DNA from: Anaerococcus hydrogenalis DSM 7454
Lineage (GTDB): Bacteria; Bacillota; Clostridia; Tissierellales; Peptoniphilaceae
DNA: 64,000 bases
Assembly: GCF_000173355.1 (NCBI RefSeq)
Contig: NZ_ABXA01000036.1
Location: 1-64,000, forward strand
Direction: 5' to 3'
The translations under genes and the position numbers were made by a program. Positions within the stretch are counted from its first letter, which is position 1; each line of letters opens with the position of its first letter. This document shows positions 1 through 64,000 of this stretch, one piece after another. Below the pieces are notes generated by a model. The model did not search any database, had not been told where the DNA came from, and saw only the letters and a program-made list of their open reading frames with translations.

Positions 1-288
1 TATTAAGAAATTTAAAAGAAGAAAATAACAAAAGAAAAAATTGATAAATTCAATTCAAATATGCCCTATGATAGTGATTTGTTTAATAATTTGAAAAAAT
101 TAAGGTTAGATATTTCAAGAAAAAGAAATATACCACCATTTATAGTTTTTTCTGATGCGTCTTTGAATAGATATGGCAAGATTAAAGCCTAAAATAAAAG
201 GACTTTTTAAAAATAAAAGGCGTTGGGGATAAAAATTAAACAATATGGGGAAATTTTTATAGAAGAAATTAAAGAATTTGACCAATAA
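1..288 (+). pseudogene. recQ: recQ helicase 3' end (HRDC domain), frame-broken
   Basis: The DNA encodes the C-terminal HRDC region of a RecQ-type helicase, but only by moving between frames. One frame around 60-165 gives a typical HRDC block (LFNNLKKLR, then PPFIVFSDASL). A second gives IDMARLKPKIK, a third FLKIKGVGDK, and a fourth KQYGEIFIEEIKEFDQ ending in TAA at 286-288. At least four frame changes occur in under 300 bases, so this is either a decaying gene or badly damaged sequence at the window edge. HRDC domains help RecQ bind DNA. The rest of the gene lies outside the window. Confidence 0.6.
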
Positions 289-310
289 AAAGGACTTATT
301 AAAGTCCTTT
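289..310 (+). terminator. hairpin, first copy of duplicated terminator
   Basis: Stem AAAGGACTT / AAAGTCCTTT with a 3-nt loop directly after the recQ stop codon. The 20 bases at 291-310 recur exactly at 481-500. This copy has lost the long T tract, which now follows the second copy, as expected if an element inserted within the original terminator. Confidence 0.55.
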
Positions 311-480
311 CAGGCTGTTGATAAACTAAAAATTTTCCCATTTCGACCGAGTGTAACGAGCGGAGAAATCTCATGAGATCTCTCCATGCGTTCGTTTCAC
401 TCACTTAGTCGAGATGGTTCTTAGCTTTATTTTATTTCAAAATAAAATATTATCTAATTTCATACTTTGTCTACGCTCTG
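311..480. mobile_element. 170-bp MITE-like palindromic element
   Basis: A non-coding block of 170 bp lies exactly between two identical 20-bp copies of the recQ terminator (291-310 and 481-500). Its ends are imperfect inverted repeats: CAGGCTGTTGATAAAC on the left and, on the other strand, CAGAGCGTAGACAAAG on the right, 11 of 16 matching. Its core (338-417) is a long imperfect palindrome running from CCATTTCGAC to GTCGAGATGG around GAGAAATCTC. A shorter relative of the core is at 25779-25813 inside the prophage. It looks like a non-autonomous insertion or REP-type element. Confidence 0.5.
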
Positions 481-505
481 AGGACTTATTAAAGTCCTTT
501 TTTTA
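481..505 (+). terminator. rho-independent terminator, second copy
   Basis: AGGACTT-ATT-AAAGTCC stem followed by seven T residues. It points rightward, towards the end of asnA, and was presumably the original recQ terminator before the 170-bp insertion. Confidence 0.6.
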
Positions 506-512
506 TATGAAA

Positions 513-1526
513 TTATAATAAATTTACTGATTTTTTCTTTAATTCTTCTCTCATTTCATCTGGCCAATATGATACTTGAACTTCTCCTATATGAGCTTTT
601 TGTAAAAAGAACATACAAAGTCTTGATTGACCAATTCCACCACCTACTGTTTGTGGAAGTTTGTTATTTATAAGCATATTATGATATTTAAACTTTAATC
701 TTTCTTCACAATCAGCAATTTTTAATTGTTCTTTTAAAGTTTTTGCATCTACTCTTATTCCCATTGATGATAATTCTAATTGGTCATCTAAAACTGGATT
801 ATAAACTAAAATATCTCCATTTAAGTTCCAATCGTCATAGTCAGGAGCTCTCATATCATGAACCTTGCCATTTGATAAAACTTTTCCAATTTGCATTAAA
901 AATACTGCCTTATATTTTTTGCAAGCTGCTTTTTCTCTTTCCTTGCTATCTTTACATTCTGGAAATTCGTCGATTAATTCTTGACTTGTCATAAATTTAA
1001 TATCATTTGGTAATAGCTTAACTCTTTTTGGAATTAATTTACAAAGATATTCATCTAAGGCTCTTAAGGTATTAAAAATTGTAAGAACTGTTGATTTAAG
1101 ATAGTCAACATTTCTATCAGAATCTTTTATTATTTTTTCCCAATCCCATTGGTCAACATAGAATGAATGAGTATTATCTGGCTCTTCACATCTTCTAATA
1201 GCATTCATGTCAGTATACAAGCCCTCATACATGGCAAAATTATATTCTTTTAAGGCATATCTTTTCCATTTTGCAAGTGAATGGACAATTTCCATGTTGG
1301 CGTTGTTTGCCTCTGGAAGAGTAAATTTAACAGGCTCTTCAACACCAGATAGGTTATCATTAAGACCAGTAGAATTTTCTACAAATAAAGGTGCTGTAAC
1401 TCTTTTCAAATTTAAATTATTAGATAAATTTATTTGGAAAAAATCCTTTATTTCTTTTATTAATAATTGTGTCTTATACAAATTTTTATCACTTTGATAA
1501 TTTTCTGGTATTTTTATATCGTACAT
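513..1526 (-). CDS. asnA: aspartate-ammonia ligase (asparagine synthetase A)
   Basis: A protein of 337 aa, full length for AsnA. It makes asparagine from aspartate, ATP and free ammonia (not glutamine) in the cytoplasm, and has a class II aminoacyl-tRNA synthetase fold. Family blocks visible include NSTGLNDNLSGVEEPVKF near the N-terminus, the EIVHSLAKWKRYAL block, YTDMNAIRR, HSFYVDQWDWE and, near the C-terminus, PQTVGGGIGQSRLCMF. The gene stands alone on the minus strand, divergent from the phosphate regulon. Its ammonia dependence fits the loss of glutaminase function in PurF and NadE of this window. Confidence 0.95.
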   Translation of the reverse strand: MYDIKIPENYQSDKNLYKTQLLIKEIKDFFQINLSNNLNLKRVTAPLFVENSTGLNDNLSGVEEPVKFTLPEANNANMEIVHSLAKWKRYALKEYNFAMYEGLYTDMNAIRRCEEPDNTHSFYVDQWDWEKIIKDSDRNVDYLKSTVLTIFNTLRALDEYLCKLIPKRVKLLPNDIKFMTSQELIDEFPECKDSKEREKAACKKYKAVFLMQIGKVLSNGKVHDMRAPDYDDWNLNGDILVYNPVLDDQLELSSMGIRVDAKTLKEQLKIADCEERLKFKYHNMLINNKLPQTVGGGIGQSRLCMFFLQKAHIGEVQVSYWPDEMREELKKKSVNLL

Positions 1527-1583
1527 ATTCTCTCCTATTTAATAAATTTTTCACTATTAAATTATATTGTTTTTACTGATAAA

Positions 1584-1670
1584 TTACAAGATATTAAGAT
1601 AATTAACATAAATTTTACAATTTGCTAATCATTTTAAAATAAATAAGCTCTATTATTTATAATGAAGTTA
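1584..1670 (+). promoter_or_regulatory. PhoP-box-like repeats and promoter region of pstS1
   Basis: TTAACA at 1603 and TTTACA at 1614 are spaced exactly 11 bp apart (6-5-6), the layout of PhoP boxes described for Bacillus subtilis. A looser TTACAA lies at 1584. An AT-rich -10-like TATAAT is at 1659-1664, about 25 bp before the pstS1 start. This suggests control by the PhoP-like regulator encoded at 6802. Confidence 0.5.
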
Positions 1671-1688
1671 CAAATATTAAAGGAGTAA

Positions 1689-2648
1689 ATGATGAAAATT
1701 AAAAATTCAAAAATTATAGTTGCTGCACTTTCTTTGTCTATGATTTTGTCAGCTTGTGGAAATAAGGATAATAAGGCAAATGATGGATCAAATGGATCAA
1801 ACCCAACTGAAAGTGCAAGTAGAGCTAATGAGAAAAAAGATGGCGATACAGCAAAGTCTGACCAAGAAGATTTTGATATAACAGTTGTCTCAAGAGAAGA
1901 TGGTTCTGGAACAAGGGGAGCTTTTATTGAACTTGTTGGCCTTGAAGAAGAAAAAGATGGAGAAAAGAAAGATTTGACAACTGATGAAGCAGTTGTACAA
2001 AATTCTACAAATGGAGTAATGCAGACTGTATCACAAGATCCGTCAGCAATTGGTTATGTATCATTGGGATCTGTAAATGATAATGTACAAAAAGTAAAAG
2101 TTGATGGGGAAGAAGCTACTGAAGAAAATATAGAATCTGGTGATTATACACTTCAAAGACCTTTTAATCTTGCTTTTAAAGAAGATAAGCTTGATGATTT
2201 GGCAAAAGACTTTTTGGCATTTGTTTTAAGTAAGGATGCCCAAGATATTGTAAGCAAAGAAGGATACATCAAAGTTGAAGCAAAAGACTACAAGGCTAAA
2301 AAAGTTAAGGGAAATTTAACAATAGCAGGATCTACATCAGTTACACCACTTATGGAAAAACTTGTAGAAAAATATAAGGATGTAAATCCAGATGCAAATA
2401 TAGAAATTCAATCAACAGGATCATCATCAGGAATTGAATCTACAATTTCAGATGTAAGTCAAATTGCTATGGCATCAAGAGAATTGAAAGATGAAGAAAA
2501 AGAAAAACTTCAAGTAGAAGTATTAGCAAAAGATGGAATAGCAGTTGTAGTTAATAAGGATGATACAAAAATAAATGATTTAACAAAAGACCAATTAAAA
2601 GAAATCTTCTCAGGAAAAGTTAAGAATACATCTGAATTAAGCAAATAA
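1689..2648 (+). CDS. pstS: phosphate-binding lipoprotein PstS, circularly permuted
   Basis: Extracellular phosphate receptor of the Pst ABC importer, 319 aa. It has a lipoprotein signal peptide with lipobox LSAC (Cys about residue 23), then a Ser/Asn/Lys-rich linker to about residue 60. The mature domain is in unusual order. It opens with the block that usually follows the hinge (ITVVSREDGSGTR, then AIGYVSLGSV) and continues through the usual C-terminal helix. Only then does it give the usual N-terminal block (LTIAGSTSVTPL, STGSSSGIEST, IAMASREL), ending at LTKDQLKEIFSGKV. It is therefore a circular permutation of the family. The start has the SD AAAGGAG. A terminator separates it from pstS2. 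Confidence 0.9.
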   Translation: MMKIKNSKIIVAALSLSMILSACGNKDNKANDGSNGSNPTESASRANEKKDGDTAKSDQEDFDITVVSREDGSGTRGAFIELVGLEEEKDGEKKDLTTDEAVVQNSTNGVMQTVSQDPSAIGYVSLGSVNDNVQKVKVDGEEATEENIESGDYTLQRPFNLAFKEDKLDDLAKDFLAFVLSKDAQDIVSKEGYIKVEAKDYKAKKVKGNLTIAGSTSVTPLMEKLVEKYKDVNPDANIEIQSTGSSSGIESTISDVSQIAMASRELKDEEKEKLQVEVLAKDGIAVVVNKDDTKINDLTKDQLKEIFSGKVKNTSELSK

Positions 2649-2655
2649 TTGTTAA

Positions 2656-2695
2656 AATAAGCTTAGAGGAAAACTTCCTTTGAGCTTATTTTTAT
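2656..2695 (+). terminator. rho-independent terminator after pstS1
   Basis: AATAAGCT pairs with AGCTTATT, with an inner GAGGAA/TTCCTT extension, followed by TTTTATTATTT. It separates the abundant binding protein gene from the rest of the pst operon, which has its own Pho-box-like repeats. Confidence 0.7.
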
Positions 2696-2697
2696 TA

Positions 2698-2723
2698 TTT
2701 ACAAACTTTACATATATTTTACA
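2698..2723 (+). promoter_or_regulatory. PhoP-box-like repeats upstream of pstS2
   Basis: Three copies of TTTACA start at 2698, 2707 and 2718. The last two are 11 bp apart, as in a PhoP box. The same hexamer occurs before pstS1, which supports shared phosphate-starvation control. A TAATAT -10-like element follows near 2752. Confidence 0.5.
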
Positions 2724-2789
2724 TAAGATTTATTTATTTGATACATGTATTTAATATTATTATGTAGAGAAAGAAACAAAGGAGTTTTT

Positions 2790-3653
2790 ATGGTAAAAAA
2801 ATTATTATTATTTCTATCGACATTAATTTTGCTAAGCTCATGTTCAGGTAAAAATCAAAATAATGTTATAGATGGTAAAAATTTTGACCTTACAGTTACA
2901 AGTAGGGAAGATGGGTCAGGAACTAGAAAAAGTTTTGTTGAACAAGTTGGATTGGTAAAAGAAGATGAAAAAGGAAACCACGAAGATATGACTACAGATA
3001 ATTCTATGGTAATTAATTCTACAAATGGAGTTTTGAAAGCAGTGGGAGTAGATAAGACTGCAATTGCTTATGTATCTCTTACAGCTTTGGATGATAGTGT
3101 AAAAGCTGTAAAAATTGATGGAATTAGTCCAAATAAAGATAGTATTGAAAGTGGAGCTTATAAATTGCAAAGACCCTTTGGACTTGCCTACAAAAAAGAC
3201 ACATTAACAGATTTGTCAAAAGATTTTTTGACTTATGTAAAAAGTAAAAGTGCAAAAAAACTAATTGAAGAAGATGGACTTCTTGCTATTACAAATGAAA
3301 AAGAATATAAGTCAAAAAATCTAAAGGGAAAATTAACTATAACAGGGTCATCTTCTCTTAGCTCAGTAGTCGAAAAACTTGCAGAAAATTATGAAAAATT
3401 AAATAAAGATGTTGAAGTTGAAGTTTTATCGAATGAATCTCTTACAGGCCTTAAAAATGTAAAAGATGGAGTGGTTGATATAGCTATGATTTCAAATAAA
3501 TTAGAAGATAAAAATCTTTCATCTGAAGTTTTTGCAATTGATGGAATTGCAATTATTGTAAATAAGGATAATAAAGAAATTAATGACTTAAGTTTAAAAC
3601 AACTTAGGGATATTTATAAAGGAGAGATTACAAATACAGGAGAGTTAAGATAA
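2790..3653 (+). CDS. pstS: second PstS-type phosphate-binding lipoprotein, circularly permuted
   Basis: Paralogue of the upstream PstS, about 287 aa from the ATG at 2790, which follows the SD AAAGGAG. An upstream in-frame ATG at 2745 has no SD and would spoil the signal peptide. It has a lipobox LLSSC. The block order is permuted as in PstS1: LTVTSREDGSGTR first, AIAYVSLTAL next, then LTITGSSSLSSVVEKL, and it ends at LSLKQLRDIYKGEITN. The phosphate-loop motif is less canonical in the second half (no TGSSSG block), so ligand affinity may differ. pstC starts one base after its stop codon, so it is the first gene of the pstS2-C-A-B-phoU operon. Confidence 0.85.
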   Translation: MVKKLLLFLSTLILLSSCSGKNQNNVIDGKNFDLTVTSREDGSGTRKSFVEQVGLVKEDEKGNHEDMTTDNSMVINSTNGVLKAVGVDKTAIAYVSLTALDDSVKAVKIDGISPNKDSIESGAYKLQRPFGLAYKKDTLTDLSKDFLTYVKSKSAKKLIEEDGLLAITNEKEYKSKNLKGKLTITGSSSLSSVVEKLAENYEKLNKDVEVEVLSNESLTGLKNVKDGVVDIAMISNKLEDKNLSSEVFAIDGIAIIVNKDNKEINDLSLKQLRDIYKGEITNTGELR

Positions 3654-4514
3654 ATGAAATCAATAAAAGAAAAATTTGGTGAAATTGTATTTTTGATTTC
3701 TGCCATAATGTCTATTATTTTAATAATTTTAATTACTTTTTTTATTTTTAAATCAGGAATTAATTTTGTTAATCAATATGGACTTTTAAAATTTATTACT
3801 GGAACAAAATGGGCACCTACAGCAAAACCAGCATTTTTTGGAATAGGGCCAATGATTCTAGGTTCAATTTTAGTAACTTTAGTTTCTGCCCTAATTGCAG
3901 TTCCTTTCGGTCTTGCTGTTTCAATATATTTGGCCTATTATTCTAAAAAATCATATAATTTTTTGAATGGCCTTATAAATTTGATGGCAGCAATTCCTTC
4001 AATAATCTATGGATTTTTTGCAATGATGGTTTTAGTTCCATTTGTTTCGAAAACATTTAAAACAGGAGGAATGAATATGTTAACTGCATCAATTTTATTA
4101 GCAATAATGATTCTTCCAACTATGGTAAATATTTCAAAAAATTCATTAGAGCAAGTACCTTCTGTTTTCTATACTGGTTCCCTTGCACTGGGTGCAACAA
4201 AAGAAGAAACTATTAGAAAAGTTATGGTTCCTTATGCAAAAAGCGGTATTTATTCATCAATAATTCTTGCAATTGGTAGGTCAATTGGTGAGACCATGGC
4301 TGTGTATTTGGTTATTGGAAATCAACCAAGAATGCCAGAGTCTTTGCTTGATGGAGTAAGAACTCTCACAACAAATATAGTTTTGGAGATGGGCTATGCG
4401 TCAGGTCTTCACAGAGAATCACTCATAGCAACAGGTATGGTTCTATTTGTATTTATTCTTTTGATAAATATAATTTTTAATTTTATCAGAGATAAAGATC
4501 AATCAAGAATGTAG
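3654..4514 (+). CDS. pstC: phosphate ABC transporter permease PstC
   Basis: Inner-membrane permease of the Pst phosphate importer, 286 aa, with six predicted hydrophobic segments. It carries the conserved GTKWAPT block and the permease EAA-type loop [20 protein letters not shown], which contacts PstB. It starts directly at the pstS2 stop and is followed 9 bp later by pstA. Confidence 0.95.
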   Translation: MKSIKEKFGEIVFLISAIMSIILIILITFFIFKSGINFVNQYGLLKFITGTKWAPTAKPAFFGIGPMILGSILVTLVSALIAVPFGLAVSIYLAYYSKKSYNFLNGLINLMAAIPSIIYGFFAMMVLVPFVSKTFKTGGMNMLTASILLAIMILPTMVNISKNSLEQVPSVFYTGSLALGATKEETIRKVMVPYAKSGIYSSIILAIGRSIGETMAVYLVIGNQPRMPESLLDGVRTLTTNIVLEMGYASGLHRESLIATGMVLFVFILLINIIFNFIRDKDQSRM

Positions 4515-4523
4515 AGGTGAAAG

Positions 4524-5324
4524 ATGAAAAATTCTTTTAAAATATTAATTTATATCCTATCACTTTTAGGATTTGCTGCGGGAGGAATAATAATCGCCTA
4601 TATTTTATTTAATGGTATACCAAATATTTCTCTATCACTATTTGAACTTAAATATACATCACAAAATGTTTCTATAATTCCAGCTCTTATTACAACATTT
4701 TTATCGATTATAATAACCCTTCTTGTAACACTGCCAATTGGAATATTTACAGCAATTTACTTATCCCAATATGCAAAAAATAAGCTTTTGATAAAATCTG
4801 TAAGATTTGCAACAGAGATTCTTTCATCAATTCCATCAATTGTTTATGGTTTGTTTGGATATTTATTTTTTGTTGATGCCCTACATTTAGGATATTCATT
4901 AATAGCAGGATGTTTGACAGTGGCTATAATGATTCTACCTACAATAATTAGAACTACAGAAGAGGCGATTTTGAATGTAAATCCTCTTCAAGCTCATGCA
5001 TCTTTAGCTCTAGGAGCTACAAAAATTCAAACAATTTTTAAAATAATAATTCCAGAAGCAATTAATGGAATTTTGGGAGGAATATTTTTGTCAACAGGAA
5101 GAATAGTTGGAGAATCTGCTGCTTTGATTTATACTATGGGAACTGTAGCCAAAACACCTTCATCCTTATTTGATTCTGCAAGAACAATGGCAGTTCATAT
5201 GTATGTATTATCAACTGAAGGATTTCATGTGAATGAGGCTTATGCAACTGCAGTACTATTACTTATTTTTGTAATAGTTTTAAACTTTGTATCAGCAAGA
5301 ATATCAAAAGCATTAATAAAATAA
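4524..5324 (+). CDS. pstA: phosphate ABC transporter permease PstA
   Basis: Second Pst permease, 266 aa, predicted to pair with PstC in the membrane. It has several hydrophobic helices and an EAA-type loop with the core [20 protein letters not shown]. The N-terminal block [15 protein letters not shown] is typical of PstA. An SD (AGAGGTGA) lies before the ATG. It is part of the pstS2-C-A-B-phoU operon. Confidence 0.95.
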
Positions 5325-5334
5325 GGAGATAATA

Positions 5335-6186
5335 ATGGAAAAAACAAAGGATATAAATAGTAATTTAACAAATAATGAAACAAGGATAAAAACTTTTTTT
5401 GGAAATAATGAATCCGATTTAAATAAAAATAGAAAAACTATAATAAATGTAAAAGACTTAGATTTATTTTATGGAGATTTTCATGCCCTAAAAAAAATTA
5501 ATATGGAAATTAAAGAAAATGAAATCACAGCCTTTATAGGACCAAGTGGTTGTGGAAAATCTACAACTTTAAAATGTTTTAATAGGATGAATGATTTAGT
5601 TGATGATTGTCATATAAAAGGTCTTATAGAAATTGATGGAAAAGATATAAATAAAAAAGATATTGATGTAGTTAGTCTTAGAAGAAATGTAGGTATGGTA
5701 TTTCAAACACCAAATCCCTTTTCTAAATCTGTGTATGATAATATCACCTACGGACCCAAAATTGATGGAATTAAAGATAAGGATGAACTTGATGCAATAG
5801 TAGAAAAATCTTTGAAAGCTGCAAGTGTTTGGGATGAGGTAAAAGATAAACTAGACAGAAATGCCCTATCATTTTCTGGTGGACAACAACAAAGAATTTG
5901 TATAGCAAGAGCTCTTTCTGTAAATCCAGAAATTATTTTGATGGATGAACCGACAAGTGCCCTAGATCCAATTTCAACAGCATCAATTGAGGAATTATTA
6001 GAAGATTTAAGGGGTAAATATACTATAGTAATAGTTACTCACAATATGCAACAAGCAGCAAGAATTTCTGATAAAACAGCATTTTTCTTGACTGGAGAAG
6101 TTATTGAAATGGATGAGACAAAAAAAATATTTAATGACCCTAAAGATAAAAGAACAGAAGATTATATAACAGGAAGGTTTGGTTGA
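5335..6186 (+). CDS. pstB: phosphate ABC transporter ATP-binding protein PstB
   Basis: ATPase that powers phosphate uptake through PstCA. It has Walker [11 protein letters not shown]-loop [11 protein letters not shown] signature SFSGGQQQR, Walker [14 protein letters not shown] and switch His in VTHNMQ. At 283 aa it carries about 35 residues more at the N-terminus than a typical 250-aa PstB. That extension is rich in Asn/Lys and has no obvious domain. It is preceded by AAGGAGAT, and phoU begins directly after its stop codon. Confidence 0.96.
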
Positions 6187-6187
6187 T

Positions 6188-6805
6188 ATGAGAACAAGAT
6201 ATATAGAAGATTTAGAAAATATTAGACAAATGGAAAAAAATATATCAGATTTGATTCAATTATCTTATGATAGGTTTAAACTTTATCTTGAAAATGACCA
6301 AAAAATTAACCTAGAAGAAATAATTGATCTTGATCATGATATTAGAAAATATGCAGCAGATATTGAAAGATTTTGCTATGATCTTTTGGCCTTGCAACAA
6401 CCAGTTGCAAGAGACTTGAGATTTTTACAAATGTCAATAAAGCTTGCTTCAACTTACAAAAGAATTTCAAATCATTTAGCCCATGCTGCTGAAATTATTT
6501 TAGAATTTCCTTTAAGAGCTGAAGAGAAGGATTTTGTAAAAACTTTTATAAAAAATCAAAAGAATATGAATTTAAATGGAATTCAAAGTTTTGAAGATAA
6601 TAATAATGAACTTGCCTTAAAAACTATAGAAGATGATGAAATTAATAATAAATTATTTGAAGATTGTATCCACTATCTTGTAAAACTAACTAAATCAGAC
6701 CTAATTACACCTATGGAATTATCAGAAAAAGTACTTTTCTATAAATATTTTGAAAGACTTGGGGACAGGTTAGCTAAGATAGCAGATTATTCAACAAGAT
6801 TATGA
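6188..6805 (+). CDS. phoU: phosphate signalling regulator PhoU
   Basis: About 205 aa. PhoU proteins are helical and couple Pst transport to PhoR/PhoP signalling. The chosen start MRTRYIEDL matches the usual PhoU N-terminus; an earlier TTG at 6179 overlaps pstB. Two PhoU repeats are seen, with ALQQPVARDLRFLQM in the first and an E-x-x-x-D pattern (FERLGDRLAKIADYS) at the end, which in the family binds metal. The last codons overlap the downstream response regulator by 4 bp, indicating translational coupling. Confidence 0.92.
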   Translation: MRTRYIEDLENIRQMEKNISDLIQLSYDRFKLYLENDQKINLEEIIDLDHDIRKYAADIERFCYDLLALQQPVARDLRFLQMSIKLASTYKRISNHLAHAAEIILEFPLRAEEKDFVKTFIKNQKNMNLNGIQSFEDNNNELALKTIEDDEINNKLFEDCIHYLVKLTKSDLITPMELSEKVLFYKYFERLGDRLAKIADYSTRL

Positions 6806-7460
6806 TTTATGTTGTAGAAGATGATAAGGCAATTAGAAATTTAGTATTATATGCCTTATCAGAAAAAGATTATCAAGTTAAAGGGTTTGAAGATGGTCTG
6901 GATATTGTAGAGTTGGTAAGAAAAGAAAGCGTGGATTTATTAATTCTTGATGTAATGTTACCTGAAAAAGATGGCTTGGAAATATTAAAAGAAATTAGGG
7001 AATTTTCATCCATTCCCATAATAATGCTTACTGCAAGAGATGGGGAATATGATAAGGTAATGGGACTTGAAAGTGGAGCTGATGATTATATTACAAAACC
7101 ATTTTCAATTTTAGAATTAATTTCTAGGGTTAAGGCTGTTTTAAGAAGAAGTGAGAAAAAAGATAGGGAGCATTTAAACTATGGAAGTATAGAAATAAAC
7201 ATCAAAAAAGAACTGTAAAAGTAGATGGTGAAAAAATTGACTTAACTTTTAAGGAATTTGAAATGCTCTTGTTATTTATGGCAAATATTGGTAATGTAAT
7301 TACTAGAGAAGATTTTTTATTAAAAATTTGGGGCTATGATTATGAGGGAGAGACAAGAACTGTAGATGTCCACATAGCAAGTCTTAGAAATAAATTAAAA
7401 TCAGCTGGAGAAAACATTAAAACTGTTAGAAATTTAGGTTACAAACTTGGAGAGATATGA
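6802..7460 (+). pseudogene. phoP: PhoP-like OmpR-family response regulator, frameshifted
   Basis: The receiver domain (6802-7200) has the acidic pair VEDD, the phospho-acceptor in LLILDVMLP, T in MLTARD and K in YITKPF. The winged-helix output domain (to 7460) has LTFKEFEMLLLF, YEGETRTVDVHIASLR and a terminal RNLGYKLGEI. The two halves are in different frames. The A6 run at 7204-7209 would need a seventh A to join KK to RTVKVDG. The gene is otherwise complete, so a sequence error or a recent one-base deletion is likely. By context it should control the pst genes through the Pho-box-like repeats. Confidence 0.8.
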
Positions 7461-9075
7461 AAAAATTAATTAATAAAAATATAAATTTTATCACAGGTTC
7501 ATTTATTTTTATTATTTTTATAATATCTTCATTATTCTCATATAATAAGGCAAAAAAAGCTCAAGATGAATTTGTAGAAAATTCCTTGAGCTTTCTTGCT
7601 TATGAAGATATTGACAAAAATAAATTAGAGGAATTTAAAAATTCTTATAAGCTTGATATTTTACTAAAAGGTGTAGATGGAAAAGTCTTATATAATTCTG
7701 GAATTAATAAGAATTCTGTTAAAAATTATGAATTTGATAATAAATATTTAGTAAAAAAATTTAAAAAAAATCTAAAAGGATCAGAAAAGAAAGTATTTGC
7801 GAAAAAATATAAAGACAAAATACTAGCAATAGAATTTTATAATGATAGTTTTTTTCTATATATTTTGAAAAATTCTTATTTTTTAATAATAGCTATTTTA
7901 ATTATGATTTTAATAAACTTATTCTTTACAAAAATATTTTACGAAAGTCTTACAAATCCTTTTAAAGATAGGATGGATAATATAAAAGAATTTAATACTT
8001 TTAAAGAAAATCCCAAATTATATATAGAAAATCTTAAAAATGCAAATAGTCTTTTAATGGAAGAAAATTCTAAACTAGAAGATAGAATACTAAATATTGA
8101 AAAAATCACTTCTAAGATGGAAGAAGGTTTTATATATTTTGATAAAAATGGTAATATAAAAATTTTAAATGAGGCTTCAAAAAATTTATTGGGAATAGAT
8201 AAAAATAAAAATTTATATAATTTAGTAGATGATAACAGTTACAAATTAGCTATTAGACAAATGAAAATTTTAAAAAAGGAAAAAGTTTAAATTTAGACCT
8301 TGATGAAATAAGTATAAAACTTTTTATAGACCCAATAATTGATGAAGAGATAGTATCTTATATTGTCATAGTTATAGATGATTCTAAAAATAAGAAAGCT
8401 GAAATTATGAGAAGGGAATTTACAGCTAATGTGACTCATGAATTAAAATCACCCCTTACTAGCATCAATGGATATGCAGAACTAATTGCAAGTGGACTTG
8501 TAAAAAATGATGATATACAAAAATTTGGTCAAATTATTAATCAAGAAGGCAATAGACTTTTAAATATTATTGATGATATTTTAAAACTTTCTAAATTAGA
8601 CGAAGAAAATCTTGAAGAGGGAAGAAATAATATTAATATAAAAGATGTTGTGGAATCTAGTATTCAAAGATTTAAAAGAATAAGTGATAAGAAAAATATT
8701 AGAGTATCAAATGAACTTGATGATATTTTTATAAGAACTCATGAATCATTATTTTCAGATCTTATCACAAATATTTATGAAAATGCAATAAAATATAATA
8801 AGGTAAATGGTCAAATTACAATAAAATATAAAAAAGATGAAAGATTTATAAGGCTAATAATTGAAGATAAGGGCATAGGTATAAAAAAAGAAGACTTGCC
8901 AAGAATTTTTGAAAGATTCTATGTAGCTGATAAGCAAAGAACAAGAAATTTGAAATCAACGGGACTTGGCCTATCAATCGTAAAACATATTTGTGATTAC
9001 TTAAACTATAATATAAAAGTAGAAAGCAAATTTGGATATGGGACAAGCTTTATAATTTCTATTCCTTGCAAGTAA
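7457..9075 (+). pseudogene. phoR: PhoR-like sensor histidine kinase, frameshifted
   Basis: Two transmembrane segments (residues about 10-30 and 135-155) flank a short extracytoplasmic part. A PAS-like segment follows, then a HisKA block with FTANVTHELKSPLTS (phospho-His). The HATPase domain has ENAIKYN (N box), IEDKGIGIKKEDLPRIFERF and STGLGLSIVKH. The reading frame breaks near 8272-8284: one more A in either A run joins the PAS part to the kinase core (SLNLDLDEISIKLF). The start overlaps the response regulator stop by 4 bp. It probably senses phosphate status with PhoU. Confidence 0.8.
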
Positions 9076-9142
9076 TTCCAATTTTTGTTTTTATTTGTTA
9101 TAATTATAATTAGTAATTATTAAAAAAATTTAAGGAGTAAAT

Positions 9143-9433
9143 ATGAAGATAGAAGTTTGTGCAGGAGCAAGATGTACTATGCTAGGATCTGATATAATAT
9201 TTAATAGATTATCAGATTTTGTAGAAGAATTTAATGATAGACTCTACAAGGGAGAGTTGGACGTTCAAGATATTGAACTAGAAATTGAAATGATAACTTG
9301 TAACGATGAGTGCAAAAAAAACAAAAAAAATGCACCAATAGTAATAGTAAATGGAAAAGTATTTACAAATGCAAAAACAGAAGTTATCATGGAGTACATA
9401 TTAGATAAGGCATTTGAAGATAAGTTCAAATAA
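9143..9433 (+). CDS. [2Fe-2S] ferredoxin-like protein (NuoE/HydC type)
   Basis: A 96-aa thioredoxin-fold [2Fe-2S] protein with the four cluster cysteines in the pairs CAGARC near the N-terminus and CNDEC near residue 56. The family carries electrons for NADH-linked complexes and hydrogenases. It has an SD (AAGGAG) and sits 24 bp before the [FeFe] hydrogenase gene, so it is likely an electron partner of that enzyme. Confidence 0.85.
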   Translation: MKIEVCAGARCTMLGSDIIFNRLSDFVEEFNDRLYKGELDVQDIELEIEMITCNDECKKNKKNAPIVIVNGKVFTNAKTEVIMEYILDKAFEDKFK

Positions 9434-9457
9434 AATTTATTAAGGGAAGAATAGATA

Positions 9458-10966
9458 ATGAAAGAAACATACATAAATATTTTAAATATTAGAAGAATGG
9501 CCTTTGAACATATAGCGAAAATTGCTTTTGAAAATAGGCCAATATATGACATAGCAACAGAAGTTTTTGAAATACTGCCAGGAGAAGAAGCATCCTACAG
9601 AGAAAATATTTTTAGAGAAAGAGCTGTAATGGGTGAAAGACTTAGAATGGGAGTAGGACTTCATGCAAGAACAGCTGATAATACAGGTGCCATAACCGAT
9701 GGGCTTGATGATGAAGATTATGATATAAAAAAATATGAACCACCTCTCGTTTCAGTAATAAAAATTGCCTGCGAGGCTTGTCCTGAAAATAGGGTAGAAG
9801 TTACAAATACTTGTAGAGCATGTATTGCCCACCCATGTGTGAATGTTTGTCCAAAAAATGCAATTACTTACACTTCAAAAGGATCGATAATTGACCAAGA
9901 TAAGTGTATAAAATGTGGAAAATGCGTTCAAGCTTGTCCATACAATGCAATTTCTCACACAAAAAGACCATGCGCAGAAGCTTGTGGTGTAAAAGCAATC
10001 AAAAGTGATAAATTAAACAGGGCAGAAATAGATGATGATAAATGCGTAGCATGTGGAAGATGTATAACAGCTTGTCCATTTGGGGCAATTTCAGATAAAA
10101 CAGAAATTTACCAATTAGCAAAAGCATTAAACACAAATGAACACGTTTATGCCATAGTTGCTCCATCATTTGTAAGACAATTTGGACAAATGGCAAGTCC
10201 TGTTCAAATAAAAGAGGCAATAAAAAAATTAGGATTTAAAGATGTAATAGAAGTAGGACTCGGTGCAGACCTTACAACCTTAAACGAAGCTCACGAATAC
10301 GTAGAAAGTGTACCAGAAAAAATTCCATTTATGGGAACATCATGTTGTTATTCATGGAAATTAATGGTAAAGAAAAAATTCCCAGAAATAAATGATAAGA
10401 TTTCAGAATCATCAACACCAATGATTTATTCAGGAAAACATATCAAAAAAATGGATGAAAATGCTCAAGTAGCCTTTATAGGACCATGTATATCTAAAAA
10501 ACTTGAGGCAAGAAGACCAGAAGTTGCAGAAACAATCGATTATGTAATAACATATGAAGAGCTAATGGGAATGTTCTTGGCAAAAGATATAGATCCTGCA
10601 GAAATAAAAATTGAAGAAGATTGGCAAGATGCATCAGAAACTGGAAGAAATTATGCAGTAAGTGGTGGAGTAGCAGAAGCTGTAAAAAGAAGAATTGCAG
10701 AAATAAATCCAGACTTAGATGTAAAAATTGAAAAAGCAGAAGGTCTTGCTGATTGTGTAAAACTTGCCCAAATGGCAAAACTAGGAAGAAAAGACGGACT
10801 ATTATTAGAAGGAATGGCGTGCGTTGGAGGATGTGTAGGAGGTCCTGGAACTTTAATATCAGAATTAAAAACAGGAAAAGCAGTAAAACAATTCGCCAAA
10901 GAATCAATCTACAAATCCCCATTCGATAATAAAAATATTCCAGATGAAGATAAACCAAAAGACTGA
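9458..10966 (+). CDS. [FeFe] hydrogenase catalytic subunit, group B-like
   Basis: 502 aa. Catalyses reversible proton reduction to H2 with ferredoxin electrons. The N-terminal half has two clear 4Fe-4S motifs (CIKCGKCVQACP and CVACGRCITACP), with further cysteines around CRACIAHPCVNVCP. The H-cluster domain has L1 TSCCYSW, L2 GPCISKK and L3 EGMACVGGCVGG. The TSCC form of L1 points to group B enzymes rather than the well-studied group A. It likely forms an operon with the upstream ferredoxin and ends at a strong terminator. Confidence 0.9.
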   Translation: MKETYINILNIRRMAFEHIAKIAFENRPIYDIATEVFEILPGEEASYRENIFRERAVMGERLRMGVGLHARTADNTGAITDGLDDEDYDIKKYEPPLVSVIKIACEACPENRVEVTNTCRACIAHPCVNVCPKNAITYTSKGSIIDQDKCIKCGKCVQACPYNAISHTKRPCAEACGVKAIKSDKLNRAEIDDDKCVACGRCITACPFGAISDKTEIYQLAKALNTNEHVYAIVAPSFVRQFGQMASPVQIKEAIKKLGFKDVIEVGLGADLTTLNEAHEYVESVPEKIPFMGTSCCYSWKLMVKKKFPEINDKISESSTPMIYSGKHIKKMDENAQVAFIGPCISKKLEARRPEVAETIDYVITYEELMGMFLAKDIDPAEIKIEEDWQDASETGRNYAVSGGVAEAVKRRIAEINPDLDVKIEKAEGLADCVKLAQMAKLGRKDGLLLEGMACVGGCVGGPGTLISELKTGKAVKQFAKESIYKSPFDNKNIPDEDKPKD

Positions 10967-10974
10967 AAAAATTA

Positions 10975-11000
10975 AGAGCATATAAATATGCTCTTTTTTT
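10975..11000 (+). terminator. rho-independent terminator after hydrogenase
   Basis: AGAGCATATAAATATGCTCT perfect stem followed by T7. Confidence 0.85.
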
Positions 11001-11006
11001 GTACAA

Positions 11007-11034
11007 AAAAAGATGCGAAATCTCGCATCTTTTA
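11007..11034 (-). terminator. bidirectional hairpin terminator, end of flavodiiron gene
   Basis: AAAAGATGCGA-AATC-TCGCATCTTTT. Placed just past the stop of the minus-strand flavodiiron gene, so it terminates that transcript and could also back up the hydrogenase terminator. Confidence 0.75.
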
Positions 11035-11043
11035 AATATTTTT

Positions 11044-12258
11044 TTACTTATCTAAATCTTCTTTAATAGCCTTAGCTAAATCTTCTAAAGTTTTTTCTTG
11101 ATCATCTTTCATAGAAGAATTTATTATAAAATCTTCTCCTATATATTCGTGTTTTCCATTTTCAAGAATTTCTTTTGCTTGTTCAAGAGATTTTCCACCC
11201 CATGAGAAGTTGTGGATGAAAGATACATGTCTATTTTGATATCCTGTTCCAACTAATTCTCTTAAAAGAGCATCCATCTTGTGATATAGGCCTGCATTAT
11301 AGTTCATTGCAACAAATACTTGGTTAGAATATTTATGAGCATCAGCAATTATATATGAGTAATCAGTGTCTGAAACATCATATAATTTTATATTTTCAAC
11401 TCCGAGCTCATCAAGTTTTGATGCCAAAATATCAGCAGCAAGTTCTGTATTTCCATACATTGAAGAAAATACAATTTCTACACCCTTACTTTCTGGTTTG
11501 AAATTTGCCCATTTATCATATTTATCAAGAATAAATCCAATAGATTCTTTATCATCATAAACTGGTCCGTGTAATGGGAAAATTGCATTAATTTCAAATC
11601 CAGAAACTTTTTTAAGAAGGTTTGTAACCATTCTTCCTTGTTTTCCAACTATATTTATATAATATCTTCTATTTTCATCTACCCAAGATTGTTTTTTGAT
11701 ATAATGTTTTGCAGAAATATGACCTTCAAGTACATCAAAAGATCCGAATGCATCTGCTGAGAAGAATAAACCTTCTGTTGTTTCATATGTCATAAATACT
11801 TCTGGCCAGTGTACCATAGGTGCAAAGACAAATTTTAAATTTCTTTTACCAATATTTAATTCGTCACCGTCTTTAATTTCAACAAACCTATCTTCTTCAA
11901 ATTTATCATTTGGATAAAATTGGTGGAAAAATTTAATGGTTTTTTGATTTCCAACAAATTTACAATTAGGGTACTTATCAAGGATAAAATCAATAGATCC
12001 ACAATGATCAGGTTCCATATGTTGAACGATGATATAGTCTAAATCTTCTCCATCAAGAGCAGCTTCAACATTATCAAGATAAGTTCTAATTACAGAAGAA
12101 TCAGATCCATCCATTAAAATATTTTTTTCATCCTTAATAATATATGAGTTGTAAGTTACGCCATTAGGTAGGGTAAACATATTTTCAAATCTTTTTAAAC
12201 CTCTATCGTTGGCACCAACCCAAAAAATATTATCATAAACTTTCTTTATAAATTGCAT
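11044..12258 (-). CDS. flavodiiron protein (FprA family) 1
   Basis: 404-aa A-type flavoprotein: a beta-lactamase-like diiron domain followed by a flavodoxin domain. It reduces O2 to water (or NO to N2O), protecting anaerobes. Iron ligands are visible in HMEPDH, APMVHWPE, FSADAF and PLHGP. The flavodoxin phosphate loop is SSMYGNTE at about residue 265. It shares blocks throughout with the second copy at 14547. It is divergent from the acyl-CoA dehydrogenase fusion with 344 bp between them. It has an SD (GGAGGT) upstream. Confidence 0.93.
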   Translation of the reverse strand: MQFIKKVYDNIFWVGANDRGLKRFENMFTLPNGVTYNSYIIKDEKNILMDGSDSSVIRTYLDNVEAALDGEDLDYIIVQHMEPDHCGSIDFILDKYPNCKFVGNQKTIKFFHQFYPNDKFEEDRFVEIKDGDELNIGKRNLKFVFAPMVHWPEVFMTYETTEGLFFSADAFGSFDVLEGHISAKHYIKKQSWVDENRRYYINIVGKQGRMVTNLLKKVSGFEINAIFPLHGPVYDDKESIGFILDKYDKWANFKPESKGVEIVFSSMYGNTELAADILASKLDELGVENIKLYDVSDTDYSYIIADAHKYSNQVFVAMNYNAGLYHKMDALLRELVGTGYQNRHVSFIHNFSWGGKSLEQAKEILENGKHEYIGEDFIINSSMKDDQEKTLEDLAKAIKEDLDK

Positions 12259-12602
12259 ATAACCTCCAAAATTATTATTTTTATTAAAATTATTATACCT
12301 TATTAAATAGAAAATTAAATAAACCCTATATCCTTAAATTTAAATATTTAATTTAGAAAACTTTTTCAGAATTTTTTAATTTTTATAAAAAATAGAAATT
12401 AAAAAATTTTAAAAAAATGATTAGATAAAACGATTTAGGATATATATTTAGTATGAATGTTTTACAATTGTAAGGATTTCAATTTATTTTTATCATTATT
12501 TCGAATCTTTATAAAAATAAATTGTGTTGACAAAAAAACATTTTCAATATAAAATTATATTGTAAAACAAAAATGGATATTATATTTTTTTAGGAGGAAT
12601 AT
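12259..12602. promoter_or_regulatory. divergent promoter region with paired GTTTTACAAT sites
   Basis: 344 bp without a gene. Rightward, TTGACA (12527-12532) is followed by TAAAAT (12550-12555) at 17 bp. GTTTTACAAT occurs at 12459-12468, where it is part of the palindrome TTACAATTGTAA, and again inverted at 12559-12568. The second copy would overlap the rightward transcription start. A shared redox- or metabolite-responsive operator is possible, but the regulator is not identifiable. The rest is plain AT-rich sequence. Confidence 0.4.
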
Positions 12603-14534
12603 ATGCTTTTTAAAACAACAGATGAGCATGAAGCTTTACGTAAAAAAGTCAGAGAATTTGCTGAAGAAAAAGTTAAACCAATAGCTTTTGAACTTGATCA
12701 AAACAATGAATTTCCTGATGAAATAGTAAAGGAAATGGGAGAATTAGGATTTTTAGGAATTCCTTATCCTAAGAAATACGGTGGTCAAGGCTTAGACGTA
12801 ATGAGCTATGCGATCACAGTTGAAGAATTATCAAGAGTTGATGGTGGTGTTGGAGTAATTTGTTCTGCACATACATCTTTAGGTTCTTGGCCAATTTTTG
12901 CTTTTGGTACTGAAGAACAAAAGAAAAAATATTTAACTCCTTTAGCAAAGGGTGAAAAAATAGGTGCATTTGGTCTTACAGAAGAAAACGCTGGATCTGA
13001 TGCAGGTGGAACTGAAACAACAGCTGAACTTGATTTGGATGGCGAGAGATATATTTTAAATGGTAAAAAAATATTTATCACAAACGCACCAAAGGCAGAT
13101 ACATATGTTGTATTTGCAGTAACAACTCCAGGAATTGGAACTCATGGTATTTCAGCATTTATTGTTGAAAAAGGCATGGAAGGATTTACATGTTCTGATC
13201 ACTACGATAAATTAGGTATTAGATCTTCATGTACAGCTGAATTACATTTTGACAATGTAAAAGTTCCTAAAGAAAATTTACTTGGAAAAGAAGGTCAAGG
13301 ATTTAAAATAGCTATGGCTACTCTTGACGGTGGTAGAATTGGTATAGCTTCTCAAGCTCTAGGAATTGCTCAAGGTGCTTATGAATCAGCTTTATCATAT
13401 GCTAAGGAAAGAGAACAATTTGGTATGCCAATAGCTCATCTTCAAGCAAATACATTTAAACTTGCTGATATGGCAACATATTTAAAAGCTGCAAGACTTA
13501 TGATTTATTCTGCTGCTGAAATGAAAGAAAATCACGAAAGATATTCTGCAGACGCAGCTATGGCTAAACAATTTGCATCTGATCTTGCATCAAAAATTAC
13601 AAATGAAGCATTACAAATGTACGGTGGATCTGGATTTATCAAAGGTATCGATGTTGAAAGATTCTACAGAGATTCTAAGATTACACAAATCTATGAAGGT
13701 ACAAATGAAATAATGAGAGTTGTTGTTGGAGCTCATACTGTTGGTAGAGCACCAAAAGTTAAAACTGTTGGATCTAAGAAAAAATCTGGACCCATTGCCG
13801 GAGTCAGAAAAGGAGAAATCTATGAGGGAGATCCTAAGGAAGCAGTTAAAAAGCTTGTGGCAGCACTTAAAAAGGACGGATATGACTTTACTGTAGGAAT
13901 TGATCCTTACACACCAATACCAGATGCTGAAAGAATAGTTGTAGCAGGTCGTGGTATAGGTGATAAAGAAAATATGAAATTAATTGAAGATTTAGCTTAC
14001 CAAGCAGGAGCAGCTATTTCATCATCAAGACCAGTTGCAGAAACACTAAAATATGTAGATATCAATAGATATGTAGGTATGAGTGGACAAACATTTAAAG
14101 GAAATCTTTACATTGGTGTAGGTGTATCTGGAGCAGGACAACACTTAAAGGGAATTAAAAATGCATCTACAATAGTTGCAATTAACAATTCTAAAAATGC
14201 GCCAATCTTTAATAACTGTGACTACGGTATAGTTGGAGATGCAATGGAAGTTCTTCCATTATTGATTAAAGAATTAGATAATGGCGAAGAAAAGAAACCA
14301 GCACCACCTATGAAAAAAATCAAAAGATCTAAACCAAGAAAAATGGCTCCTACAAATCCAATCTATGTAGATTTAGGTTCTGGATATGAATATAATCCAG
14401 AAGAAGGAGATCCAGAAAACGGAATTGAACCAGGAACACCATTCGATAAATTACCAGATTCTTGGGTTTCACCAGTTTCAGGAGAAGGTAAAGATCAATT
14501 CATTAAAATGGATGTACCAGAAGATAGAAAGTAG
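12603..14534 (+). CDS. acyl-CoA dehydrogenase / EtfA-FAD / rubredoxin-like fusion
   Basis: 643 aa, far longer than a 380-aa acyl-CoA dehydrogenase. Residues 1-380 are a full dehydrogenase ([49 protein letters not shown], and the [11 protein letters not shown] / IYEGTNEI region with its catalytic Glu). Residues about 440-570 match the FAD-binding end of EtfA ([45 protein letters not shown]). Residues about 590-640 follow a rubredoxin scaffold ([20 protein letters not shown]), but the four iron-binding Cys positions are D, S, S and S. It probably oxidises or reduces acyl-CoA with built-in electron transfer. It has an SD AGGAGG and lies 12 bp before flavodiiron gene 2. Confidence 0.9.
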
Positions 14535-14546
14535 TAGGAGGAATAT

Positions 14547-15785
14547 ATGTATACAGTTAGAAAAGTTACAGATGACTTATATTATGTAGGTGGAGATGAC
14601 AGAAGACTTGCTCTATTCGAAAATATTTTTCCTATAGACGGAGTTTCATACAACTCATACCTTTTGATGGATGAAAAAACAGTTTTGATAGATTCAGTTG
14701 ACTGGTCTATTACAAGAGAATATATATTAAATGTATCTAGAGTTCTTGGTGATCGTGATCTTGATTATATGATTATCCAACACATGGAACCAGATCACTG
14801 CTCAGCAATTGAATTAATGCTACATTATTATCCAAATGTAAAAATAATTGCAAGTGAAAAAGCTATCTTATTTATGAGACAATTTGGATATCACATAGAT
14901 GATAGATATATAGAAGTTAAAGAAGGAGATTCAATCTCATTTGGTAAACACGAATACACATTCGTAGAAGCACCAATGGTTCACTGGCCAGAAGTTTTAA
15001 TGACTTATGATTTAACTGACAAAGTTTTATTCTCAGCAGATGCATTTGGATCATTTAAATCTAATGACGGAAGACTTTTTGCTGATGAAGTAAACTGGGA
15101 TAGAGATTGGTTAGATGAAGGAAGAAGATACTATACAAATATAGTTGGTAAATATGGTACCTTTGTTCAAGCAGTTCTTAAAAAAGCAGCAGGACTTGAT
15201 ATTAAATATATCTGCCCACTTCACGGACTTGTTTGGAGAAAAGACTTTGGATATATTTTAGATAAATATGACAAATGGTCAAGCTACCAACCAGAAGAAG
15301 AAGGTGTATTAATAGCTTATGCTTCAATGTATGGAAATACAGAATATGCAGCTCAAGCTCTAGCTTCAAAACTTGCTGAAAAAGGAATGACAAATATTTC
15401 TTTAAGAGATGTTTCAAGCACAGACGTTTCATATTTAATAGCAGATGCATTTAAGTATTCAAATATAGTTCTTGCTTCAGTTACCTACAACCTTGGAATT
15501 TATCCAAAAATGAAAGATTTTATCCATGATATGGCAGCTCTTAACGTACAAAATAGAGCAATTTCTATAATGGATAATGGATCTTGGGCTCCTACAGCTG
15601 GAGAAAAAATGGAAAAATTCTTAGACGAAGAAATGAAATTAATAGATGTTCTTCCAGAACAAGTAAATATAGTTTCATCACTAAAATCTGCAAAAGAACC
15701 AGATATGGATGCTCTAGTAGATGGAATCTTCGAATCAATGAAAAAAAGAAGAGAAGAAGTTCAAAAAGCAAAAGATCAAAAATAA
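14547..15785 (+). CDS. flavodiiron protein (FprA family) 2
   Basis: 412 aa, paralogue of the protein at 11044. The diiron domain has HMEPDH, APMVHWPE, FSADAFGSF and PLHG. The flavodoxin domain starts near YASMYGNTE. It is in an operon with the acyl-CoA dehydrogenase fusion (SD AGGAGG). Rubredoxin is the usual electron donor to such proteins, so its place next to a cysteine-less rubredoxin-like domain is notable. It probably reduces O2 or NO. Confidence 0.92.
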   Translation: MYTVRKVTDDLYYVGGDDRRLALFENIFPIDGVSYNSYLLMDEKTVLIDSVDWSITREYILNVSRVLGDRDLDYMIIQHMEPDHCSAIELMLHYYPNVKIIASEKAILFMRQFGYHIDDRYIEVKEGDSISFGKHEYTFVEAPMVHWPEVLMTYDLTDKVLFSADAFGSFKSNDGRLFADEVNWDRDWLDEGRRYYTNIVGKYGTFVQAVLKKAAGLDIKYICPLHGLVWRKDFGYILDKYDKWSSYQPEEEGVLIAYASMYGNTEYAAQALASKLAEKGMTNISLRDVSSTDVSYLIADAFKYSNIVLASVTYNLGIYPKMKDFIHDMAALNVQNRAISIMDNGSWAPTAGEKMEKFLDEEMKLIDVLPEQVNIVSSLKSAKEPDMDALVDGIFESMKKRREEVQKAKDQK

Positions 15786-15799
15786 TCTTAAAAATTATA

Positions 15800-15830
15800 A
15801 AACTGCCACATTTTTTGTGGCAGTTTTTTT
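15800..15830 (+). terminator. rho-independent terminator
   Basis: AAACTGCCACA / TGTGGCAGTTT stem with T-rich loop and a following T tract, just after flavodiiron gene 2. Confidence 0.85.
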
Positions 15831-15879
15831 GTAAAACTATTATAATAATATTTATAAGTTTAGAAATTCGAGGGATATT

Positions 15880-17691
15880 ATGAAAAAAATTTAAAATTAA
15901 GAGCTGATAATTTTAAAATCAAAGTGGGAAATGTATCTTATAATAGAGAACAAATTAAAAAAGTAGTAAAAAAAAGCAAATGATGAACTTGTAAATATCT
16001 TGCTTTTACCTGAGCTTTGCCTTACTGGTGCAAGCTTATATGATGGTTACAAGAATGATGATATTTTAAGTTCTTGTCTTGATAGTTTATTTGACTTGAA
16101 AAAATTCTCTGAAAATATAGATACCTTATTTTCTGTAGGTCTTCCTATTAAAGAAGGAAATAGAATTATTGATATGGTCTTTTTGTTAAAAGAAGGTGAA
16201 ATCTGTGGAGGATTTTTTAAGGATAATTTTAAAGACCACGAAAAATATATGTTTGATCTTCCTGAAAATGACTTTGTTAGGGTAAATGGTGAATATATAA
16301 GAATTTATAACAAGTCATTTCTTGAAATTGAAGGGGTAAAAATAAGCCTGAGTGTTGGAGAAAATGAGGATAAAATTATACCTGATTCTTTAAGTGCTAG
16401 GTCTAATAATGATATTGATATTATTTTAAATCCAAGTGCAAAAATAAGATATATTGCTTCTAGGGAAAAAATTGAGAATAAAATTAAATTTTTATCACAA
16501 AATATGACCTACCTATTTTCAAGTACGGGCCTTGGTGAAAGCTCAACAGACTTTGTCTATGAAGGTCTAAATATAATTGCTCAAAATGGTAGAATTATAA
16601 AAAGTAATAGGGATGAACTTTCAGATTATAATGGATTTTTTGAAGTAAATAGGAATATATCAACTGAGGGCTTCCATTTAAACAATGCATCTGATCTAGG
16701 TCAAATTAACAAATATCCATATATTTCAACTGATAAAGAAAAATATGTAGAAGATGCTTTTGAAATCGCATCGAATGCTTTGATTCAAAGAATGGAGGCT
16801 ATTTCTTGTAAAAAAGTTATCTTGGGTCTAAGCGGGGGTCTTGATTCCACAATGGCTCTTTTATTTATAGTCAAGGCCTTTGAAAAAATGAATCTTCCAA
16901 AAGAAAATATACTATTATATACTATGCCAGCTTTTGGAACTAGCAAAAGAACAAAATCAAATGCTTATAAATTGGCAGAAGCCTTTGGTATAAAATTAAA
17001 TGAAATTGTAATAAAAGATGCTGTAAATATTCACCTAAAAGATATAGGCCATGATGGAAAAATTCAAGATATAGCCTATGAAAATGCCCAAGCAAGAGAG
17101 AGAACCCAAATTTTATTTGATAAGGGAAATATGGAAAATGCCCTAGTCATTGGAACAGGTGATAAGTCAGAAATTTCTCAAGGCTTTGCTACCTATAACG
17201 GTGATCATATGTCATCTTATGCAGTAAATGCATCTTTAACAAAAACTGAATTGAGATATATTGTGGGATATTTGGTTGAAAAAACTGAAAATGAAAAATT
17301 GAAAGAAGTTTTAGATGATATACTAAAAACTCCAATTTCACCAGAGCTTAAAAACGAAAGTGAAGATAAAATTAGCCAAAAAACTGAAGACATAATAGGA
17401 CCTTACGAACTTATTGACTTTTTCACCTACGAATTTTTAGAAAATTCTTCAATAGAAGAAATTTATCAAAAAGCACAGGCAGCCTTTAAAGATGATTATG
17501 ATAGTAAAACTATTAAAAAATGGCTCAAATCATTTTATAAAAGACTAACATCAAGTCAGTTTAAAAGATCAGTATCAGTTGATGGACCAGCTATGAGTGA
17601 AAAATCATTTTCTCCAAGAAGAGGCTACCTCCTACCATCAGATATGTCTTCTGAAATTTTCATGGAAAGAATAGAAAAATTAGATGATTAA
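15880..17691 (+). pseudogene. nadE: NAD+ synthase (NadE) with degenerate glutaminase domain; two frameshifts
   Basis: About 600 aa if repaired. NadE makes NAD from deamido-NAD. The C-terminal synthetase is intact: PP-loop LGLSGGLDSTMAL, MPAFGTSKRTKSNAY, ENAQARERTQ and GTGDKSEISQGFATYNGD. The N-terminal nitrilase-like glutaminase keeps the first catalytic Glu (LLLPELCLTG), but the nucleophile block normally ICEDLW reads SVGENED, so the Cys is gone, and the KTYLPNY block is replaced. It likely uses free ammonia. Frame breaks: A7 at 15883-15889 needs one A more, and A8 at 15968-15975 needs one fewer. From 16000 onward the frame is open. Confidence 0.8.
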
Positions 17692-18475
17692 GACTATTTT
17701 TTTAATAATATTGACAGTAATCTTACTTCTTTTGTCCTATATTTTTTACCAATGTAAGTGGGCAAAAGAAGTAAGGGTAGATATTGTTAATAGGAAAATA
17801 AAAGATGAGATTAGAATTACTCAAATAAGTGATTTTCATTCAAATATCTTAAAAAATATGGGATATTTTAAGAAAAAAATTCTAAACTTTAATCCTGATT
17901 TTATTATATTAACTGGGGATATAAACGATTATGGAGTTGTTAAAAAATTTAATAAGGCAATAAATTTTTTAAGTGAGCTCTCAAAATTGCGAATAAAAAC
18001 ATATTATATAAGTGGAAATCACGAAGAAGCAGGACCAATGCTGGATGAATTTATAGAAGAAATTGAGAAATTGGGAATAAAATATTTAAAAAATGATGGA
18101 GAATATATAGAAATAAGAAAAGAAAAAATTTATATTTATGGACTTTCTTATTATAATTATTCATTTAAAAATTACAAGACTAATGATGAAAATTTAAATA
18201 TTATTTTAAGTCATTATTCAAAAAATGTAAGAGATAATCTAGATGATAGTATGGATATAATATTTTCAGGCCATACTCACGGGGGACAAGTTAGGTTTCC
18301 TATAATTGGGGCCTTGCTAGCACCAGGTGAGGGATATTTTCCAAAATATGATAAGGGATTATTTAAATACAAAAATGCACAATTATATATAGATTCGGGA
18401 CTTGGAAACACCCTTATGGATTTAAGATTTTTAAATAGGATACAATTTTCCAATATAACCATCAAGCGCCAATAG
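17684..18475 (+). CDS. membrane-anchored metallophosphoesterase
   Basis: 263 aa, with an N-terminal transmembrane anchor (residues 3-22). The calcineurin-type metal motifs run in order: ISDFH, LTGDINDYG, SGNHE, and the terminal GHTHGGQ. It resembles YaeI/YkuE-type phosphoesterases, whose substrates are poorly defined. The start overlaps the end of nadE by 8 bp. Its last ten bases (stop TAG at 18473-18475) lie inside the tRNA-Arg gene, an unusual overlap. Confidence 0.85.
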   Translation: MIKTIFLIILTVILLLLSYIFYQCKWAKEVRVDIVNRKIKDEIRITQISDFHSNILKNMGYFKKKILNFNPDFIILTGDINDYGVVKKFNKAINFLSELSKLRIKTYYISGNHEEAGPMLDEFIEEIEKLGIKYLKNDGEYIEIRKEKIYIYGLSYYNYSFKNYKTNDENLNIILSHYSKNVRDNLDDSMDIIFSGHTHGGQVRFPIIGALLAPGEGYFPKYDKGLFKYKNAQLYIDSGLGNTLMDLRFLNRIQFSNITIKRQ

Positions 18476-18539
18476 TTTAATGGTAAAACAAAAGTGTCCG
18501 AAGCTTAAGATGGGGGTTCAATTCCTCTTTGGCGTGCCA
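18466..18539 (+). tRNA. tRNA-Arg(CCG), with encoded CCA
   Basis: Cloverleaf drawn by hand. The acceptor stem is GCGCCAA/TTGGCGT and the D arm GTTT...AAAC with GG in the loop. The anticodon loop is GTCCGAA, giving CCG, with T33 and purine 37. The T arm is GGGGG-TTCAATT-CCTCT, followed by discriminator G and CCA. The anticodon stem has one mismatch at its outer pair. It reads CGG, a rare codon in AT-rich genomes. The 3' end is the prophage attachment site. A phage-borne terminator follows at 18549. Confidence 0.85.
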
Positions 18540-18540
18540 A
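18523..18540. repeat. attL core (18 bp)
   Basis: TCCTCTTTGGCGTGCCAA, covering the T-arm 3' strand, acceptor 3' strand and CCA of tRNA-Arg. The identical 18 bases recur at 51757-51774 (attR). Insertion leaves the tRNA gene intact, as usual for tyrosine integrases. Confidence 0.9.
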
Positions 18541-18548
18541 GTTTTATA

Positions 18549-18588
18549 AGATAGCTTATTTACAATGTTTGTAGGCTGTCTTTTTTTG
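18549..18588 (+). terminator. phage-borne terminator downstream of tRNA-Arg
   Basis: GATAGCTTA pairs with TAGGCTGTC (GT pairs allowed), followed by T7. It replaces the host tRNA terminator, which is now beyond attR at 51776. Confidence 0.6.
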
Positions 18589-18590
18589 TT

Positions 18591-18614
18591 TTGTTACGTT
18601 TTGTATTACGTTAG
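18591..18614. promoter_or_regulatory. candidate left integrase arm-binding repeats
   Basis: TTGTTACGTT (18591-18600) and ATTACGTTAG (18605-18614) match TTGTTACGTT at 51615 and TTGTTACGTTAG at 51644 near attR. Repeats near both att cores are typical of integrase arm sites. Confidence 0.4.
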
Positions 18615-19718
18615 CATGAATTTTTCGAATTTTTGTCCGTTTTTTTCTTCTTGGCTTTTTGTTACGTGGATATAAATATTCATTGTTGTTTTTGATGTGC
18701 TGTGTCCTAATCTGTGTTGGACGTCTTTTATTGTCATGCCTGCTTCGAAGCATAGGCTTGCGTGGGTGTGTCTTAGTGAGTGAAGTCTTATTTTTCTTAG
18801 ATCATGTTTTTTTATTACTCTTTCAAATCTTTTTCTTGGACTGTTTAGGTTTATTAATTCTGATTGTTTTGTTGTAAATATATATTGGTTTATGTTTTGG
18901 AGTTTTAATTTTGATTGTTCTATTTTCCAATTATAAAGTTCTTTTATCGTTGTTTTATCTATGGATATTGTTCTTATTGAGCTTTTTGTTTTTGGACTTG
19001 TTATTGCTTTTTTGCTTTGTCTTGTTACGGATAGGGATTTGTTTACTGTTAGGGTTTTGTTTTTAAAGTCTATATCATTCCAAGTTAAGGCTAATATTTC
19101 TCCTTTTCTTAATCCTGCGTATGTTGCAATTTTAAAAAATAGGTACCACATTTGATCTAGGTCTTTTTTTGCGTGGTAGAGAAATTCTTTTAATTCTTCT
19201 TTGTCCCAATATTCTAAGCTCATGTCTTTTTGTTCTTTTCTTATGGTTGGATAGATTATGTTTAAGCATGGGTTGTAATCTGTGTAGCCTTGGTTTATGG
19301 CGAATTTGAATAGCCTATTTAGGTAAATGTTTATTAATTTAAAATCTGCTATTTCTTGTGATTTTTTGTTTATTAATTTTTGGATTACTGGTGTTGTTAT
19401 TTTATCTAGTTTTTTATTTCCTAAATAGGGAAGAATATGATTTTTGAATACTCCATATACTCTGGTATAGGTTGTGTATTTTACTGTAGGTTCGTATAGG
19501 GGCAGCCAATCTTTTAATAGTTCGTTTAGGGTTATGTTACAAATGGATTTTACCCCTTGTTTTTTGAGTTTGGCATATTCTATTTGTGCTTGTTTTTTGC
19601 TTATAAATCCTTGTCTATTTGTTCTTATTTCTTTTCCTGTTAGAGGATCTTTGCCTAAGTAGATGTTAAATTTATAGAGAGTTTGTCCGTCTTTGTCTTT
19701 GTAGCTTGTTATTTTCAT
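18606..19718 (-). CDS. int: tyrosine recombinase, phage integrase
   Basis: 370 aa from the ATG at 19718, chosen because GGAGG lies just before it; a longer form from 19742 has no SD. The N-terminal arm-binding domain is AP2-like (KDKDGQTLYKFNIYLGKDP), followed by a SAM-like core-binding domain and the catalytic domain. Active-site residues are Arg in GLRKGE, His-x-x-Arg in HSLRHTHAS, His in LGHSTSKTT and Tyr in MNIYIHVT. It catalyses insertion and excision at the tRNA-Arg att site. It reads towards attL, with its stop codon overlapping the candidate arm repeats. Confidence 0.95.
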   Translation of the reverse strand: MKITSYKDKDGQTLYKFNIYLGKDPLTGKEIRTNRQGFISKKQAQIEYAKLKKQGVKSICNITLNELLKDWLPLYEPTVKYTTYTRVYGVFKNHILPYLGNKKLDKITTPVIQKLINKKSQEIADFKLINIYLNRLFKFAINQGYTDYNPCLNIIYPTIRKEQKDMSLEYWDKEELKEFLYHAKKDLDQMWYLFFKIATYAGLRKGEILALTWNDIDFKNKTLTVNKSLSVTRQSKKAITSPKTKSSIRTISIDKTTIKELYNWKIEQSKLKLQNINQYIFTTKQSELINLNSPRKRFERVIKKHDLRKIRLHSLRHTHASLCFEAGMTIKDVQHRLGHSTSKTTMNIYIHVTKSQEEKNGQKFEKFMLT

Positions 19719-19745
19719 TTTTTTCCTCCTTTCTTGATACAAATA

Positions 19746-19765
19746 AAGCCCTTGGTAAAGGGCTT
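19746..19765 (-). terminator. hairpin upstream of int
   Basis: AAGCCCTT-GGTA-AAGGGCTT followed by TTTATTT on the minus strand. Probably ends the DUF6414 transcript before int. Confidence 0.55.
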
Positions 19766-19824
19766 ATAATATTGAATATTTTTTAGAACATGGGTATAAA
19801 GATAAAAAGGTTAGGTGTTGTTTT

Positions 19825-19953
19825 ATGTCTTACAAAAAAGTTTATAATCTATTTAAAAAAAATTTAATGAAATCAGTTAATAATTCTAAAGCTATTGATT
19901 ATGAGTATAAGTCTTTAGATGAGAGTTATAAATCTCAAAAGAAAAAAAATTGA
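19825..19953 (+). CDS. possible small Lys/Asn-rich protein (42 aa)
   Basis: Open frame beginning MSYKKVYNLFKKNLMKS and ending QKKKN. Only a weak upstream GGTTAGGTG could serve as SD. It faces the DUF6414 gene tail to tail. No family recognised. It may be spurious, but it fills an otherwise empty gap. Confidence 0.3.
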   Translation: MSYKKVYNLFKKNLMKSVNNSKAIDYEYKSLDESYKSQKKKN

Positions 19954-19961
19954 GAGAAAGT

Positions 19962-20846
19962 TTAATAGTCATCTAAAGAATGATGATTTGTTTGAGCAGA
20001 AGTTTTAGAATAGATAATTATAGGTTTTAAAATTGATATTTTATTAATATCTAGTCCTAAAGCACTTTTAAAAACTTCTGCTGTTATTACATTCATTTGT
20101 GTTTCAATTCCAGCTAATGCTCCTTTTTTTAAATCAAAGCTATTTATTGTATCAATACTCCCCATTAATTCGCCGACTACGGTCATATCGTTATTAAAAT
20201 TATAAGAAATTTGTTTTGGCTTACATAGTAAATTCTCTTCAATAATAGGGATTATGTAATTATCATTATAAAAAATAGTATCAGTGGGAAGTAACTTTGA
20301 AATTAAATCAAGCATATCTATAATTTGCTCTATAGTTAGATTCTCATCATTATTATTATTATTTTTATCTTTTCTTCTTTGTTTTCTATTTTTCTTTAAC
20401 CCACTATTTTCCATAAAACATTTATCTTCAAGTATAGTTTTTAATTTATTAAAATTTATAAATTGTAAATCTTCGTTTATTTCAATTATTTTTGAACTTT
20501 CATTTGGATTACTACTTATGTTCACTGTATCCAAGAATTTATTTATTTTTAAATAAGCATCGTATGTTTTTCTTATACTTTTGCTATTATAATTGGATAA
20601 TGATTCTTTTATTGAATCTGATACCGTTTTATCCTTTAAAGATGTTTCTGCAGAAATGAAATGCAAACTACCTTTTAATATGGCACCCTTGTCTGTTATT
20701 GATTCTGATTTTTCATTTTCTATAGTAGATGCAGAATCTTTTGTTAGTTTCATATCTGTTAATAAACCCTCATATATTTGTGAAATATATGAGTTTATTG
20801 TATTTTCATCAATATATAAATATTTTTTTATTTCAAAATCTTTCAA
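19962..20846 (-). CDS. DUF6414-like protein
   Basis: 294 aa, start TTG with SD AGAAAGGAT. The N-terminal YLYIDENTINSYISQIYEG resembles the DUF6414 family of proteins of unknown function (from memory). It has a low-complexity KNRKRRQ/Asn patch at about 155-170. No transmembrane helix. It lies about 50 bp downstream of a terminator-ended small RNA (20898-20972) on the same strand, so it is reached by read-through or a weak local promoter. A role in lysogeny or defence is possible given the neighbours, but it is not shown. Confidence 0.6.
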   Translation of the reverse strand: MKDFEIKKYLYIDENTINSYISQIYEGLLTDMKLTKDSASTIENEKSESITDKGAILKGSLHFISAETSLKDKTVSDSIKESLSNYNSKSIRKTYDAYLKINKFLDTVNISSNPNESSKIIEINEDLQFINFNKLKTILEDKCFMENSGLKKNRKQRRKDKNNNNNDENLTIEQIIDMLDLISKLLPTDTIFYNDNYIIPIIEENLLCKPKQISYNFNNDMTVVGELMGSIDTINSFDLKKGALAGIETQMNVITAEVFKSALGLDINKISILKPIIIYSKTSAQTNHHSLDDY

Positions 20847-20897
20847 ATTTAAATCCTTTCTAAAGCATTACTGTATAAATTACTATTTCCTTATAAA

Positions 20898-20972
20898 GCA
20901 AAAAGCCCTATCACCATAACAGTGATAGGGCTTTGCAGTTCGAGATTTCTCTCGCAACTAAGTCATCTATAT
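20898..20972 (-). ncRNA. candidate small RNA (about 75 nt) with GAAA-capped hairpin and terminator
   Basis: Driven by the promoter at 20979-21007. The predicted transcript contains CGAGA-GAAA-TCTCG (GNRA-type tetraloop), then a perfect 13-bp stem AAAGCCCTATCAC / GTGATAGGGCTTT with a T5 tail. There is no open reading frame of useful length. It sits between the MazF-like gene and the DUF6414 gene and may be a free regulatory RNA or an attenuator for DUF6414. Confidence 0.55.
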
Positions 20973-20978
20973 ATCACT

Positions 20979-21007
20979 ACTATAGTACGTATTGGCTAAA
21001 TTGTCAA
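20979..21007 (-). promoter_or_regulatory. sigma-A promoter of the small RNA
   Basis: Minus strand TTGACA (21007-21002), 17-bp spacer, TATAGT (20984-20979). It is among the best promoter matches in the prophage and points away from the repressor. Confidence 0.7.
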
Positions 21008-21187
21008 TTAGAATTTTATGATTTCCACCATATCTCCTAACGAAATATCGGTGGGGGAGTCTTTATTCGTATAAAAAAAAGCGGAGAACTAATGTTCCCC
21101 GCTTTATGACACTTACGTTTGTGTCGCATCTTTTTTAAAAATGATGATCCCTAATGGTCATCTCATGCTTATAGTATACATTAGTTT
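21008..21187 (-). other. structured intergenic: two terminators and further hairpins
   Basis: Past the MazF-like gene the minus strand holds a first terminator hairpin (21143-21162, then Ts), a GACAC/GTGTC hairpin, a second strong terminator (21078-21105, AAGCGG... with T8), and a CCACC/GGTGG hairpin (21026-21055). A promoter-like pair, TTGAAA (21201-21196) and TATACT (21178-21173) at 17 bp, overlaps the end of the toxin gene. It could produce a second RNA ending at the second terminator. No convincing ORF. Confidence 0.45.
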
Positions 21188-21991
21188 TTAAATTTTTTCA
21201 AGAAATAGTTTTTGAATAGTTTTGCTTATGTCCATCATATTTTCTTGAGGTAGTTGTATATCTATTAATGCATCATTATTATTTTTTGGATCAAATATTC
21301 TCATTTTGGAGATTGTAGTTATTTGGGAACAACGTGCATAACTACCTTCTTTTAAATGCTCTATTTTATTTAATCTATTTTTGGATTTTTTTATACCAGA
21401 ATTTAATTTTTTAGTAGTTTTTTTAACTTTTTTCAGATATGCTCCGAATGATTCAGATTTAATCTCTATATCCTTATCTTCAGAAGTAGAATTCATTTCT
21501 TTTTTTACTTGATTTCCCTTCTCTTTTAAATCTTTAAGCATTTCATTATATAAATTTATTTCAGTTTTAAATTTTAAGTCTAATAAATCATGTAAAGTTG
21601 TACCTAAATAGATTTCGGATCTATTTAAATCTTTTATGGTTTTATTACTTTTTAATGATGATAGGGGAACAATTGTTAATAATTTATTTCTTTTGTTATC
21701 GTGTTTATTTAAAACTACGCAATAATGTTTGCCTCCGAATTCATCTCCAACATTAAATCCAAGGTTGACATCTATAACTGCTCCGTATTTATAGACTGGC
21801 AAATAATTTGCACTGAATTTATTTTCAAAACTTAAATAGTTTATATAATCATTAAGCCAATAAACTATAGAAGCACATCTTTTTTGATTTTCATCTAGTG
21901 AATTATTTATGTAATTTTCCAGACTTGCTATTGTGTCATTTTTGAATACTATAAACTCATCTTTAAATTCTTCTTTTTTAAAATCTACCAT
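21188..21991 (-). CDS. MazF/PemK-like toxin with inserted coiled coil
   Basis: 267 aa; SD AAAGGAGGT. The middle (about residues 65-115) carries the MazF/PemK barrel signature YGAVIDVNLGF, GGKHYCVVLN and LTIVPLSSLKS. The last strand block, YARCSQITTISKMRIFD, comes after a Lys/Glu-rich predicted coiled coil (about 138-215). Family members are ribonucleases or gyrase poisons. Here the usual GxRP is GKHY, shared with the protein at 30630. No antitoxin-like ORF adjoins it. The gene follows the repressor in the lysogeny operon. It could equally be a non-toxic phage protein of the fold. Confidence 0.65.
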   Translation of the reverse strand: MVDFKKEEFKDEFIVFKNDTIASLENYINNSLDENQKRCASIVYWLNDYINYLSFENKFSANYLPVYKYGAVIDVNLGFNVGDEFGGKHYCVVLNKHDNKRNKLLTIVPLSSLKSNKTIKDLNRSEIYLGTTLHDLLDLKFKTEINLYNEMLKDLKEKGNQVKKEMNSTSEDKDIEIKSESFGAYLKKVKKTTKKLNSGIKKSKNRLNKIEHLKEGSYARCSQITTISKMRIFDPKNNNDALIDIQLPQENMMDISKTIQKLFLEKI

Positions 21992-22050
21992 ATTACCTCC
22001 TTTCTTTTTTATGTATTTATATAAAATCCCCTTGGAGATTGTATATTTGT

Positions 22051-22704
22051 TTATTTACTCCCCTTAACATACATTCCAACCATTTCACCAAGTATTCTAA
22101 TATTAGTTGATTCATCTAAATTAATTATTATAGGAGAGTAGGATTTATTTTCGGGTTGAAGTATTATCTGATTTTCTTTTTTGTAGAATCTTTTTAAAGT
22201 AGTTGTATCATCAATAAAAACTGCCGCTATAGATCCGTTTTCTACTTGTGGTGTTTGTTTGAAAAAAACTAAATCTCCTTCATGAATACCTGCATCTATC
22301 ATTGAATCTCCATCAGCATAAAGGCAAAAGTCTGAGTTTATCATTTCTGGGTCTGCTGTGAAATATCCTTCATAGTTTTCTACGGACATTACTGGTTTAC
22401 CACATTGGATATGCCCAAGTATAGGAATTTTTATTATTTTTTTTACTGGTATTACTCCTGGTATATTTGATAGGTCGATTTTATCTTTTTCCTTGTCTTT
22501 ATCGTCTTCCCATCCCATTAAATAAGCTGGTGTTGTATTTAAAGCTGCTGCTAATAATTCGATTTTATCTGATGGAATATTTTGTATATTTCCATTTTCG
22601 TATCGTTGAATAGTAGCTTTTGTAACTCCAACCTTTTGTCCAACTTCTTCTAAAGTTTTACCTAATTGATTTCTCTTATATTTTATTCTATCAGCTAACT
22701 TCAT
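22051..22704 (-). CDS. CI-like repressor with S24 peptidase domain
   Basis: 217 aa. The N-terminal HTH_3 domain (GKTLEEVGQKVGVTKATIQRYENG) binds operators; that motif is split here as GKTLEEVGQKVG and VTKATIQRYENG. The C-terminal LexA/CI-type domain has catalytic Ser in DGDSMIDAGI and Lys in TTTLKRFYK. A Cys-Gly pair (HIQCGKP) is the likely self-cleavage site. It should hold the prophage silent and be inactivated through RecA after DNA damage. It is divergent from cro with two matching operators between them. Confidence 0.93.
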   Translation of the reverse strand: MKLADRIKYKRNQLGKTLEEVGQKVGVTKATIQRYENGNIQNIPSDKIELLAAALNTTPAYLMGWEDDKDKEKDKIDLSNIPGVIPVKKIIKIPILGHIQCGKPVMSVENYEGYFTADPEMINSDFCLYADGDSMIDAGIHEGDLVFFKQTPQVENGSIAAVFIDDTTTLKRFYKKENQIILQPENKSYSPIIINLDESTNIRILGEMVGMYVKGSK

Positions 22705-22860
22705 ACTTGCTCCTTATTGATTGTTAATATGATTATATAACATTTCGTATCAAGATACAAATATTTTATGATTGATTACAAATTTATCTTGACACGATAC
22801 TTATTAGATGGTATTATTATGTTACGTAATAAGAAACAAATAAGAGAGGTGATGATATTT
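22705..22860. promoter_or_regulatory. lysogeny switch: divergent promoters and two operators
   Basis: Operator 1 is CGTATCAAGATAC (22746-22758). Operator 2 is CGTGTCAAGATAA on the minus strand (22796-22784). The leftward repressor promoter is TTGTAT (22760-22755) and TATAAT (22737-22732) at 17 bp. The rightward promoter is TTGACA (22789-22794) and TATTAT (22812-22817) at 17 bp. Each operator overlaps a -35 element, the usual arrangement for a CI/Cro switch. Confidence 0.75.
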
Positions 22861-23070
22861 TTGATAAATGTAAAAAAATTAAAAGCTATATTTGTTGAAA
22901 AGGGTAAAACACAAAAAGATATTGCACGAATGCTAAATATAAGTGATAACACCATGACTAATAAATTAAAAAAAGGAATTTTAAACTCTAATGAAATTTA
23001 TAAATTAATTGATTATTTAGATATTGATAATCCTGTGGAAATTTTTTTTGCTGAAGAAGTTACACAATAA
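22861..23070 (+). CDS. Cro-like HTH protein
   Basis: 69 aa from the TTG at 22861, chosen because AGAGAGGTGAT lies at ideal distance; the ATG at 22852 sits inside that SD. The HTH reads TQKDIARMLNISDNTMTNKLKKG. Those residues split as TQKDIARMLNIS and DNTMTNKLKKG. First gene of the rightward operon and direct opponent of the repressor. Confidence 0.8.
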   Translation: MINVKKLKAIFVEKGKTQKDIARMLNISDNTMTNKLKKGILNSNEIYKLIDYLDIDNPVEIFFAEEVTQ

Positions 23071-23147
23071 GAAACTATTTAAAAATAAAGTCATGGAGAT
23101 TTAATTTGCTGGTGTAAAAAAAGATGGATAAAAAGAAAGGAGGGGGA

Positions 23148-23333
23148 ATGGAATGTATTTTGATAAGTTTGATTATCTCTTTAATCATAAGCTCATTTTC
23201 AGCATATCTAGTGGTTAAAAATAATTTAAAACTTTTAAAAAAGCTAGATAGGGATAATAAAGAATTTCTTAATGATATTAAAGATTTAACTCTAGATGTA
23301 GTTAGAAATTATCTTAAAGACAGATATCAATAA
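23148..23333 (+). CDS. small single-pass membrane protein
   Basis: 61 aa from the ATG after AAAGGAGGGGG. Residues 2-22 form a hydrophobic helix (ECILISLIISLIISSFSAYL), followed by a charged helical tail. Unknown function. Its last 20 bp overlap the convergent Abi-alpha-like gene. Confidence 0.55.
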   Translation: MECILISLIISLIISSFSAYLVVKNNLKLLKKLDRDNKEFLNDIKDLTLDVVRNYLKDRYQ

Positions 23334-24078
23334 ATTGTGAGCCTAAGTTTGTTAGATATATTACTCCTTTTTCAATTTTAAGGATTCCATCTCCAGACTT
23401 TGGGTATGCCGAGGTATATGAAGAAATATAATCATAATCTTGGAATTTGTTGTAAATAGAATTATCTGAAAAGTGTCTATCAAAAGAAACTTCAACTAGT
23501 CCTAGTCTTTGTAGATTATCAATCGACGCAGACATTACATCTGACATAGGTTCTATTATTCTATTTGAGAAAAAAATATATTGGTATCTTTTGTCATTTA
23601 TAAATTTATAAGAATTATATCCAATTTCGGTTCTAGCAATTGGCTTTCTACTCTTATAATCGAATGACAAAAGGTTTAGTGCATCTACTTTATTTAGTTG
23701 TTGAATAATGTTTGTGAAAGATGTTCTTACTTTTGAGGATTTAGATTTATCCATTGATGAGGCAACTAATTTTGCAAACATTGAACGAAGTTGTTCTTCT
23801 TCAAAATAGTATTTTGAACTTTCTAATGCGGGACCTATAATTGATAAATCTGGTTCTTTAAGATTATCAGGATCAATTTGATTGATTTCATTTTCTAATT
23901 GTTCTTTATAGTCTTTTAGTTCTTTATCTTTTTTAAGCTGATACTTCTTATTAACGTTATCAATTCGACCAAAAGTTAAATCCCAGAGGGAAATTATGGT
24001 TTCAGATATTCTTTTGGCTACAGGGCTTAATGTATCATCTGCTAATTTATTTACATCTAAGTCTATATTTACTGGCAT
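23314..24078 (-). CDS. Abi-alpha (DUF4393) family protein
   Basis: 254 aa. The central part (IIGPALESSKYYFEEEQLR, MFAKLVASSMD, SFTNIIQQLNKVDALNLLSF) matches the DUF4393/Abi_alpha family as I know it, annotated as abortive-infection-related. It is encoded against the early operon, a usual place for lysogen-expressed accessory (moron) genes. Likely role: defence of the lysogen against other phages. The mechanism is unknown. Confidence 0.65.
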   Translation of the reverse strand: MPVNIDLDVNKLADDTLSPVAKRISETIISLWDLTFGRIDNVNKKYQLKKDKELKDYKEQLENEINQIDPDNLKEPDLSIIGPALESSKYYFEEEQLRSMFAKLVASSMDKSKSSKVRTSFTNIIQQLNKVDALNLLSFDYKSRKPIARTEIGYNSYKFINDKRYQYIFFSNRIIEPMSDVMSASIDNLQRLGLVEVSFDRHFSDNSIYNKFQDYDYISSYTSAYPKSGDGILKIEKGVIYLTNLGSQFIDICL

Positions 24079-24152
24079 AATATCTCCTTTTTGTTGTAAT
24101 GGTTATATTATACTTAAAAAAATATTATATACAAGATATTGTGGAGGTAAAA

Positions 24153-24353
24153 TTGAAAGATACTACAAGTGGTAGATTGAACTTTTATAGGAGAAAAAAA
24201 GGACTGAGCAAAAATAAGGTTTCAAAAATTTTGGGTTGTCATATTAATACTTATTATTTGTATGAAAAGGGCAATCTAGAATTGCCTGTAAGATACGCAA
24301 AAAAACTTGGTGAATTTTATAGGATTGATTGGTGGTTATTGTATGAGGATTAG
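24153..24353 (+). CDS. small HTH DNA-binding protein
   Basis: 66 aa from the TTG at 24153, placed after GTGGAGGTAA; the longer frame from 24099 has no SD. HTH_3-like: KGLSKNKVSKILGCHINTYY and LYEKGNLELPVRYAKKLGEF, ending IDWWLLYED. Early phage regulator, target unknown. Confidence 0.65.
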   Translation: MKDTTSGRLNFYRRKKGLSKNKVSKILGCHINTYYLYEKGNLELPVRYAKKLGEFYRIDWWLLYED

Positions 24354-24365
24354 AAAGGAGGTGGA

Positions 24366-24590
24366 ATGGACAAAAATATTAAAAGTCTTAATTATGAGAT
24401 TTGTGTAGATACTGATGGAGCTAAGGAAAAGCTTGATGAAATTAAAAGAATCATTGACAGAATTGATTTTCATTTTAAGGGTTTGAAAAAAGCTGTCAAT
24501 GATTTAGAAAATTACAATTCGAATTTTGAAATCAAGTACTCACTTGATGCTTGTTCTAATAAGTCTTGCCAGGTATCGAATGATGAATGA
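24366..24590 (+). CDS. hypothetical early phage protein (74 aa)
   Basis: Strong SD (AAAGGAGGT) before ATG. Mostly helical and charged (KEKLDEIKRIIDRID). Two cysteines near the C-terminus. No family recognised. Confidence 0.55.
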   Translation: MDKNIKSLNYEICVDTDGAKEKLDEIKRIIDRIDFHFKGLKKAVNDLENYNSNFEIKYSLDACSNKSCQVSNDE

Positions 24591-24605
24591 TTTAATGGAG
24601 GTTTT

Positions 24606-24800
24606 ATGAAATTTGATTCAAATATTATTGATTTAGAATGTAATGTTTTTGTAGAAAGTACGGAAGAGGAATTTGATATTCAAAAGGAATTTATAAATTT
24701 TAAGAGAATTTTGAGAAAAAGAACTGGGAAAGATATTAAATTTAATATTGTATTTTTGAATAGGGATAGTAGGGAGTATTCTGTATTAAAAAGTAGATAG
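24606..24800 (+). CDS. hypothetical early phage protein (64 aa)
   Basis: SD TGGAGG before ATG. Starts MKFDSNIIDLECNVFVES and ends EYSVLKSR. Acidic first half, basic second half. No family recognised. Confidence 0.5.
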   Translation: MKFDSNIIDLECNVFVESTEEEFDIQKEFINFKRILRKRTGKDIKFNIVFLNRDSREYSVLKSR

Positions 24801-24822
24801 CTCTAGTTAATCCAGAGCTATA
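24799..24822. terminator. hairpin between convergent genes
   Basis: TAGCTCT / AGAGCTA stem around a 9-nt loop, just past the stop of the 24606 gene and facing the minus-strand gene that ends at 24827. Confidence 0.5.
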
Positions 24823-24826
24823 TAAG

Positions 24827-25054
24827 TTATTCGACTGAATCTATGGGGTCGTAGTCAATAGCAAATTCAGATGATTTGGAAAAGGCTTGAAATGATAGTG
24901 CAGGTGCATATAGGTAGGCATCTTCATCATCATATTCTTCATCTTCCAAATCTTCTCCTAAAATAGTTAGATTTACGGTATCCATATTATCGTCTTTTAG
25001 TTGTTTAACTATTTCGTACAATTCGGAAACTTTAACTTTTATTGAATTATTCAT
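24827..25054 (-). CDS. hypothetical acidic phage protein (75 aa)
   Basis: Starts MNNSIKVKVSELYEIVKQLK and has the very acidic stretch DLEDEEYDDEDAY. Opposite strand to its neighbours, so probably expressed in the lysogen. SD GAGAGGAGAAAA. The fold is unknown; a similar N-terminal motif occurs, as I recall, in unassigned proteins of related anaerobes. Confidence 0.55.
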   Translation of the reverse strand: MNNSIKVKVSELYEIVKQLKDDNMDTVNLTILGEDLEDEEYDDEDAYLYAPALSFQAFSKSSEFAIDYDPIDSVE

Positions 25055-25138
25055 AATATTTTCTCCTCTCTGGTTTTATTATAGCAGATTGGAGATTGGT
25101 TCTGTAAAAAATGTCAAAGAAAAAGAAAGGAGTAAGAA

Positions 25139-25444
25139 ATGGAAACAAGCAGGATTGTAAAAGAAGTGCTTGGACTTGAAAGAGAGAATTTGGAGCTTAA
25201 AGAATTATGTAAAAATCTGTATATGTACAGCCTAGATATAAAAGATGGAATTACAAATGACAAGAAAAGTATAAGAAATAAGGATTTTTTAAAGCAAAAA
25301 GAAGTCTATGAATATTTGGGAATTGGATCTGACACACTTACACAAATGAGAATTGATGGACTACCTTGTTATAGGTTATCGGATAGGAATATTTATTATA
25401 GCAAGGAAGATATTAAGAATTTTTTATTAGAAAGGGAGATGTAA
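25139..25444 (+). CDS. excisionase-like helix-turn-helix protein
   Basis: 101 aa. The C-terminal half is an HTH_17/MerR-like unit: LKQKEVYEYLGIGSDTLTQM then GLPCYRLSDRNIYYSKEDIK. The N-terminal part is a short coiled helix. Such proteins act as recombination directionality factors or regulators. SD AAAGGAG. Confidence 0.65.
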   Translation: METSRIVKEVLGLERENLELKELCKNLYMYSLDIKDGITNDKKSIRNKDFLKQKEVYEYLGIGSDTLTQMRIDGLPCYRLSDRNIYYSKEDIKNFLLEREM

Positions 25445-25446
25445 AG

Positions 25447-25698
25447 ATGGAAAAGAAGAAAACTAGAAAAATTAGAAAAAGAAGTGAAGTTTTTGAAATG
25501 TTAGATGGAAGAAAGCTTGATGATGCTTGTGTAAGATTTACTGCTAAACCAGAAAAGGAAAGAATGAGGGATAAGGTTTTGGGTGTTTCTATTGTGGCTA
25601 TGTTAATGCTTTTGGCAATTGGTGGGCCTAATGAAACTATTAAGACTGCAGGTGTTGTGATGATGTTTCTAGCTTCTTTAATGGCATTTTTGGCATAA
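25447..25698 (+). CDS. small protein with two transmembrane helices
   Basis: 83 aa. A Lys/Arg-rich first 45 residues, then two hydrophobic segments (LGVSIVAMLMLLAIG and TAGVVMMFLASLMAFLA). Starts 2 bp after the HTH gene. Function unknown. Confidence 0.5.
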   Translation: MEKKKTRKIRKRSEVFEMLDGRKLDDACVRFTAKPEKERMRDKVLGVSIVAMLMLLAIGGPNETIKTAGVVMMFLASLMAFLA

Positions 25699-25701
25699 AA
25701 A

Positions 25702-25725
25702 TAAGCCGAAGGCAATCGGCTTTTT
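25702..25725 (+). terminator. rho-independent terminator
   Basis: AAGCCGA-AGGCAA-TCGGCTT with T5. Ends the first early transcription unit. Confidence 0.8.
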
Positions 25726-25778
25726 AGAAATATATTTATAGGATTATTATACTACGTTTTGAGTTTTTGAAAAGGCAA

Positions 25779-25813
25779 GAGATCTCTCCACTCGTTTCAC
25801 TCGGTCGAGATGG
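25779..25813. repeat. copy of palindromic REP-like core
   Basis: GAGATCTCTCCA, CGTTTCACT and GTCGAGATGG appear in the same order as in the right half of the element at 338-417. The terminal repeats of that element are absent, so this is a fragment or a relative. Confidence 0.5.
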
Positions 25814-25922
25814 GGGTGGTGCTTGGTTTTTGAAAAATGCTGAAAAATCTAAGGATATTAATTGATAAGACTATAGAAATGTATGTAGAAAATATAAAAG
25901 AATTATGAGTTGGAGAATATTT

Positions 25923-26138
25923 ATGAAGATAGAAAATCAAGTTATGTTTATGAAAAATTTAATTAATGTTGATGATGAGGATGTTATTTCTCTTGGAGAG
26001 TATTTCAATGGGGTTGGTTCTGGTATTAATCCTAGAAAGAATGGTTGTAATGAAGATTGTTTTGATATGCACTTTTTAGTTTTATGTGAACTAAAAAGAA
26101 GAGGAATCTTTAAGGGTGATATTGAAAGATTTATTTAA
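25923..26138 (+). CDS. hypothetical phage protein (71 aa)
   Basis: Start at ATG 25923 after TTGGAGA; an upstream ATG at 25905 lacks a site. Contains MKIENQVMFMKNLI and, later, HFLVLCELKRRGIFKGDI. No family recognised. Confidence 0.45.
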   Translation: MKIENQVMFMKNLINVDDEDVISLGEYFNGVGSGINPRKNGCNEDCFDMHFLVLCELKRRGIFKGDIERFI

Positions 26139-26171
26139 AATTCATTTAAATATTAGTTGTAAATTTTGTGC

Positions 26172-26343
26172 AAAAAAAGAATGAGGTCGATTGACCTCAT
26201 CCAGTGTGTATATCTCCATATATAATATACCTCTGGAATTTCTTTTTGCAAGGGAGATTGCCTATTTTTCAAGGAAGTTTCTACTTCCTTTAGGTGCTTG
26301 TAATGGGTATTATCTTTTGCGACATTCGTGAGGAATTATATAT
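26172..26343. promoter_or_regulatory. structured leader of rep with possible antisense RNA
   Basis: On the minus strand ATGAGGTC-AATC-GACCTCAT followed by T7 is a terminator (26200-26172) with no gene before it. A minus promoter fits at TTGCAA (26251-26246) and TATATT (26229-26224), 16 bp apart, giving an RNA of only about 45 nt. The plus strand also has AAGGAAG/CTTCCTT (26269-26285). Rolling-circle plasmids use antisense RNAs here, so copy control is a possible reading. Confidence 0.35.
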
Positions 26344-27159
26344 ATGAGAAATTTTATTAGAGAAAAGAAAATAGTTTGTGGAAAAAAATATATGGAAGTT
26401 GATCTATATTCTTTAAATGAAAATCAACTTGATAAGAAAAAATCTAAGAGGAGTAAAAAGAAAAAAGTATCTCTACCAAAACAGGATAAGCTTAATGATA
26501 AAAATGCTAGAAGAAAATTTATTTGGCTTGCTGAATCAAATTTTGGAGAAGGGGATATATTTTTAACTCTTACCTATAAAGATAAATATTTACCTAAGTC
26601 TTATGATGAGGCTAATAAGGAGATGACTAATTTTTTTCTAAGGATTAGAAGAAGAATAAAAACCTTGGGATTAGATCCTGAATTTAAGTATATAGTGGTT
26701 ACTTCTGAAAAGAAAAGTAAAGATGAGTCTATTAGGTTTCATCACCATTTACTTATTAAAAGTTCCTTGGGAAGAGATGAGATAGAAAATTTATGGAGAA
26801 GGAGAAGAAAAAAGGGAGAAAAGATTGGAGATACTATTGGTTATGCTAATAGTAAAAGAATACAAGAGGATGTGAATACAGGTATTTTAGGTTTGGCAAA
26901 TTATTTGGCTAGGCATTGTACCTATAGGAGAAGGTGGTCTTGCAGTAAAAATTTAGAAAGACCATATATAAGAACTAATGACCACAAGTATTCCAGGAAA
27001 AAATTAATAGAGTATGCACTAGATCCTTATGATATCCAAAGGTGGGAGAGAATATATAAGGGTTACAAGATTACCGATAAAGATAATGGAATAGTGGCTA
27101 CTTATAATGATTTTACCGGGTGGTCTATATATTTGAAACTTAGAAAGAGATTATGTTAG
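26344..27159 (+). CDS. rolling-circle replication-type HUH protein (Rep-like)
   Basis: 271 aa. Shows the three motifs of HUH endonuclease Rep proteins (phage gpII / ORF2-G2P type): motif 1 FLTLTYKDKYLP, the metal-binding HUH motif RFHHHLLIK, and motif 3 ANYLARHCTYRRRW with the candidate nicking Tyr in NYLA. Basic N-terminus (KKKSKRSKKKKVS). It would nick origin DNA to start replication. No helicase loader, primase or DnaB-like gene is present, so this may be the phage replication initiator. An origin was not identified. Confidence 0.75.
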   Translation: MRNFIREKKIVCGKKYMEVDLYSLNENQLDKKKSKRSKKKKVSLPKQDKLNDKNARRKFIWLAESNFGEGDIFLTLTYKDKYLPKSYDEANKEMTNFFLRIRRRIKTLGLDPEFKYIVVTSEKKSKDESIRFHHHLLIKSSLGRDEIENLWRRRRKKGEKIGDTIGYANSKRIQEDVNTGILGLANYLARHCTYRRRWSCSKNLERPYIRTNDHKYSRKKLIEYALDPYDIQRWERIYKGYKITDKDNGIVATYNDFTGWSIYLKLRKRLC

Positions 27160-27168
27160 GAGAAAAAG

Positions 27169-27525
27169 ATGGAAAGATTTAGTATTTTAAATCCAAATTT
27201 ATTTGAGGAGTTTCTTGCAACTTGTGATAGTCATCTTAATGCAGTGATGGTAAAAATTTTAAAGGGGGAATTTGGTTCTGGAGATATAAATATAAAAATC
27301 TCCTTATCTGCTATTAATGATGAAGTAAAAATACCAAGAGAAGGTGATGATTTTGAGATAAGGACTTTTGTAAAGCCCGTTATTGATTTTAATGTGAAAT
27401 CAAGCTTGAAAAAGTCTTTTTCTGATAAGGGAGCTAGTGATACAGATAATATGGTTATTGAGCTTTCTGATAAGTGCATAAAAATTGGCAAGATTGATGA
27501 TGGGCAAATGGATTTTTTTAATTAG
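27169..27525 (+). CDS. hypothetical phage protein (118 aa)
   Basis: Begins MERFSILNPNLFEEFLATCD; beta-rich centre (INIKISLSAINDEVKIP); ends DDGQMDFFN. Follows rep by 9 bp with SD AGGAGAAAA. The acidic-aromatic tail recalls SSB-interacting tips, but no family is recognised. Confidence 0.5.
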   Translation: MERFSILNPNLFEEFLATCDSHLNAVMVKILKGEFGSGDINIKISLSAINDEVKIPREGDDFEIRTFVKPVIDFNVKSSLKKSFSDKGASDTDNMVIELSDKCIKIGKIDDGQMDFFN

Positions 27526-27534
27526 GAGGAAGAA

Positions 27535-27724
27535 ATGTTTTTAAAGATTAAATATGAAAATGAATCGGCTATATTTTTGAATACTGATTTTTTTTAGGGT
27601 TTGTAGGGTTGATGTTGAAGATAAGTCTGCCCGTTTGGAGATTATTAATAGGAATGGGGAAGAAGAAATATTTGATGCTATTGAATATTCTGGAGAGTTT
27701 AAAGATTTTGTGGAGGGCTTATAG
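27535..27724 (+). pseudogene. small phage protein, frame broken at a T8 run
   Basis: Good SD (AGGAGGAAG). Starts MFLKIKYENESAIFLNTDFF and stops at TAG 27595 directly after eight T (27588-27595). Skipping one T continues as RVCRVDVEDKSARLEIINR and ends at TAG 27724, where the next gene starts by overlap. The repaired product is about 62 aa. Either a sequence error, phase variation or +1 recoding; the same GAT-T-run-stop context occurs in the Dit gene. Confidence 0.45.
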
Positions 27725-27903
27725 TGCCTGTAATTATTAAATATTTAAATTTGATGATACTTGTAGGTGATTTTTGCTATTTTGGTTTTAAAAGATTTGG
27801 AACAATAAAGTTAGATTTTTCTAGATTTGATTTTGGATTAGTATTTGGGCAAGTGTCAGTTTTGGCTTTTGTTGGAATTATTGTTTATAGGTTTTTAGGA
27901 TAG
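27724..27903 (+). CDS. small membrane-like phage protein (59 aa)
   Basis: GTG start overlapping the previous stop codon by one base. Aromatic and hydrophobic (LNLMILVGDFCYFGFKRFG, then FGQVSVLAFVGIIVYRFLG), with one probable transmembrane helix at the C-terminus. Unknown function. Confidence 0.4.
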   Translation: MPVIIKYLNLMILVGDFCYFGFKRFGTIKLDFSRFDFGLVFGQVSVLAFVGIIVYRFLG

Positions 27904-27911
27904 GAGTAATT

Positions 27912-28106
27912 TTGTTAAGGATTAAGACTAATAGGTTTTTTAAGAATTTGTTTATGGGTTTTGGTAGACCTAAAAAGATTTATGTAAGTATAAGGCAAGA
28001 TGAAGAAACGTCAATAATTTCTTTTGGAGATTTTCAGTTTGATTTGAGGGAGATTGGTCTTTGTTTGAAAGAAGTGGAGGCAATGGATGAAAAAGAAAGT
28101 GAATAA
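27912..28106 (+). CDS. hypothetical phage protein (64 aa)
   Basis: TTG start after TAGGAG. LRIKTNRFFKNLFMGFGRP is basic; the end, EVEAMDEKESE, is acidic. Overlaps the next gene by 20 bp. Confidence 0.4.
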   Translation: MLRIKTNRFFKNLFMGFGRPKKIYVSIRQDEETSIISFGDFQFDLREIGLCLKEVEAMDEKESE

Positions 28107-28332
28107 TGTAAGAGATATGGTTATTAGTGTAGAGTTTGATCCTATAGAAATTGGATTTATTCAAGCTAGTATTGATACTTATTTGGAAAAGGCAAGGGAA
28201 AAATTTGGAGATAAAGATGATTTGGTTAATTTACCATCAATTGAATCTATGGCAATGACTTGTCTTGGTAAATTCGATAAGGCTGAAGATGAGCTAGAAA
28301 AAAATTATGAATGGGGAGAAATAGATGATTAA
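28087..28332 (+). CDS. hypothetical phage protein (81 aa)
   Basis: Starts inside the previous gene with MKKKVNNVRDMVISVEFDP and ends YEWGEIDD, overlapping ssb by 8 bp. Compact overlaps suggest coupling to SSB production. No family recognised. Confidence 0.5.
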   Translation: MKKKVNNVRDMVISVEFDPIEIGFIQASIDTYLEKAREKFGDKDDLVNLPSIESMAMTCLGKFDKAEDELEKNYEWGEIDD

Positions 28333-28771
28333 CAATTTGACTCTAGTAGGTAGGCTTGTTAAGGATCCTGAGCTTAGGTATACAAGGTCTAATATTGGTG
28401 TTTGTTCTTTTGTACTTGCTGTGGATAGGGAAATGAGCAAGGAAAAAAGAGAAGAGGCAGAGGCAAATAATTATCCTACGGCAGATTTTCCAAGGATAGT
28501 TGTATGGGGCAAGATGGGAGAGATTTGTTCTAAGTATCTCCAAAAAGGCTCTTTATGTGCTATAGTTGGCAAAATTCAAACTGGTTCATACAAGGACAAG
28601 GACGGAAAGATGGTTTATACAACTGATGTAAGAGCTGATAGGGTTAGGTTTTTGGATTCAAAGGCTAGTGGAGATAAGGATAAGGCTGATTCTCATAATA
28701 ATATTACAAGCATTGATGATTATTTTAGTGATGATTTTGTGGAAATTCAGGATGATAATATTCCTTTTTAG
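28325..28771 (+). CDS. ssb: single-stranded DNA-binding protein
   Basis: 148 aa with an OB fold: NLTLVGRLVKDPELRYT, FPRIVVWGKMGEICSKYL, KGSLCAIVGKIQTGSY and a flexible tail ending DDNIPF, the conserved protein-interaction tip of bacterial SSB. Protects single-stranded DNA during phage replication, which fits a Rep that generates such DNA. Confidence 0.95.
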   Translation: MINNLTLVGRLVKDPELRYTRSNIGVCSFVLAVDREMSKEKREEAEANNYPTADFPRIVVWGKMGEICSKYLQKGSLCAIVGKIQTGSYKDKDGKMVYTTDVRADRVRFLDSKASGDKDKADSHNNITSIDDYFSDDFVEIQDDNIPF

Positions 28772-28778
28772 GTGAGTT

Positions 28779-28967
28779 ATGGAAAAATTGTATTTTATGG
28801 TTACTGCTGATGAATTGGAGTGGCCAATTGCTGTCGGTAGGTCTATTGAGGAGTTGGCGAAGGAAACTGGCAAGTCTGAGATGGCTATTTATTTTAAAAT
28901 GAGAAATCAAAGGCTTGGTAGAAGACAAAATGGTTATAAGGTGGAAGTTGTGGAGGTGGAAGAATGA
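28779..28967 (+). CDS. small HTH-like phage protein (62 aa)
   Basis: MVTADELEWPIAVGRSIEEL followed by AKETGKSEMAIYFKMRNQR resembles the many short Firmicutes phage proteins of this shape, predicted to have one helix-turn-helix. Lies in the replication operon. Target unknown. Confidence 0.5.
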   Translation: MEKLYFMVTADELEWPIAVGRSIEELAKETGKSEMAIYFKMRNQRLGRRQNGYKVEVVEVEE

Positions 28968-29017
28968 AAACTAAGGAATTTATTAAAAGATTTGAAAAAT
29001 TGTGCTTTAAGAGGTAA
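28964..29017 (+). CDS. possible 17-aa peptide between ssb and rusA genes
   Basis: ATGA overlap with the previous stop; reads MKTKEFIKRFEKLCFKR. A coupled start with an SD (GGAGGTGG) just upstream supports translation, but so short a product may only serve coupling to rusA 3 bp later. Confidence 0.3.
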   Translation: MKTKEFIKRFEKLCFKR

Positions 29018-29020
29018 ACA

Positions 29021-29407
29021 ATGAACTTAATTAGAAAGATTGTTTGGCATGGTAGGCCTATTACTAAGAAAAATCATCAAAGAATTGTAGGTCGAGGAAA
29101 GCGTAAGTGGATTGTACCGAGTAAAGAGTTTATTAATTATCAAAACATATGTTTATATCAAGTTAAGAAAAAAGATAAGTTGCAATTATCCACTCCTATT
29201 AATCTTAAATGTTTATATTATATGCCTACTAATCATAGAGTTGATCTTGTAAATTTACTAGAGGCAACTTGTGATATTTTAGTTGAAGCTCATGTAATTG
29301 GAGATGATAATTCTAAAATTATAAAATCTCATGATGGATCTAGAGTCCTATATGATAAAGATTCTCCAAGGGTTGAAATTTATTTGGAGGAATTTATAGA
29401 TGAATAA
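29021..29407 (+). CDS. rusA: RusA-family Holliday junction resolvase
   Basis: 128 aa, the size of RusA. The catalytic region RVDLVNLLEATCDILVEA and VIGDDNSKIIKSHDGSRV holds the conserved Asp residues. Cuts branched DNA made during phage replication and recombination. In the replication operon between SSB and dUTPase. Confidence 0.88.
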   Translation: MNLIRKIVWHGRPITKKNHQRIVGRGKRKWIVPSKEFINYQNICLYQVKKKDKLQLSTPINLKCLYYMPTNHRVDLVNLLEATCDILVEAHVIGDDNSKIIKSHDGSRVLYDKDSPRVEIYLEEFIDE

Positions 29408-29561
29408 TACTTCTTGTTTAAATAAATTAGATTTTGACTTAGATATAATAATTAATGTTTTAAGAGATGATTTTGGTTTTAAAGATTTAGATATAGATTG
29501 TTTTTTGTGTTTATTAGAGTTTAAAATTGATGATAATTTTGAGGAGGTTTTTAGTGATTAA
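29400..29561 (+). CDS. hypothetical acidic phage protein (53 aa)
   Basis: Overlaps rusA by 8 bp and dut by 8 bp. Asp/Leu-rich (LDFDLDIIINVLRDDFGF, LDIDCFLCLLEFKIDD). No family recognised; the overlaps on both sides support it being real. Confidence 0.45.
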   Translation: MNNTSCLNKLDFDLDIIINVLRDDFGFKDLDIDCFLCLLEFKIDDNFEEVFSD

Positions 29562-29958
29562 GTACAAGGCACCTTACATATTAAGTAAAAAAGATGGAGA
29601 TATTGGCTATGATGTAAGAGCTATTGAAGATAGGATATTGGAGCCAATGGAAACTGCTACTATTTCTACTGGTGTTTTCTTGGAGTTAGATGATGGTTTT
29701 TATGCTGATTTAAGGGCAAGGTCTGGTAATTCTAGTAGGGGTTTAATTTGCAATTTGGGTCTTATTGATACTTCTTATAGGGGTGAAATTAAGGCTTCTA
29801 TTACTAATTTAACTGGTAATGATTATGAAATAAAAAAAGGCGATAGGATTGGCCAACTTGTTTTTAGGAAAGAAAGTATGGTTGATTTGGAAAAAGATTT
29901 GGAGATTGATTGTAATACTGATAGAGGTGTCAAGGGTTTTGGGTCTTCTGGTAGGTAG
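29554..29958 (+). CDS. dut: dUTPase (trimeric)
   Basis: 134 aa from the GTG at 29554, after GAGGAGG; the ATG-initiated longer frame has no role. Motifs are in order: GYDVRA (1), LRARSGNSSRG (2), LGLIDTSYRGEI (3), RIGQLVF (4) and GVKGFGSSGR (5). Hydrolyses dUTP to dUMP, keeping uracil out of phage DNA. Confidence 0.93.
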   Translation: MIKYKAPYILSKKDGDIGYDVRAIEDRILEPMETATISTGVFLELDDGFYADLRARSGNSSRGLICNLGLIDTSYRGEIKASITNLTGNDYEIKKGDRIGQLVFRKESMVDLEKDLEIDCNTDRGVKGFGSSGR

Positions 29959-29984
29959 TTATTTATAAGTTTTAAGGAGAAGTG

Positions 29985-30464
29985 ATGAATTATAGAAAGA
30001 TTAGGGAAAGTAGGAAGCGTAGGGAAAATATTGAGATTGTAAAGGTTAGGCTTTCGAATTATGGAAAAAATCTTAAATTAATTGATGATATCAGGGCTGA
30101 AATTGTGGAAAAAAGGGACAGGCTTGATGCTCTCCGTTGTGGGTGGTCGGATTCTGATCCTACTTTTAGTGGTGGAACTAGCCAAGAGGAGAAAATTATA
30201 CTTATTCTTGATGAAATTAAATTTTTGGAGGATGAGATAAGAAAAATTCTACTTGATTGTGAGGAAATTTCTAATGCTATTGCTAAGCTTAATGATAATA
30301 TGCTTCAGTCTATTGTTTTTAGGCTTTGGGTTTATGATAAGTATAGTGATAAGCACGATACTATCAGAGGAATTGCTAGAAAGTATGATTTGTCTAAGAA
30401 TATGATTTGGAGAAAGAGTGATACTGCTTTGTTGAGCATTTATAAAAGTCTTTATAATGATTAG
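29985..30464 (+). CDS. late-gene regulator-like protein (DUF1492/ArpU type)
   Basis: 159 aa. A coiled-coil N-terminal half with the loop SDPTFSGGTSQEEKI, then a sigma-region-4-like HTH (TIRGIARKYDLSKNMIWRKS). This shape and its place at the end of the early operon match the DUF1492 / RinA-ArpU group, which activates phage late transcription. Assignment by architecture. Confidence 0.65.
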   Translation: MNYRKIRESRKRRENIEIVKVRLSNYGKNLKLIDDIRAEIVEKRDRLDALRCGWSDSDPTFSGGTSQEEKIILILDEIKFLEDEIRKILLDCEEISNAIAKLNDNMLQSIVFRLWVYDKYSDKHDTIRGIARKYDLSKNMIWRKSDTALLSIYKSLYND

Positions 30465-30482
30465 GTGAAACTAGCTTATAAG

Positions 30483-30511
30483 TTGTATTTTACTATTATT
30501 AGTGGTATTAT
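30483..30511 (+). promoter_or_regulatory. promoter of the repeat RNA / MazF-like locus
   Basis: TTGTAT (30483-30488), 17-bp spacer, TATTAT (30506-30511). It lies after the late-regulator stop and reads into the repeated RNA. Confidence 0.6.
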
Positions 30512-30517
30512 ATAAGT

Positions 30518-30618
30518 ACCAAAAGCCTTATACGTTAAGGATACGGTTTTAAAGGAGAAAGAGCCTTATTAGTTAAGGCTAACCGAAGGTATGCTCTTGT
30601 GGCATACCTAATTTTTTT
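30518..30618 (+). ncRNA. structured repeat RNA upstream of MazF-like gene (antitoxin RNA candidate)
   Basis: About 100 nt between a good promoter and a terminator. Two imperfect 38-nt units each carry a hairpin: CCTTA-TACGT-TAAGG (30526-30540) and AGCCTTA-TTAGT-TAAGGCT (30562-30580). CGGTT after the first hairpin can pair with AACCG (30581-30585) after the second. AGGTATGC/GCATACCT plus T7 then forms a terminator (30587-30618). No ORF. The toxin-like gene starts 12 bp later. This is the promoter, repeats, terminator, toxin order of type III toxin-antitoxin loci. Confidence 0.55.
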
Positions 30619-30629
30619 ATGAGGATAGA

Positions 30630-30983
30630 ATGGATATTGAAAAATTTGGTGTATATTTAGTAAATTTTTATAAATCAACTGGTGGGGAGTTATCTGGTAA
30701 ACATTATGCCATAGCTATAACTGATTTTAATAAAGAGCATAAAACTTTTGTTGCAGTACCTATTACAAGCAAGAAATCAGGTAAGAAGTATAGGGGTGGT
30801 TTTACTATTTATTGTAATAAATATCAAGAAAATCCTAGTAAAGAAAAAGCTTTCGCTATGGTTAGCAAAATCAGAGAGGTTTCAATACATAGAGTTTATG
30901 GAGATATGATTTATAAGTTAGATTATGAAGATATTGAAAAATTAAAGAAGTCTGTTTATAAAGTTTTTGATTTTTTGAATTAA
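30630..30983 (+). CDS. MazF/PemK/ToxN-fold protein, candidate toxin
   Basis: 117 aa, the size of MazF. KFGVYLVNFYKSTGGELSGK, HYAIAITDF, FVAVPITSKKSG and FAMVSKIREVSIHRVYG follow the strands of a MazF/PemK barrel. It shares GKHY and the PITS/PLSS strand with the larger protein at 21188. MazF and type III ToxN toxins are RNA endonucleases with the same fold, so RNA cleavage is a fair guess. There is no protein antitoxin gene upstream; the structured RNA at 30518 is the candidate partner. SD is weak (GAGGATAG). Confidence 0.65.
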   Translation: MDIEKFGVYLVNFYKSTGGELSGKHYAIAITDFNKEHKTFVAVPITSKKSGKKYRGGFTIYCNKYQENPSKEKAFAMVSKIREVSIHRVYGDMIYKLDYEDIEKLKKSVYKVFDFLN

Positions 30984-31020
30984 TAATTTTTTAATAAATA
31001 TCTTTATAATGATTGAGATT

Positions 31021-31043
31021 AGAGTGGTTTGCCACTCTTTTTT
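31021..31043 (+). terminator. rho-independent terminator after MazF-like gene
   Basis: AGAGTGG-TTTG-CCACTCT and T6. Confidence 0.8.
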
Positions 31044-31066
31044 ATTTGATTTTTTTCAAAAAGGTG

Positions 31067-31095
31067 TTGACTATAATATAAGTCGGTAGTATAAT
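31067..31095 (+). promoter_or_regulatory. strong promoter for small-peptide locus
   Basis: TTGACT, 17-bp spacer, TATAAT. The transcript would start about 20 bp before an AAAGGAGG ribosome site. Confidence 0.7.
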
Positions 31096-31122
31096 ATAAG
31101 TATGAAAGGAGGAAATAATATA

Positions 31123-31221
31123 ATGATTAAAGGCATAAAAAAATTGAAGATTACAGAAATTGAAATCGACCTCAACATTGTAATCTTCAAAATAAAAATT
31201 AAACTAACTAAGAGCTCTTAG
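31123..31221 (+). CDS. 32-aa peptide with strong ribosome site
   Basis: Preceded by AAAGGAGG at good distance. Sequence starts MIKGIKKLKITEIEIDLNIV, then alternating basic and aliphatic residues to KLTKSS. The coding DNA holds a 9-bp inverted repeat (GAAGATTAC / GTAATCTTC), and the end overlaps an AAGAGCT/AGCTCTT hairpin. A strong promoter and SD argue it is expressed. Unknown family. Confidence 0.45.
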   Translation: MIKGIKKLKITEIEIDLNIVIFKIKIKLTKSS

Positions 31222-31256
31222 CTCTTGGTTGGTATAATCATTATATTATAATTTTT

Positions 31257-31367
31257 ATGAAAATCAATTTTGAATGTAAGAAAACTACAAGAAAAGAGAA
31301 AATACAAGGAATTATTGGTTGGGGACTTTTTATCTTGATTATTATCTTATTTAAAAAGTTTTTATAG
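31257..31367 (+). CDS. 36-aa hydrophobic peptide
   Basis: Reads MKINFECKKTTRKEKIQ, then the hydrophobic helix GIIGWGLFILIIILF and KKFL. The charged-hydrophobic-charged layout is that of small membrane peptides, including type I toxins. No clear SD precedes it, so expression would be low or controlled by RNA structure. The next gene's SD overlaps its stop. Confidence 0.4.
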   Translation: MKINFECKKTTRKEKIQGIIGWGLFILIIILFKKFL

Positions 31368-31375
31368 GAGGTAGT

Positions 31376-31561
31376 ATGACTGAGAAGAAAACAAGTGATG
31401 CTCAACTTAGAGCTAGTAGAAAATGGGATGCTAAGAATCCTGATGTTAAGAAGAAGTCTAGGAACAAATCGGGTTGTAAGGCTTATATAAGGGACTGGGC
31501 AAATGAAGAAGATTTGCTTGAAGTTGAAGAATGGATTAGGCTTAGAAGAGAAAATTTATAA
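31376..31561 (+). CDS. small phage/MGE protein (61 aa)
   Basis: MTEKKTSDAQLRASRKWDAK and later YIRDWANEEDLLEVEEWI resembles short proteins frequent on Firmicutes mobile elements (from memory), of unknown role. SD AGGAGGTAG. Basic first half, amphipathic helix in the second. Confidence 0.6.
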   Translation: MTEKKTSDAQLRASRKWDAKNPDVKKKSRNKSGCKAYIRDWANEEDLLEVEEWIRLRRENL

Positions 31562-31626
31562 AAAGTGGGACAAATTTCCTATTTTATGGTATACTATTTG
31601 TAAGATTAAAAGTGTATACATTTTAA

Positions 31627-31654
31627 AGGCGAACGATTAGGTTCGTCTTTTTTT
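31627..31654 (+). terminator. rho-independent terminator
   Basis: AGGCGAAC-GATTAG-GTTCGTCT and T7. An extended -10 (TGGTATACT, 31587-31595) lies about 30 bp upstream, so a very short RNA may end here. The terminator at 32158 is closely similar. Confidence 0.65.
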
Positions 31655-31669
31655 ATGCCTAAATGTTTG

Positions 31670-31751
31670 ATCCAGACTGCTATCCTCCTTAATTATTATA
31701 TATTTCTGGTTGTTGTTGATACTATTCATAATTTGTTATAGCAGTCTGGAT
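31670..31751. repeat. 14-bp perfect inverted repeat around 54 bp
   Basis: ATCCAGACTGCTAT at 31670-31683 and its exact reverse complement at 31738-31751. The loop contains CCTCCTT, complementary to ribosome binding sites. It lies in a 275-bp gap without other gene candidates. Could be an RNA hairpin or the footprint of a small insertion. Confidence 0.6.
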
Positions 31752-31836
31752 GAAATGGTTAGTTATTAAGTTTTATTTTATTGTATAGTCTTATATTTTT
31801 TGATATATTTATTATATAAAAATATAGGAGGATTAT

Positions 31837-32053
31837 ATGAAAGATTACGTTGTTTTACAGGTTTCTCTTAAGGAAAAGCTTGTTGGTACTGGTTCTAAAA
31901 ATCTTAAAGAGTTGGAGAAGGTTATTAATGAACAGGCTGCTAAAGGCTACAGACTACATACTACATACTATTTCTACTTCTAATGGTGGCAGTAAAGGTT
32001 TAATGGGTGGAGATAGAATTCAAGCTACTATGGTTTTTGAATCTATTGATTAA
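31837..32053 (+). pseudogene. DUF4177-like protein, frameshifted by a 7-bp tandem duplication
   Basis: SD AGGAGG. The first part reads MKDYVVLQVSLKEKLVGTG, then LEKVINEQAAKGYRLHT; the rest, in another frame, reads ISTSNGGSKGLMGGDRIQ and ends FESID. The break is a tandem ACTACAT ACTACAT at 31953-31966. Removing one copy restores a 69-aa DUF4177-like protein. As read, translation stops at 48 aa. The duplication may be reversible. Confidence 0.65.
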
Positions 32054-32157
32054 TTGTTTATAAATTATTTTTAAAACTTATGAATACGCTAGTAGATATT
32101 TATAAATATTAATGACTACAAGTCTATATTGTTAGATATAGAAAAACATATACAAGT

Positions 32158-32183
32158 AAGGCGAGTTTAGACTCGTCTTTTTT
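32158..32183 (+). terminator. rho-independent terminator
   Basis: AAGGCGAGT-TTAG-ACTCGTCTT with T6. Ends the block before the packaging genes. Confidence 0.7.
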
Positions 32184-32223
32184 ATATCTAAATATAAATT
32201 ATTAAATGAAGTGGTGATAACAT

Positions 32224-32535
32224 TTGAAAAAGTATAAGGACCAAAATAAAAAGTTCTATGACAGTAAGGCATGGAAGACATGTAGAGAGTACTACATAAG
32301 TAAACGAATATTAGAAGACGGTGGACTATGTGAGATATGTAAAGAAAGTCCGGGTGTAATATGCGACCATATAATTGAATTAGATGAAGTAAATGTTAAT
32401 GATCCTAATATAAGCTTAAACCATGACAATATACAGTTACTATGCATAGAATGTCACAATAAAAAAACTTTCACAAAGGATAGACGAATAATAATTTTTG
32501 ATGACAATGGAAACCCAATTATAAGTGAATGCTAA
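32224..32535 (+). CDS. HNH endonuclease
   Basis: 103 aa; TTG start after GTGGTGAT. The HNH core reads CEICKESPGVICDHIIELDE, then SLNHDNIQLLCIECHNKKT, with both zinc Cys pairs present. HNH proteins directly before small terminase genes in cos-type phages assist terminase cutting, so its position is telling. Confidence 0.92.
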   Translation: MKKYKDQNKKFYDSKAWKTCREYYISKRILEDGGLCEICKESPGVICDHIIELDEVNVNDPNISLNHDNIQLLCIECHNKKTFTKDRRIIIFDDNGNPIISEC

Positions 32536-32673
32536 AAATAAAAACTAAACTTAGAACCTCCCCCTGTCTAGAAACAAATAAATCAATCAAATCGAGCGAC
32601 GCCCAACATTCATTTAATGCACAGGAGATTTGCCATAACCCCCACCCTAATTTTTTAAGAAAGGAGATTAAAT
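32536..32673. other. candidate cos / packaging region
   Basis: 138 bp without a gene between HNH and the small terminase gene, with C-rich blocks (CCTCCCCCTGTC, CGAGCGACGCCC, CCCCCACCC) that stand out from the AT-rich surroundings. cos sites in HNH-carrying phages of this type usually lie here. The exact cut site cannot be read from sequence alone. Confidence 0.4.
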
Positions 32674-33027
32674 TTGACAAACTTAGAACAAGATAAAAGG
32701 ATAAAAAAAGAGATTAATAAATTTAGAAAATTTATAAAAGACTTAGATACAGAAGAAAAGAGAATGGCAATGAACATGGTTAATGAGCTTGCCTTTATGA
32801 AAATTACTCTTGAAGATTTGAAAAAAGAGGTTAATGCTAATGGTGTAGTAACAGAAATGCCACAAGGTGAGTATTCAATTACCAGAGAAAATCCTGCCTT
32901 GAAATCATATAACACAATGATACAAAGATACAATTCTACACTTAAACAACTTGATGATTATATAAACAAAATAAGTCCTCAAACTGATGAACTAGATACT
33001 CTAAGTCAATTTTTACAAAAAAGATGA
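32674..33027 (+). CDS. terS: terminase small subunit (P27-like)
   Basis: 117 aa; TTG start after AAAGGAGAT. All-helical, charged, with the NPALKSYNTMIQRYNSTLKQ block typical of P27-type small terminases. Recognises phage DNA for packaging. Overlaps the large subunit gene by 4 bp. Confidence 0.8.
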   Translation: MTNLEQDKRIKKEINKFRKFIKDLDTEEKRMAMNMVNELAFMKITLEDLKKEVNANGVVTEMPQGEYSITRENPALKSYNTMIQRYNSTLKQLDDYINKISPQTDELDTLSQFLQKR

Positions 33028-34706
33028 TAAGTTATGATGACAACTATAACCCATTGATAGAATATTGGGAATGGGCAAATAAAAACCCAGAGAAGATAAA
33101 TAAAAAGATTCATATACAACTAAATAGGTTAGCTAGGGACATTACTGATATTACAAGTGATGTCTATTTTAATTATAAAAAAAGTAATCATGCTATAGAA
33201 TTTGTAGAAAACTTTTGTAGGAACATAAAAGGTAAAACTGCTGGTAAATTAGTAGTTTTGGATTTATGGGAGAAAGCTTTTATAGCAGCTATATTTGGAA
33301 TAGTATATAAAAAAACTAACCTTAGAAGATGTAAAAGAGCTGTATTAATAATAGCTAAGAAAAATGGAAAATCATTATTAGCTAGTGCTATAGGATTATA
33401 TATGTTGATTGCTGACAATGAAGGTGGACCTGAATGTTATGCTGTAGCTACTAAAAAGGATCAAGCAAAAATAGTTTGGGATACGGCTAAAAAAATGGTT
33501 AGAAAAGATGTTTGGTTGAGAAAATATGTTAAGACCTTGGTTAATGATATGGTCACAGGATTTAATGATGGTAGTTTTAAAGCTGTTGCCTCTGACAGTG
33601 ATACTTTAGATGGGTTAAATGTTCACTTTGTTGTAATGGATGAGATTCACCAATGGAAAAATGGTTACCAATTATATGACATTATGTATCGTGGTATGGA
33701 TAATCGTGATCAACCATTATCATTAATAACATCAACTGCTGGAACTATAAGAGAAGATTTATATGATCAAATTTATGAAGAGGGAAGTAATGTATTAACT
33801 CAAGAAGGATTTAAAGATGATAGAAGTATATTTTTTATTTATGAATTAGATAAAAAGGAAGAATGGAAAGATTTTAGTAAGCTTATAAAAGCAAATCCTG
33901 GTTTAGGTACCATAAGAAATGAAAAATCGTTAAGAGATGAGTGGGAAAGAACTAAGGCCAATAAGAGTATGTATTTAAAATCTTTCTTAACTAAAAATTG
34001 TAATATAAGAGAAACTGATTCACAATCATGGTTAAGCTTAGATGATATAAATAACGAAAAAACATTTGATTTAAAGAAGTTAAAGCCTAGATATGCTATC
34101 GGTGGTTGGGATGTATCTAGTACTACCGATTTAACTTGCTTGACTTTTTTATTTAGGATATATGGAGATGAGCAAATATACATTTACCAGCAATACTTTA
34201 TACCAGAAGAAGTTGCTGAGAAAAAAATAATAGATGATAAAGTTCCTTATGATAAGTGGAGAAAAAGAGGACTTGTTACGTATGTACCTGGTAATAAGAT
34301 AGATCAAGAATTTTTATTTTATTGGGCTAGGGATTTTGCTAAGGATAATAATGATTTTATCCCCTTATGGACTGGTTTTGATATTTGGGGTGCAGATATC
34401 TTGATGAAAAGAACCAAGGAAGAATATGGTGAGAATTCTGTTGAAGAAGTAAGACAAGTTTTCAAGGTATTATCAAATCCCATGAAAGAGTTAGAGGCCG
34501 ATTTGAAAGCTAAAAGGATAAATTATAATAATAATCCTATTCTTAAATGGTGTTTGGCTAATACGGTTATTCAACAAGATAATAAAGGTAATATTCAACC
34601 TAAGAAAGGATATTCTAAGTTAAGAAGAATTGATGGTACTGCTAGTTTATTGGATGCATATATAACATATAAAAGACATATTGATGACTATTTAAATATC
34701 ATATAA
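33024..34706 (+). CDS. terL: terminase large subunit
   Basis: 560 aa. N-terminal ATPase with Walker A-like IIAKKNGKSLLA, Walker B FVVMDEIHQW and motif III ITSTAGT. C-terminal nuclease with Asp in GGWDVSSTTDLT and FDIWGAD. It pumps and cuts phage DNA at the portal. Confidence 0.95.
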   Translation: MISYDDNYNPLIEYWEWANKNPEKINKKIHIQLNRLARDITDITSDVYFNYKKSNHAIEFVENFCRNIKGKTAGKLVVLDLWEKAFIAAIFGIVYKKTNLRRCKRAVLIIAKKNGKSLLASAIGLYMLIADNEGGPECYAVATKKDQAKIVWDTAKKMVRKDVWLRKYVKTLVNDMVTGFNDGSFKAVASDSDTLDGLNVHFVVMDEIHQWKNGYQLYDIMYRGMDNRDQPLSLITSTAGTIREDLYDQIYEEGSNVLTQEGFKDDRSIFFIYELDKKEEWKDFSKLIKANPGLGTIRNEKSLRDEWERTKANKSMYLKSFLTKNCNIRETDSQSWLSLDDINNEKTFDLKKLKPRYAIGGWDVSSTTDLTCLTFLFRIYGDEQIYIYQQYFIPEEVAEKKIIDDKVPYDKWRKRGLVTYVPGNKIDQEFLFYWARDFAKDNNDFIPLWTGFDIWGADILMKRTKEEYGENSVEEVRQVFKVLSNPMKELEADLKAKRINYNNNPILKWCLANTVIQQDNKGNIQPKKGYSKLRRIDGTASLLDAYITYKRHIDDYLNII

Positions 34707-34717
34707 GGAGGTGGATA

Positions 34718-35902
34718 GTGGGATTTTTTGACAAGTTATTAAAACCTAAAAAAGTTAATACTGAGAAGTTAGTGGATGAATATTTTAGCTTAATAAATGG
34801 TTATACTCCAAGTTTTACCTCTTTTGAAGGAAGTATATATGAAATGGACTTAACTAGAAGTGTGATTCATTCTTTTGCAACTCATGTTAGTAAATTGAAT
34901 ATGGAAGTTAAGGGAAGTGCTAACCCTGTTTTAAAAAGAAAATTAAAAACTAATGCTAATGAGATTTTACAAACTGGTAAGTATTTATATAGATTGGCCA
35001 CAATATTTATGGTAACAAATAATGTTTTGATTGTTCCTATTAGAGATGAACTTACACAAAAAATAAGTGGATACTATCCTATATTAGCTGATGATGGGAA
35101 GATAGCAGAATATAATGGGGAATTTTATATTGTATTTTATTTTCTAGGTAAGAAAAGAGCCTTACCTCTTTCAGAAATGGGAGTAATGAACCAGTTTCAA
35201 TTTAAAGATGAGATTTTTGGAGATAGTAATAAAACATTAAAGTCTACCTTGGACTTAATGCATACCCAAGAACAAGGTTTAAGAGAGGCTATAAAAAATA
35301 GTGCTTCTATTAGATTTATGGGTCAATTAGCAAATACTATTAGAGATGATGATTTGGAAAAGGAAAAGCAAAGATTTTCCAGAATGAATCTTGAAAGAAA
35401 TGATACTGGCATGATGATCTTTGATAATAAGTATAGAGAGATTAAACAAGTTGTTTCAAGACCTTTTACTATTGATGATAAGCAAATGCAACAGATAAAA
35501 GATAGCGTTTATACTCACTTTGGTACTAACGATAAAATCTTACAAAATAATTTTAATTCACAAGAATGGGCAGCATATTATGAAGGTAGGATTGAACCTT
35601 TTGCCATTCAAGCTAGTCAAGTGCATACTAATATGACTTTTACTGAAAGAGAGTTAGCAAATGGAAATGAAATAATTTTAACGGCTAATAGATTACAATA
35701 TTTATCACCAACAGAGAAATTGCAAACTGTAACACAATTATTTGATAGAGGGTTCTTAACTCACAATCAAGGTAGGGAAATATATAATATGGCTCCAGTT
35801 GATGGAGGTGATAAATACTATATAAGAAAAGAATATTCAGAAACTCAAAAACTTGATGAGGATAAAATAGAACATAATGAGTTAGAGGAGTCTGATGATT
35901 AA
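34718..35902 (+). CDS. phage portal protein (HK97 type)
   Basis: 394 aa; GTG start after AAGGAGGTGG. Blocks YIVFYFLGKKRALPLSEM and the QNNFNSQEWAAYYEGRIEPF region are typical of HK97-like portals. Forms the dodecameric DNA channel at one capsid vertex. Confidence 0.92.
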   Translation: MGFFDKLLKPKKVNTEKLVDEYFSLINGYTPSFTSFEGSIYEMDLTRSVIHSFATHVSKLNMEVKGSANPVLKRKLKTNANEILQTGKYLYRLATIFMVTNNVLIVPIRDELTQKISGYYPILADDGKIAEYNGEFYIVFYFLGKKRALPLSEMGVMNQFQFKDEIFGDSNKTLKSTLDLMHTQEQGLREAIKNSASIRFMGQLANTIRDDDLEKEKQRFSRMNLERNDTGMMIFDNKYREIKQVVSRPFTIDDKQMQQIKDSVYTHFGTNDKILQNNFNSQEWAAYYEGRIEPFAIQASQVHTNMTFTERELANGNEIILTANRLQYLSPTEKLQTVTQLFDRGFLTHNQGREIYNMAPVDGGDKYYIRKEYSETQKLDEDKIEHNELEESDD

Positions 35903-35937
35903 ATAGATGATATATTTGTAAGAATGGAGATGATAAT

Positions 35938-36558
35938 TTGAGTAAGAATATACCAAAAGATAAATTAAATAATAGGCAATTTAGAATAATGAACCCATTA
36001 GAAGTCAGAGTTAATGAAAATTCAAACTCTGATTTTTTAGTGCGTGGATATGCAATGAAGTATAAGCCTTATGTACTTTATGAAGACCAAGATGGAGAAA
36101 TTTTGGAGGAATTTAGGAAAGGATGTTTTAAAGACTCAGATTTATCTGATGTAATTATGCTCTATGACCATCAGGGTAGGGTATTTGCAAGAACATCTAA
36201 TAATACTCTTAAAATTTCTTTTGATGATGTAGGTATGTTTATAGAGGCTGATTTGTCTAGTAATGATCAAGCTAGAAGTTTATATGAAGATATAAAAAGT
36301 GGTCTAATTACTAAAATGAGTTGGTCTTTTAAAACTGGTGACTACTATTTTGATAAAAAGACAAGAACTATAGTTCATGAAAATATTAGTAAAGTTTATG
36401 ATGTATCGGCTGTTGGAATACCAGCTAATAACGATACTGAAATAAATGCTAGAAATTTCGTTGACGGAGTGATTGATGAAATTGAGACGGAGAGATCTAA
36501 AGAGCAAGAAAAAAGAAGGAAATTAGAATTAAAGATTAAATTGGAAAAGGAGTTTTAA
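35938..36558 (+). CDS. HK97-family prohead protease
   Basis: 206 aa; TTG start. Catalytic His in VIMLYDHQG and Ser in TKMSWSF; VSAVGIPANNDTEI is the family block near the end. Processes the capsid protein scaffold domain and itself. A Glu/Lys-rich C-terminal tail. Directly followed by the capsid gene. Confidence 0.92.
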   Translation: MSKNIPKDKLNNRQFRIMNPLEVRVNENSNSDFLVRGYAMKYKPYVLYEDQDGEILEEFRKGCFKDSDLSDVIMLYDHQGRVFARTSNNTLKISFDDVGMFIEADLSSNDQARSLYEDIKSGLITKMSWSFKTGDYYFDKKTRTIVHENISKVYDVSAVGIPANNDTEINARNFVDGVIDEIETERSKEQEKRRKLELKIKLEKEF

Positions 36559-37755
36559 ATGAATTTAGAAGAAATATTAAAAAGATTAGATGAAATCAAA
36601 GCAGAATTAACAAGTTTACAAGAAGATTTGAGTAAAGATGATGCAGATGTTGATGAGATTGAAGAAAAATCAAATTCATTAATTGAAGAAAAAAGAACTT
36701 TATTAGAAAAGAAAAAGAATATAGAAGATAGAAATGCGAAAAGAAATAAACTTCTAGAAGATATTGCTGAAGGTAGAAAAGGAATTGTCATTAATGAAAA
36801 TAAAATTGATAAAGGGGAAGAGGATAGAAATATGAATGAAAAACTTTATAGATCAGCTTGGTTAAAAACTTTACAAGGAAAAGAATTAACATCAGCTGAA
36901 AAAAGAGAATATCAACATACAACAGAAAATTCAAAAGTTTTAATACCAACAGAAACTGCTAATAAAATCTATTCTTTGATTGGAGAAACTCATCCAATTG
37001 TTGGTGATGTTAAAAAATTAAATTCTGGTGGAATTTTTAGAATGATTAGACATATTGAAATAAAGGCTGGAGATGCCAAGGAAATTGCAGAAGGTAAGCA
37101 AAATGAAGATGAGCAAAATGAATTTGTAGAGGTATTAATTTCTGGAGGAAAAATATCTAAACATATAAAAGTATCCTACGAATTAATGAATATGGCTATT
37201 GATGCTTTTGAATCTTATATTGTAAATGAAATAGGAAAAAGAATTGAAAAAGCTATGGCTGATAAAATAATTAGTACTATTAAAGATACTACTGACAATA
37301 CTAATGGAAAGGGTAAGGGATTAGCTTCAATAAATATTATAAAAGCTGATAAGGGCTTGACAGTAGCTAAGATATTAGATGCCCTAGCTTCCATGAAAGA
37401 AGTTGGTACAACCTATGTATATGCCAATAGGTCAGATATTTATGGTTCTATTGCAAAACTTGAAAATACTAATCAAACTGTAAACTTTATCACTAATCTA
37501 CAAGAAGGTATAAAGGGAAATCTATTAGGAAATGGAATTAAACAAGAAGATGCTTTGGCCAAAAATGAAATTCTTATTTTAGATCCATCTCAATTTTTAT
37601 GGAATACAATCTCACCTCTTGAAATATTAAGGGAAAGAGATGCAAAAACTGGGGATTACACTATAGCTGGTCATTTATTAGCTGGTGGAGCTATGGAAAA
37701 TATATATGCTGGTGCTTTGATAAATATAAGTGAAACAGCTGAACCTGCAATATAA
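36559..37755 (+). CDS. major capsid protein (HK97 fold)
   Basis: 398 aa. Residues 1-100 form the charged coiled-coil delta/scaffold domain that the protease should remove; the HK97 core follows (VLIPTETANKIYSLI, TYVYANRSDIYGSI). Ends ETAEPAI. Starts one base after the protease stop. Confidence 0.93.
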   Translation: MNLEEILKRLDEIKAELTSLQEDLSKDDADVDEIEEKSNSLIEEKRTLLEKKKNIEDRNAKRNKLLEDIAEGRKGIVINENKIDKGEEDRNMNEKLYRSAWLKTLQGKELTSAEKREYQHTTENSKVLIPTETANKIYSLIGETHPIVGDVKKLNSGGIFRMIRHIEIKAGDAKEIAEGKQNEDEQNEFVEVLISGGKISKHIKVSYELMNMAIDAFESYIVNEIGKRIEKAMADKIISTIKDTTDNTNGKGKGLASINIIKADKGLTVAKILDALASMKEVGTTYVYANRSDIYGSIAKLENTNQTVNFITNLQEGIKGNLLGNGIKQEDALAKNEILILDPSQFLWNTISPLEILRERDAKTGDYTIAGHLLAGGAMENIYAGALINISETAEPAI

Positions 37756-37765
37756 GGAGAATTTT

Positions 37766-37963
37766 ATGGTAGAAGTTAAAGTTCTAGAAAAATATTTTGA
37801 TAAAGATTTTGATAGAAATGTTGATGAAGGAGAAACAATAAATGTTTCTCCTGAAAGATTTGAAGAAATGAAAAAAAGAGAGAAAGAAATTGGAAGAAAA
37901 TTCTTTGAAGAAATTAAACAAATAAAAAGCACAAATAAAAAGAGTGGTCCTTCCAAAAAATAG
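37766..37963 (+). CDS. small phage head-region protein (65 aa)
   Basis: Start at ATG 37766 after AAGGAG. VKVLEKYFDKDFDRNVDEGE followed by INVSPERFEEM is a pattern seen in small conserved proteins between capsid and connector genes. Lys-rich tail. Role unknown. Confidence 0.6.
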   Translation: MVEVKVLEKYFDKDFDRNVDEGETINVSPERFEEMKKREKEIGRKFFEEIKQIKSTNKKSGPSKK

Positions 37964-37971
37964 GAGGATTT

Positions 37972-38256
37972 ATGCAAGAAGAATTAAGCCTTGAGAAAAT
38001 AAAAAAAGATTTGAGGATTTCTCATTCAAAATTAGATGAAGATATACGAGATAATATAGAGGCTTGTAAGCTAGATCTTAAAAGAGTAGGTATTGATGTT
38101 AATAAATCTGATGTGTTATTGGAAAAATCTATAAAGCTATTCCTTCGCTGGCAATATAATTTTGAAAATCAAGCTGATAGGTATAGGAATGCTTATGAGA
38201 GTTTGAGAAATGCTTTAAGTTTGTGTGAAGATTATAGGAATAGCAAAAATGTATAG
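37972..38256 (+). CDS. head-tail connector protein (gp6-like)
   Basis: 94 aa, starts MQEELSLEKIKKDLRIS. Helical, with the hydrophobic C-terminal block FLRWQYNFENQADRY. Matches gp6-type DNA-packaging/connector proteins by size, pattern and gene order. Confidence 0.75.
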   Translation: MQEELSLEKIKKDLRISHSKLDEDIRDNIEACKLDLKRVGIDVNKSDVLLEKSIKLFLRWQYNFENQADRYRNAYESLRNALSLCEDYRNSKNV

Positions 38257-38560
38257 TGAGATAATTATTTTACTAGGTAATAAAAAAGAAGTTATTGATA
38301 AATATGGAGATACTATTCAACATCAGGAACAAAGAGAAGTCTTTGCTAGAATGGATAGGATATATTTAAATGAAACTTTACAAGCTATGTCAGAAGGATT
38401 TGAAAAACAATTAAGGTTTAGATTATCGGATTATTATGACTATAACAATGAAGAAGAACTCTTGTATGAAGGTAAAAAATGGAAGATTGTTAATACTCAG
38501 AGGATAGGAAATGAAATAGAATTAAATTGTGTAGGAGGCTTAGAACATGGTAAGGCCTAA
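38249..38560 (+). CDS. head closure / head-tail adaptor
   Basis: 103 aa from ATG 38249, which overlaps the previous stop by 8 bp; a GTG at 38225 is less likely. Beta-rich, with REVFARMDRIYLNE and EEELLYEGKKWKIVN as in Siphovirus head-tail joining proteins. Confidence 0.75.
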   Translation: MYSEIIILLGNKKEVIDKYGDTIQHQEQREVFARMDRIYLNETLQAMSEGFEKQLRFRLSDYYDYNNEEELLYEGKKWKIVNTQRIGNEIELNCVGGLEHGKA

Positions 38561-39023
38561 TGCGAAAATGAAAGTTACAAAAAAGAATGGTGTAACTTTT
38601 GAATCCAATGTAGACCATGTTAAATTTACTATCGAAGAATTAATTCATGCTGCTAATAGGGATGTTGGTAAATTTATTACAAAAGAAACAGCTAATGCAA
38701 TTGATGATGCCTACAGACCTTACTATGTTAAAGGCCGAATGAGTCTAGTTAGAAAAAATAAATTTAAAAAAACTTATGCAAATAAATCTGTACAGTATTG
38801 GGCTAGAAAAAGAGAATTAGATCTACAAGTTGGATTTAAGAATCATAACTGGATGACTCAACAAGAACTTGGTGAATATAATTATCCTAGGTTGGGACTT
38901 TTAAGAAATACTGTAGCTAAAAACATTAAAACTATAAACGATATTCAAGGTCAATATATAACTGAGTTAAATAAAGAAAATCCAAGTGTACCGAGTGGTG
39001 AGGATGAAGGTGATGGAGAATGA
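38547..39023 (+). CDS. HK97 gp10-like tail-completion protein
   Basis: 158 aa, overlapping its neighbours by 14 and 4 bp. The YYVKGRMSLVRKNKFKKTYA block and gene order fit HK97 gp10-type proteins that finish the connector-tail joint. Acidic C-terminus. Confidence 0.7.
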   Translation: MVRPNAKMKVTKKNGVTFESNVDHVKFTIEELIHAANRDVGKFITKETANAIDDAYRPYYVKGRMSLVRKNKFKKTYANKSVQYWARKRELDLQVGFKNHNWMTQQELGEYNYPRLGLLRNTVAKNIKTINDIQGQYITELNKENPSVPSGEDEGDGE

Positions 39024-39382
39024 TAAGAAAGATAAAGGAAGTGATTAAAGAGCAAGTAGATGATATATCTGAGCTTGCTTTTGATGTTATTCCTGAAAAT
39101 AAAGTATTCCCACATATTGTGTCGACAATAAGCATGGATATTTATAGAGAAGGTCTTCACACTATGCAGATTGATTTTGATGTATGGGATTTTAATTTGA
39201 CAAGTAAAAATATAGATGATATTTCAGAAAGATTAATTGATAAGTTAGATAAATTTAAATATACAGATAATGAGCTTAATTTTGTAATGTATCTATTGAG
39301 TACAGCGTATATACAAGATACTAATAAAAAGCTTAGAAGAAAGACTTGCACTTTTGAATTGCAAGCTAGAAAGGGGAAATAA
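39020..39382 (+). CDS. tail terminator-like protein
   Basis: 120 aa. Order (after gp10, before the major tail protein) and the alpha-beta pattern (MQIDFDVWDFNLTSKNIDDI) fit a tail terminator. Overlaps both neighbours by 1-4 bp. Confidence 0.65.
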   Translation: MIRKIKEVIKEQVDDISELAFDVIPENKVFPHIVSTISMDIYREGLHTMQIDFDVWDFNLTSKNIDDISERLIDKLDKFKYTDNELNFVMYLLSTAYIQDTNKKLRRKTCTFELQARKGK

Positions 39383-39990
39383 TGGGAAGTTGTAAAGTTA
39401 TTAATGGATTAAACTCAAATACAACAAAGCACTTAGTGTTTGACGCTGGTGCTTTTTTTAAAAATTATGATATAAAATCAGATACTTTTGATAGTGCTAT
39501 AAAAGAAAATAAATTAATTGGGGCTACAAAAGGGGGAGGAAGTTTCAAGGCTATACCAACTTTTAGAGAAATAGAACTTGATGGAATGAGGGGAGCTTTG
39601 AAAGGAACTAAAATTCTAGAGTCATGGGAAGTTACTATCGGTGCTAATGTTGCAGAAGTAACCCCTAATAATTTGGCCTTATCTTTGGGAGTGGCTTCAG
39701 AAGTTGAAAGCTTAGAGAGTAATCCTCAAAATTATAAGAAAGTTACAGGCAAAATGTGTATAAGTGATAAGGACTATTTAGATAATATAACTTGGGTTGG
39801 TACTATTTCTGGTAGTGATGAACCTGTTATAATTCAAGTTTATAATGCCTTAAATACAAAGGGGTTGGAATTATCTTTTGAGGATAAGGGAGAGCTTGTT
39901 ATAGAAATGGAATTTGTAGGTCATTTTGATATGAAAAGTAAAGAAGTTCCATTTGCTATATATTATCCTAAATTAGAGGAGGTTATTTAA
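39382..39990 (+). CDS. major tail tube protein
   Basis: 202 aa. AGAFFKNYDIKSDTF, GATKGGGSFKAIPTFREIEL and DGMRGALKGTK match Siphovirus major tail proteins of Firmicutes. Polymerises into the tail tube around the tape measure protein. Confidence 0.82.
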   Translation: MGSCKVINGLNSNTTKHLVFDAGAFFKNYDIKSDTFDSAIKENKLIGATKGGGSFKAIPTFREIELDGMRGALKGTKILESWEVTIGANVAEVTPNNLALSLGVASEVESLESNPQNYKKVTGKMCISDKDYLDNITWVGTISGSDEPVIIQVYNALNTKGLELSFEDKGELVIEMEFVGHFDMKSKEVPFAIYYPKLEEVI

Positions 39991-40319
39991 TGAGAAATTT
40001 AAAATTTAAAGACCTAGGGAAAGCTTCTAAAATAGTTAAGAAATTAAATCTTAGAGTAGATAAAGATACTAACATAAATGATATTGATTCAGTAGGAGCT
40101 TCCTTATTTTTAAAGTTAGTAGAAAATTATAATATGGTTCAAGATGATCTAGCTGATTTTATGTCGAATTTATTAGAAGATGAAAATATATCTAAAGAAG
40201 ATTTCCTAAATTTAGATTTGAATAATGTGTATACTTATCTTGAAAAGCTAAAAGAAGATGAGGGGTTTTCAAATTTTTTATCAGCTCTATCAAATATAGT
40301 GAAGACTACTACAAAATAA
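39990..40319 (+). CDS. tail assembly chaperone gpG-like
   Basis: 109 aa, acidic and helical, between the tail tube and tape measure genes. Upstream partner of a -1 frameshift pair: the slippery T-TTT-TTA lies at 40274-40280, 13 codons before its stop. Confidence 0.8.
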   Translation: MRNLKFKDLGKASKIVKKLNLRVDKDTNINDIDSVGASLFLKLVENYNMVQDDLADFMSNLLEDENISKEDFLNLDLNNVYTYLEKLKEDEGFSNFLSALSNIVKTTTK

Positions 40320-40585
40320 TAGATTTAATTTTACACGAATACTCAAATATTGAGTATTTTTTTAATTTGGATTATTTAGAATCAGAAATAATTCTTAGAG
40401 TTATGGTAGAAAGAATCAGAGATGATAAGATTTTTAGAAGATGGATACCATATCAATCTTCTATAAGTTTTGAGGAATTTAAAGCAAAAATAATCGCTGA
40501 TAATCCAAGTGTAGGATCTATTAAAAGTGTAGATGAAATAATGGTTGATGTTAAAGAAATCTTAAACAAGGTGCAAGGGGGATAG
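39990..40585 (+). CDS. tail assembly chaperone gpGT-like, -1 frameshift product
   Basis: After the slip at 40274-40280 the -1 frame stays open (YSEDYYKIIDLILHEYSNIE, then YFFNLDYLESEII) to the stop at 40585, giving a fusion of about 198 aa. Lambda G/GT-type chaperones use the same design to load the tape measure protein. The T part alone has only a TTG start and no SD, which favours frameshifting. Confidence 0.8.
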
Positions 40586-40586
40586 T

Positions 40587-42461
40587 ATGGAACTGTTTAA
40601 ATTATTTGGTTCTATTATGGTAGACAATAAAAAAGCGAACGAATCTATTAGTAAAACTGGCTCTCTTGCTGGAAAGTTAGGTCAGGGTCTAGGTAAGGGA
40701 ATAAAGACAGCTGCCAAATGGGGAGCTGCTATTACTGCTGGAGCTGCTGCAGGTGGGACAGCCTTATTTGGGGTTACTAAAAACGCTGCCGATACAGGCG
40801 ATAGGATAGATAAACTTTCTCAAAAAATAGGAATGAGCCGTAAGGGGTTTCAACAATGGGACTATATTCTTTCACAAAATGGTATGTCTATTGAATCTCT
40901 TCAAGGTGGTATGAAGAAAATGAATAAAAATCTTGATGATGCCAAACAAGGTAGTCAAACTGCTGTTGAGGCTTTTTCAAGAATTGGATTATCTGTTGAT
41001 GATTTAAAGAATGCTAGTCCTGAAGAGGCTTTTGAAATAACTGTTAAGGCTTTACAAGGTATGCCTGATGGTGCTGAAAAGGCAGCTTTGGCCAACGAAC
41101 TTCTTGGTAGGTCTGGTTCTGAACTTATGCCTTTATTAAATGGTTCTGCTGAGTCAGTAGAGGAATTGAAAAAGCAAGCTGAAGATATGGGACTTGTTTT
41201 ATCTGATGATGCTGTAGATGCATCAGTTAAGTTTACTGATACACTTGATAATGCTAAGAGAAGTTTGGGAGCTATTGTTGCTAAAATAGGTGTATCTGTA
41301 ATGCCTTTATTTCAGTCGTTTCTGGATTGGGTACTTTCTAATATGCCATTAATACAGTCTGTTATGACTGTTGTGTTTAATGTTATAAATGAAGCTGTGA
41401 CCATATTTATTAATATTTTTAAAGATTATTTATTGCCCGTTTTTAAAAGCATAGTAGATTTTGTTATAGAAAATTGGCCACAAATTAGTCAGGTTATAGA
41501 AAGTGTTTTTGAAGCTGTAAAAATAGTTATAGATGTTATATCAAATGTATTTAAGGAAATTCTTTTACCAGCATTTAATTATGTTGTAGATTGGGTTAAA
41601 GAAAATTGGCCTTATATTTCGGAGATAATAAGTTCGGTATTTGAATTAGTCAAAGTAATATTTAATCAATTTGTAAATACAATTTCTTTCTTATGGAATA
41701 GTTTTGGTCAAAACATTATGAATATTGTAAAAATAGCCTTTAATACTATGTCAGAGATTATAAAAAGTGTAATGAAGGTTGTTAGAGGCATATTACAAGT
41801 TGTAACTGGTGCTATAAAGGGTGACTGGTCAAGTGTTTGGAATGGAATTAAAAATATAATAAGTGGTGTATGGAATGCAATTAAGGCAATTGTAGATGGT
41901 AGAATAAATACAATAAAGAATATTATTCAAGGTGGATTTAATCTTGTAAAATCGATAGTTTCACATATATGGAATGGAATTGAAACTGCAATAATGACTC
42001 CAATAAATTCAGCTGCAGATGCTGTAAGAAACGCTATAGACAGAATAAAAAGTATGTTTAATTTTAGTTTTAATTGGCCACATTTACCAATGCCACATTT
42101 TTATATAGATGGAAGCATGAATCCATTAAAATGGCTTGAACAGGGAGTGCCAACTATTGGGGTAGACTGGTATGCAAAAGGTGGGATATTTGATAAACCT
42201 ACAATTTTTAATACAGTTGATGGATTAAAAGGAGTCGGTGAAAAAGGTCCTGAAGCTGTAACTCCTATTTCTAAATTACAAGAAATGATTGATTGGAATA
42301 CGGGAAAAGATACAGAATTATTAAATAAGATAATAGAAATACTTATGATTATAGTAAATAAAGATCCTAATTTCTATATAGATGGAACGAAAATTTCTAA
42401 AGAGCTAGCCCCTTATTTTGATAATGAATTGTATAAAAGAAAACAAAGGGAGGTATTTTAG
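40587..42461 (+). CDS. tape measure protein
   Basis: 624 aa. Begins with a basic helical region and GAAITAGAAAGGTALFG, with a MSRKGFQQWDYILSQNGMS block. The hydrophobic middle has repeated helical segments (FVIENWPQISQVIESVFEAV and VKENWPYISEIISSVFELV are internal repeats). Then FNTVDGLKGVGEKGPEAVTP near the C-terminus. Sets tail length; medium-short for a siphovirus. Confidence 0.92.
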   Translation: MELFKLFGSIMVDNKKANESISKTGSLAGKLGQGLGKGIKTAAKWGAAITAGAAAGGTALFGVTKNAADTGDRIDKLSQKIGMSRKGFQQWDYILSQNGMSIESLQGGMKKMNKNLDDAKQGSQTAVEAFSRIGLSVDDLKNASPEEAFEITVKALQGMPDGAEKAALANELLGRSGSELMPLLNGSAESVEELKKQAEDMGLVLSDDAVDASVKFTDTLDNAKRSLGAIVAKIGVSVMPLFQSFLDWVLSNMPLIQSVMTVVFNVINEAVTIFINIFKDYLLPVFKSIVDFVIENWPQISQVIESVFEAVKIVIDVISNVFKEILLPAFNYVVDWVKENWPYISEIISSVFELVKVIFNQFVNTISFLWNSFGQNIMNIVKIAFNTMSEIIKSVMKVVRGILQVVTGAIKGDWSSVWNGIKNIISGVWNAIKAIVDGRINTIKNIIQGGFNLVKSIVSHIWNGIETAIMTPINSAADAVRNAIDRIKSMFNFSFNWPHLPMPHFYIDGSMNPLKWLEQGVPTIGVDWYAKGGIFDKPTIFNTVDGLKGVGEKGPEAVTPISKLQEMIDWNTGKDTELLNKIIEILMIIVNKDPNFYIDGTKISKELAPYFDNELYKRKQREVF

Positions 42462-43070
42462 GTGCATGAACTTATTATAAATAATAAACGCATTGATGAT
42501 TGGGCGATAGTATCTCAAGTAGAATACAGCCCTTTTAGTATTGTGAACTTATATAAAGAAAGAGCTGATAATTATCCATCATTTTTTGGAACTTCAAGAA
42601 CTAATAAACTAATAAAAATAAGTTTAGTTTTGAAGAATCGATGTCAAGATTATCTTAATTTACAAGAAGATTTGGAAAATAAAATTCTAACTGAAATAAA
42701 ATCTGATAGTCCTTCATGGATAGAATTAGATAATAGATATTTTTATGGGATTTTAGAAGATGTAGAGATTAGTAAGATGTATCAAGGAAGTGCCACCATA
42801 ACTTTAAACAATATATATGGTAAGTGGTTTAGTAAAAAGATTACAAAAAAATTAGGAGAATCGTTTTATCTAAAAGGTGTAGAAGAAACGGATGTAGCTA
42901 TTATTAATTTAATACCAACTACAACAAATCCAAAAATACACTATAAGGATAAGAGTATTAGTATAGAAAATGCTTTGGTACAAAGAAATATATCAATAAA
43001 TTTATCAGATAAAACTGTAAAACAATTAGGAGAACACTTAGCTATAAATATTGACAGTGATTTTTTTTAA
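42462..43070 (+). CDS. distal tail protein (Dit-like), probably truncated at a T8 run
   Basis: GTG start. 202 aa as read, ending NIDSDFF at TAA directly after T8 (43061-43068). Skipping one T continues NLELGSNIIVTENASGSIEY and REVLSL to a TGA at 43147-43149 that overlaps the next start by 4 bp, as the phage genes around do. Dit forms the hub between tail tube and receptor-binding tip. The blocks HELIINNKRIDDW and FFGTSRTNKLIKISLVLKN fit. Confidence 0.75.
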   Translation: MHELIINNKRIDDWAIVSQVEYSPFSIVNLYKERADNYPSFFGTSRTNKLIKISLVLKNRCQDYLNLQEDLENKILTEIKSDSPSWIELDNRYFYGILEDVEISKMYQGSATITLNNIYGKWFSKKITKKLGESFYLKGVEETDVAIINLIPTTTNPKIHYKDKSISIENALVQRNISINLSDKTVKQLGEHLAINIDSDFF

Positions 43071-43145
43071 TTTAGAATTAGGTAGCAATATTATTGTTAC
43101 AGAAAATGCTAGTGGAAGTATAGAATATAGAGAGGTGTTATCTTT

Positions 43146-46100
43146 ATGATTTATATTTATAATAGGGATGAAACACAAATTGATAGCCTAGATATTGAAC
43201 CTAAATTTACAGAAGAAATTGGTAAATTAAGAACATTAGAGTTTGAAAGTGAAAAAAAGTATGAAAAGGGATATAGGGTAGTAGCATTAATTGATAATAT
43301 AGCTTATGAATTTGTAATAATTGATACAGAATATTCAAGGTATCATTTTACTGAAAATTCTTATTTTTGCCAAGATTCTTTGATTGAATTACAAGCTATA
43401 CCAATAATGGATTTAAGACCTCAGGGAGGTATAGATAAGGCTTTAAGTTCTATATTAAAAGATACCAGGTGGAAGTTTCAACTTATAAATGGATATAACT
43501 CTAATCAATCTTCTAAAAATAGTTTTTATCATATTTCAGCTCTTGAAGCTTTTTCAGAAATTGTTGAAACTTATAGGAGTGAATGGATAACTGAATATAG
43601 GTTTTCAGGATCTAAAATTACTGAAAGAAAAATCCTCATTTATCAAAGAGATGGTAGGAGTAAGGGTAGGCTTGAGTTTGGTAAAAATATAGTAAAATTT
43701 AAAAGGAAAATTTTATCTGAGCCTATAATAACTGCTATTATTCCTTTTGGAAAAGGTGAGGAAAAAGAAAGTGGCGGCTATGGAAGAAGGATAGGGATAG
43801 AAGATATAAATGATGGTATACCCTATATTGAAAACAAGGTGGCTACAAAAATATATGGAATAGGTGATAAGAAAAATAAATTACCCTTATTTGGTTTTTT
43901 AACGTTAGAAGATATAACTGATCCACACGAGCTTAAGAAATTAGCTCAAGAAGAGTTAGATATAGTTTCTCAACCAAGAGCTGAGTATGTGGTTGATGCC
44001 ATAGATTTAGATATAGAAGCTAAAATAGGATATGAAGTTCCAACTATAGATGATGAAATAGGATATAGGTCATATTCTAGAATAAAAAAGATTGTTAGAG
44101 AAGGTAAGGATATAAAGCTTACCTTTGGTAGTGTTACAAAAAAATTCACTGATTCTTTTCAAAAAGAAATAAAAAATACGAAAAAAGAATTTAATAATGT
44201 ATATGAACAATTAAACTATCAGATGGAGTCATCTGATGGTAAGACTACAGTTTATACAGGAGCTAGTAAACCAAATAATCCAAGCAATGGTGATATGTGG
44301 TATAGAGAAAATACAGATGGTTCTGTAGATATGCTTTTTTATAAAAATGGGGAGTGGACTGAGAGGATTTCTGAAAGACTTTTTAAAGAATTCAGAGAAA
44401 AAATGAATGAAAATTCAAACCTTATAAAAAAGGCAGAAGAAAAGGCTGACCAAGCAGAAAAATCACTTGAAGGCATTAAGATTGATATAGAAAGTCTTGG
44501 AGATTTATCACAATCTTTATCGAAATTAAATGAAGCTCAAGAAAGCATAGGTAATTTGGAAAATGATATAAGTTCTATTATGGGACAAATATCTGCTGAT
44601 TTTTATGATAAAGCACCAACACCACCATATAAATTGAAACAAAAATGGTATAAGATACACTACACTCCTTCCAAAGAAATAGACCAAGGATATGATTTAT
44701 TGTCTAATGATGATAGGATTACATTGGATGAATTTGCAAATCCTGGACTTTTCATATGTATAAAAGCTAGGAAAAAAGGTGAAAAATTTTCTTGGAACGA
44801 TTGGAAGAGAATTGCAACAGATAATACAAGCTTAATTGAACAGCAAGCTAATTTAGCAGAAAAAGGATTGTTAGAATTAAAGAACGGTCTTGTAGATTAT
44901 GCTAAAAATAGTGATGTTGAAAAATTAATGTATACAGAGCAAATAAAAACAGATAAAAAAATATCAGATATACTTTTGGATTATTCTAAGACAAATGAAA
45001 TTCAAAAATATGCTATAACTGTTGCAGAAAAAGAAGCTGGGAAAGTTTCTAAACAATTATCTGAATATGTAAAAACTAACGATTTAAATGATAGAGGATA
45101 TAGTACAACTGAATATGTTAATTCTAGCATATCAACAGTAAATAACAACATATCTTCTTTGAATAAAAAAATAAACGGCCAAGATGTAAAGCTAAATGTA
45201 TTAACAGAAACGGTAGATGGAAATAATAGAGTTATAGCTGATTTAGAAGGTAAAACTGGAAATACTTCTATTTCAACAATAAGACATATGATAAATGAAC
45301 ACTCTACAACTCTTAGAAATTTACCAGAAAATATTACTGAATTTGCAAATTTAATAAATAATACACCAGTTCCACCTTATAAATTAGGATGTGTATGGTT
45401 TAAAAGTAATTATAAACTTGCAAATGAAGATTATGATGTAATATATGAGAATGATGAAATATTTTTAGAAGAACTTTCTGATTCTGGTACTTGGATATGT
45501 GTTAAAGCTAAGCAGAAAGGTGAGAAATTTTCATGGGATGATTGGATGAGGGTTTCATCCGATAATGATGGAAATATTTCTCAGATATACCAAGATATAG
45601 ATAAAATTCAATTGAGTATGATAGATTACAATAAAAATATTGGAACAAAATTTAAGCTATTAACAGATTCTATGAACCTAGAAGTTTCAGATATAAGAAA
45701 TAATTTTACTGGTCAATTGAATATATTGAAAAATCAAATAGATATAAGTGTTAAAAAAGGGGATTTATTAGGAGAAATAAATACTCAAGCAGGAAATGTC
45801 CTAATAAAGGCTAGTGATGACACCAATAAGTCAATATTAAACATAACATCTAAAGGAACTTATATTGAAAATGGTTTAATAAAGACAGCTCATATATCAA
45901 CTGCTGCAATTACAGATGCTCTTTTAAAAAATGTAACTTTTGATTGGGCTGTAGGAAAAACTTTAGATGCTAAGAAAATAAATGTAGTTAATTTAGATGC
46001 GAATAAAATTGTAACTGGTACTTTATCTGCAAGCAAAATCAAAGGTGGAACACTTGATGCTAGATATATTACTGTTAAAAACTTGAATGCTAATGCAATA

Positions 46101-46757
46101 AAATCTGGAACCATTTCTGGTAAAAATGGATTATGGAATCTTGATTCAGGAACATTTCATTTTAGAACATCAAATTCAAAACTTTCTATTTTGCATGCAT
46201 CTTTGCTTTTTTATTATAAAGATTCTTTAAGAGCAATATTAGATAAAGGTGGTTATACCTTTTATGGACCGGATGATAAAAGATTGGGAGCTTTCTCAAA
46301 TTCATATTTGGATAATGGTCGATTTACAATTAAAATACTTCACAAAGCAAGCGAAAATAATATTTCATTGGGTTACGATGATGAGGAAGAAAACTATCAT
46401 AGTTATCTAATCCTAGATAAGTACAATAAGAGTAGGAAATTATCTAAGTCGTATTACCCGATTCAATTTCAATATGAAACATATTTTACAAAAGACATTT
46501 TTATTAATAATAGTATATATTTTAATAATGATTTTAAAATAAAAACTACAAATGTTAATTCTAAGAAGGGAGTAGAAATATCAGACTCTAGTGGAGATGG
46601 ATTAAGTGTTGCATGGAATGGAATATATCACACAAGTTTTGGAACTTCCAATAAACTAGCTACAGAAAAAGATTTAGACAAAGTTAGAAATGATTTAAGA
46701 GATACAAGAAATAGTTTAAATGAAATGATAGATGCATGGAACAATTCTGTAAGATAA
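43146..46757 (+). CDS. tail tip protein (Tal / prophage endopeptidase tail type)
   Basis: 1203 aa. Residues 1-380 are the gp27-like hub domain of Firmicutes tail-associated proteins. A flexible coiled-coil-rich middle follows. Two copies of a carbohydrate-binding-like module lie at about 495-560 and 740-805 (PPYKLKQKWYK... WNDWKRIATDN; PPYKLGCVWFK... WDDWMRVSSDN), and a shorter relative near 375. The end has pentapeptide-like repeats (LDAKKINVVNLDANKIVTGT) and a beta-rich head. Probably binds host cell surface. Confidence 0.82.
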   Translation: MIYIYNRDETQIDSLDIEPKFTEEIGKLRTLEFESEKKYEKGYRVVALIDNIAYEFVIIDTEYSRYHFTENSYFCQDSLIELQAIPIMDLRPQGGIDKALSSILKDTRWKFQLINGYNSNQSSKNSFYHISALEAFSEIVETYRSEWITEYRFSGSKITERKILIYQRDGRSKGRLEFGKNIVKFKRKILSEPIITAIIPFGKGEEKESGGYGRRIGIEDINDGIPYIENKVATKIYGIGDKKNKLPLFGFLTLEDITDPHELKKLAQEELDIVSQPRAEYVVDAIDLDIEAKIGYEVPTIDDEIGYRSYSRIKKIVREGKDIKLTFGSVTKKFTDSFQKEIKNTKKEFNNVYEQLNYQMESSDGKTTVYTGASKPNNPSNGDMWYRENTDGSVDMLFYKNGEWTERISERLFKEFREKMNENSNLIKKAEEKADQAEKSLEGIKIDIESLGDLSQSLSKLNEAQESIGNLENDISSIMGQISADFYDKAPTPPYKLKQKWYKIHYTPSKEIDQGYDLLSNDDRITLDEFANPGLFICIKARKKGEKFSWNDWKRIATDNTSLIEQQANLAEKGLLELKNGLVDYAKNSDVEKLMYTEQIKTDKKISDILLDYSKTNEIQKYAITVAEKEAGKVSKQLSEYVKTNDLNDRGYSTTEYVNSSISTVNNNISSLNKKINGQDVKLNVLTETVDGNNRVIADLEGKTGNTSISTIRHMINEHSTTLRNLPENITEFANLINNTPVPPYKLGCVWFKSNYKLANEDYDVIYENDEIFLEELSDSGTWICVKAKQKGEKFSWDDWMRVSSDNDGNISQIYQDIDKIQLSMIDYNKNIGTKFKLLTDSMNLEVSDIRNNFTGQLNILKNQIDISVKKGDLLGEINTQAGNVLIKASDDTNKSILNITSKGTYIENGLIKTAHISTAAITDALLKNVTFDWAVGKTLDAKKINVVNLDANKIVTGTLSASKIKGGTLDARYITVKNLNANAIKSGTISGKNGLWNLDSGTFHFRTSNSKLSILHASLLFYYKDSLRAILDKGGYTFYGPDDKRLGAFSNSYLDNGRFTIKILHKASENNISLGYDDEEENYHSYLILDKYNKSRKLSKSYYPIQFQYETYFTKDIFINNSIYFNNDFKIKTTNVNSKKGVEISDSSGDGLSVAWNGIYHTSFGTSNKLATEKDLDKVRNDLRDTRNSLNEMIDAWNNSVR

Positions 46758-46766
46758 GGAGATTAA

Positions 46767-47093
46767 ATGAAACTTACAAATAATGAAATATATGGTATTC
46801 ATAGTGCTATAAGTGAAATTATAGATCAAAAAGTATCGGTTAAGACAGCTTTTAAATTAAGCAAGATACTGCGTTCACTAGAAGATGTAATAATTATATG
46901 TAACAAAATAATAAAAGACTCAAATGATGATGAAGTTGCTGAATTATTAAATGAAAAAACAGAAGTAAATATAGAAAAAATTGAAGTGGCAGACCTGGAT
47001 GAATTTGAAATATCAATCAGGAATGTCGCTTTTTTAAATCCTATAATTAATCAAGAAAATGTGGAAAGTGAAGGAGGCAAAGATGGAAAGTAA
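46767..47093 (+). CDS. phage protein, DUF1617-like
   Basis: 108 aa. The start MKLTNNEIYGIHSAISEIID and VSVKTAFKLSKILRSLED recall DUF1617-type proteins found after tail genes. Structural or accessory tail role unknown. Confidence 0.5.
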   Translation: MKLTNNEIYGIHSAISEIIDQKVSVKTAFKLSKILRSLEDVIIICNKIIKDSNDDEVAELLNEKTEVNIEKIEVADLDEFEISIRNVAFLNPIINQENVESEGGKDGK

Positions 47094-47343
47094 ATTTATA
47101 AAAGATATTACTAATTATATTGTCGTGAGAAAACAAGATGAATCAGAAATGTTGGCACAATTTGATAGATATAATGGAAATATCTATTGGACTGATAATA
47201 TTGAAAATGCTACTAAGTTTGAAAGCAAAGAAAGTGCAAATCAATTTTCTAATTTACAAAATCAAATATCAAATTTGATGAACTTGAATTTTAAATTTAA
47301 TGTGCTAGAAAATCATAATGTTATTAGCGAAGTTTCTGATTAG
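47083..47343 (+). CDS. phage protein, DUF2483-like
   Basis: 86 aa from ATG 47083 after AAGGAGG. The pattern NYIVVRKQDESEMLAQFDRY followed by WTDNIENATKFESKESANQF resembles short phage proteins annotated DUF2483. Overlaps the previous gene by 11 bp. Confidence 0.45.
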   Translation: MESKFIKDITNYIVVRKQDESEMLAQFDRYNGNIYWTDNIENATKFESKESANQFSNLQNQISNLMNLNFKFNVLENHNVISEVSD

Positions 47344-47352
47344 GAGGAAGTT

Positions 47353-47713
47353 ATGCGTTTAAGTAGATTGATATTTGGAGAAAAATTATCAGATCAAATA
47401 GTAGAACAAAATGAAAATATAAAAAAAATTAGAGGATTTTATTAACAACAATGGCGTGGGGGATTTGAAAGATATTAAATATATATACAGAAAAGATGAT
47501 ACTGTTAAAAATGGTGATCATATTGGTGTTATTAAACAGCATTGGGATTCTTTTGGCAACGATCAATTAACAATCAGAGCAATTCTTAATGGAAATGAAT
47601 CTGTATGTTTTATTCATAAATATCAAAATTTATATGGAGGAGTCATCATTTTTGGTAATGTTGGTTTTGAAGTATATAAAGTTTCACAATCGAATTTTAT
47701 AAAAGTTATTTAA
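47353..47713 (+). pseudogene. phage tail-region protein, frame broken at an A8 run
   Basis: SD AGGAGG. Reads MRLSRLIFGEKLSDQIVEQN then stops after 30 aa. Removing one A of 47421-47428 joins KKLEDFINNNGVGDLKDIKY and continues to TAA 47713, a 119-aa product. The downstream frame alone would start at GTG 47456 without an SD. No family recognised. Confidence 0.5.
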
Positions 47714-47726
47714 AGTAGGTGATAGT

Positions 47727-48089
47727 ATGGAATGGACTATGATAGCAAGTGCATTAATAAAAAATGGTCCTCTGGTAGTAATAGCGGCGATTTTTCTTAA
47801 GGTGTATATGGAAGATACTAGCATAAAAAGAAGCGAAAGAGCAGAAGACAGAAAATTACAAAAAGAAAATAACGATAAGATCCTAAATTTAACTGAAAAA
47901 GTAACCCAATCTATTGAAACAAATAAAGGGGAAGTAAGGTGTTTGGGAGAAAAATTAGAGGTGCATAACTCTTCCTCCGGGGCTTCCCTTGCTGAGATTA
48001 AGCAAGGGGTAAATCAGATACAAAAAGACGTTACTGTTTTGAATAATAAAATAGATGATATAGCAGATGACATTGATAAAAGTGCTTAG
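47727..48089 (+). CDS. holin-like / BhlA-type protein
   Basis: 120 aa: one N-terminal transmembrane helix (SALIKNGPLVVIAAIFLKVY), then a long charged coiled coil. This resembles BhlA/UviB-type proteins found before lysis genes. A terminator follows directly, and the second holin and amidase come next. Confidence 0.6.
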   Translation: MEWTMIASALIKNGPLVVIAAIFLKVYMEDTSIKRSERAEDRKLQKENNDKILNLTEKVTQSIETNKGEVRCLGEKLEVHNSSSGASLAEIKQGVNQIQKDVTVLNNKIDDIADDIDKSA

Positions 48090-48115
48090 GACTAGGTAAA
48101 ATCTAGTCCTTTTTT
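48088..48115 (+). terminator. rho-independent terminator
   Basis: AGGACTAG-GTAAAAT-CTAGTCCT with T6, overlapping the stop of the BhlA-like gene. The lysis genes after it need read-through or a promoter of their own. Confidence 0.8.
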
Positions 48116-48211
48116 AGTACACACTAATAAACAGATCATATAACACAATGTGGATGAAGTGTTGGAAAATAGCCGATACAATTTCACAAGGAACTTCACA
48201 AGGAGTAAAAA

Positions 48212-48597
48212 ATGAATGATATTTTAATAAAAATTTTAGTAAGTGTAGGAATATTAGTTTTGACAAATGTATTTGTATATTTAAGTAACCTAAGCAAAGA
48301 GAAAATAGCAAAAATAGAAAATATAAAATTTAGAGACGCAAGCTACAAGCTATTAGATATAATTACAAAATGCGTATCAGCCACCAATCAAGAGTTTGTT
48401 GGAGATCTTAAAAAAGAAGGGAAATTTGATAGAGACCAACAAGAAGAAGCTTGGAATAAAACAAAAACAAAATTAATAAAATTCTAGATAAAGAATCTAG
48501 AGAAATTTTAGATAAAGCTTATGGAGATCTTAACTCTTATATAAACCAAAATATTGAAGACGAAGTAACTAATCAAAAAGGAGATAAAAATGAGTAA
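48212..48597 (+). pseudogene. phage holin (LLH family), frameshifted
   Basis: N-terminal transmembrane helix (IKILVSVGILVLTNVFVYL), then a helical LLH-type tail (FDRDQQEEAWNKTKTKLI). The frame stops at 48487; one more A in 48478-48481 continues as KILDKESREILDKAYGDLNS and ends at TAA 48597, overlapping the amidase start by 8 bp. Makes the membrane lesion that releases the amidase. Confidence 0.65.
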
Positions 48598-49531
48598 TTC
48601 AAGCTTAGTAAATAGAACAGATTACAGTCCTAACCATAGCGGAACAAGAAAACATTCTATCACAAAAATAGCTATTCACCATACGGCAGGAGTTTTGACA
48701 GCTGCTGGAATTGGTAGTGTTTTTAAATCTACATCTAGGCAAGCTTCTTGCAATTATGGAGTTGGATCAGATGGAAAAATTGTTTTAGTTGTAGATGAAG
48801 CAAACAGGGCATGGACAACATCTTCAGCCTGGTGCGACAATCGTGCAGTAACAATAGAAACATCTAACAGCCAATACGGTGGCAATTGGCCAGTATCAGA
48901 TTTTGTATTAAATAGGTTAATCGATTTGGTAACAGATATATGTAAAAGAAATAATATTTATCCTTGTACTTATACAGGATGGAAGGATGGAGTATTACAA
49001 AAACATGAATGGTATGCACAAACAACTTGCCCTGGTCCATACTTAGGCAGCAAGTTTTCCTATATTGCAAATGAGGTAAACAAAAGACTAAAGGGTGGAA
49101 ATTATACAGCAAAAACTGTGGCAGATTTGTATAGGGTTAGAAAATCTTGGAGCGATTCTAAAAGTCAAAAGGGGGCTTTCAAGAACTTAGAAAGTGCAAA
49201 AAGTTTGGCCAAAAAATATAATTATAAAGTTTATAATAAAAATGGGAATCAAGTTTGGCCAGAAGTTAAAGGATCTAATAAAAAAGGAAAACTTATTAAG
49301 TATGAAAAATGGACGGGAATAACTTTAACAGAATGTAATGTAAGAACAGGCCCATCACTAAGCTCACCTGTTGTAGCTTGTTATGAAAAAAATGAACCAA
49401 TACATTATGATCAAGTCTGGGAAGGTGATGGTTACAGATGGATTTCCTACATTGGAGCAAATTCTGGTCAAAGGAGATATGTTGCTTGTAGGAGACTTTC
49501 TGGAGATACAACACCTTGGATTAGGTTTTAA
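48590..49531 (+). CDS. endolysin, N-acetylmuramoyl-L-alanine amidase
   Basis: 313 aa. The Amidase_2 domain (residues 1-165) has zinc ligands in KIAIHHTAG and HEWYAQTTCPGP. A SPOR-like middle (YRVRKSWSDSKSQKGAFKNL) and an SH3b wall-binding end (TECNVRTGPSLSSPVV, RRYVACRRLS) follow. No signal peptide, so release depends on the holin. SD AAGGAG. Confidence 0.93.
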   Translation: MSNSSLVNRTDYSPNHSGTRKHSITKIAIHHTAGVLTAAGIGSVFKSTSRQASCNYGVGSDGKIVLVVDEANRAWTTSSAWCDNRAVTIETSNSQYGGNWPVSDFVLNRLIDLVTDICKRNNIYPCTYTGWKDGVLQKHEWYAQTTCPGPYLGSKFSYIANEVNKRLKGGNYTAKTVADLYRVRKSWSDSKSQKGAFKNLESAKSLAKKYNYKVYNKNGNQVWPEVKGSNKKGKLIKYEKWTGITLTECNVRTGPSLSSPVVACYEKNEPIHYDQVWEGDGYRWISYIGANSGQRRYVACRRLSGDTTPWIRF

Positions 49532-49592
49532 AAAAAGTACAATATAATTGATAGATAGACTATGTATTGTGTTTATCAAAAATTTCTGCATT

Positions 49593-49623
49593 GGCCACTG
49601 GCTTTTGGCTGGTGGTCTTTTTT
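49593..49623 (+). terminator. rho-independent terminator after endolysin
   Basis: GGCCACTGGC-TTTTG-GCTGGTGGTC plus T6. Closes the phage late operon. Confidence 0.8.
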
Positions 49624-49718
49624 ATTCTACATAAAATTTTATAATTAAAGATAAACATATTTATTGATTATCTTTTTAATTATGATATAATTAAATAAAA
49701 GTAAGAAGGAGGTGTAGA

Positions 49719-50876
49719 ATGATTTTAGAATTTTCAGTAAGTGGATTTCTTTCATTTAAAAATGAACAAACAGTTTATTTTACACCATTTAAGGGATCAC
49801 GCATAACAAATACAAAATACAATGACAACTTTCATACACATAGAAAGTGTAGACCAATGAAGTCTTTATTATTATTTGGAGATAATGCATCTGGTAAAAC
49901 AAATTGGTTTTATGCACTTGAGAAGATGAAAAGTATAATAAAAAATGGTTTAGGTGAAATTGATAAAGATATTTTTAATAAGCATTCTAATGAGATTTCA
50001 TTTGGAATCTCACTACTAGATGATAATGAAGATATATATAAGTACTATATTTCTTTTAATAAGGATGGATATATAGTTAAAGAAAAGTTGGTTAAGAATG
50101 ACAATGAAATTTATACATTTTTTAATAATAAGTTAAGAGTTAATGATTTACCAACAGACAAAAAAGAAATTGAAGTTTTAGAGAAACTATTTTCTAAATC
50201 TTCATCAAATACTTTATTATTAAAGTTGAAAGATATTTTAGACGTTCCTATAGATTCTTTCTTTAAATCTATAGATAATATAAAGGTAGTTGCAGAATCA
50301 TTTGTAAACAAAGAAATGAAATGGTTCCCTGTAGATCTTTTTTCTGAAGAAGTGAAAAATGAAATAGAGAAATTGAAAAATATTGTAATATCTATACTAC
50401 AGTCATTAGATAATACTATTATAGATTTTAAATTTGATGAAAGAATAATAGATGATAAAAAAGGGCGTGGGTTTGAAATGATTCTGATCAGGAAAAATAA
50501 GGATCAATTTAATCTACTTTCAGAATCTTTAGGAATAAAAAAAATAATAGGATTACTACCAAATATATTAAAGATGTATGATGGAAAATCTATATTTATT
50601 GATGAATTAGATTCTTCCATAGGTTCAAAAGCGTTGATAAATTTATTTAATTCGTTTATAAATTCGGAAAATAATACTACTGGACAAATTATTATTTCTA
50701 CTCACAATTTAACTTTATTAAATTTAGATATGTTTAAATCTTCTCAGATGTATTTTGTATATAAGAATTCTGATTTATCTACAGTTCTACATTCTTTAGA
50801 AGAATATGACTTTAGGAGTGGGAAAAAAGGTATAAATGAATTGTATATGAAAGGTTCTTTTGATACAAATGAATAG
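49719..50876 (+). CDS. RloA/AbiLi-like AAA ATPase
   Basis: 385 aa. Walker A GDNASGKTN near residue 52, signature-like LLSESLGIKK, Walker B SIFIDELDSS and H-loop ISTHNL, the layout of ABC/SMC-type AAA_21 ATPases. Paired with a RloB gene it matches RloA-RloB and the lactococcal AbiL pair, which block phage growth. Located between the endolysin terminator and attR, where prophages carry defence genes expressed in the lysogen. Own SD (AAGGAGGTG). Confidence 0.8.
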   Translation: MILEFSVSGFLSFKNEQTVYFTPFKGSRITNTKYNDNFHTHRKCRPMKSLLLFGDNASGKTNWFYALEKMKSIIKNGLGEIDKDIFNKHSNEISFGISLLDDNEDIYKYYISFNKDGYIVKEKLVKNDNEIYTFFNNKLRVNDLPTDKKEIEVLEKLFSKSSSNTLLLKLKDILDVPIDSFFKSIDNIKVVAESFVNKEMKWFPVDLFSEEVKNEIEKLKNIVISILQSLDNTIIDFKFDERIIDDKKGRGFEMILIRKNKDQFNLLSESLGIKKIIGLLPNILKMYDGKSIFIDELDSSIGSKALINLFNSFINSENNTTGQIIISTHNLTLLNLDMFKSSQMYFVYKNSDLSTVLHSLEEYDFRSGKKGINELYMKGSFDTNE

Positions 50877-51468
50877 AAGACCGAAAAAACGAAATTTAAA
50901 AACAACAGAAAAAATATTGATCATATGCGAGGGAGAAACAGAGGAATACTATATAAAGAATTTATTAAAAGAATTTAAGCTTTTAACGAATAATGTAAAC
51001 TTTCACACACTTAAAGGTGGTAGCTATCAAGGTGCAGAAAATTATCTTAAAAAGAATTCACAAGTTATTAATATTGCTTTGTTTATAATGGATTTAGATA
51101 GATGTACTAGCGTACAAAATGAAAAGAAAAAGTTAAAAAGTTTGATAAAAACTTTAGAGAAGATAAATATTAAAAATAATATTTTTTTGACTTACAATAA
51201 CTTTGAAAATTGGGTAGCTGCTTCTATTAATAAAAATATAAATGAGTTGACTGGTTTACACTACAAAAAAGGAAATGGAGTTTTTAAGTTTATAACACAA
51301 AATGAAGGTTCTTTTTATAATGGAAAAAAATATTTTAAGAACAAAAAACTATATTATGAAAAAAAAGAATTTAAAAAGGGAGTATATAACGAAAATTTTA
51401 TTAAATCAGAACAAAGCTCACTTTATTATTTTTTAGAGTATATGGAGTTGTTATTAAGCAAGAGCTAA
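50869..51468 (+). CDS. RloB/AbiLii-like protein
   Basis: About 199 aa from ATG 50869, overlapping the ATPase gene by 8 bp. TOPRIM-like RloB fold: KILIICEGETEEYYIKN holds the conserved Glu, and ALFIMDLDRCTS holds the Asp pair that would bind metal. Probably the nuclease or effector partner activated by the ATPase. Confidence 0.8.
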   Translation: MNRRPKKRNLKTTEKILIICEGETEEYYIKNLLKEFKLLTNNVNFHTLKGGSYQGAENYLKKNSQVINIALFIMDLDRCTSVQNEKKKLKSLIKTLEKINIKNNIFLTYNNFENWVAASINKNINELTGLHYKKGNGVFKFITQNEGSFYNGKKYFKNKKLYYEKKEFKKGVYNENFIKSEQSSLYYFLEYMELLLSKS

Positions 51469-51526
51469 ATTTAACAAAATTTATAATAATCATAGAAATT
51501 GTAAATGAATTGAATACAAAATAAGA

Positions 51527-51555
51527 AAAGCTAGTATTTTTTTACTAGCTTTTTT
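51527..51555 (+). terminator. rho-independent terminator after RloB
   Basis: AAAGCTAGTA / TACTAGCTTT stem with a T-rich loop and T tail. Confidence 0.75.
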
Positions 51556-51614
51556 GTGCTTGATTCTATATAATTATTTGAAGTTATTTTTAAATGAATA
51601 GTATTTAAATATGA

Positions 51615-51655
51615 TTGTTACGTTTTTTATATTATTACGCCAATTGTTACGTTAG
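51615..51655. promoter_or_regulatory. candidate right integrase arm-binding repeats
   Basis: TTGTTACGTT (51615-51624) and TTGTTACGTTAG (51644-51655), matching the left-end repeats at 18591-18614. The 51556-51756 stretch otherwise holds no gene. Confidence 0.4.
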
Positions 51656-51756
51656 ATAAGTTTTAATAGAATTTAATAGCTTATTTAATATTTTATATTC
51701 CACATTTACACGACTATAAAACTATATATAATATTGTAATAATTATAATTTCAGAA

Positions 51757-51774
51757 TCCTCTTTGGCGTGCCAA
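51757..51774. repeat. attR core (18 bp)
   Basis: TCCTCTTTGGCGTGCCAA, identical to the tRNA-Arg 3' end at 18523-18540. Marks the right prophage boundary. Confidence 0.9.
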
Positions 51775-51775
51775 A

Positions 51776-51828
51776 AAGGCTTGTTGTTTTGTGAAAATCA
51801 TTTCACTTTACAACAAGCCTTATTTTTT
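51776..51828 (+). terminator. original host terminator of tRNA-Arg
   Basis: AAGGCTTGTTG / CAACAAGCCTT stem with a long loop, followed by ATTTTTT. Directly follows attR, so before phage insertion it ended the tRNA transcript. It can also work for the minus-strand gene next to it. Confidence 0.7.
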
Positions 51829-52336
51829 ATTTATTTTCTTTTATATACAAAATCAAATCTTCTATCAAATCTTCTTTTCTTTTATAAATTCTTGGTTTTT
51901 TAAATTTATTTCCGTTTTTGTCAACGTAGGAAAGTCCTGTTACTAGTTTGTTTATATATAAGAAATCATTTTGGAAAATGTCTTTTTTCATTGGATCAAA
52001 TTTGTCTTCTTTGTCATTTCCACCTAGTCTAATATCTGTATATAGTTGAAAAATTTGTACTCCTCTTTCAAAGGCTATTCCCATTTCTGCAGCAAGTCCC
52101 AAATCTTTTGTATCCATTAATCCTATTAGGATATCAGAGTTTTTAAGTCTTTCGTAATCAGCTAAAAGAATATCATAATTTGTTGTAAATCCTGCTGATT
52201 TATCGTTTATTTCTAGATTTTGTGCAGGATTATAAATTTCTATATCAGAAAATTCTTTTTCCAAGGCTTTTTGAATTTCTAATGCTTGCCATCTTTGTCC
52301 TTCTGTGAATAAATCACAACCTAAATATATTTTCAT
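51827..52336 (-). CDS. nucleoside 2-deoxyribosyltransferase
   Basis: 169 aa from ATG 52336 after GAGAGG; a start at 52351 is upstream of that SD. MKIYLGCDLFTEGQRWQ, YNPAQNLEIND, LLADYERLKNSDILIGLMD and LGLAAEMGIAFERG (catalytic Glu) match the family. Swaps purine or pyrimidine bases on deoxyribose in salvage. It lies beside the purine operon but on the opposite strand. Confidence 0.88.
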   Translation of the reverse strand: MKIYLGCDLFTEGQRWQALEIQKALEKEFSDIEIYNPAQNLEINDKSAGFTTNYDILLADYERLKNSDILIGLMDTKDLGLAAEMGIAFERGVQIFQLYTDIRLGGNDKEDKFDPMKKDIFQNDFLYINKLVTGLSYVDKNGNKFKKPRIYKRKEDLIEDLILYIKENK

Positions 52337-52387
52337 TTTATTACCTCTCATAAATTAATATTAGATAAAAAAATAAGGGAATTTCCC

Positions 52388-52981
52388 TTATTTAAATTGA
52401 ATATTTATTGTATAATCTTCTAGGCTATTGTCGATATTTATAATATCTTTTATAGCTTTTTCACATTTTTTATCAGCTTTTTCTAATATTCCCTTTTCAA
52501 TAGCTTTTTTTTCTATAGATTTTTTTTGTTTTTTTGCAAAATCATTATAGTCTTCAATTTTGATTGGATTGAAAATTGATGTTTTTTGGTCGAAAATTTT
52601 AAGGGAATCTTCATAAATTTCGTGGGATAAAACCTTTGATTTTGGAAGTTTTATATCTATATTTTTACCAGAAACTTTTACATCCATTTTATCAAGGTCG
52701 ACTCCGTATGAAATCACACCATCGTAAGAAACTATAAATTTCTTTTGGGTAAAGGGAAGGTCATAGCCGTAAAACTTATTTGAATTTTCAAATTGTCCCA
52801 TATTTGTGTAGGAATATTTTAATGTTGTGAGCTCTTTTGCACTTTCAATCCTGTTTTGGATTAGTTTATTGTCGATTTTATTTTCATTCTTTGATGAAAA
52901 ATACTTTGCTCCAAATAAAATAGTGGTTATTAAAAGAATTCCTATAAGAATACTTTTTATAAAGCTTTTCTTTTTAATCAT
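52388..52981 (-). CDS. DUF4230 membrane-anchored protein
   Basis: 197 aa. N-terminal transmembrane helix (residues 10-28), then an extracellular domain with ELTTLKYSYTNMGQFENSNK and KVSGKNIDIKLPKSKVLSHE, as in DUF4230 proteins. Function unknown. A separate unit, divergent from the purine operon. Confidence 0.75.
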   Translation of the reverse strand: MIKKKSFIKSILIGILLITTILFGAKYFSSKNENKIDNKLIQNRIESAKELTTLKYSYTNMGQFENSNKFYGYDLPFTQKKFIVSYDGVISYGVDLDKMDVKVSGKNIDIKLPKSKVLSHEIYEDSLKIFDQKTSIFNPIKIEDYNDFAKKQKKSIEKKAIEKGILEKADKKCEKAIKDIINIDNSLEDYTINIQFK

Positions 52982-53077
52982 TTTAAATCCTTTCTTTTTT
53001 CTTATTAATTATCTTATCTCAAATACCATATTTTACAAGTTATTAATAATAAAAAAATTTTTTATCAAAAAACTTTC

Positions 53078-53106
53078 TTGACAATTAAATTTTGCCTTGG
53101 TATTAT
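53078..53106 (+). promoter_or_regulatory. promoter of the purine operon
   Basis: TTGACA, 17-bp spacer, TATTAT. Reads directly into the riboswitch. Confidence 0.75.
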
Positions 53107-53112
53107 GAACTT

Positions 53113-53270
53113 GAACGAAGAATATGGCTCATTGAAAATGGGCGAAAGTGTACCTAGGGATCTGAATTTTTCAAGACCGAGCGGTACGGATATTTTTTTA
53201 AGTATTACACCAGAGGGATAAAAGCCCAGGAGGATAGGTTTCGTAGCCTGTCCTTCTGGGCTTATTTTTT
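53113..53270 (+). promoter_or_regulatory. PRPP riboswitch (ykkC subtype 2b) with terminator
   Basis: ykkC-class conserved blocks are in order: GGGCGAAAGTG, CCTAGGGATCTG, AAGACCGAGCGGTAC and ACACCAGAGGGATAAAAGCCC, then AGGAGGATAGGTTTC. The last parts match PRPP-type rather than guanidine-type members, and the position before purC agrees. The expression platform is a terminator (GCCCAGGAGGATAGG / CCTGTCCTTCTGGGC, then T6). PRPP, the first purine substrate, should switch the operon on. Confidence 0.88.
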
Positions 53271-53294
53271 GTTAAATTTTTTAAGGAGAAAAAA

Positions 53295-53975
53295 ATGAAT
53301 ACAATCTACGAAGGTAAGACAAAAAATTTGGTTGAAGAAAATGGTAAATATTATTGTCTATTTAAGGACACAATGACAGGAACTGACGGAGTTTTTGATA
53401 CTGGTGGAAACCAAGTTGCTGGTGAAAAAGAAGGTGCTGGTGCTGAATGTCTAAAAGTTTCTAAATTTTTCTTTGAAAAAATAAATGAAGCTGGTGTAAA
53501 AACTCATTATCTTGGAGCAGACCTTGACAAAAACCTTATGGAAATTGAAAAATGTAGTGTTTTTGGAAAGGGTCTAGAAGTTATTACAAGATTTAAAGCT
53601 GTTGGATCTTTCATGAGAAGATATGGACTTTATGCAACAGAAGGTCAAGATCTTGATGCCTATTCTGAAATTACTTTAAAAGATGATGATCGTGAAGATC
53701 CACTAATCACAGAAGATGGATTAGTTGAATTAAATATCTTATCTCACGATGAATACAAAGAAATAATTAAAGAAAATAAGAAGGTTGCAAAACTTGTAAA
53801 AGATATTTTGGCTGAATATGGTCTTGATCTATATGATATTAAATTTGAATGGGGAAGGCTTGCTTCAACTGGTGAGGTTGTTTTGATCGATGAAGTTTCT
53901 GGTGGAAATATGAGAGCTTATAAAGATGGAAAATATATTGAGCCATTGGAATTATCAAAATATTTAGGACTTTAA
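53295..53975 (+). CDS. purC: SAICAR synthetase
   Basis: 226 aa. Joins CAIR and aspartate in purine synthesis. YEGKTKNLVE at the N-terminus, FKDTMTGTDG, VITRFKAVGSFMRRYG and LIDEVSGGNMRAY are family blocks. First gene after the riboswitch. SD AAGGAG. Confidence 0.96.
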   Translation: MNTIYEGKTKNLVEENGKYYCLFKDTMTGTDGVFDTGGNQVAGEKEGAGAECLKVSKFFFEKINEAGVKTHYLGADLDKNLMEIEKCSVFGKGLEVITRFKAVGSFMRRYGLYATEGQDLDAYSEITLKDDDREDPLITEDGLVELNILSHDEYKEIIKENKKVAKLVKDILAEYGLDLYDIKFEWGRLASTGEVVLIDEVSGGNMRAYKDGKYIEPLELSKYLGL

Positions 53976-53987
53976 TAAGGAGTTTAC

Positions 53988-54470
53988 ATGAAAGTTTCTA
54001 TAATTATGGGATCACTGTCTGATAGCCCAATTGCTGATAAGGTTGTTTCTAAATTGATGGAATTTGGTATTGATTATGAAGTTAAGGTAATTTCTGCCCA
54101 CAGAGCTTTGAAAAGTTTAGAAAAATATGTAAAAGAAAGCGAAGATGAAAGTGAAGTTTATATAGGAATTGCTGGAAAGGCAGCTCATTTATCAGGAGTA
54201 ATAGCAGCTTTAACAACAAGACCTGTAATAGGAATTCCTGCAAAATCATCCCATCTTGGAGGAATTGAGGCCCTACTTTCTACAGTTGAAATGCCAAGTG
54301 GAGTTCCTGTTGCTACAGTTGCAATTGGTGGTGGAGAAAATGCTGCAATCTTAGCTGCTGAAATTCTTTCAGTAAAATATGATTTACTAAGAGAAAAATT
54401 AAAAGATATGAGAGTTAAGATGAAAGAAACTATAGATAATTCTGAATATGAATATAAGGCAAATAAATAA
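53988..54470 (+). CDS. purE: N5-CAIR mutase PurE
   Basis: 160 aa. IIMGSLSDSPIADKV, SAHRALKSLEKYV, IAGKAAHLSGVIAALTTRPV and GIEALLSTVEMPSGVPVATV are the expected blocks. Catalyses the carboxylation step; no purK is seen nearby, so it may be the class II enzyme that uses CO2 directly. Confidence 0.95.
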   Translation: MKVSIIMGSLSDSPIADKVVSKLMEFGIDYEVKVISAHRALKSLEKYVKESEDESEVYIGIAGKAAHLSGVIAALTTRPVIGIPAKSSHLGGIEALLSTVEMPSGVPVATVAIGGGENAAILAAEILSVKYDLLREKLKDMRVKMKETIDNSEYEYKANK

Positions 54471-55753
54471 TGAGTGGAATTGTAGGAATATTTTCAAAAA
54501 AGAAATATAAAAATATTTTCCCAGACCTTTATTCTGCCCTCTATGCTATCCAACATAGGGGACAGGAGGCTATGGGAATATCTCTTCTTTCTCATGAAAG
54601 ATTATCAGAAATAAGAGGCAAGGGTGAAATTGCTAATAATATCGGTCTTGATAATATATCAACTCTTGCAGGAAATGTTGGACTAGCTCATGCAAAATAT
54701 ATGTTTGCTGAAGATGATAGGTCACTTTTACCAATGCCTTGGATGTTTTATCCGAAAAATTCTAACCACAAAAATTTAATAGCAATTGATGGTAAATTTT
54801 TTGATGAAAATTCTCCAGAAGAAATTGTCAATAATTTAAATTCTAAAAATGAAGACGAAATTATTGAATATGTTAATAAGTTAAATGGGGTATATGCTCT
54901 TTTGATTGTTAGTGGTAAAAGGATGATTGCTGTTAGAGACCATTATGGAATCAAAAACCTTTGTGTAGGAAAAAATGATGATAATTATATAGTTGCAAGC
55001 GAATCATGTGCAATTGAATCAATAGGTGGACAAATTTGCCATGAACTTAAGCCTGGAGAAATTTATATTGTAGATTATGACGGAGAAAAATCATATTTTT
55101 CAAAAGAAATTTCAAATTCTCCATGTATTTTTGATTTTGTTTACACAGCAAGACCAGATTCATACATAAATGGAGTTAGTGTTTATGATGCAAGGATAAG
55201 GATGGGAGAAATTTTATTTAAGGAACATCCAGTAGATGCTGACATTGTTGTAGGCAGTCCAGATAGTGGACTTATTTCTGCAGTAGGATTTTCTCGTGCA
55301 TCAAATATAAAATATGAAAGGGCAATAGTTAGAAATAGGTATATAAATAGGACTTTTATTCTTCCAACAGATTCTACTAGGCAAAAAGGAATTAGGATAA
55401 AGCTAAATCCTATCAAACATCTTTTAGAAGGAAAGAGAGTTGTTTTAGTGGATGATTCTATAGTAAGAGGAAATACTGTAAAAAGAGTAATAGAAATTTT
55501 AAGAGAATCGGGAGCTAAAGAAGTTCATATTAGAATAGCATCTCCTCAAGTTATAAAAGAAGAAAATTATACCTTTGATGTTGCCGATAAGGAACATTTG
55601 ATAAGTTATAACAGAAGTGTAGAAGAAGTAAGAAAGATTATTGGAGCAGATTCTTTGGGATTTATTTCCCTAGAAGGATTAAGAGAAGCTTGTGGAAACA
55701 AAACATATTATGAAAATTGTTTTGATGGGTTTAACCCTTTAGAAAGGAAATAA
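54470..55753 (+). CDS. purF: amidophosphoribosyltransferase PurF with degenerate glutaminase domain
   Basis: 427 aa. First committed purine step: PRPP to phosphoribosylamine. The C-terminal phosphoribosyltransferase is intact (VVLVDDSIVRGNTVKRVIEI, PDSGLISAVGF). In the N-terminal glutaminase the nucleophile Cys is Ser (MSGIVGIF; AGT codon), the RYST block is AKYMFAED, and the HNG block is IDGKF. Glutamine hydrolysis should be lost, leaving an ammonia-dependent enzyme. Overlaps purE by one base; 1 bp before purM. Confidence 0.93.
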   Translation: MSGIVGIFSKKKYKNIFPDLYSALYAIQHRGQEAMGISLLSHERLSEIRGKGEIANNIGLDNISTLAGNVGLAHAKYMFAEDDRSLLPMPWMFYPKNSNHKNLIAIDGKFFDENSPEEIVNNLNSKNEDEIIEYVNKLNGVYALLIVSGKRMIAVRDHYGIKNLCVGKNDDNYIVASESCAIESIGGQICHELKPGEIYIVDYDGEKSYFSKEISNSPCIFDFVYTARPDSYINGVSVYDARIRMGEILFKEHPVDADIVVGSPDSGLISAVGFSRASNIKYERAIVRNRYINRTFILPTDSTRQKGIRIKLNPIKHLLEGKRVVLVDDSIVRGNTVKRVIEILRESGAKEVHIRIASPQVIKEENYTFDVADKEHLISYNRSVEEVRKIIGADSLGFISLEGLREACGNKTYYENCFDGFNPLERK

Positions 55754-55754
55754 A

Positions 55755-56780
55755 ATGTCAATAAATTATAAAGATGCTGGTGTTGATGTAGAAAATGGCC
55801 AAAAAGAAGTTGAATTAATTAAAAGTATTGTAGAAAAAACACAATCAAAAAATGTTTTAAGTAAAATTGGAGGATTTTCAGGATTATTTAGCCTTGAAAA
55901 TTTAGATGTTAAAAATCCAGTTTTAGTTTCAGGAACAGATGGGGTTGGAACAAAAGTAATGCTTGCACAAATGATGGATAAGCACGATACAATTGGAATT
56001 GATTGTGTTGCAATGTGTGTAAATGATATTTTGTGCCAAGGAGCAAGACCCTTATTTTTCCTCGACTATATTGCCTGTGGTAAACTTATTCCAGAAAAAA
56101 TGGAAAAAATTGTAAAAGGTGTTGCTGACGGATGTCTTCAAGCAAAATCTTCTTTAATTGGTGGAGAAACTGCAGAAATGCCAGGACTTTATAAGGAAAA
56201 TGACTATGATCTTGCAGGATTTTGTGTAGGAATAGTTGATAGGGAAAAAATAATTACCGGTGAAAAAATAAAAAAAGGAGACCATATTTTTGGCCTAAGA
56301 TCTTCAGGTATCCATTCAAATGGATATTCTCTTGTAAGAAAAATCATCTTTGAAAAGGAAAAATTATCCTTAGATCAAAAAATTGATGGACTAGAAACAA
56401 GTCTTGGTGAAGAACTTTTAAAACCTACAAAAATTTATGTGAAAGAAGTTTTAGCCTTACTTGATAAAATTAAAATAAATGGCCTAAGCCATATAACTGG
56501 TGGAGGATTTTATGAAAACATACCAAGAATGATTCCTGATGGACTTTGTGCAAAAATTGACCTTACAAATGTAGAAGCTCCAAAAATATTTTCATTTTTA
56601 CAAAAGTGGGGAAATCTTAACAAAAAAGATATGTATGAAACTTTCAACATGGGCGTTGGCCTAGTATTTGCTGTTGATAAAAAATACGAAGAAGATGTAA
56701 GAAAAATTATTGATGAAAATGAACTTTTAGACCTTGGAGAAGTTGTAGAAAATGATGAAAAACTCGACCTCAAATTTTAA
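55755..56780 (+). CDS. purM: AIR synthetase PurM
   Basis: 341 aa. Makes AIR from FGAM. VSGTDGVGTKVMLAQMMDKH, GGETAEMPGLY, LRSSGIHSNGYSLVRKI and HITGGGFYENIPRMIPDGL are the family motifs. Overlaps purN by 29 bp. Confidence 0.96.
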   Translation: MSINYKDAGVDVENGQKEVELIKSIVEKTQSKNVLSKIGGFSGLFSLENLDVKNPVLVSGTDGVGTKVMLAQMMDKHDTIGIDCVAMCVNDILCQGARPLFFLDYIACGKLIPEKMEKIVKGVADGCLQAKSSLIGGETAEMPGLYKENDYDLAGFCVGIVDREKIITGEKIKKGDHIFGLRSSGIHSNGYSLVRKIIFEKEKLSLDQKIDGLETSLGEELLKPTKIYVKEVLALLDKIKINGLSHITGGGFYENIPRMIPDGLCAKIDLTNVEAPKIFSFLQKWGNLNKKDMYETFNMGVGLVFAVDKKYEEDVRKIIDENELLDLGEVVENDEKLDLKF

Positions 56781-57378
56781 AAATATTGCCATATTAATAT
56801 CAGGATCTGGAACTAACCTCCAAGCCATAATAAACTCTTGTGAGAAAAAAGAAATAAATGGCCAAATTTCCATAGTGATTTCTAATAAACATGATGCATA
56901 CGGACTTGAAAGAGCCAAAAAATCCTCTATAAAAACTATGGTTTGTACAGACAATGATTTACTACTTAATACATTAAAAAAAGAAAATATTGACCTTGTA
57001 GTTCTTGCAGGATATCTAAAAATTTTACCTCAATCAATAATTGACCAATATGAATCAAAAATTATTAATATCCACCCATCCCTCATACCTTCATTTTGTG
57101 GGATGGGATTTTATGGAAGAAGGGTTCATGAAAAAGTTTTTGAAAAAGGTGTGAAATTTACAGGAGCAACTACTCACTTTGTAACAAAAGATGCTGATGC
57201 TGGTCCTATAATTTATCAAGAAATTGTAAAAATTGACCAAGATGACACAATTGATGAAATTGCAAAAAATGTATTGGAAAAAGAACATGAAATTTTAAAA
57301 AAATCTGTAAGAGATTATTGTGATGATTTGTTTTACATAAAAGATAATAAGGTTTTCGTAAAAAATAGGAGTCTTTGA
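56752..57378 (+). CDS. purN: GAR transformylase PurN
   Basis: 208 aa. Adds a formyl group from 10-formyl-THF. AILISGSGTNLQAIINSCE, the catalytic block IINIHPSLIPSFCGMGFYG and GATTHFVTKDADAGPIIYQE are clear. The first residues (MMKNSTS) lie inside the purM end. Stop codon overlaps the purD start. Confidence 0.95.
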   Translation: MMKNSTSNFKNIAILISGSGTNLQAIINSCEKKEINGQISIVISNKHDAYGLERAKKSSIKTMVCTDNDLLLNTLKKENIDLVVLAGYLKILPQSIIDQYESKIINIHPSLIPSFCGMGFYGRRVHEKVFEKGVKFTGATTHFVTKDADAGPIIYQEIVKIDQDDTIDEIAKNVLEKEHEILKKSVRDYCDDLFYIKDNKVFVKNRSL

Positions 57379-58623
57379 TGAAAGTTTTAATAATTGGAAA
57401 TGGTGGAAGAGAACACGCTTTGGCATGGAAGATATCAAAATCAAAAAAAAGTTGATCAAATATTTATGGCAAAGGGAAATGCAGGAACTAATAGTTTTTG
57501 TAAAAACATAGACATTGAACCTACAGATATAAAGGCTTTAGTAGATTTTTCTAAAAAAGAAAAAATTGACCTTACCATAGTAGGACCTGAAGATCCTTTA
57601 TGTATGGGGATTGTAGATGAGTTTGAAAAAAATAATCTTAGAATTTTTGGTCCAAATAAAGAATGTGCTAGATTTGAAAAATCAAAAAAATTCACCAAAA
57701 ATTTCCTAGAAAAGTATGAAATTCCAACTGCAAAATATAAGTCTTTTGATGACTTTAACAAAGCTAAAAAATCCCTAAAAGAATTTTCCTATCCTTTAGT
57801 AATAAAGGCAGATGGACTTTGCCTTGGAAAAGGGGTTATAATTTGCGAAGATGAAAAAAAGGCCCTTGAAACTCTAGATGATATTTTTGTAAAAAAAATA
57901 TTTGGTGATGAGGGAAAAACAGTAGTAATAGAAGAATTTTTAAAGGGAGAAGAAGCTTCACTCTTATGTTTAGTATCAAATAACAAACTATTCCCACTAG
58001 AGACTTGTAAGGATCACAAGCAAATTTATGCTGGAAATAAGGGACCAAATACAGGTGGCGTTGGAACATACTCCCCAAGTAAATTTTCTAAAAAAACAGA
58101 GGAAAATATAGAAAAGATTTTAAAACAAATAGAAGATGGATTTAATGATTCGAAATTTTCCTATAATGGAATTTTATTTATTGGATTTATGATAGATAAG
58201 GACTTGCCTAAGGTATTAGAATTTAATGTAAGATTTGGAGATCCAGAAACAGAAACTCTCATGCCAAGACTTGAAAGTGATCTTGTAGAAATAATAGAAA
58301 AAACTCTTGATAATACCTTAAAAAAAGAAGATATAAAATGGTCAGATGACTTTTCTCTTTGTGTAATTTTAGTTTCTGAAGGCTATCCTCTAAAATATGA
58401 AAAAGAAAAAGAAATAAAGGGATTTGATCAGGTAAAAGATTCTCTAATTTTTCACAATGGTACAAAGATAAAGGATGGAAAAATTTTGACAGATGGAGGA
58501 AGAGTTTTAACCATTAATGCTTGTGGAAAAGATTTAGAGACTGCAAGAAAAATTGCCTACAAAGACTGTGAAAAAATAGAATATGAAAATAAGTATTATA
58601 GAAAAGATATAGGATTAAATTAG
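57378..58623 (+). pseudogene. purD: GAR synthetase PurD, single-base frameshift
   Basis: N-terminus MKVLIIGNGGREHALAWKIS is in the first frame; the A8 run at 57443-57450 needs one A fewer to join KKVDQIFMAKGNAGTNSFCK and the rest. The ATP-grasp part is complete (LVIKADGLCLGKGVIICEDE split as LVIKADGLCLGKG and VIICEDE, GVGTYSPSKF, VLEFNVRFGDPETETLMPRL). Ligates phosphoribosylamine and glycine. Since this step is needed, the extra A may be a sequence error. Last gene of the operon. Confidence 0.85.
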
Positions 58624-58644
58624 CTAGTTTTACTAGCTTTTTTT
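58621..58644 (+). terminator. rho-independent terminator of the purine operon
   Basis: AGCTAG-TTTTA-CTAGCT plus T7, right at the purD stop. Confidence 0.8.
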
Positions 58645-58756
58645 ATTTATTTCGTATGAGAGCTAGATATTGTGCAAATAAAAATGAAAAATAATTTGCA
58701 ATATGTTATAATAATACATATTATTATTTTTTTTAACATTATAGAAAGGAAAATTT

Positions 58757-59608
58757 ATGAGAATTAACACAATTTGGATTACAGGAGCCCATGGTAGACT
58801 TGGATCGACTCTTGTAAGATATTTAGATCCTTTGGAAGCTGAAATAATAGCTACAGATAAGGAAGAAGTTGATATTACAAATCAAGAAGAAGTAAATTTA
58901 TTTGTAGATAGGAATAGGCCAAAAATAATTATAAATTGCTCAGGAATTACTGATAGACTAAAATGTGAAAATGATCCTGATAAGGCATATTTATTAAATG
59001 CTTTAGGAGCAAAAAATATTGCCATAGCATCTAATAGGGTAAGGGCAAAACTTGTTCAATTATCTACAGCAGATGTTTTTGATGGTCAAACTATCCATCC
59101 ATACAAGGAAATTGATAAGGCAAATCCAAACTCTGTTTATGGCAAAAGTAAATTTTTGGCAGAAGAATTTGTAAAAGATTTTGCTGATAGATATTTTATT
59201 GTAAGGGTATCAAGGCTTTATTCTAAGGAAAATAATTTGGTTGAATCAATTATAGACCAAGGTAAAAATGGACTCATAAAAGTACCAAAATCAAGATATG
59301 GCTCACCAACTTCAGCTTATGAACTTTCAAAATTTTTAATTTCTATTATGGATACAAATGCCTATGGTGTTTATCATGCATCCTGTGAAGGAACCTGTTC
59401 TTTTAGAGCCTTTGCACAAAAAATTGTAGACTTAACAAAACTTGATGCAAGAATAGAAGAAGTAAGAGATTCTGATAGGATAGATTTTGAACCAGCATTT
59501 AGGGGAATAGATAATTATTATTTAGATCTTTTGGGGAAAAACACTTTTTCAACTTGGGAAGATGCACTAAAGGACTATCTGAGAAGGGAGTATGGTTATG
59601 ACTGCTAA
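58757..59608 (+). CDS. RmlD-like NAD(P)-dependent sugar reductase
   Basis: 283 aa, extended SDR fold. TIWITGAHGRLGSTLVRYL is the nucleotide loop; INCSGITDRLKCENDP, LSTADVFDG and the catalytic YGKSKFLAE follow. Closest to dTDP-4-dehydrorhamnose reductase, but no other rhamnose genes are here and the substrate is unknown. Overlaps the symporter gene. Promoter TATAAT near 58708. Confidence 0.8.
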   Translation: MRINTIWITGAHGRLGSTLVRYLDPLEAEIIATDKEEVDITNQEEVNLFVDRNRPKIIINCSGITDRLKCENDPDKAYLLNALGAKNIAIASNRVRAKLVQLSTADVFDGQTIHPYKEIDKANPNSVYGKSKFLAEEFVKDFADRYFIVRVSRLYSKENNLVESIIDQGKNGLIKVPKSRYGSPTSAYELSKFLISIMDTNAYGVYHASCEGTCSFRAFAQKIVDLTKLDARIEEVRDSDRIDFEPAFRGIDNYYLDLLGKNTFSTWEDALKDYLRREYGYDC

Positions 59609-60869
59609 ATCTCAAAGAAAAAGAGGACTAACATCCAAAATATTTATAGCCTTAATTTTGGGAATGGTCCTTGGGATTGTAATGCATTATTTTATACCAC
59701 AAAGTCATATAAAAGATGATATTGTTATTGATGGAATTTTTTATATACTAGGACAAATGTTTATAAGGGCTATGCAAATGCTTGTAGTTCCACTTGTATT
59801 TTTTTCAATCGCAGATGGTTGTAGAAATATGGGAGATACAAAAACTTTGGGAAAAGTTGGAGTTCGAATAGTAGCTTTTTATTTATTAACAACTTCTCTT
59901 GCAATAATAGTCGCATTATCTATAGCTTCTATTGTTAGTCCTGGTAAGGGAATGAATATGAAATTGGGATCAAATGAATTTAATATGGATACAGGAGAAA
60001 AAACTTCGATAAAAGATACCTTATTAAACATGATTCCAACAAACCCAATCGAGGCCTTGGCAAAGGGAGATATGTTACAAATAATAATTTTTGCAGTTAT
60101 AGTTGGACTTTTAATTGCATCAATGGAAGATAGGCTAGAAACTTTAGGAAATATAATTACAGAAATGAACGATTTGATGATGAGTATGACAATGGCTGTT
60201 ATGAAACTTGCCCCAATTGGTGTATTTTTCTTAATAGCAAGAACATTTTCTAGTTTAGGTTATGATGTAATTTTATCAATGCTTTCCTATATGCTTTCGG
60301 TTGTATTGGGACTTGCCTTCCAACTTTTAATAGTTTATATGCTTTTGTTAACACTTTTTGTAAGGGTAAATCCATTTTCATTTTTGAAAAAATATTTCCC
60401 AGTTATGACTTTTGCATTTTCAACAGCATCATCAAATGCAACAGTTCCCTTAAATATTCAAACCTTAGAAGAAATTGGAGTTGATAAGAAAATTTCTTCA
60501 TTTACAATTCCTTTGGGATCTACAATAAATATGGACGGAACAGCAATAATGCAAGGAGTTGCTGTAGTATTTATATCAAATGCTTATGGAATAGATTTAA
60601 CTTTAAACGATTATATAACTGTAATCTTAACAGCAACAATAGCATCAGTCGGAACAGCAGGAATTCCTTCAGTAGGTCTTGTAACCTTATCAATGGTCTT
60701 ATCATCAGTTGGTCTTCCAGTAGAAGGAATTGCCATGATAATGGGAATAGATAGAATTTTAGATATGGCAAGAACTGCAATAAATACAACAGGAGATGCA
60801 TCTGGAACAATGATAGTTGCAAATTCTGTAGGTTCATTTGATAAAGAAAAATTTAATAAAAGAGTTTAA
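59598..60869 (+). CDS. dicarboxylate/amino acid:cation symporter (SDF family)
   Basis: 423 aa, eight or more hydrophobic segments. Family motifs: SSNATVPLNIQTLEE (serine-rich hairpin), STINMDGTAIMQGVAV, TIASVGTAGIPSVGLVTL and MARTAINTTGDASGT. Imports glutamate, aspartate or similar acids with Na+ or H+, useful in an amino-acid fermenter. The ATG at 59598 is chosen for spacing from GGGAG. Confidence 0.92.
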   Translation: MTAKSQRKRGLTSKIFIALILGMVLGIVMHYFIPQSHIKDDIVIDGIFYILGQMFIRAMQMLVVPLVFFSIADGCRNMGDTKTLGKVGVRIVAFYLLTTSLAIIVALSIASIVSPGKGMNMKLGSNEFNMDTGEKTSIKDTLLNMIPTNPIEALAKGDMLQIIIFAVIVGLLIASMEDRLETLGNIITEMNDLMMSMTMAVMKLAPIGVFFLIARTFSSLGYDVILSMLSYMLSVVLGLAFQLLIVYMLLLTLFVRVNPFSFLKKYFPVMTFAFSTASSNATVPLNIQTLEEIGVDKKISSFTIPLGSTINMDGTAIMQGVAVVFISNAYGIDLTLNDYITVILTATIASVGTAGIPSVGLVTLSMVLSSVGLPVEGIAMIMGIDRILDMARTAINTTGDASGTMIVANSVGSFDKEKFNKRV

Positions 60870-60873
60870 AATA

Positions 60874-60908
60874 AAAAGTTGATAAAGGAATCCTTTATCA
60901 ACTTTTTT
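60874..60908. terminator. bidirectional terminator
   Basis: AAAAGTTGATAAAGGA / TCCTTTATCAACTTTT, T-rich on both sides. Serves the symporter and the convergent Fur-family gene. Confidence 0.88.
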
Positions 60909-61329
60909 ATATTTTATGTTTTTTTTGACAGTCAGGACAGATTCCTGTAAATTCAAAACTGTGTCCCTTAATAATAAAACCTGTTTCTTTTTCAATTTTT
61001 TCTTCAACTTCATGAATTGGGCAATTTTCTAAAATAAATTTTTTATTACAAGACATGCAAGTTATAAAATGTTTGTGGTCATTTGTATTTAATTGAAAAT
61101 AAGAAATACCATCAAGGTTTGTATTTTTTAAAAGAAGATCAACTTCTTCTAAGGTATTTAAATTCCTATAAATTGTAGAAAGATCTAGGTTTATCTTATC
61201 ATCTTTTAATTTTTCTAAAATTTCCTCTGCAGAAATGGGATCTTTATTTTCTATTATTTTTTCTAAAATAATCCTTCTTTTTTCAGTTACTCTAATATTT
61301 TTACTTCTTAATAAATCAGCTGCTTTCAA
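60907..61329 (-). CDS. zur: Fur-family regulator, probably Zur
   Basis: 140 aa from the TTG at 61329, chosen because AAAGAGGTGAA precedes it; the longer ATG frame has no SD. Fold blocks: RVTEKRRIILEKIIE, LDLSTIYRNLNTLEE (recognition helix), NTNDHKHFITC and paired zinc cysteines CMSC / CPDC. Divergent from the zinc importer with a Fur-type 7-1-7 operator between them, which favours a zinc sensor over iron or peroxide. Confidence 0.85.
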   Translation of the reverse strand: MKAADLLRSKNIRVTEKRRIILEKIIENKDPISAEEILEKLKDDKINLDLSTIYRNLNTLEEVDLLLKNTNLDGISYFQLNTNDHKHFITCMSCNKKFILENCPIHEVEEKIEKETGFIIKGHSFEFTGICPDCQKKHKI

Positions 61330-61359
61330 AAAATTCACCTCTTTATTTATAATATCATA

Positions 61360-61409
61360 TTGACAAAAAATAAAACAGTTATATAATACTTCTTGCAAAT
61401 GATTCGCAA
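61360..61409 (+). promoter_or_regulatory. znu promoter and Zur-type operator
   Basis: TTGACA (61360-61365), 16-bp spacer, TATAAT (61382-61387). TTGCAAATGATTCGCAA at 61393-61409 is a palindrome with AAT-n-ATT core, the 7-1-7 form used by Fur-superfamily proteins. It covers the start of the transcript, just before the AAGGAGG site. Confidence 0.65.
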
Positions 61410-61422
61410 TAAGGAGGAAAAA

Positions 61423-62570
61423 ATGAAAAAGAAATTTTTAGCGATAGCTTTAGTTTTGGGTCTTTTTGTAACAGGATGTGCAAAAAATAACCAAACAAAC
61501 AGCTCAAATGATTCAAACAGTTCAAATGAAACAAATCAAAGTGAAAAATCTACAAAAGAAACTATATATGCTTCTTTTTATCCAATTTATAATCTAACTA
61601 AACAAATAGCTGGAGATAAATTTAATGTAGAATCTTTTACAAATTTAAATACAGAAGTTCATGATTTTGAACCATCAGCAAAAGATATGGCAAAATTATC
61701 TGATGCTAAGGTTTTATTTTTAAATGGAGCAGGTCTTGAATCTTGGAAAGATAAGGTTGAAGATGCCTCAAAAGTAGAAATGGTTGATACATCTAAGGGA
61801 ATTGATTTAATAAAAACTGAGGATGAAGAAGATCATGACCACGAAGATGGTGACCATCATGATCATGAAGGCTCACAAGAAGATAAAGATAGTGATCATC
61901 ACGACCACGAAGACAAAGACGACCATGACCATGAAAGCATGGAAGATAGTGAAGACTCTGACCACCATGATCACGAAGATGCTGATCACCATGATCATGA
62001 CCATGAAGATGAAGAAGAAGGACATCACCACCATCACCACCACCATGGTATGTATGATCCACATATTTGGTTAAGTCCAAAAAATGGAATTATTCAAGCA
62101 AAAAATATTGCTGACAAACTTTCAGAAATAGACCCAGAAAATAAAGATTATTACATGGGAAATTTTGAAAAATTAAAAAAGAACTTGAAGAAATTGATAA
62201 AACTTATGGAGAAAAATTAAAAAATAAAGAAAATAAAAAATTCTTAGTAGATCATGAAGCATTTTCATACCTTGCTCGTGATTACGGTTTAACCCAAATT
62301 CCACTTACTTCAATAACTTCAACAAGTGAAACTGATGCAAAAACAATGAAAGATTCCATTGACTATGTTAAAAAAGAAAAAATTTCAGCACTTTTCTATG
62401 AAAAAGGTGGTTCTGATAAAAATGTTAAGACCTTAGCAAATGAATTATCACTTGACGCAAAGGCTATAAATACTATAGAATATGCAAGTGATGACGATTT
62501 GAAAGCTAATAAAACTTATCAAGAAATGATAAAAGAAAACTTAGAATTAATGGAAAGTAGTTTAAAATAG
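61423..62570 (+). pseudogene. znuA: zinc-binding lipoprotein ZnuA/AdcA-like, frameshifted, His-rich
   Basis: About 382 aa if repaired. Lipobox FVTGC, then the ZnuA core (ASFYPIYNLTKQIAGDKF, EVHDFEPSAKDMAKL). A roughly 70-residue loop dense in His/Asp/Glu (repeats like DHHDHED and H8) precedes the MYDPHIWLSPKNG block. The second half resumes with KFLVDHEAFSYLARDYGL, then SITSTSETDAKT. Frame break at A6 62175-62180, where a seventh A restores it. Captures Zn (or Mn) for ZnuBC. Confidence 0.82.
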
Positions 62571-63236
62571 ATGAAGGATATAGAAGTTAAAGACTTAGTC
62601 TTTTCTTACGGCAAGGATAATATATTAAAAAATATAAGTTTTGATTTAAATAGGGGAGATTTTTTGACAATCCAGGGCGAAAATGGCTCTGGAAAGTCTA
62701 CCCTTATAAAATTAATTTTAAAAGATTTGAAGAAAAAATCAGGACAAATAAAATTATTTGGCAAAGACATTGAAGAATTTGATGATTTTTCTAAAATCGG
62801 ATATGTACCCCAAGTTAATGATGCAAACAAAGTAGCCTTTCCAGTAACTGGAAAAGAATTTGTTGTTTTAAATTTGTATAAAAAATTTAATATTTTTAAT
62901 AGGCCAACAAAAAAATGTTATAAAAAAGTTTATGATACTTTTGAAATTTTAAATATAGAAAATCTTTTAAATATTCCTTTTAATCAACTTTCGGGAGGCC
63001 AAGCTCAAAAAGTTATGATTGCAAGGGCAATGGTCAACGATCCTGATCTTCTTATTTTAGATGAGCCTACCGTTGGTGTTGATGAAAATTCGAAAAGAGA
63101 CTTTCTTAAACTTCTAGCCCACTTAAATGATGAACATAAAATTTCAATTTTAATGATTTCTCATGAGATGGATATTGTAAGAGAATTTTCTAAAAGTCAG
63201 ATTAGGATAAAAAATGGAAGGATAGTAGATGCTTAG
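62571..63236 (+). CDS. znuC: zinc ABC transporter ATPase ZnuC-like
   Basis: 221 aa. Walker A GENGSGKST, Q-loop GYVPQVN, signature LSGGQAQK, Walker B LLILDEPTVGVD and switch His in MISHEMD. Starts directly after the znuA stop and overlaps znuB by 8 bp. Confidence 0.92.
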   Translation: MKDIEVKDLVFSYGKDNILKNISFDLNRGDFLTIQGENGSGKSTLIKLILKDLKKKSGQIKLFGKDIEEFDDFSKIGYVPQVNDANKVAFPVTGKEFVVLNLYKKFNIFNRPTKKCYKKVYDTFEILNIENLLNIPFNQLSGGQAQKVMIARAMVNDPDLLILDEPTVGVDENSKRDFLKLLAHLNDEHKISILMISHEMDIVREFSKSQIRIKNGRIVDA

Positions 63237-64000
63237 TTATGAATTTATGCAAAGGGCTCTTTTGGTAGGGCTTATGCTTTCTATAATAATTCCTATGATT
63301 GGAATTGTTATGGTAAATAGGAGAACATCTATGATAGGAGATGCCCTATCACACACAGCTCTTTCTGGGGTGGCTCTTGGACTTATTATAGGAATAAATC
63401 CTGTTTTTTCATCAATAATTATTTGTATTATTGCAGGATTTGCTATAGAAATAATTAGAAAAAAATTCAAAAATTTTGGAGATATGGCTACAGCTATAAT
63501 AATGAGTCTAGGAATTGGACTAGCTGCTATTATGTCAGATTTTACCCCTGGTGGAACAAGTTTTGAATCATTTTTATTTGGTTCAATTACTAGTGTTACA
63601 AAAACTGACCTTATTGTAGTAAGTGTGATTTTTGTTTTTGTCTTATTTTTTAGCCTTTATCTTTACTATCCTCTCCTATATAATTCAATTTCTCCATTAA
63701 TGGCAAATTTGGCAGGAATTAATTCAAAATTAGTTTCAAATATTTTTACATTTTTGACAGCTGTTACAATTGGAATTTCTACAAAAACTGTTGGGGCTTT
63801 GATGATTTCATCTCTTATGGTCCTACCTGTGGCAAGTTCCCTTTTAATTTCAAAATCTTATAGAGAAACTTTTATAAAATCCATTATTATCGCAATAATT
63901 TATATGATGGCAGGAATTAGCGCAAGTTTTTATCTGGGAATAAAACCAGGTGGTGCTATAGTAGTTATTGCTGTTATTGGGATGATAATTTCATTAATAA
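63229..64000 (+). CDS. znuB: zinc ABC transporter permease ZnuB-like (cut by window end)
   Basis: Open frame from ATG 63229 to the last base, about 257 aa without stop. Hydrophobic throughout. ABC-3 family blocks: MQRALLVGLMLSIIIPMIG, RRTSMIGDALSHTALSGVAL, FGSITSVTKTDLIV and KTVGALMISSLMVLPVASS. Membrane channel for zinc uptake with ZnuC. Confidence 0.9.
   Translation, partial: MLSYEFMQRALLVGLMLSIIIPMIGIVMVNRRTSMIGDALSHTALSGVALGLIIGINPVFSSIIICIIAGFAIEIIRKKFKNFGDMATAIIMSLGIGLAAIMSDFTPGGTSFESFLFGSITSVTKTDLIVVSVIFVFVLFFSLYLYYPLLYNSISPLMANLAGINSKLVSNIFTFLTAVTIGISTKTVGALMISSLMVLPVASSLLISKSYRETFIKSIIIAIIYMMAGISASFYLGIKPGGAIVVIAVIGMIISLI

Follow-up and report, generated by a model that had tools for sequence, protein, structure and literature searches.

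The prophage-borne locus analysed here places a gene of the MazF/PemK toxin family directly behind a short, repeated hairpin RNA and a terminator, and it raises the question of whether that RNA, in place of a protein, keeps the toxin in check. Type III toxin-antitoxin loci consist of a single promoter, tandem RNA repeats, a Rho-independent terminator and a toxin gene, and their known toxins have a MazF-like fold at very low sequence similarity, as described in the available part of PMC5086642. An earlier note on this Anaerococcus DNA had proposed a locus of this type. In the window, by which we mean the whole stretch of 64,000 nucleotides that was analysed, positions 30483-30983 do hold a predicted promoter, the sequence of an RNA of about 100 nt, a terminator and the toxin gene in that order (Table 1).

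The predicted promoter has the 17-nt spacing claimed for it, though it is weak, matching 8/12 consensus letters and falling below the threshold of the scan tool; at two related loci (L004 and L005) the promoter with the best -10 box is likewise weak, at 7/12 letters. At the 13 loci examined, 13-16 nt separate the end of the best-scoring -10 box from the first hairpin (the first CCTT) downstream of it, so the RNA would start at unit 1. The two imperfect 38-nt units with their CCTTA/TAAGG hairpins are present as described: they are 77% identical to each other over 30 nt, and their hairpins, CCTTATACGTTAAGG in unit 1 and CCTTATTAGTTAAGG in unit 2, lie 38 nt apart. The unit pattern matches twice in the window, both times at the locus, against 0.02 matches expected, and the two-unit pattern occurs once in the available 1.9-Mb Anaerococcus hydrogenalis genome. 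The RNA is no chance repeat. The terminator and the 117-aa gene that follows it were confirmed, as was the missing protein antitoxin: no plus-strand ORF of at least 40 aa was found between promoter and toxin gene (the opposite strand has one of 47 aa).

Table 1. Features of the cassette and of the prophage around it, in window coordinates
Feature	Position	Strand	Basis
Predicted sigma-A-type promoter: TTGTAT (30483-30488), 17-nt spacer, TATTAT (30506-30511)	30483-30511	+	read from sequence; best-scoring -10 box, 13 loci
Predicted transcription start	about 30518	+	
Two-unit structured RNA, candidate RNA antitoxin, about 100 nt including terminator	30517-30619	+	toxin-gene linkage, structure, covariance model R1
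Unit 1: outer helix ACC (30518-30520)/GGT (30545-30547), A-rich linker, inner stem CCTTA/TAAGG (30526-30540)	30518-30547	+	RNAalifold, pair counts
Unit 2: A-rich linker and inner stem CCTTA/TAAGG (30564-30578)	30552-30581	+	RNAalifold, pattern scan
Intrinsic terminator between RNA and toxin gene; stem 30587-30609 plus T-run	30587-30618	+	terminator stem also in 13-locus consensus
Ribosome-binding site GAGG	30621-30624	+	read from sequence
MazF/PemK-family toxin gene, 117 aa, ATG at 30630	30630-30983	+	PF02452, phrog_13411, fold model
Integrase gene; with adjoining tRNA gene 18466-19742	18606-19742	-	by eye
Prophage repressor gene	22051-22704		by eye

The protein was compared with both toxin families by profile and by structure. 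It matches PF02452 (PemK_toxin) at 42.9 bits against a cut-off of 23.1 and the phage family phrog_13411 at E 1.1e-26, among MazF-like phage families, and a search of the PDB with a profile of 14 homologues retrieved MazF from S. aureus and from Bacillus species (E 1e-5 to 6e-4). Structure prediction, which had been suggested as a check, gave a confident MazF fold (pLDDT 88.8) that superposes on S. aureus MazF with a Z-score of 16.4 (112 residues aligned, rmsd 2.3). In hhalign comparisons, all with shallow alignments, the toxin reached a probability of 98.7% to seven MazF/PemK proteins that adjoin antitoxin-size ORFs and 0.1% to seven ToxN homologues from the same bacterial family. The ToxN family PF13958 is not among the Pfam matches of the toxin to E 1 and has no match in the A. 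hydrogenalis genome, while 28 of 130 genomes from that bacterial family have one. The 50 structure matches listed for the model contain no ToxN or CptN chain, which excludes nothing, and the NCBIfam and PADLOC matches include no CptN or TenpN entry, either collection possibly being without such models. By profile and fold the toxin thus belongs with MazF and not ToxN, in agreement with the earlier impression that it is closer to PemK.

Two positions of the protein bear on its activity. T46 is invariant among the homologues and aligns with the threonine of the MazF A-I-T motif, and the R-P motif of MazF is H-Y in the toxin; we take both to correspond to catalytic positions of MazF. Nuclease activity is not certain, because the arginine of R-P is replaced. 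The H-Y pair also occurs in L101, a locus with an upstream antitoxin-like ORF. In each of the eight gene pairs compared pN lies below pS (ratio 0.06 to 0.39), so the gene is not in decay, and the attenuated PemK gene that had been offered as an alternative is unlikely. Toxin identity falls to 44% across the roughly six lineages that keep the layout.

The RNAalifold consensus of 13 loci contains two 5-bp inner stems, a 3-bp outer helix at unit 1 and the terminator, its nested hairpins to be read with the program's inability to predict pseudoknots in mind. No pseudoknot common to the lineages was found, either with RNAalifold, which is blind to them, or as loop pairing by eye. A pseudoknot within the unit (loop MGU with a downstream ACK) could be drawn by eye in some loci and not across lineages, and was rejected. 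The cross-pairing of CGGTT with AACCG in the earlier note holds for the three Anaerococcus-type loci (window, L001 and L002; 5-7 pairs) and fails in the other ten, which have unrelated matches of 3-5 pairs. Conserved in its place is the outer helix around unit 1, ACC/GGU in the window. The search for 3'-flank pairing was free in register, and the outer helix therefore rests on RNAalifold and on pair counting, for which it was taken as five pairs, two of them added by eye to the 3-bp helix.

In these counts, which used a structure derived from the same alignment and so favour that structure, 94.8% of 192 cells were paired compared with 88.6% in shuffles (0/500 as high) and at most 53% when the structure was slid. 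Cells with both sides changed numbered 16 against 7.3 in shuffles (0/500 as high); pairs with double changes (307/500 shuffles as high) and the pair-type count (500/500) showed no excess. The most usefully variable element is the outer helix (pair types CG:8/UA:5 and AU:6/GU:4/GC:2), which occurs only on unit 1 and is unevenly spaced (5 and 4 nt). The inner stems covary by one A-U to G-C change per unit, which may be a single event because it is restricted to Streptococcus, where phage V22 has CCUUG/CAAGG for CCUUA/UAAGG; being otherwise invariant, these stems say little. The A-rich 5' flank and the loop NNMGT are conserved as well, and neither is symmetric. Folding-energy z-scores of the unit region alone are modest (-0.2 to -2.3 in nine loci), reaching -3.1 and -3.2 in two loci with the terminator included; since the unit scores are only moderately low, the structural case is one of comparison, not of energy. 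A block of 64 nt in the RNA is identical between V22 and phiSS12, even though their toxin genes have diverged to pN 0.17 and pS 0.80.

The covariance model R1 scores the window RNA at 120 bits, by construction, as the window is part of the model. Rfam gave no family at gathering score and six low-scoring matches to E 10 (30480-30640), all far from that score; because it also missed all four ToxN loci scanned as a check, absence from Rfam says little. A leader peptide was considered and rejected, as there is no common start codon and the frames shift between units. In one frame the units read KAL(F/L)VKD-like, and seven of 13 loci (window, L001, L003-L006 and SS12) have no start codon in that frame before unit 1; with a spacing of 38 or 40 nt, the units fall into different frames in eight of the 12 two-unit loci. 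The RNA does not look coding.

The RNA and the toxin gene were found together from either side. A scan of viral contigs for the two-unit pattern, made independently of the protein, gave 34 stretches, and in 33 of these an ORF homologous to the toxin starts within 220 nt downstream (frameshifted in L036). The remaining stretch, L026, ends 13 nt past the pattern and comes from the contig of L067, where the toxin gene is present. Relaxing the pattern to CCTT-N7-AAGG twice returned 72 viral stretches, 32 of them found earlier; none of the 40 new ones has the protein within 1.2 kb (five have less than 400 nt downstream), and a control pattern with a loop of six N rather than seven had the toxin in 0/16 stretches (two with less than 400 nt downstream). 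Queried with the toxin and with a Streptococcus RNA, a set of 50,697 phage records gave 20 matching records each time, and the two sets of 20 are identical, including S. suis, S. pneumoniae and S. mitis phages and two phage satellites. This link was made with the Streptococcus RNA as blastn query; the window RNA matched no phage or plasmid record by blastn, and plasmid records gave no match by protein or RNA.

Starting from the protein, both units were found at 34 of 37 viral-contig homologues and at all six genome-contig homologues (56-95% identity; a Peptoniphilaceae MAG, Anaerococcus, Peptoniphilus and Gemella), so that homologues without a conserved upstream RNA, which the earlier note said would refute its reading, are the exception. 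The arrangement is the same in Streptococcus phage V22, where the protein has about 49% identity over an 89-residue match. The sets of 34 and 37 viral loci contain many near-identical Streptococcus prophages and overlap to a large extent, with same-contig pairs L052/L053, L044/L054 and L026/L067; the independent lineages number about six by our own grouping, in collections that over-represent Streptococcus prophages. Mantel correlations of r 0.85 (13 loci) and 0.67 (9 loci) demonstrate co-inheritance only. One unit is present at L074 and L088, the latter with a broken protein frame too, and none at L056. The L056 protein is 57% identical with its frame intact, and it has KYIDG in place of the KY(R/K)GG of the others; this motif loss fits inactivation, on the view that a toxin without its guard has to be inactive, and as a single case is no more than suggestive. 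At L074 (2880-3000), in Streptococcus, the RNA is a single unit, as if the units had recombined, and the toxin is one residue longer, which makes it a natural one-unit test.

Close homologues of the toxin occur in six of 249 genomes of the order, A. hydrogenalis included. In samples of 398 genomes of the phylum and 398 Bacilli genomes, A. hydrogenalis and Gemella apart, the protein search matched nothing closer than distant MazF/PemK proteins or the longer MazF-like ones, and R1 found only the Gemella genome among 398 Bacilli genomes (strict filters, nine candidates scored per genome).

The surroundings in the window are those of a prophage, with genes for a single-strand binding protein, a dUTPase and a phage transcriptional regulator just upstream of the cassette, HNH endonuclease and terminase genes downstream, and a probable attachment site at the tRNA and integrase genes. 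Elsewhere the neighbours differ. The cassette adjoins a phage regulator in Anaerococcus, an XRE-type repressor in Gemella (by eye) and an integrase in the phage satellite Javan339; it lies between housekeeping-like genes (glmM and trpS, by eye) at two Peptoniphilus loci, and between repressor and integrase, at times with one more gene, in six Streptococcus phage records. By eye it also accompanies phage tail genes in L057 and follows a lysin-like gene in L055. When up to 2.5 kb on each side was compared (six loci have 594-2191 nt downstream), no gene but the toxin was common to all six lineages (12 loci, blastp E 1e-3); of 15 other shared ORF pairs, 13 are antisense inside the toxin and two belong to a repressor shared by Gemella and Streptococcus. 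RNA and toxin look like a portable cassette in unrelated gene contexts.

Other features of the same prophage were recorded. A second, longer MazF-like protein of 267 aa with an N-terminal extension is encoded at 21188-21991 on the minus strand, next to the prophage repressor, and no small antitoxin gene or repeats were seen directly upstream of it. Such a gene lies near the cassette in eight of 47 stretches scanned, all Streptococcus (L026, L030, L037, L039, L042, L050, L051 and L120), so that, with the window prophage, the two genes recur together in prophages; it is absent from the 10 kb around three Peptoniphilus loci. Just 3' of the toxin gene, 31067-31221 on the plus strand holds a strong promoter (TTGACT-17-TATAAT), AAAGGAGG and a 32-aa ORF (31123-31221) in which TTGAAGATTAC and GTAATCTTCAA form a long inverted repeat, possibly a small-peptide or structured-RNA gene. 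At 31567-31656 on the same strand a promoter-like site is followed about 30 nt on by a strong terminator hairpin, a possible very short RNA 5' of the packaging genes.

Could the RNA act on something other than the toxin? Promoter, leader, terminator and gene is the order of an attenuator too, and hairpins and terminator might serve only in cis to limit read-through, as an attenuator or a protein-binding leader, with neither binding nor neutralisation of the toxin. RCd22 of Clostridioides difficile itself lowers transcription of abiF, an effect that the available part of PMC12373285 ascribes to its terminator. A plain terminator would do for this purpose, however, and a near-invariant repeated unit in six lineages calls for a specific binder; moreover, no conserved anti-terminator helix was found, the 3'-flank pairing between units being limited to Anaerococcus. 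We regard a leader acting solely in cis as unlikely. The CCTTA-N5-TAAGG repeats could instead be DNA operators for a repressor, as they are inverted repeats close to a promoter and their A-U to G-C changes preserve a DNA dyad as well. Yet they sit 3' of the predicted start site, no repressor gene was found in every lineage, and the non-symmetric conserved features and the unevenly spaced outer helix would seem to suit RNA better; a role as operators is scarcely credible.

A type II module, with an unlinked or hidden protein or small-peptide antitoxin and an incidental RNA, would accord with a toxin family that is of type II elsewhere: an ORF of about 80-130 aa ends no more than 11 nt from the gene start in eight of 25 distant MazF/PemK loci (L017 left out) and, by eye, in L109 and L110. 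No gene besides the toxin was found in every one of the six lineages, however. A peptide from the KAL(F/L)VKD-like frame could start at an ATG, GTG or TTG before unit 1 in six of 13 loci, but the other seven offer no start, and the units leave the frame in eight of 12. The longer MazF-like gene, near the cassette in those eight Streptococcus stretches and elsewhere in the window prophage, could be a partner, but it is missing within 10 kb of the three Peptoniphilus loci. We judge a hidden type II antitoxin to be very improbable.

The two-hairpin RNA is probably the antidote of the MazF-type toxin, and we have good, though not complete, confidence that the locus is a self-contained, mobile type III-like toxin-antitoxin cassette whose RNA units inhibit a MazF/PemK protein. 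One promoter would yield mostly an RNA of about 100 nt, two hairpin units long, that stops at the terminator, and occasional read-through would supply the mRNA for a MazF-fold endoribonuclease. The RNA units would bind and inhibit the protein, probably by covering its RNA-binding groove, and the protein would stay silent as long as the RNA is replenished. Were transcription disturbed by a superinfecting phage, by loss of the element or by host shut-off, the RNA would decay, mRNA would be cut and growth would arrest; in prophages this could stabilise the lysogen and block competing phages.

With somewhat less assurance, we lean towards the view that a repeat RNA has here taken over from the protein antitoxin of a genuine MazF/PemK toxin, which would make the pair a fourth type III family with an origin of its own. 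Its antitoxin would be a nested double hairpin and not a pseudoknot, phages and phage satellites would have spread it through Anaerococcus, Peptoniphilus, Gemella and Streptococcus, and the toxin itself would process the RNA precursor by cutting at the conserved A-rich linkers. No description of a MazF/PemK toxin with an RNA antitoxin was found among the open-access papers searched. A protein that is MazF/PemK at the sequence level and apparently paired with an RNA would make the step from protein to RNA antitoxin directly testable. The RNA is also a likely partner for genes called 'PemK-like', 'MazF-like' or 'hypothetical' in S. suis, S. pneumoniae and S. mitis phages and in two phage satellites, and the cassette is an added candidate module for phage defence or lysogen maintenance.

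Among known systems, MazEF/PemIK shares the toxin family and fold with the cassette (PF02452, S. aureus MazF and the hhalign match above), and differs in that here no adjacent protein antitoxin was found, a repeat RNA stands in its place and R-P is H-Y; the absence of a protein antitoxin is the reason for not filing the cassette there. ToxIN, CptIN and TenpIN resemble it in gene order, tandem RNA repeats, terminator and a MazF/Kid-like toxin fold, as far as the available part of PMC5086642 describes them. Type III antitoxin RNAs fold as H-type pseudoknots; for this RNA nested hairpins are predicted by RNAalifold, a method blind to pseudoknots, and no conserved pseudoknot was found by eye. The toxin has no profile relation to the seven ToxN homologues (hhalign 0.1%) and no listed match to PF13958, and for this reason the cassette is not filed as ToxIN. 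ToxN loci are themselves frequent in the same bacterial family, in the 28 of 130 genomes mentioned above, some with only two repeats (examples are L199, L200, L203 and L204). In four ToxN loci of that family, inspected by eye as a positive control, two or three repeats are followed by a terminator and the gene; two units are therefore ordinary, and the low unit count that had seemed an oddity is not unusual.

CptIN of E. rectale likewise has two repeats, as in this cassette, and according to the available part of PMC4627078 one CptI repeat is enough for antitoxicity, so the single-unit locus L074 could be functional. Phage-borne type III loci of another kind are known in streptococci, since a toxN locus with its RNA has been described in a group B streptococcal prophage (PMC11357604, in the part available). 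The closest working analogue is RCd22-AbiF of the Clostridioides difficile phage phi027. It is phage-encoded like the cassette and shares with it a promoter, two RNA motifs (in an RNA of about 100-130 nt), a terminator and a toxin, and the available part of PMC12373285 reports that RCd22 binds and neutralises its toxin directly, cleavage between the motifs not having been seen. The components differ: the RCd22 motif is RF03085 and its toxin is AbiD/F (Abi_2, HEPN-like), whereas RF03085 is not among the cmscan matches to E 10 at 30480-30640 and Abi_2 is not among the Pfam matches to E 1. By analogy with RCd22-AbiF, we infer that the RNA of the cassette neutralises its MazF-type toxin directly and in the same kind of way.
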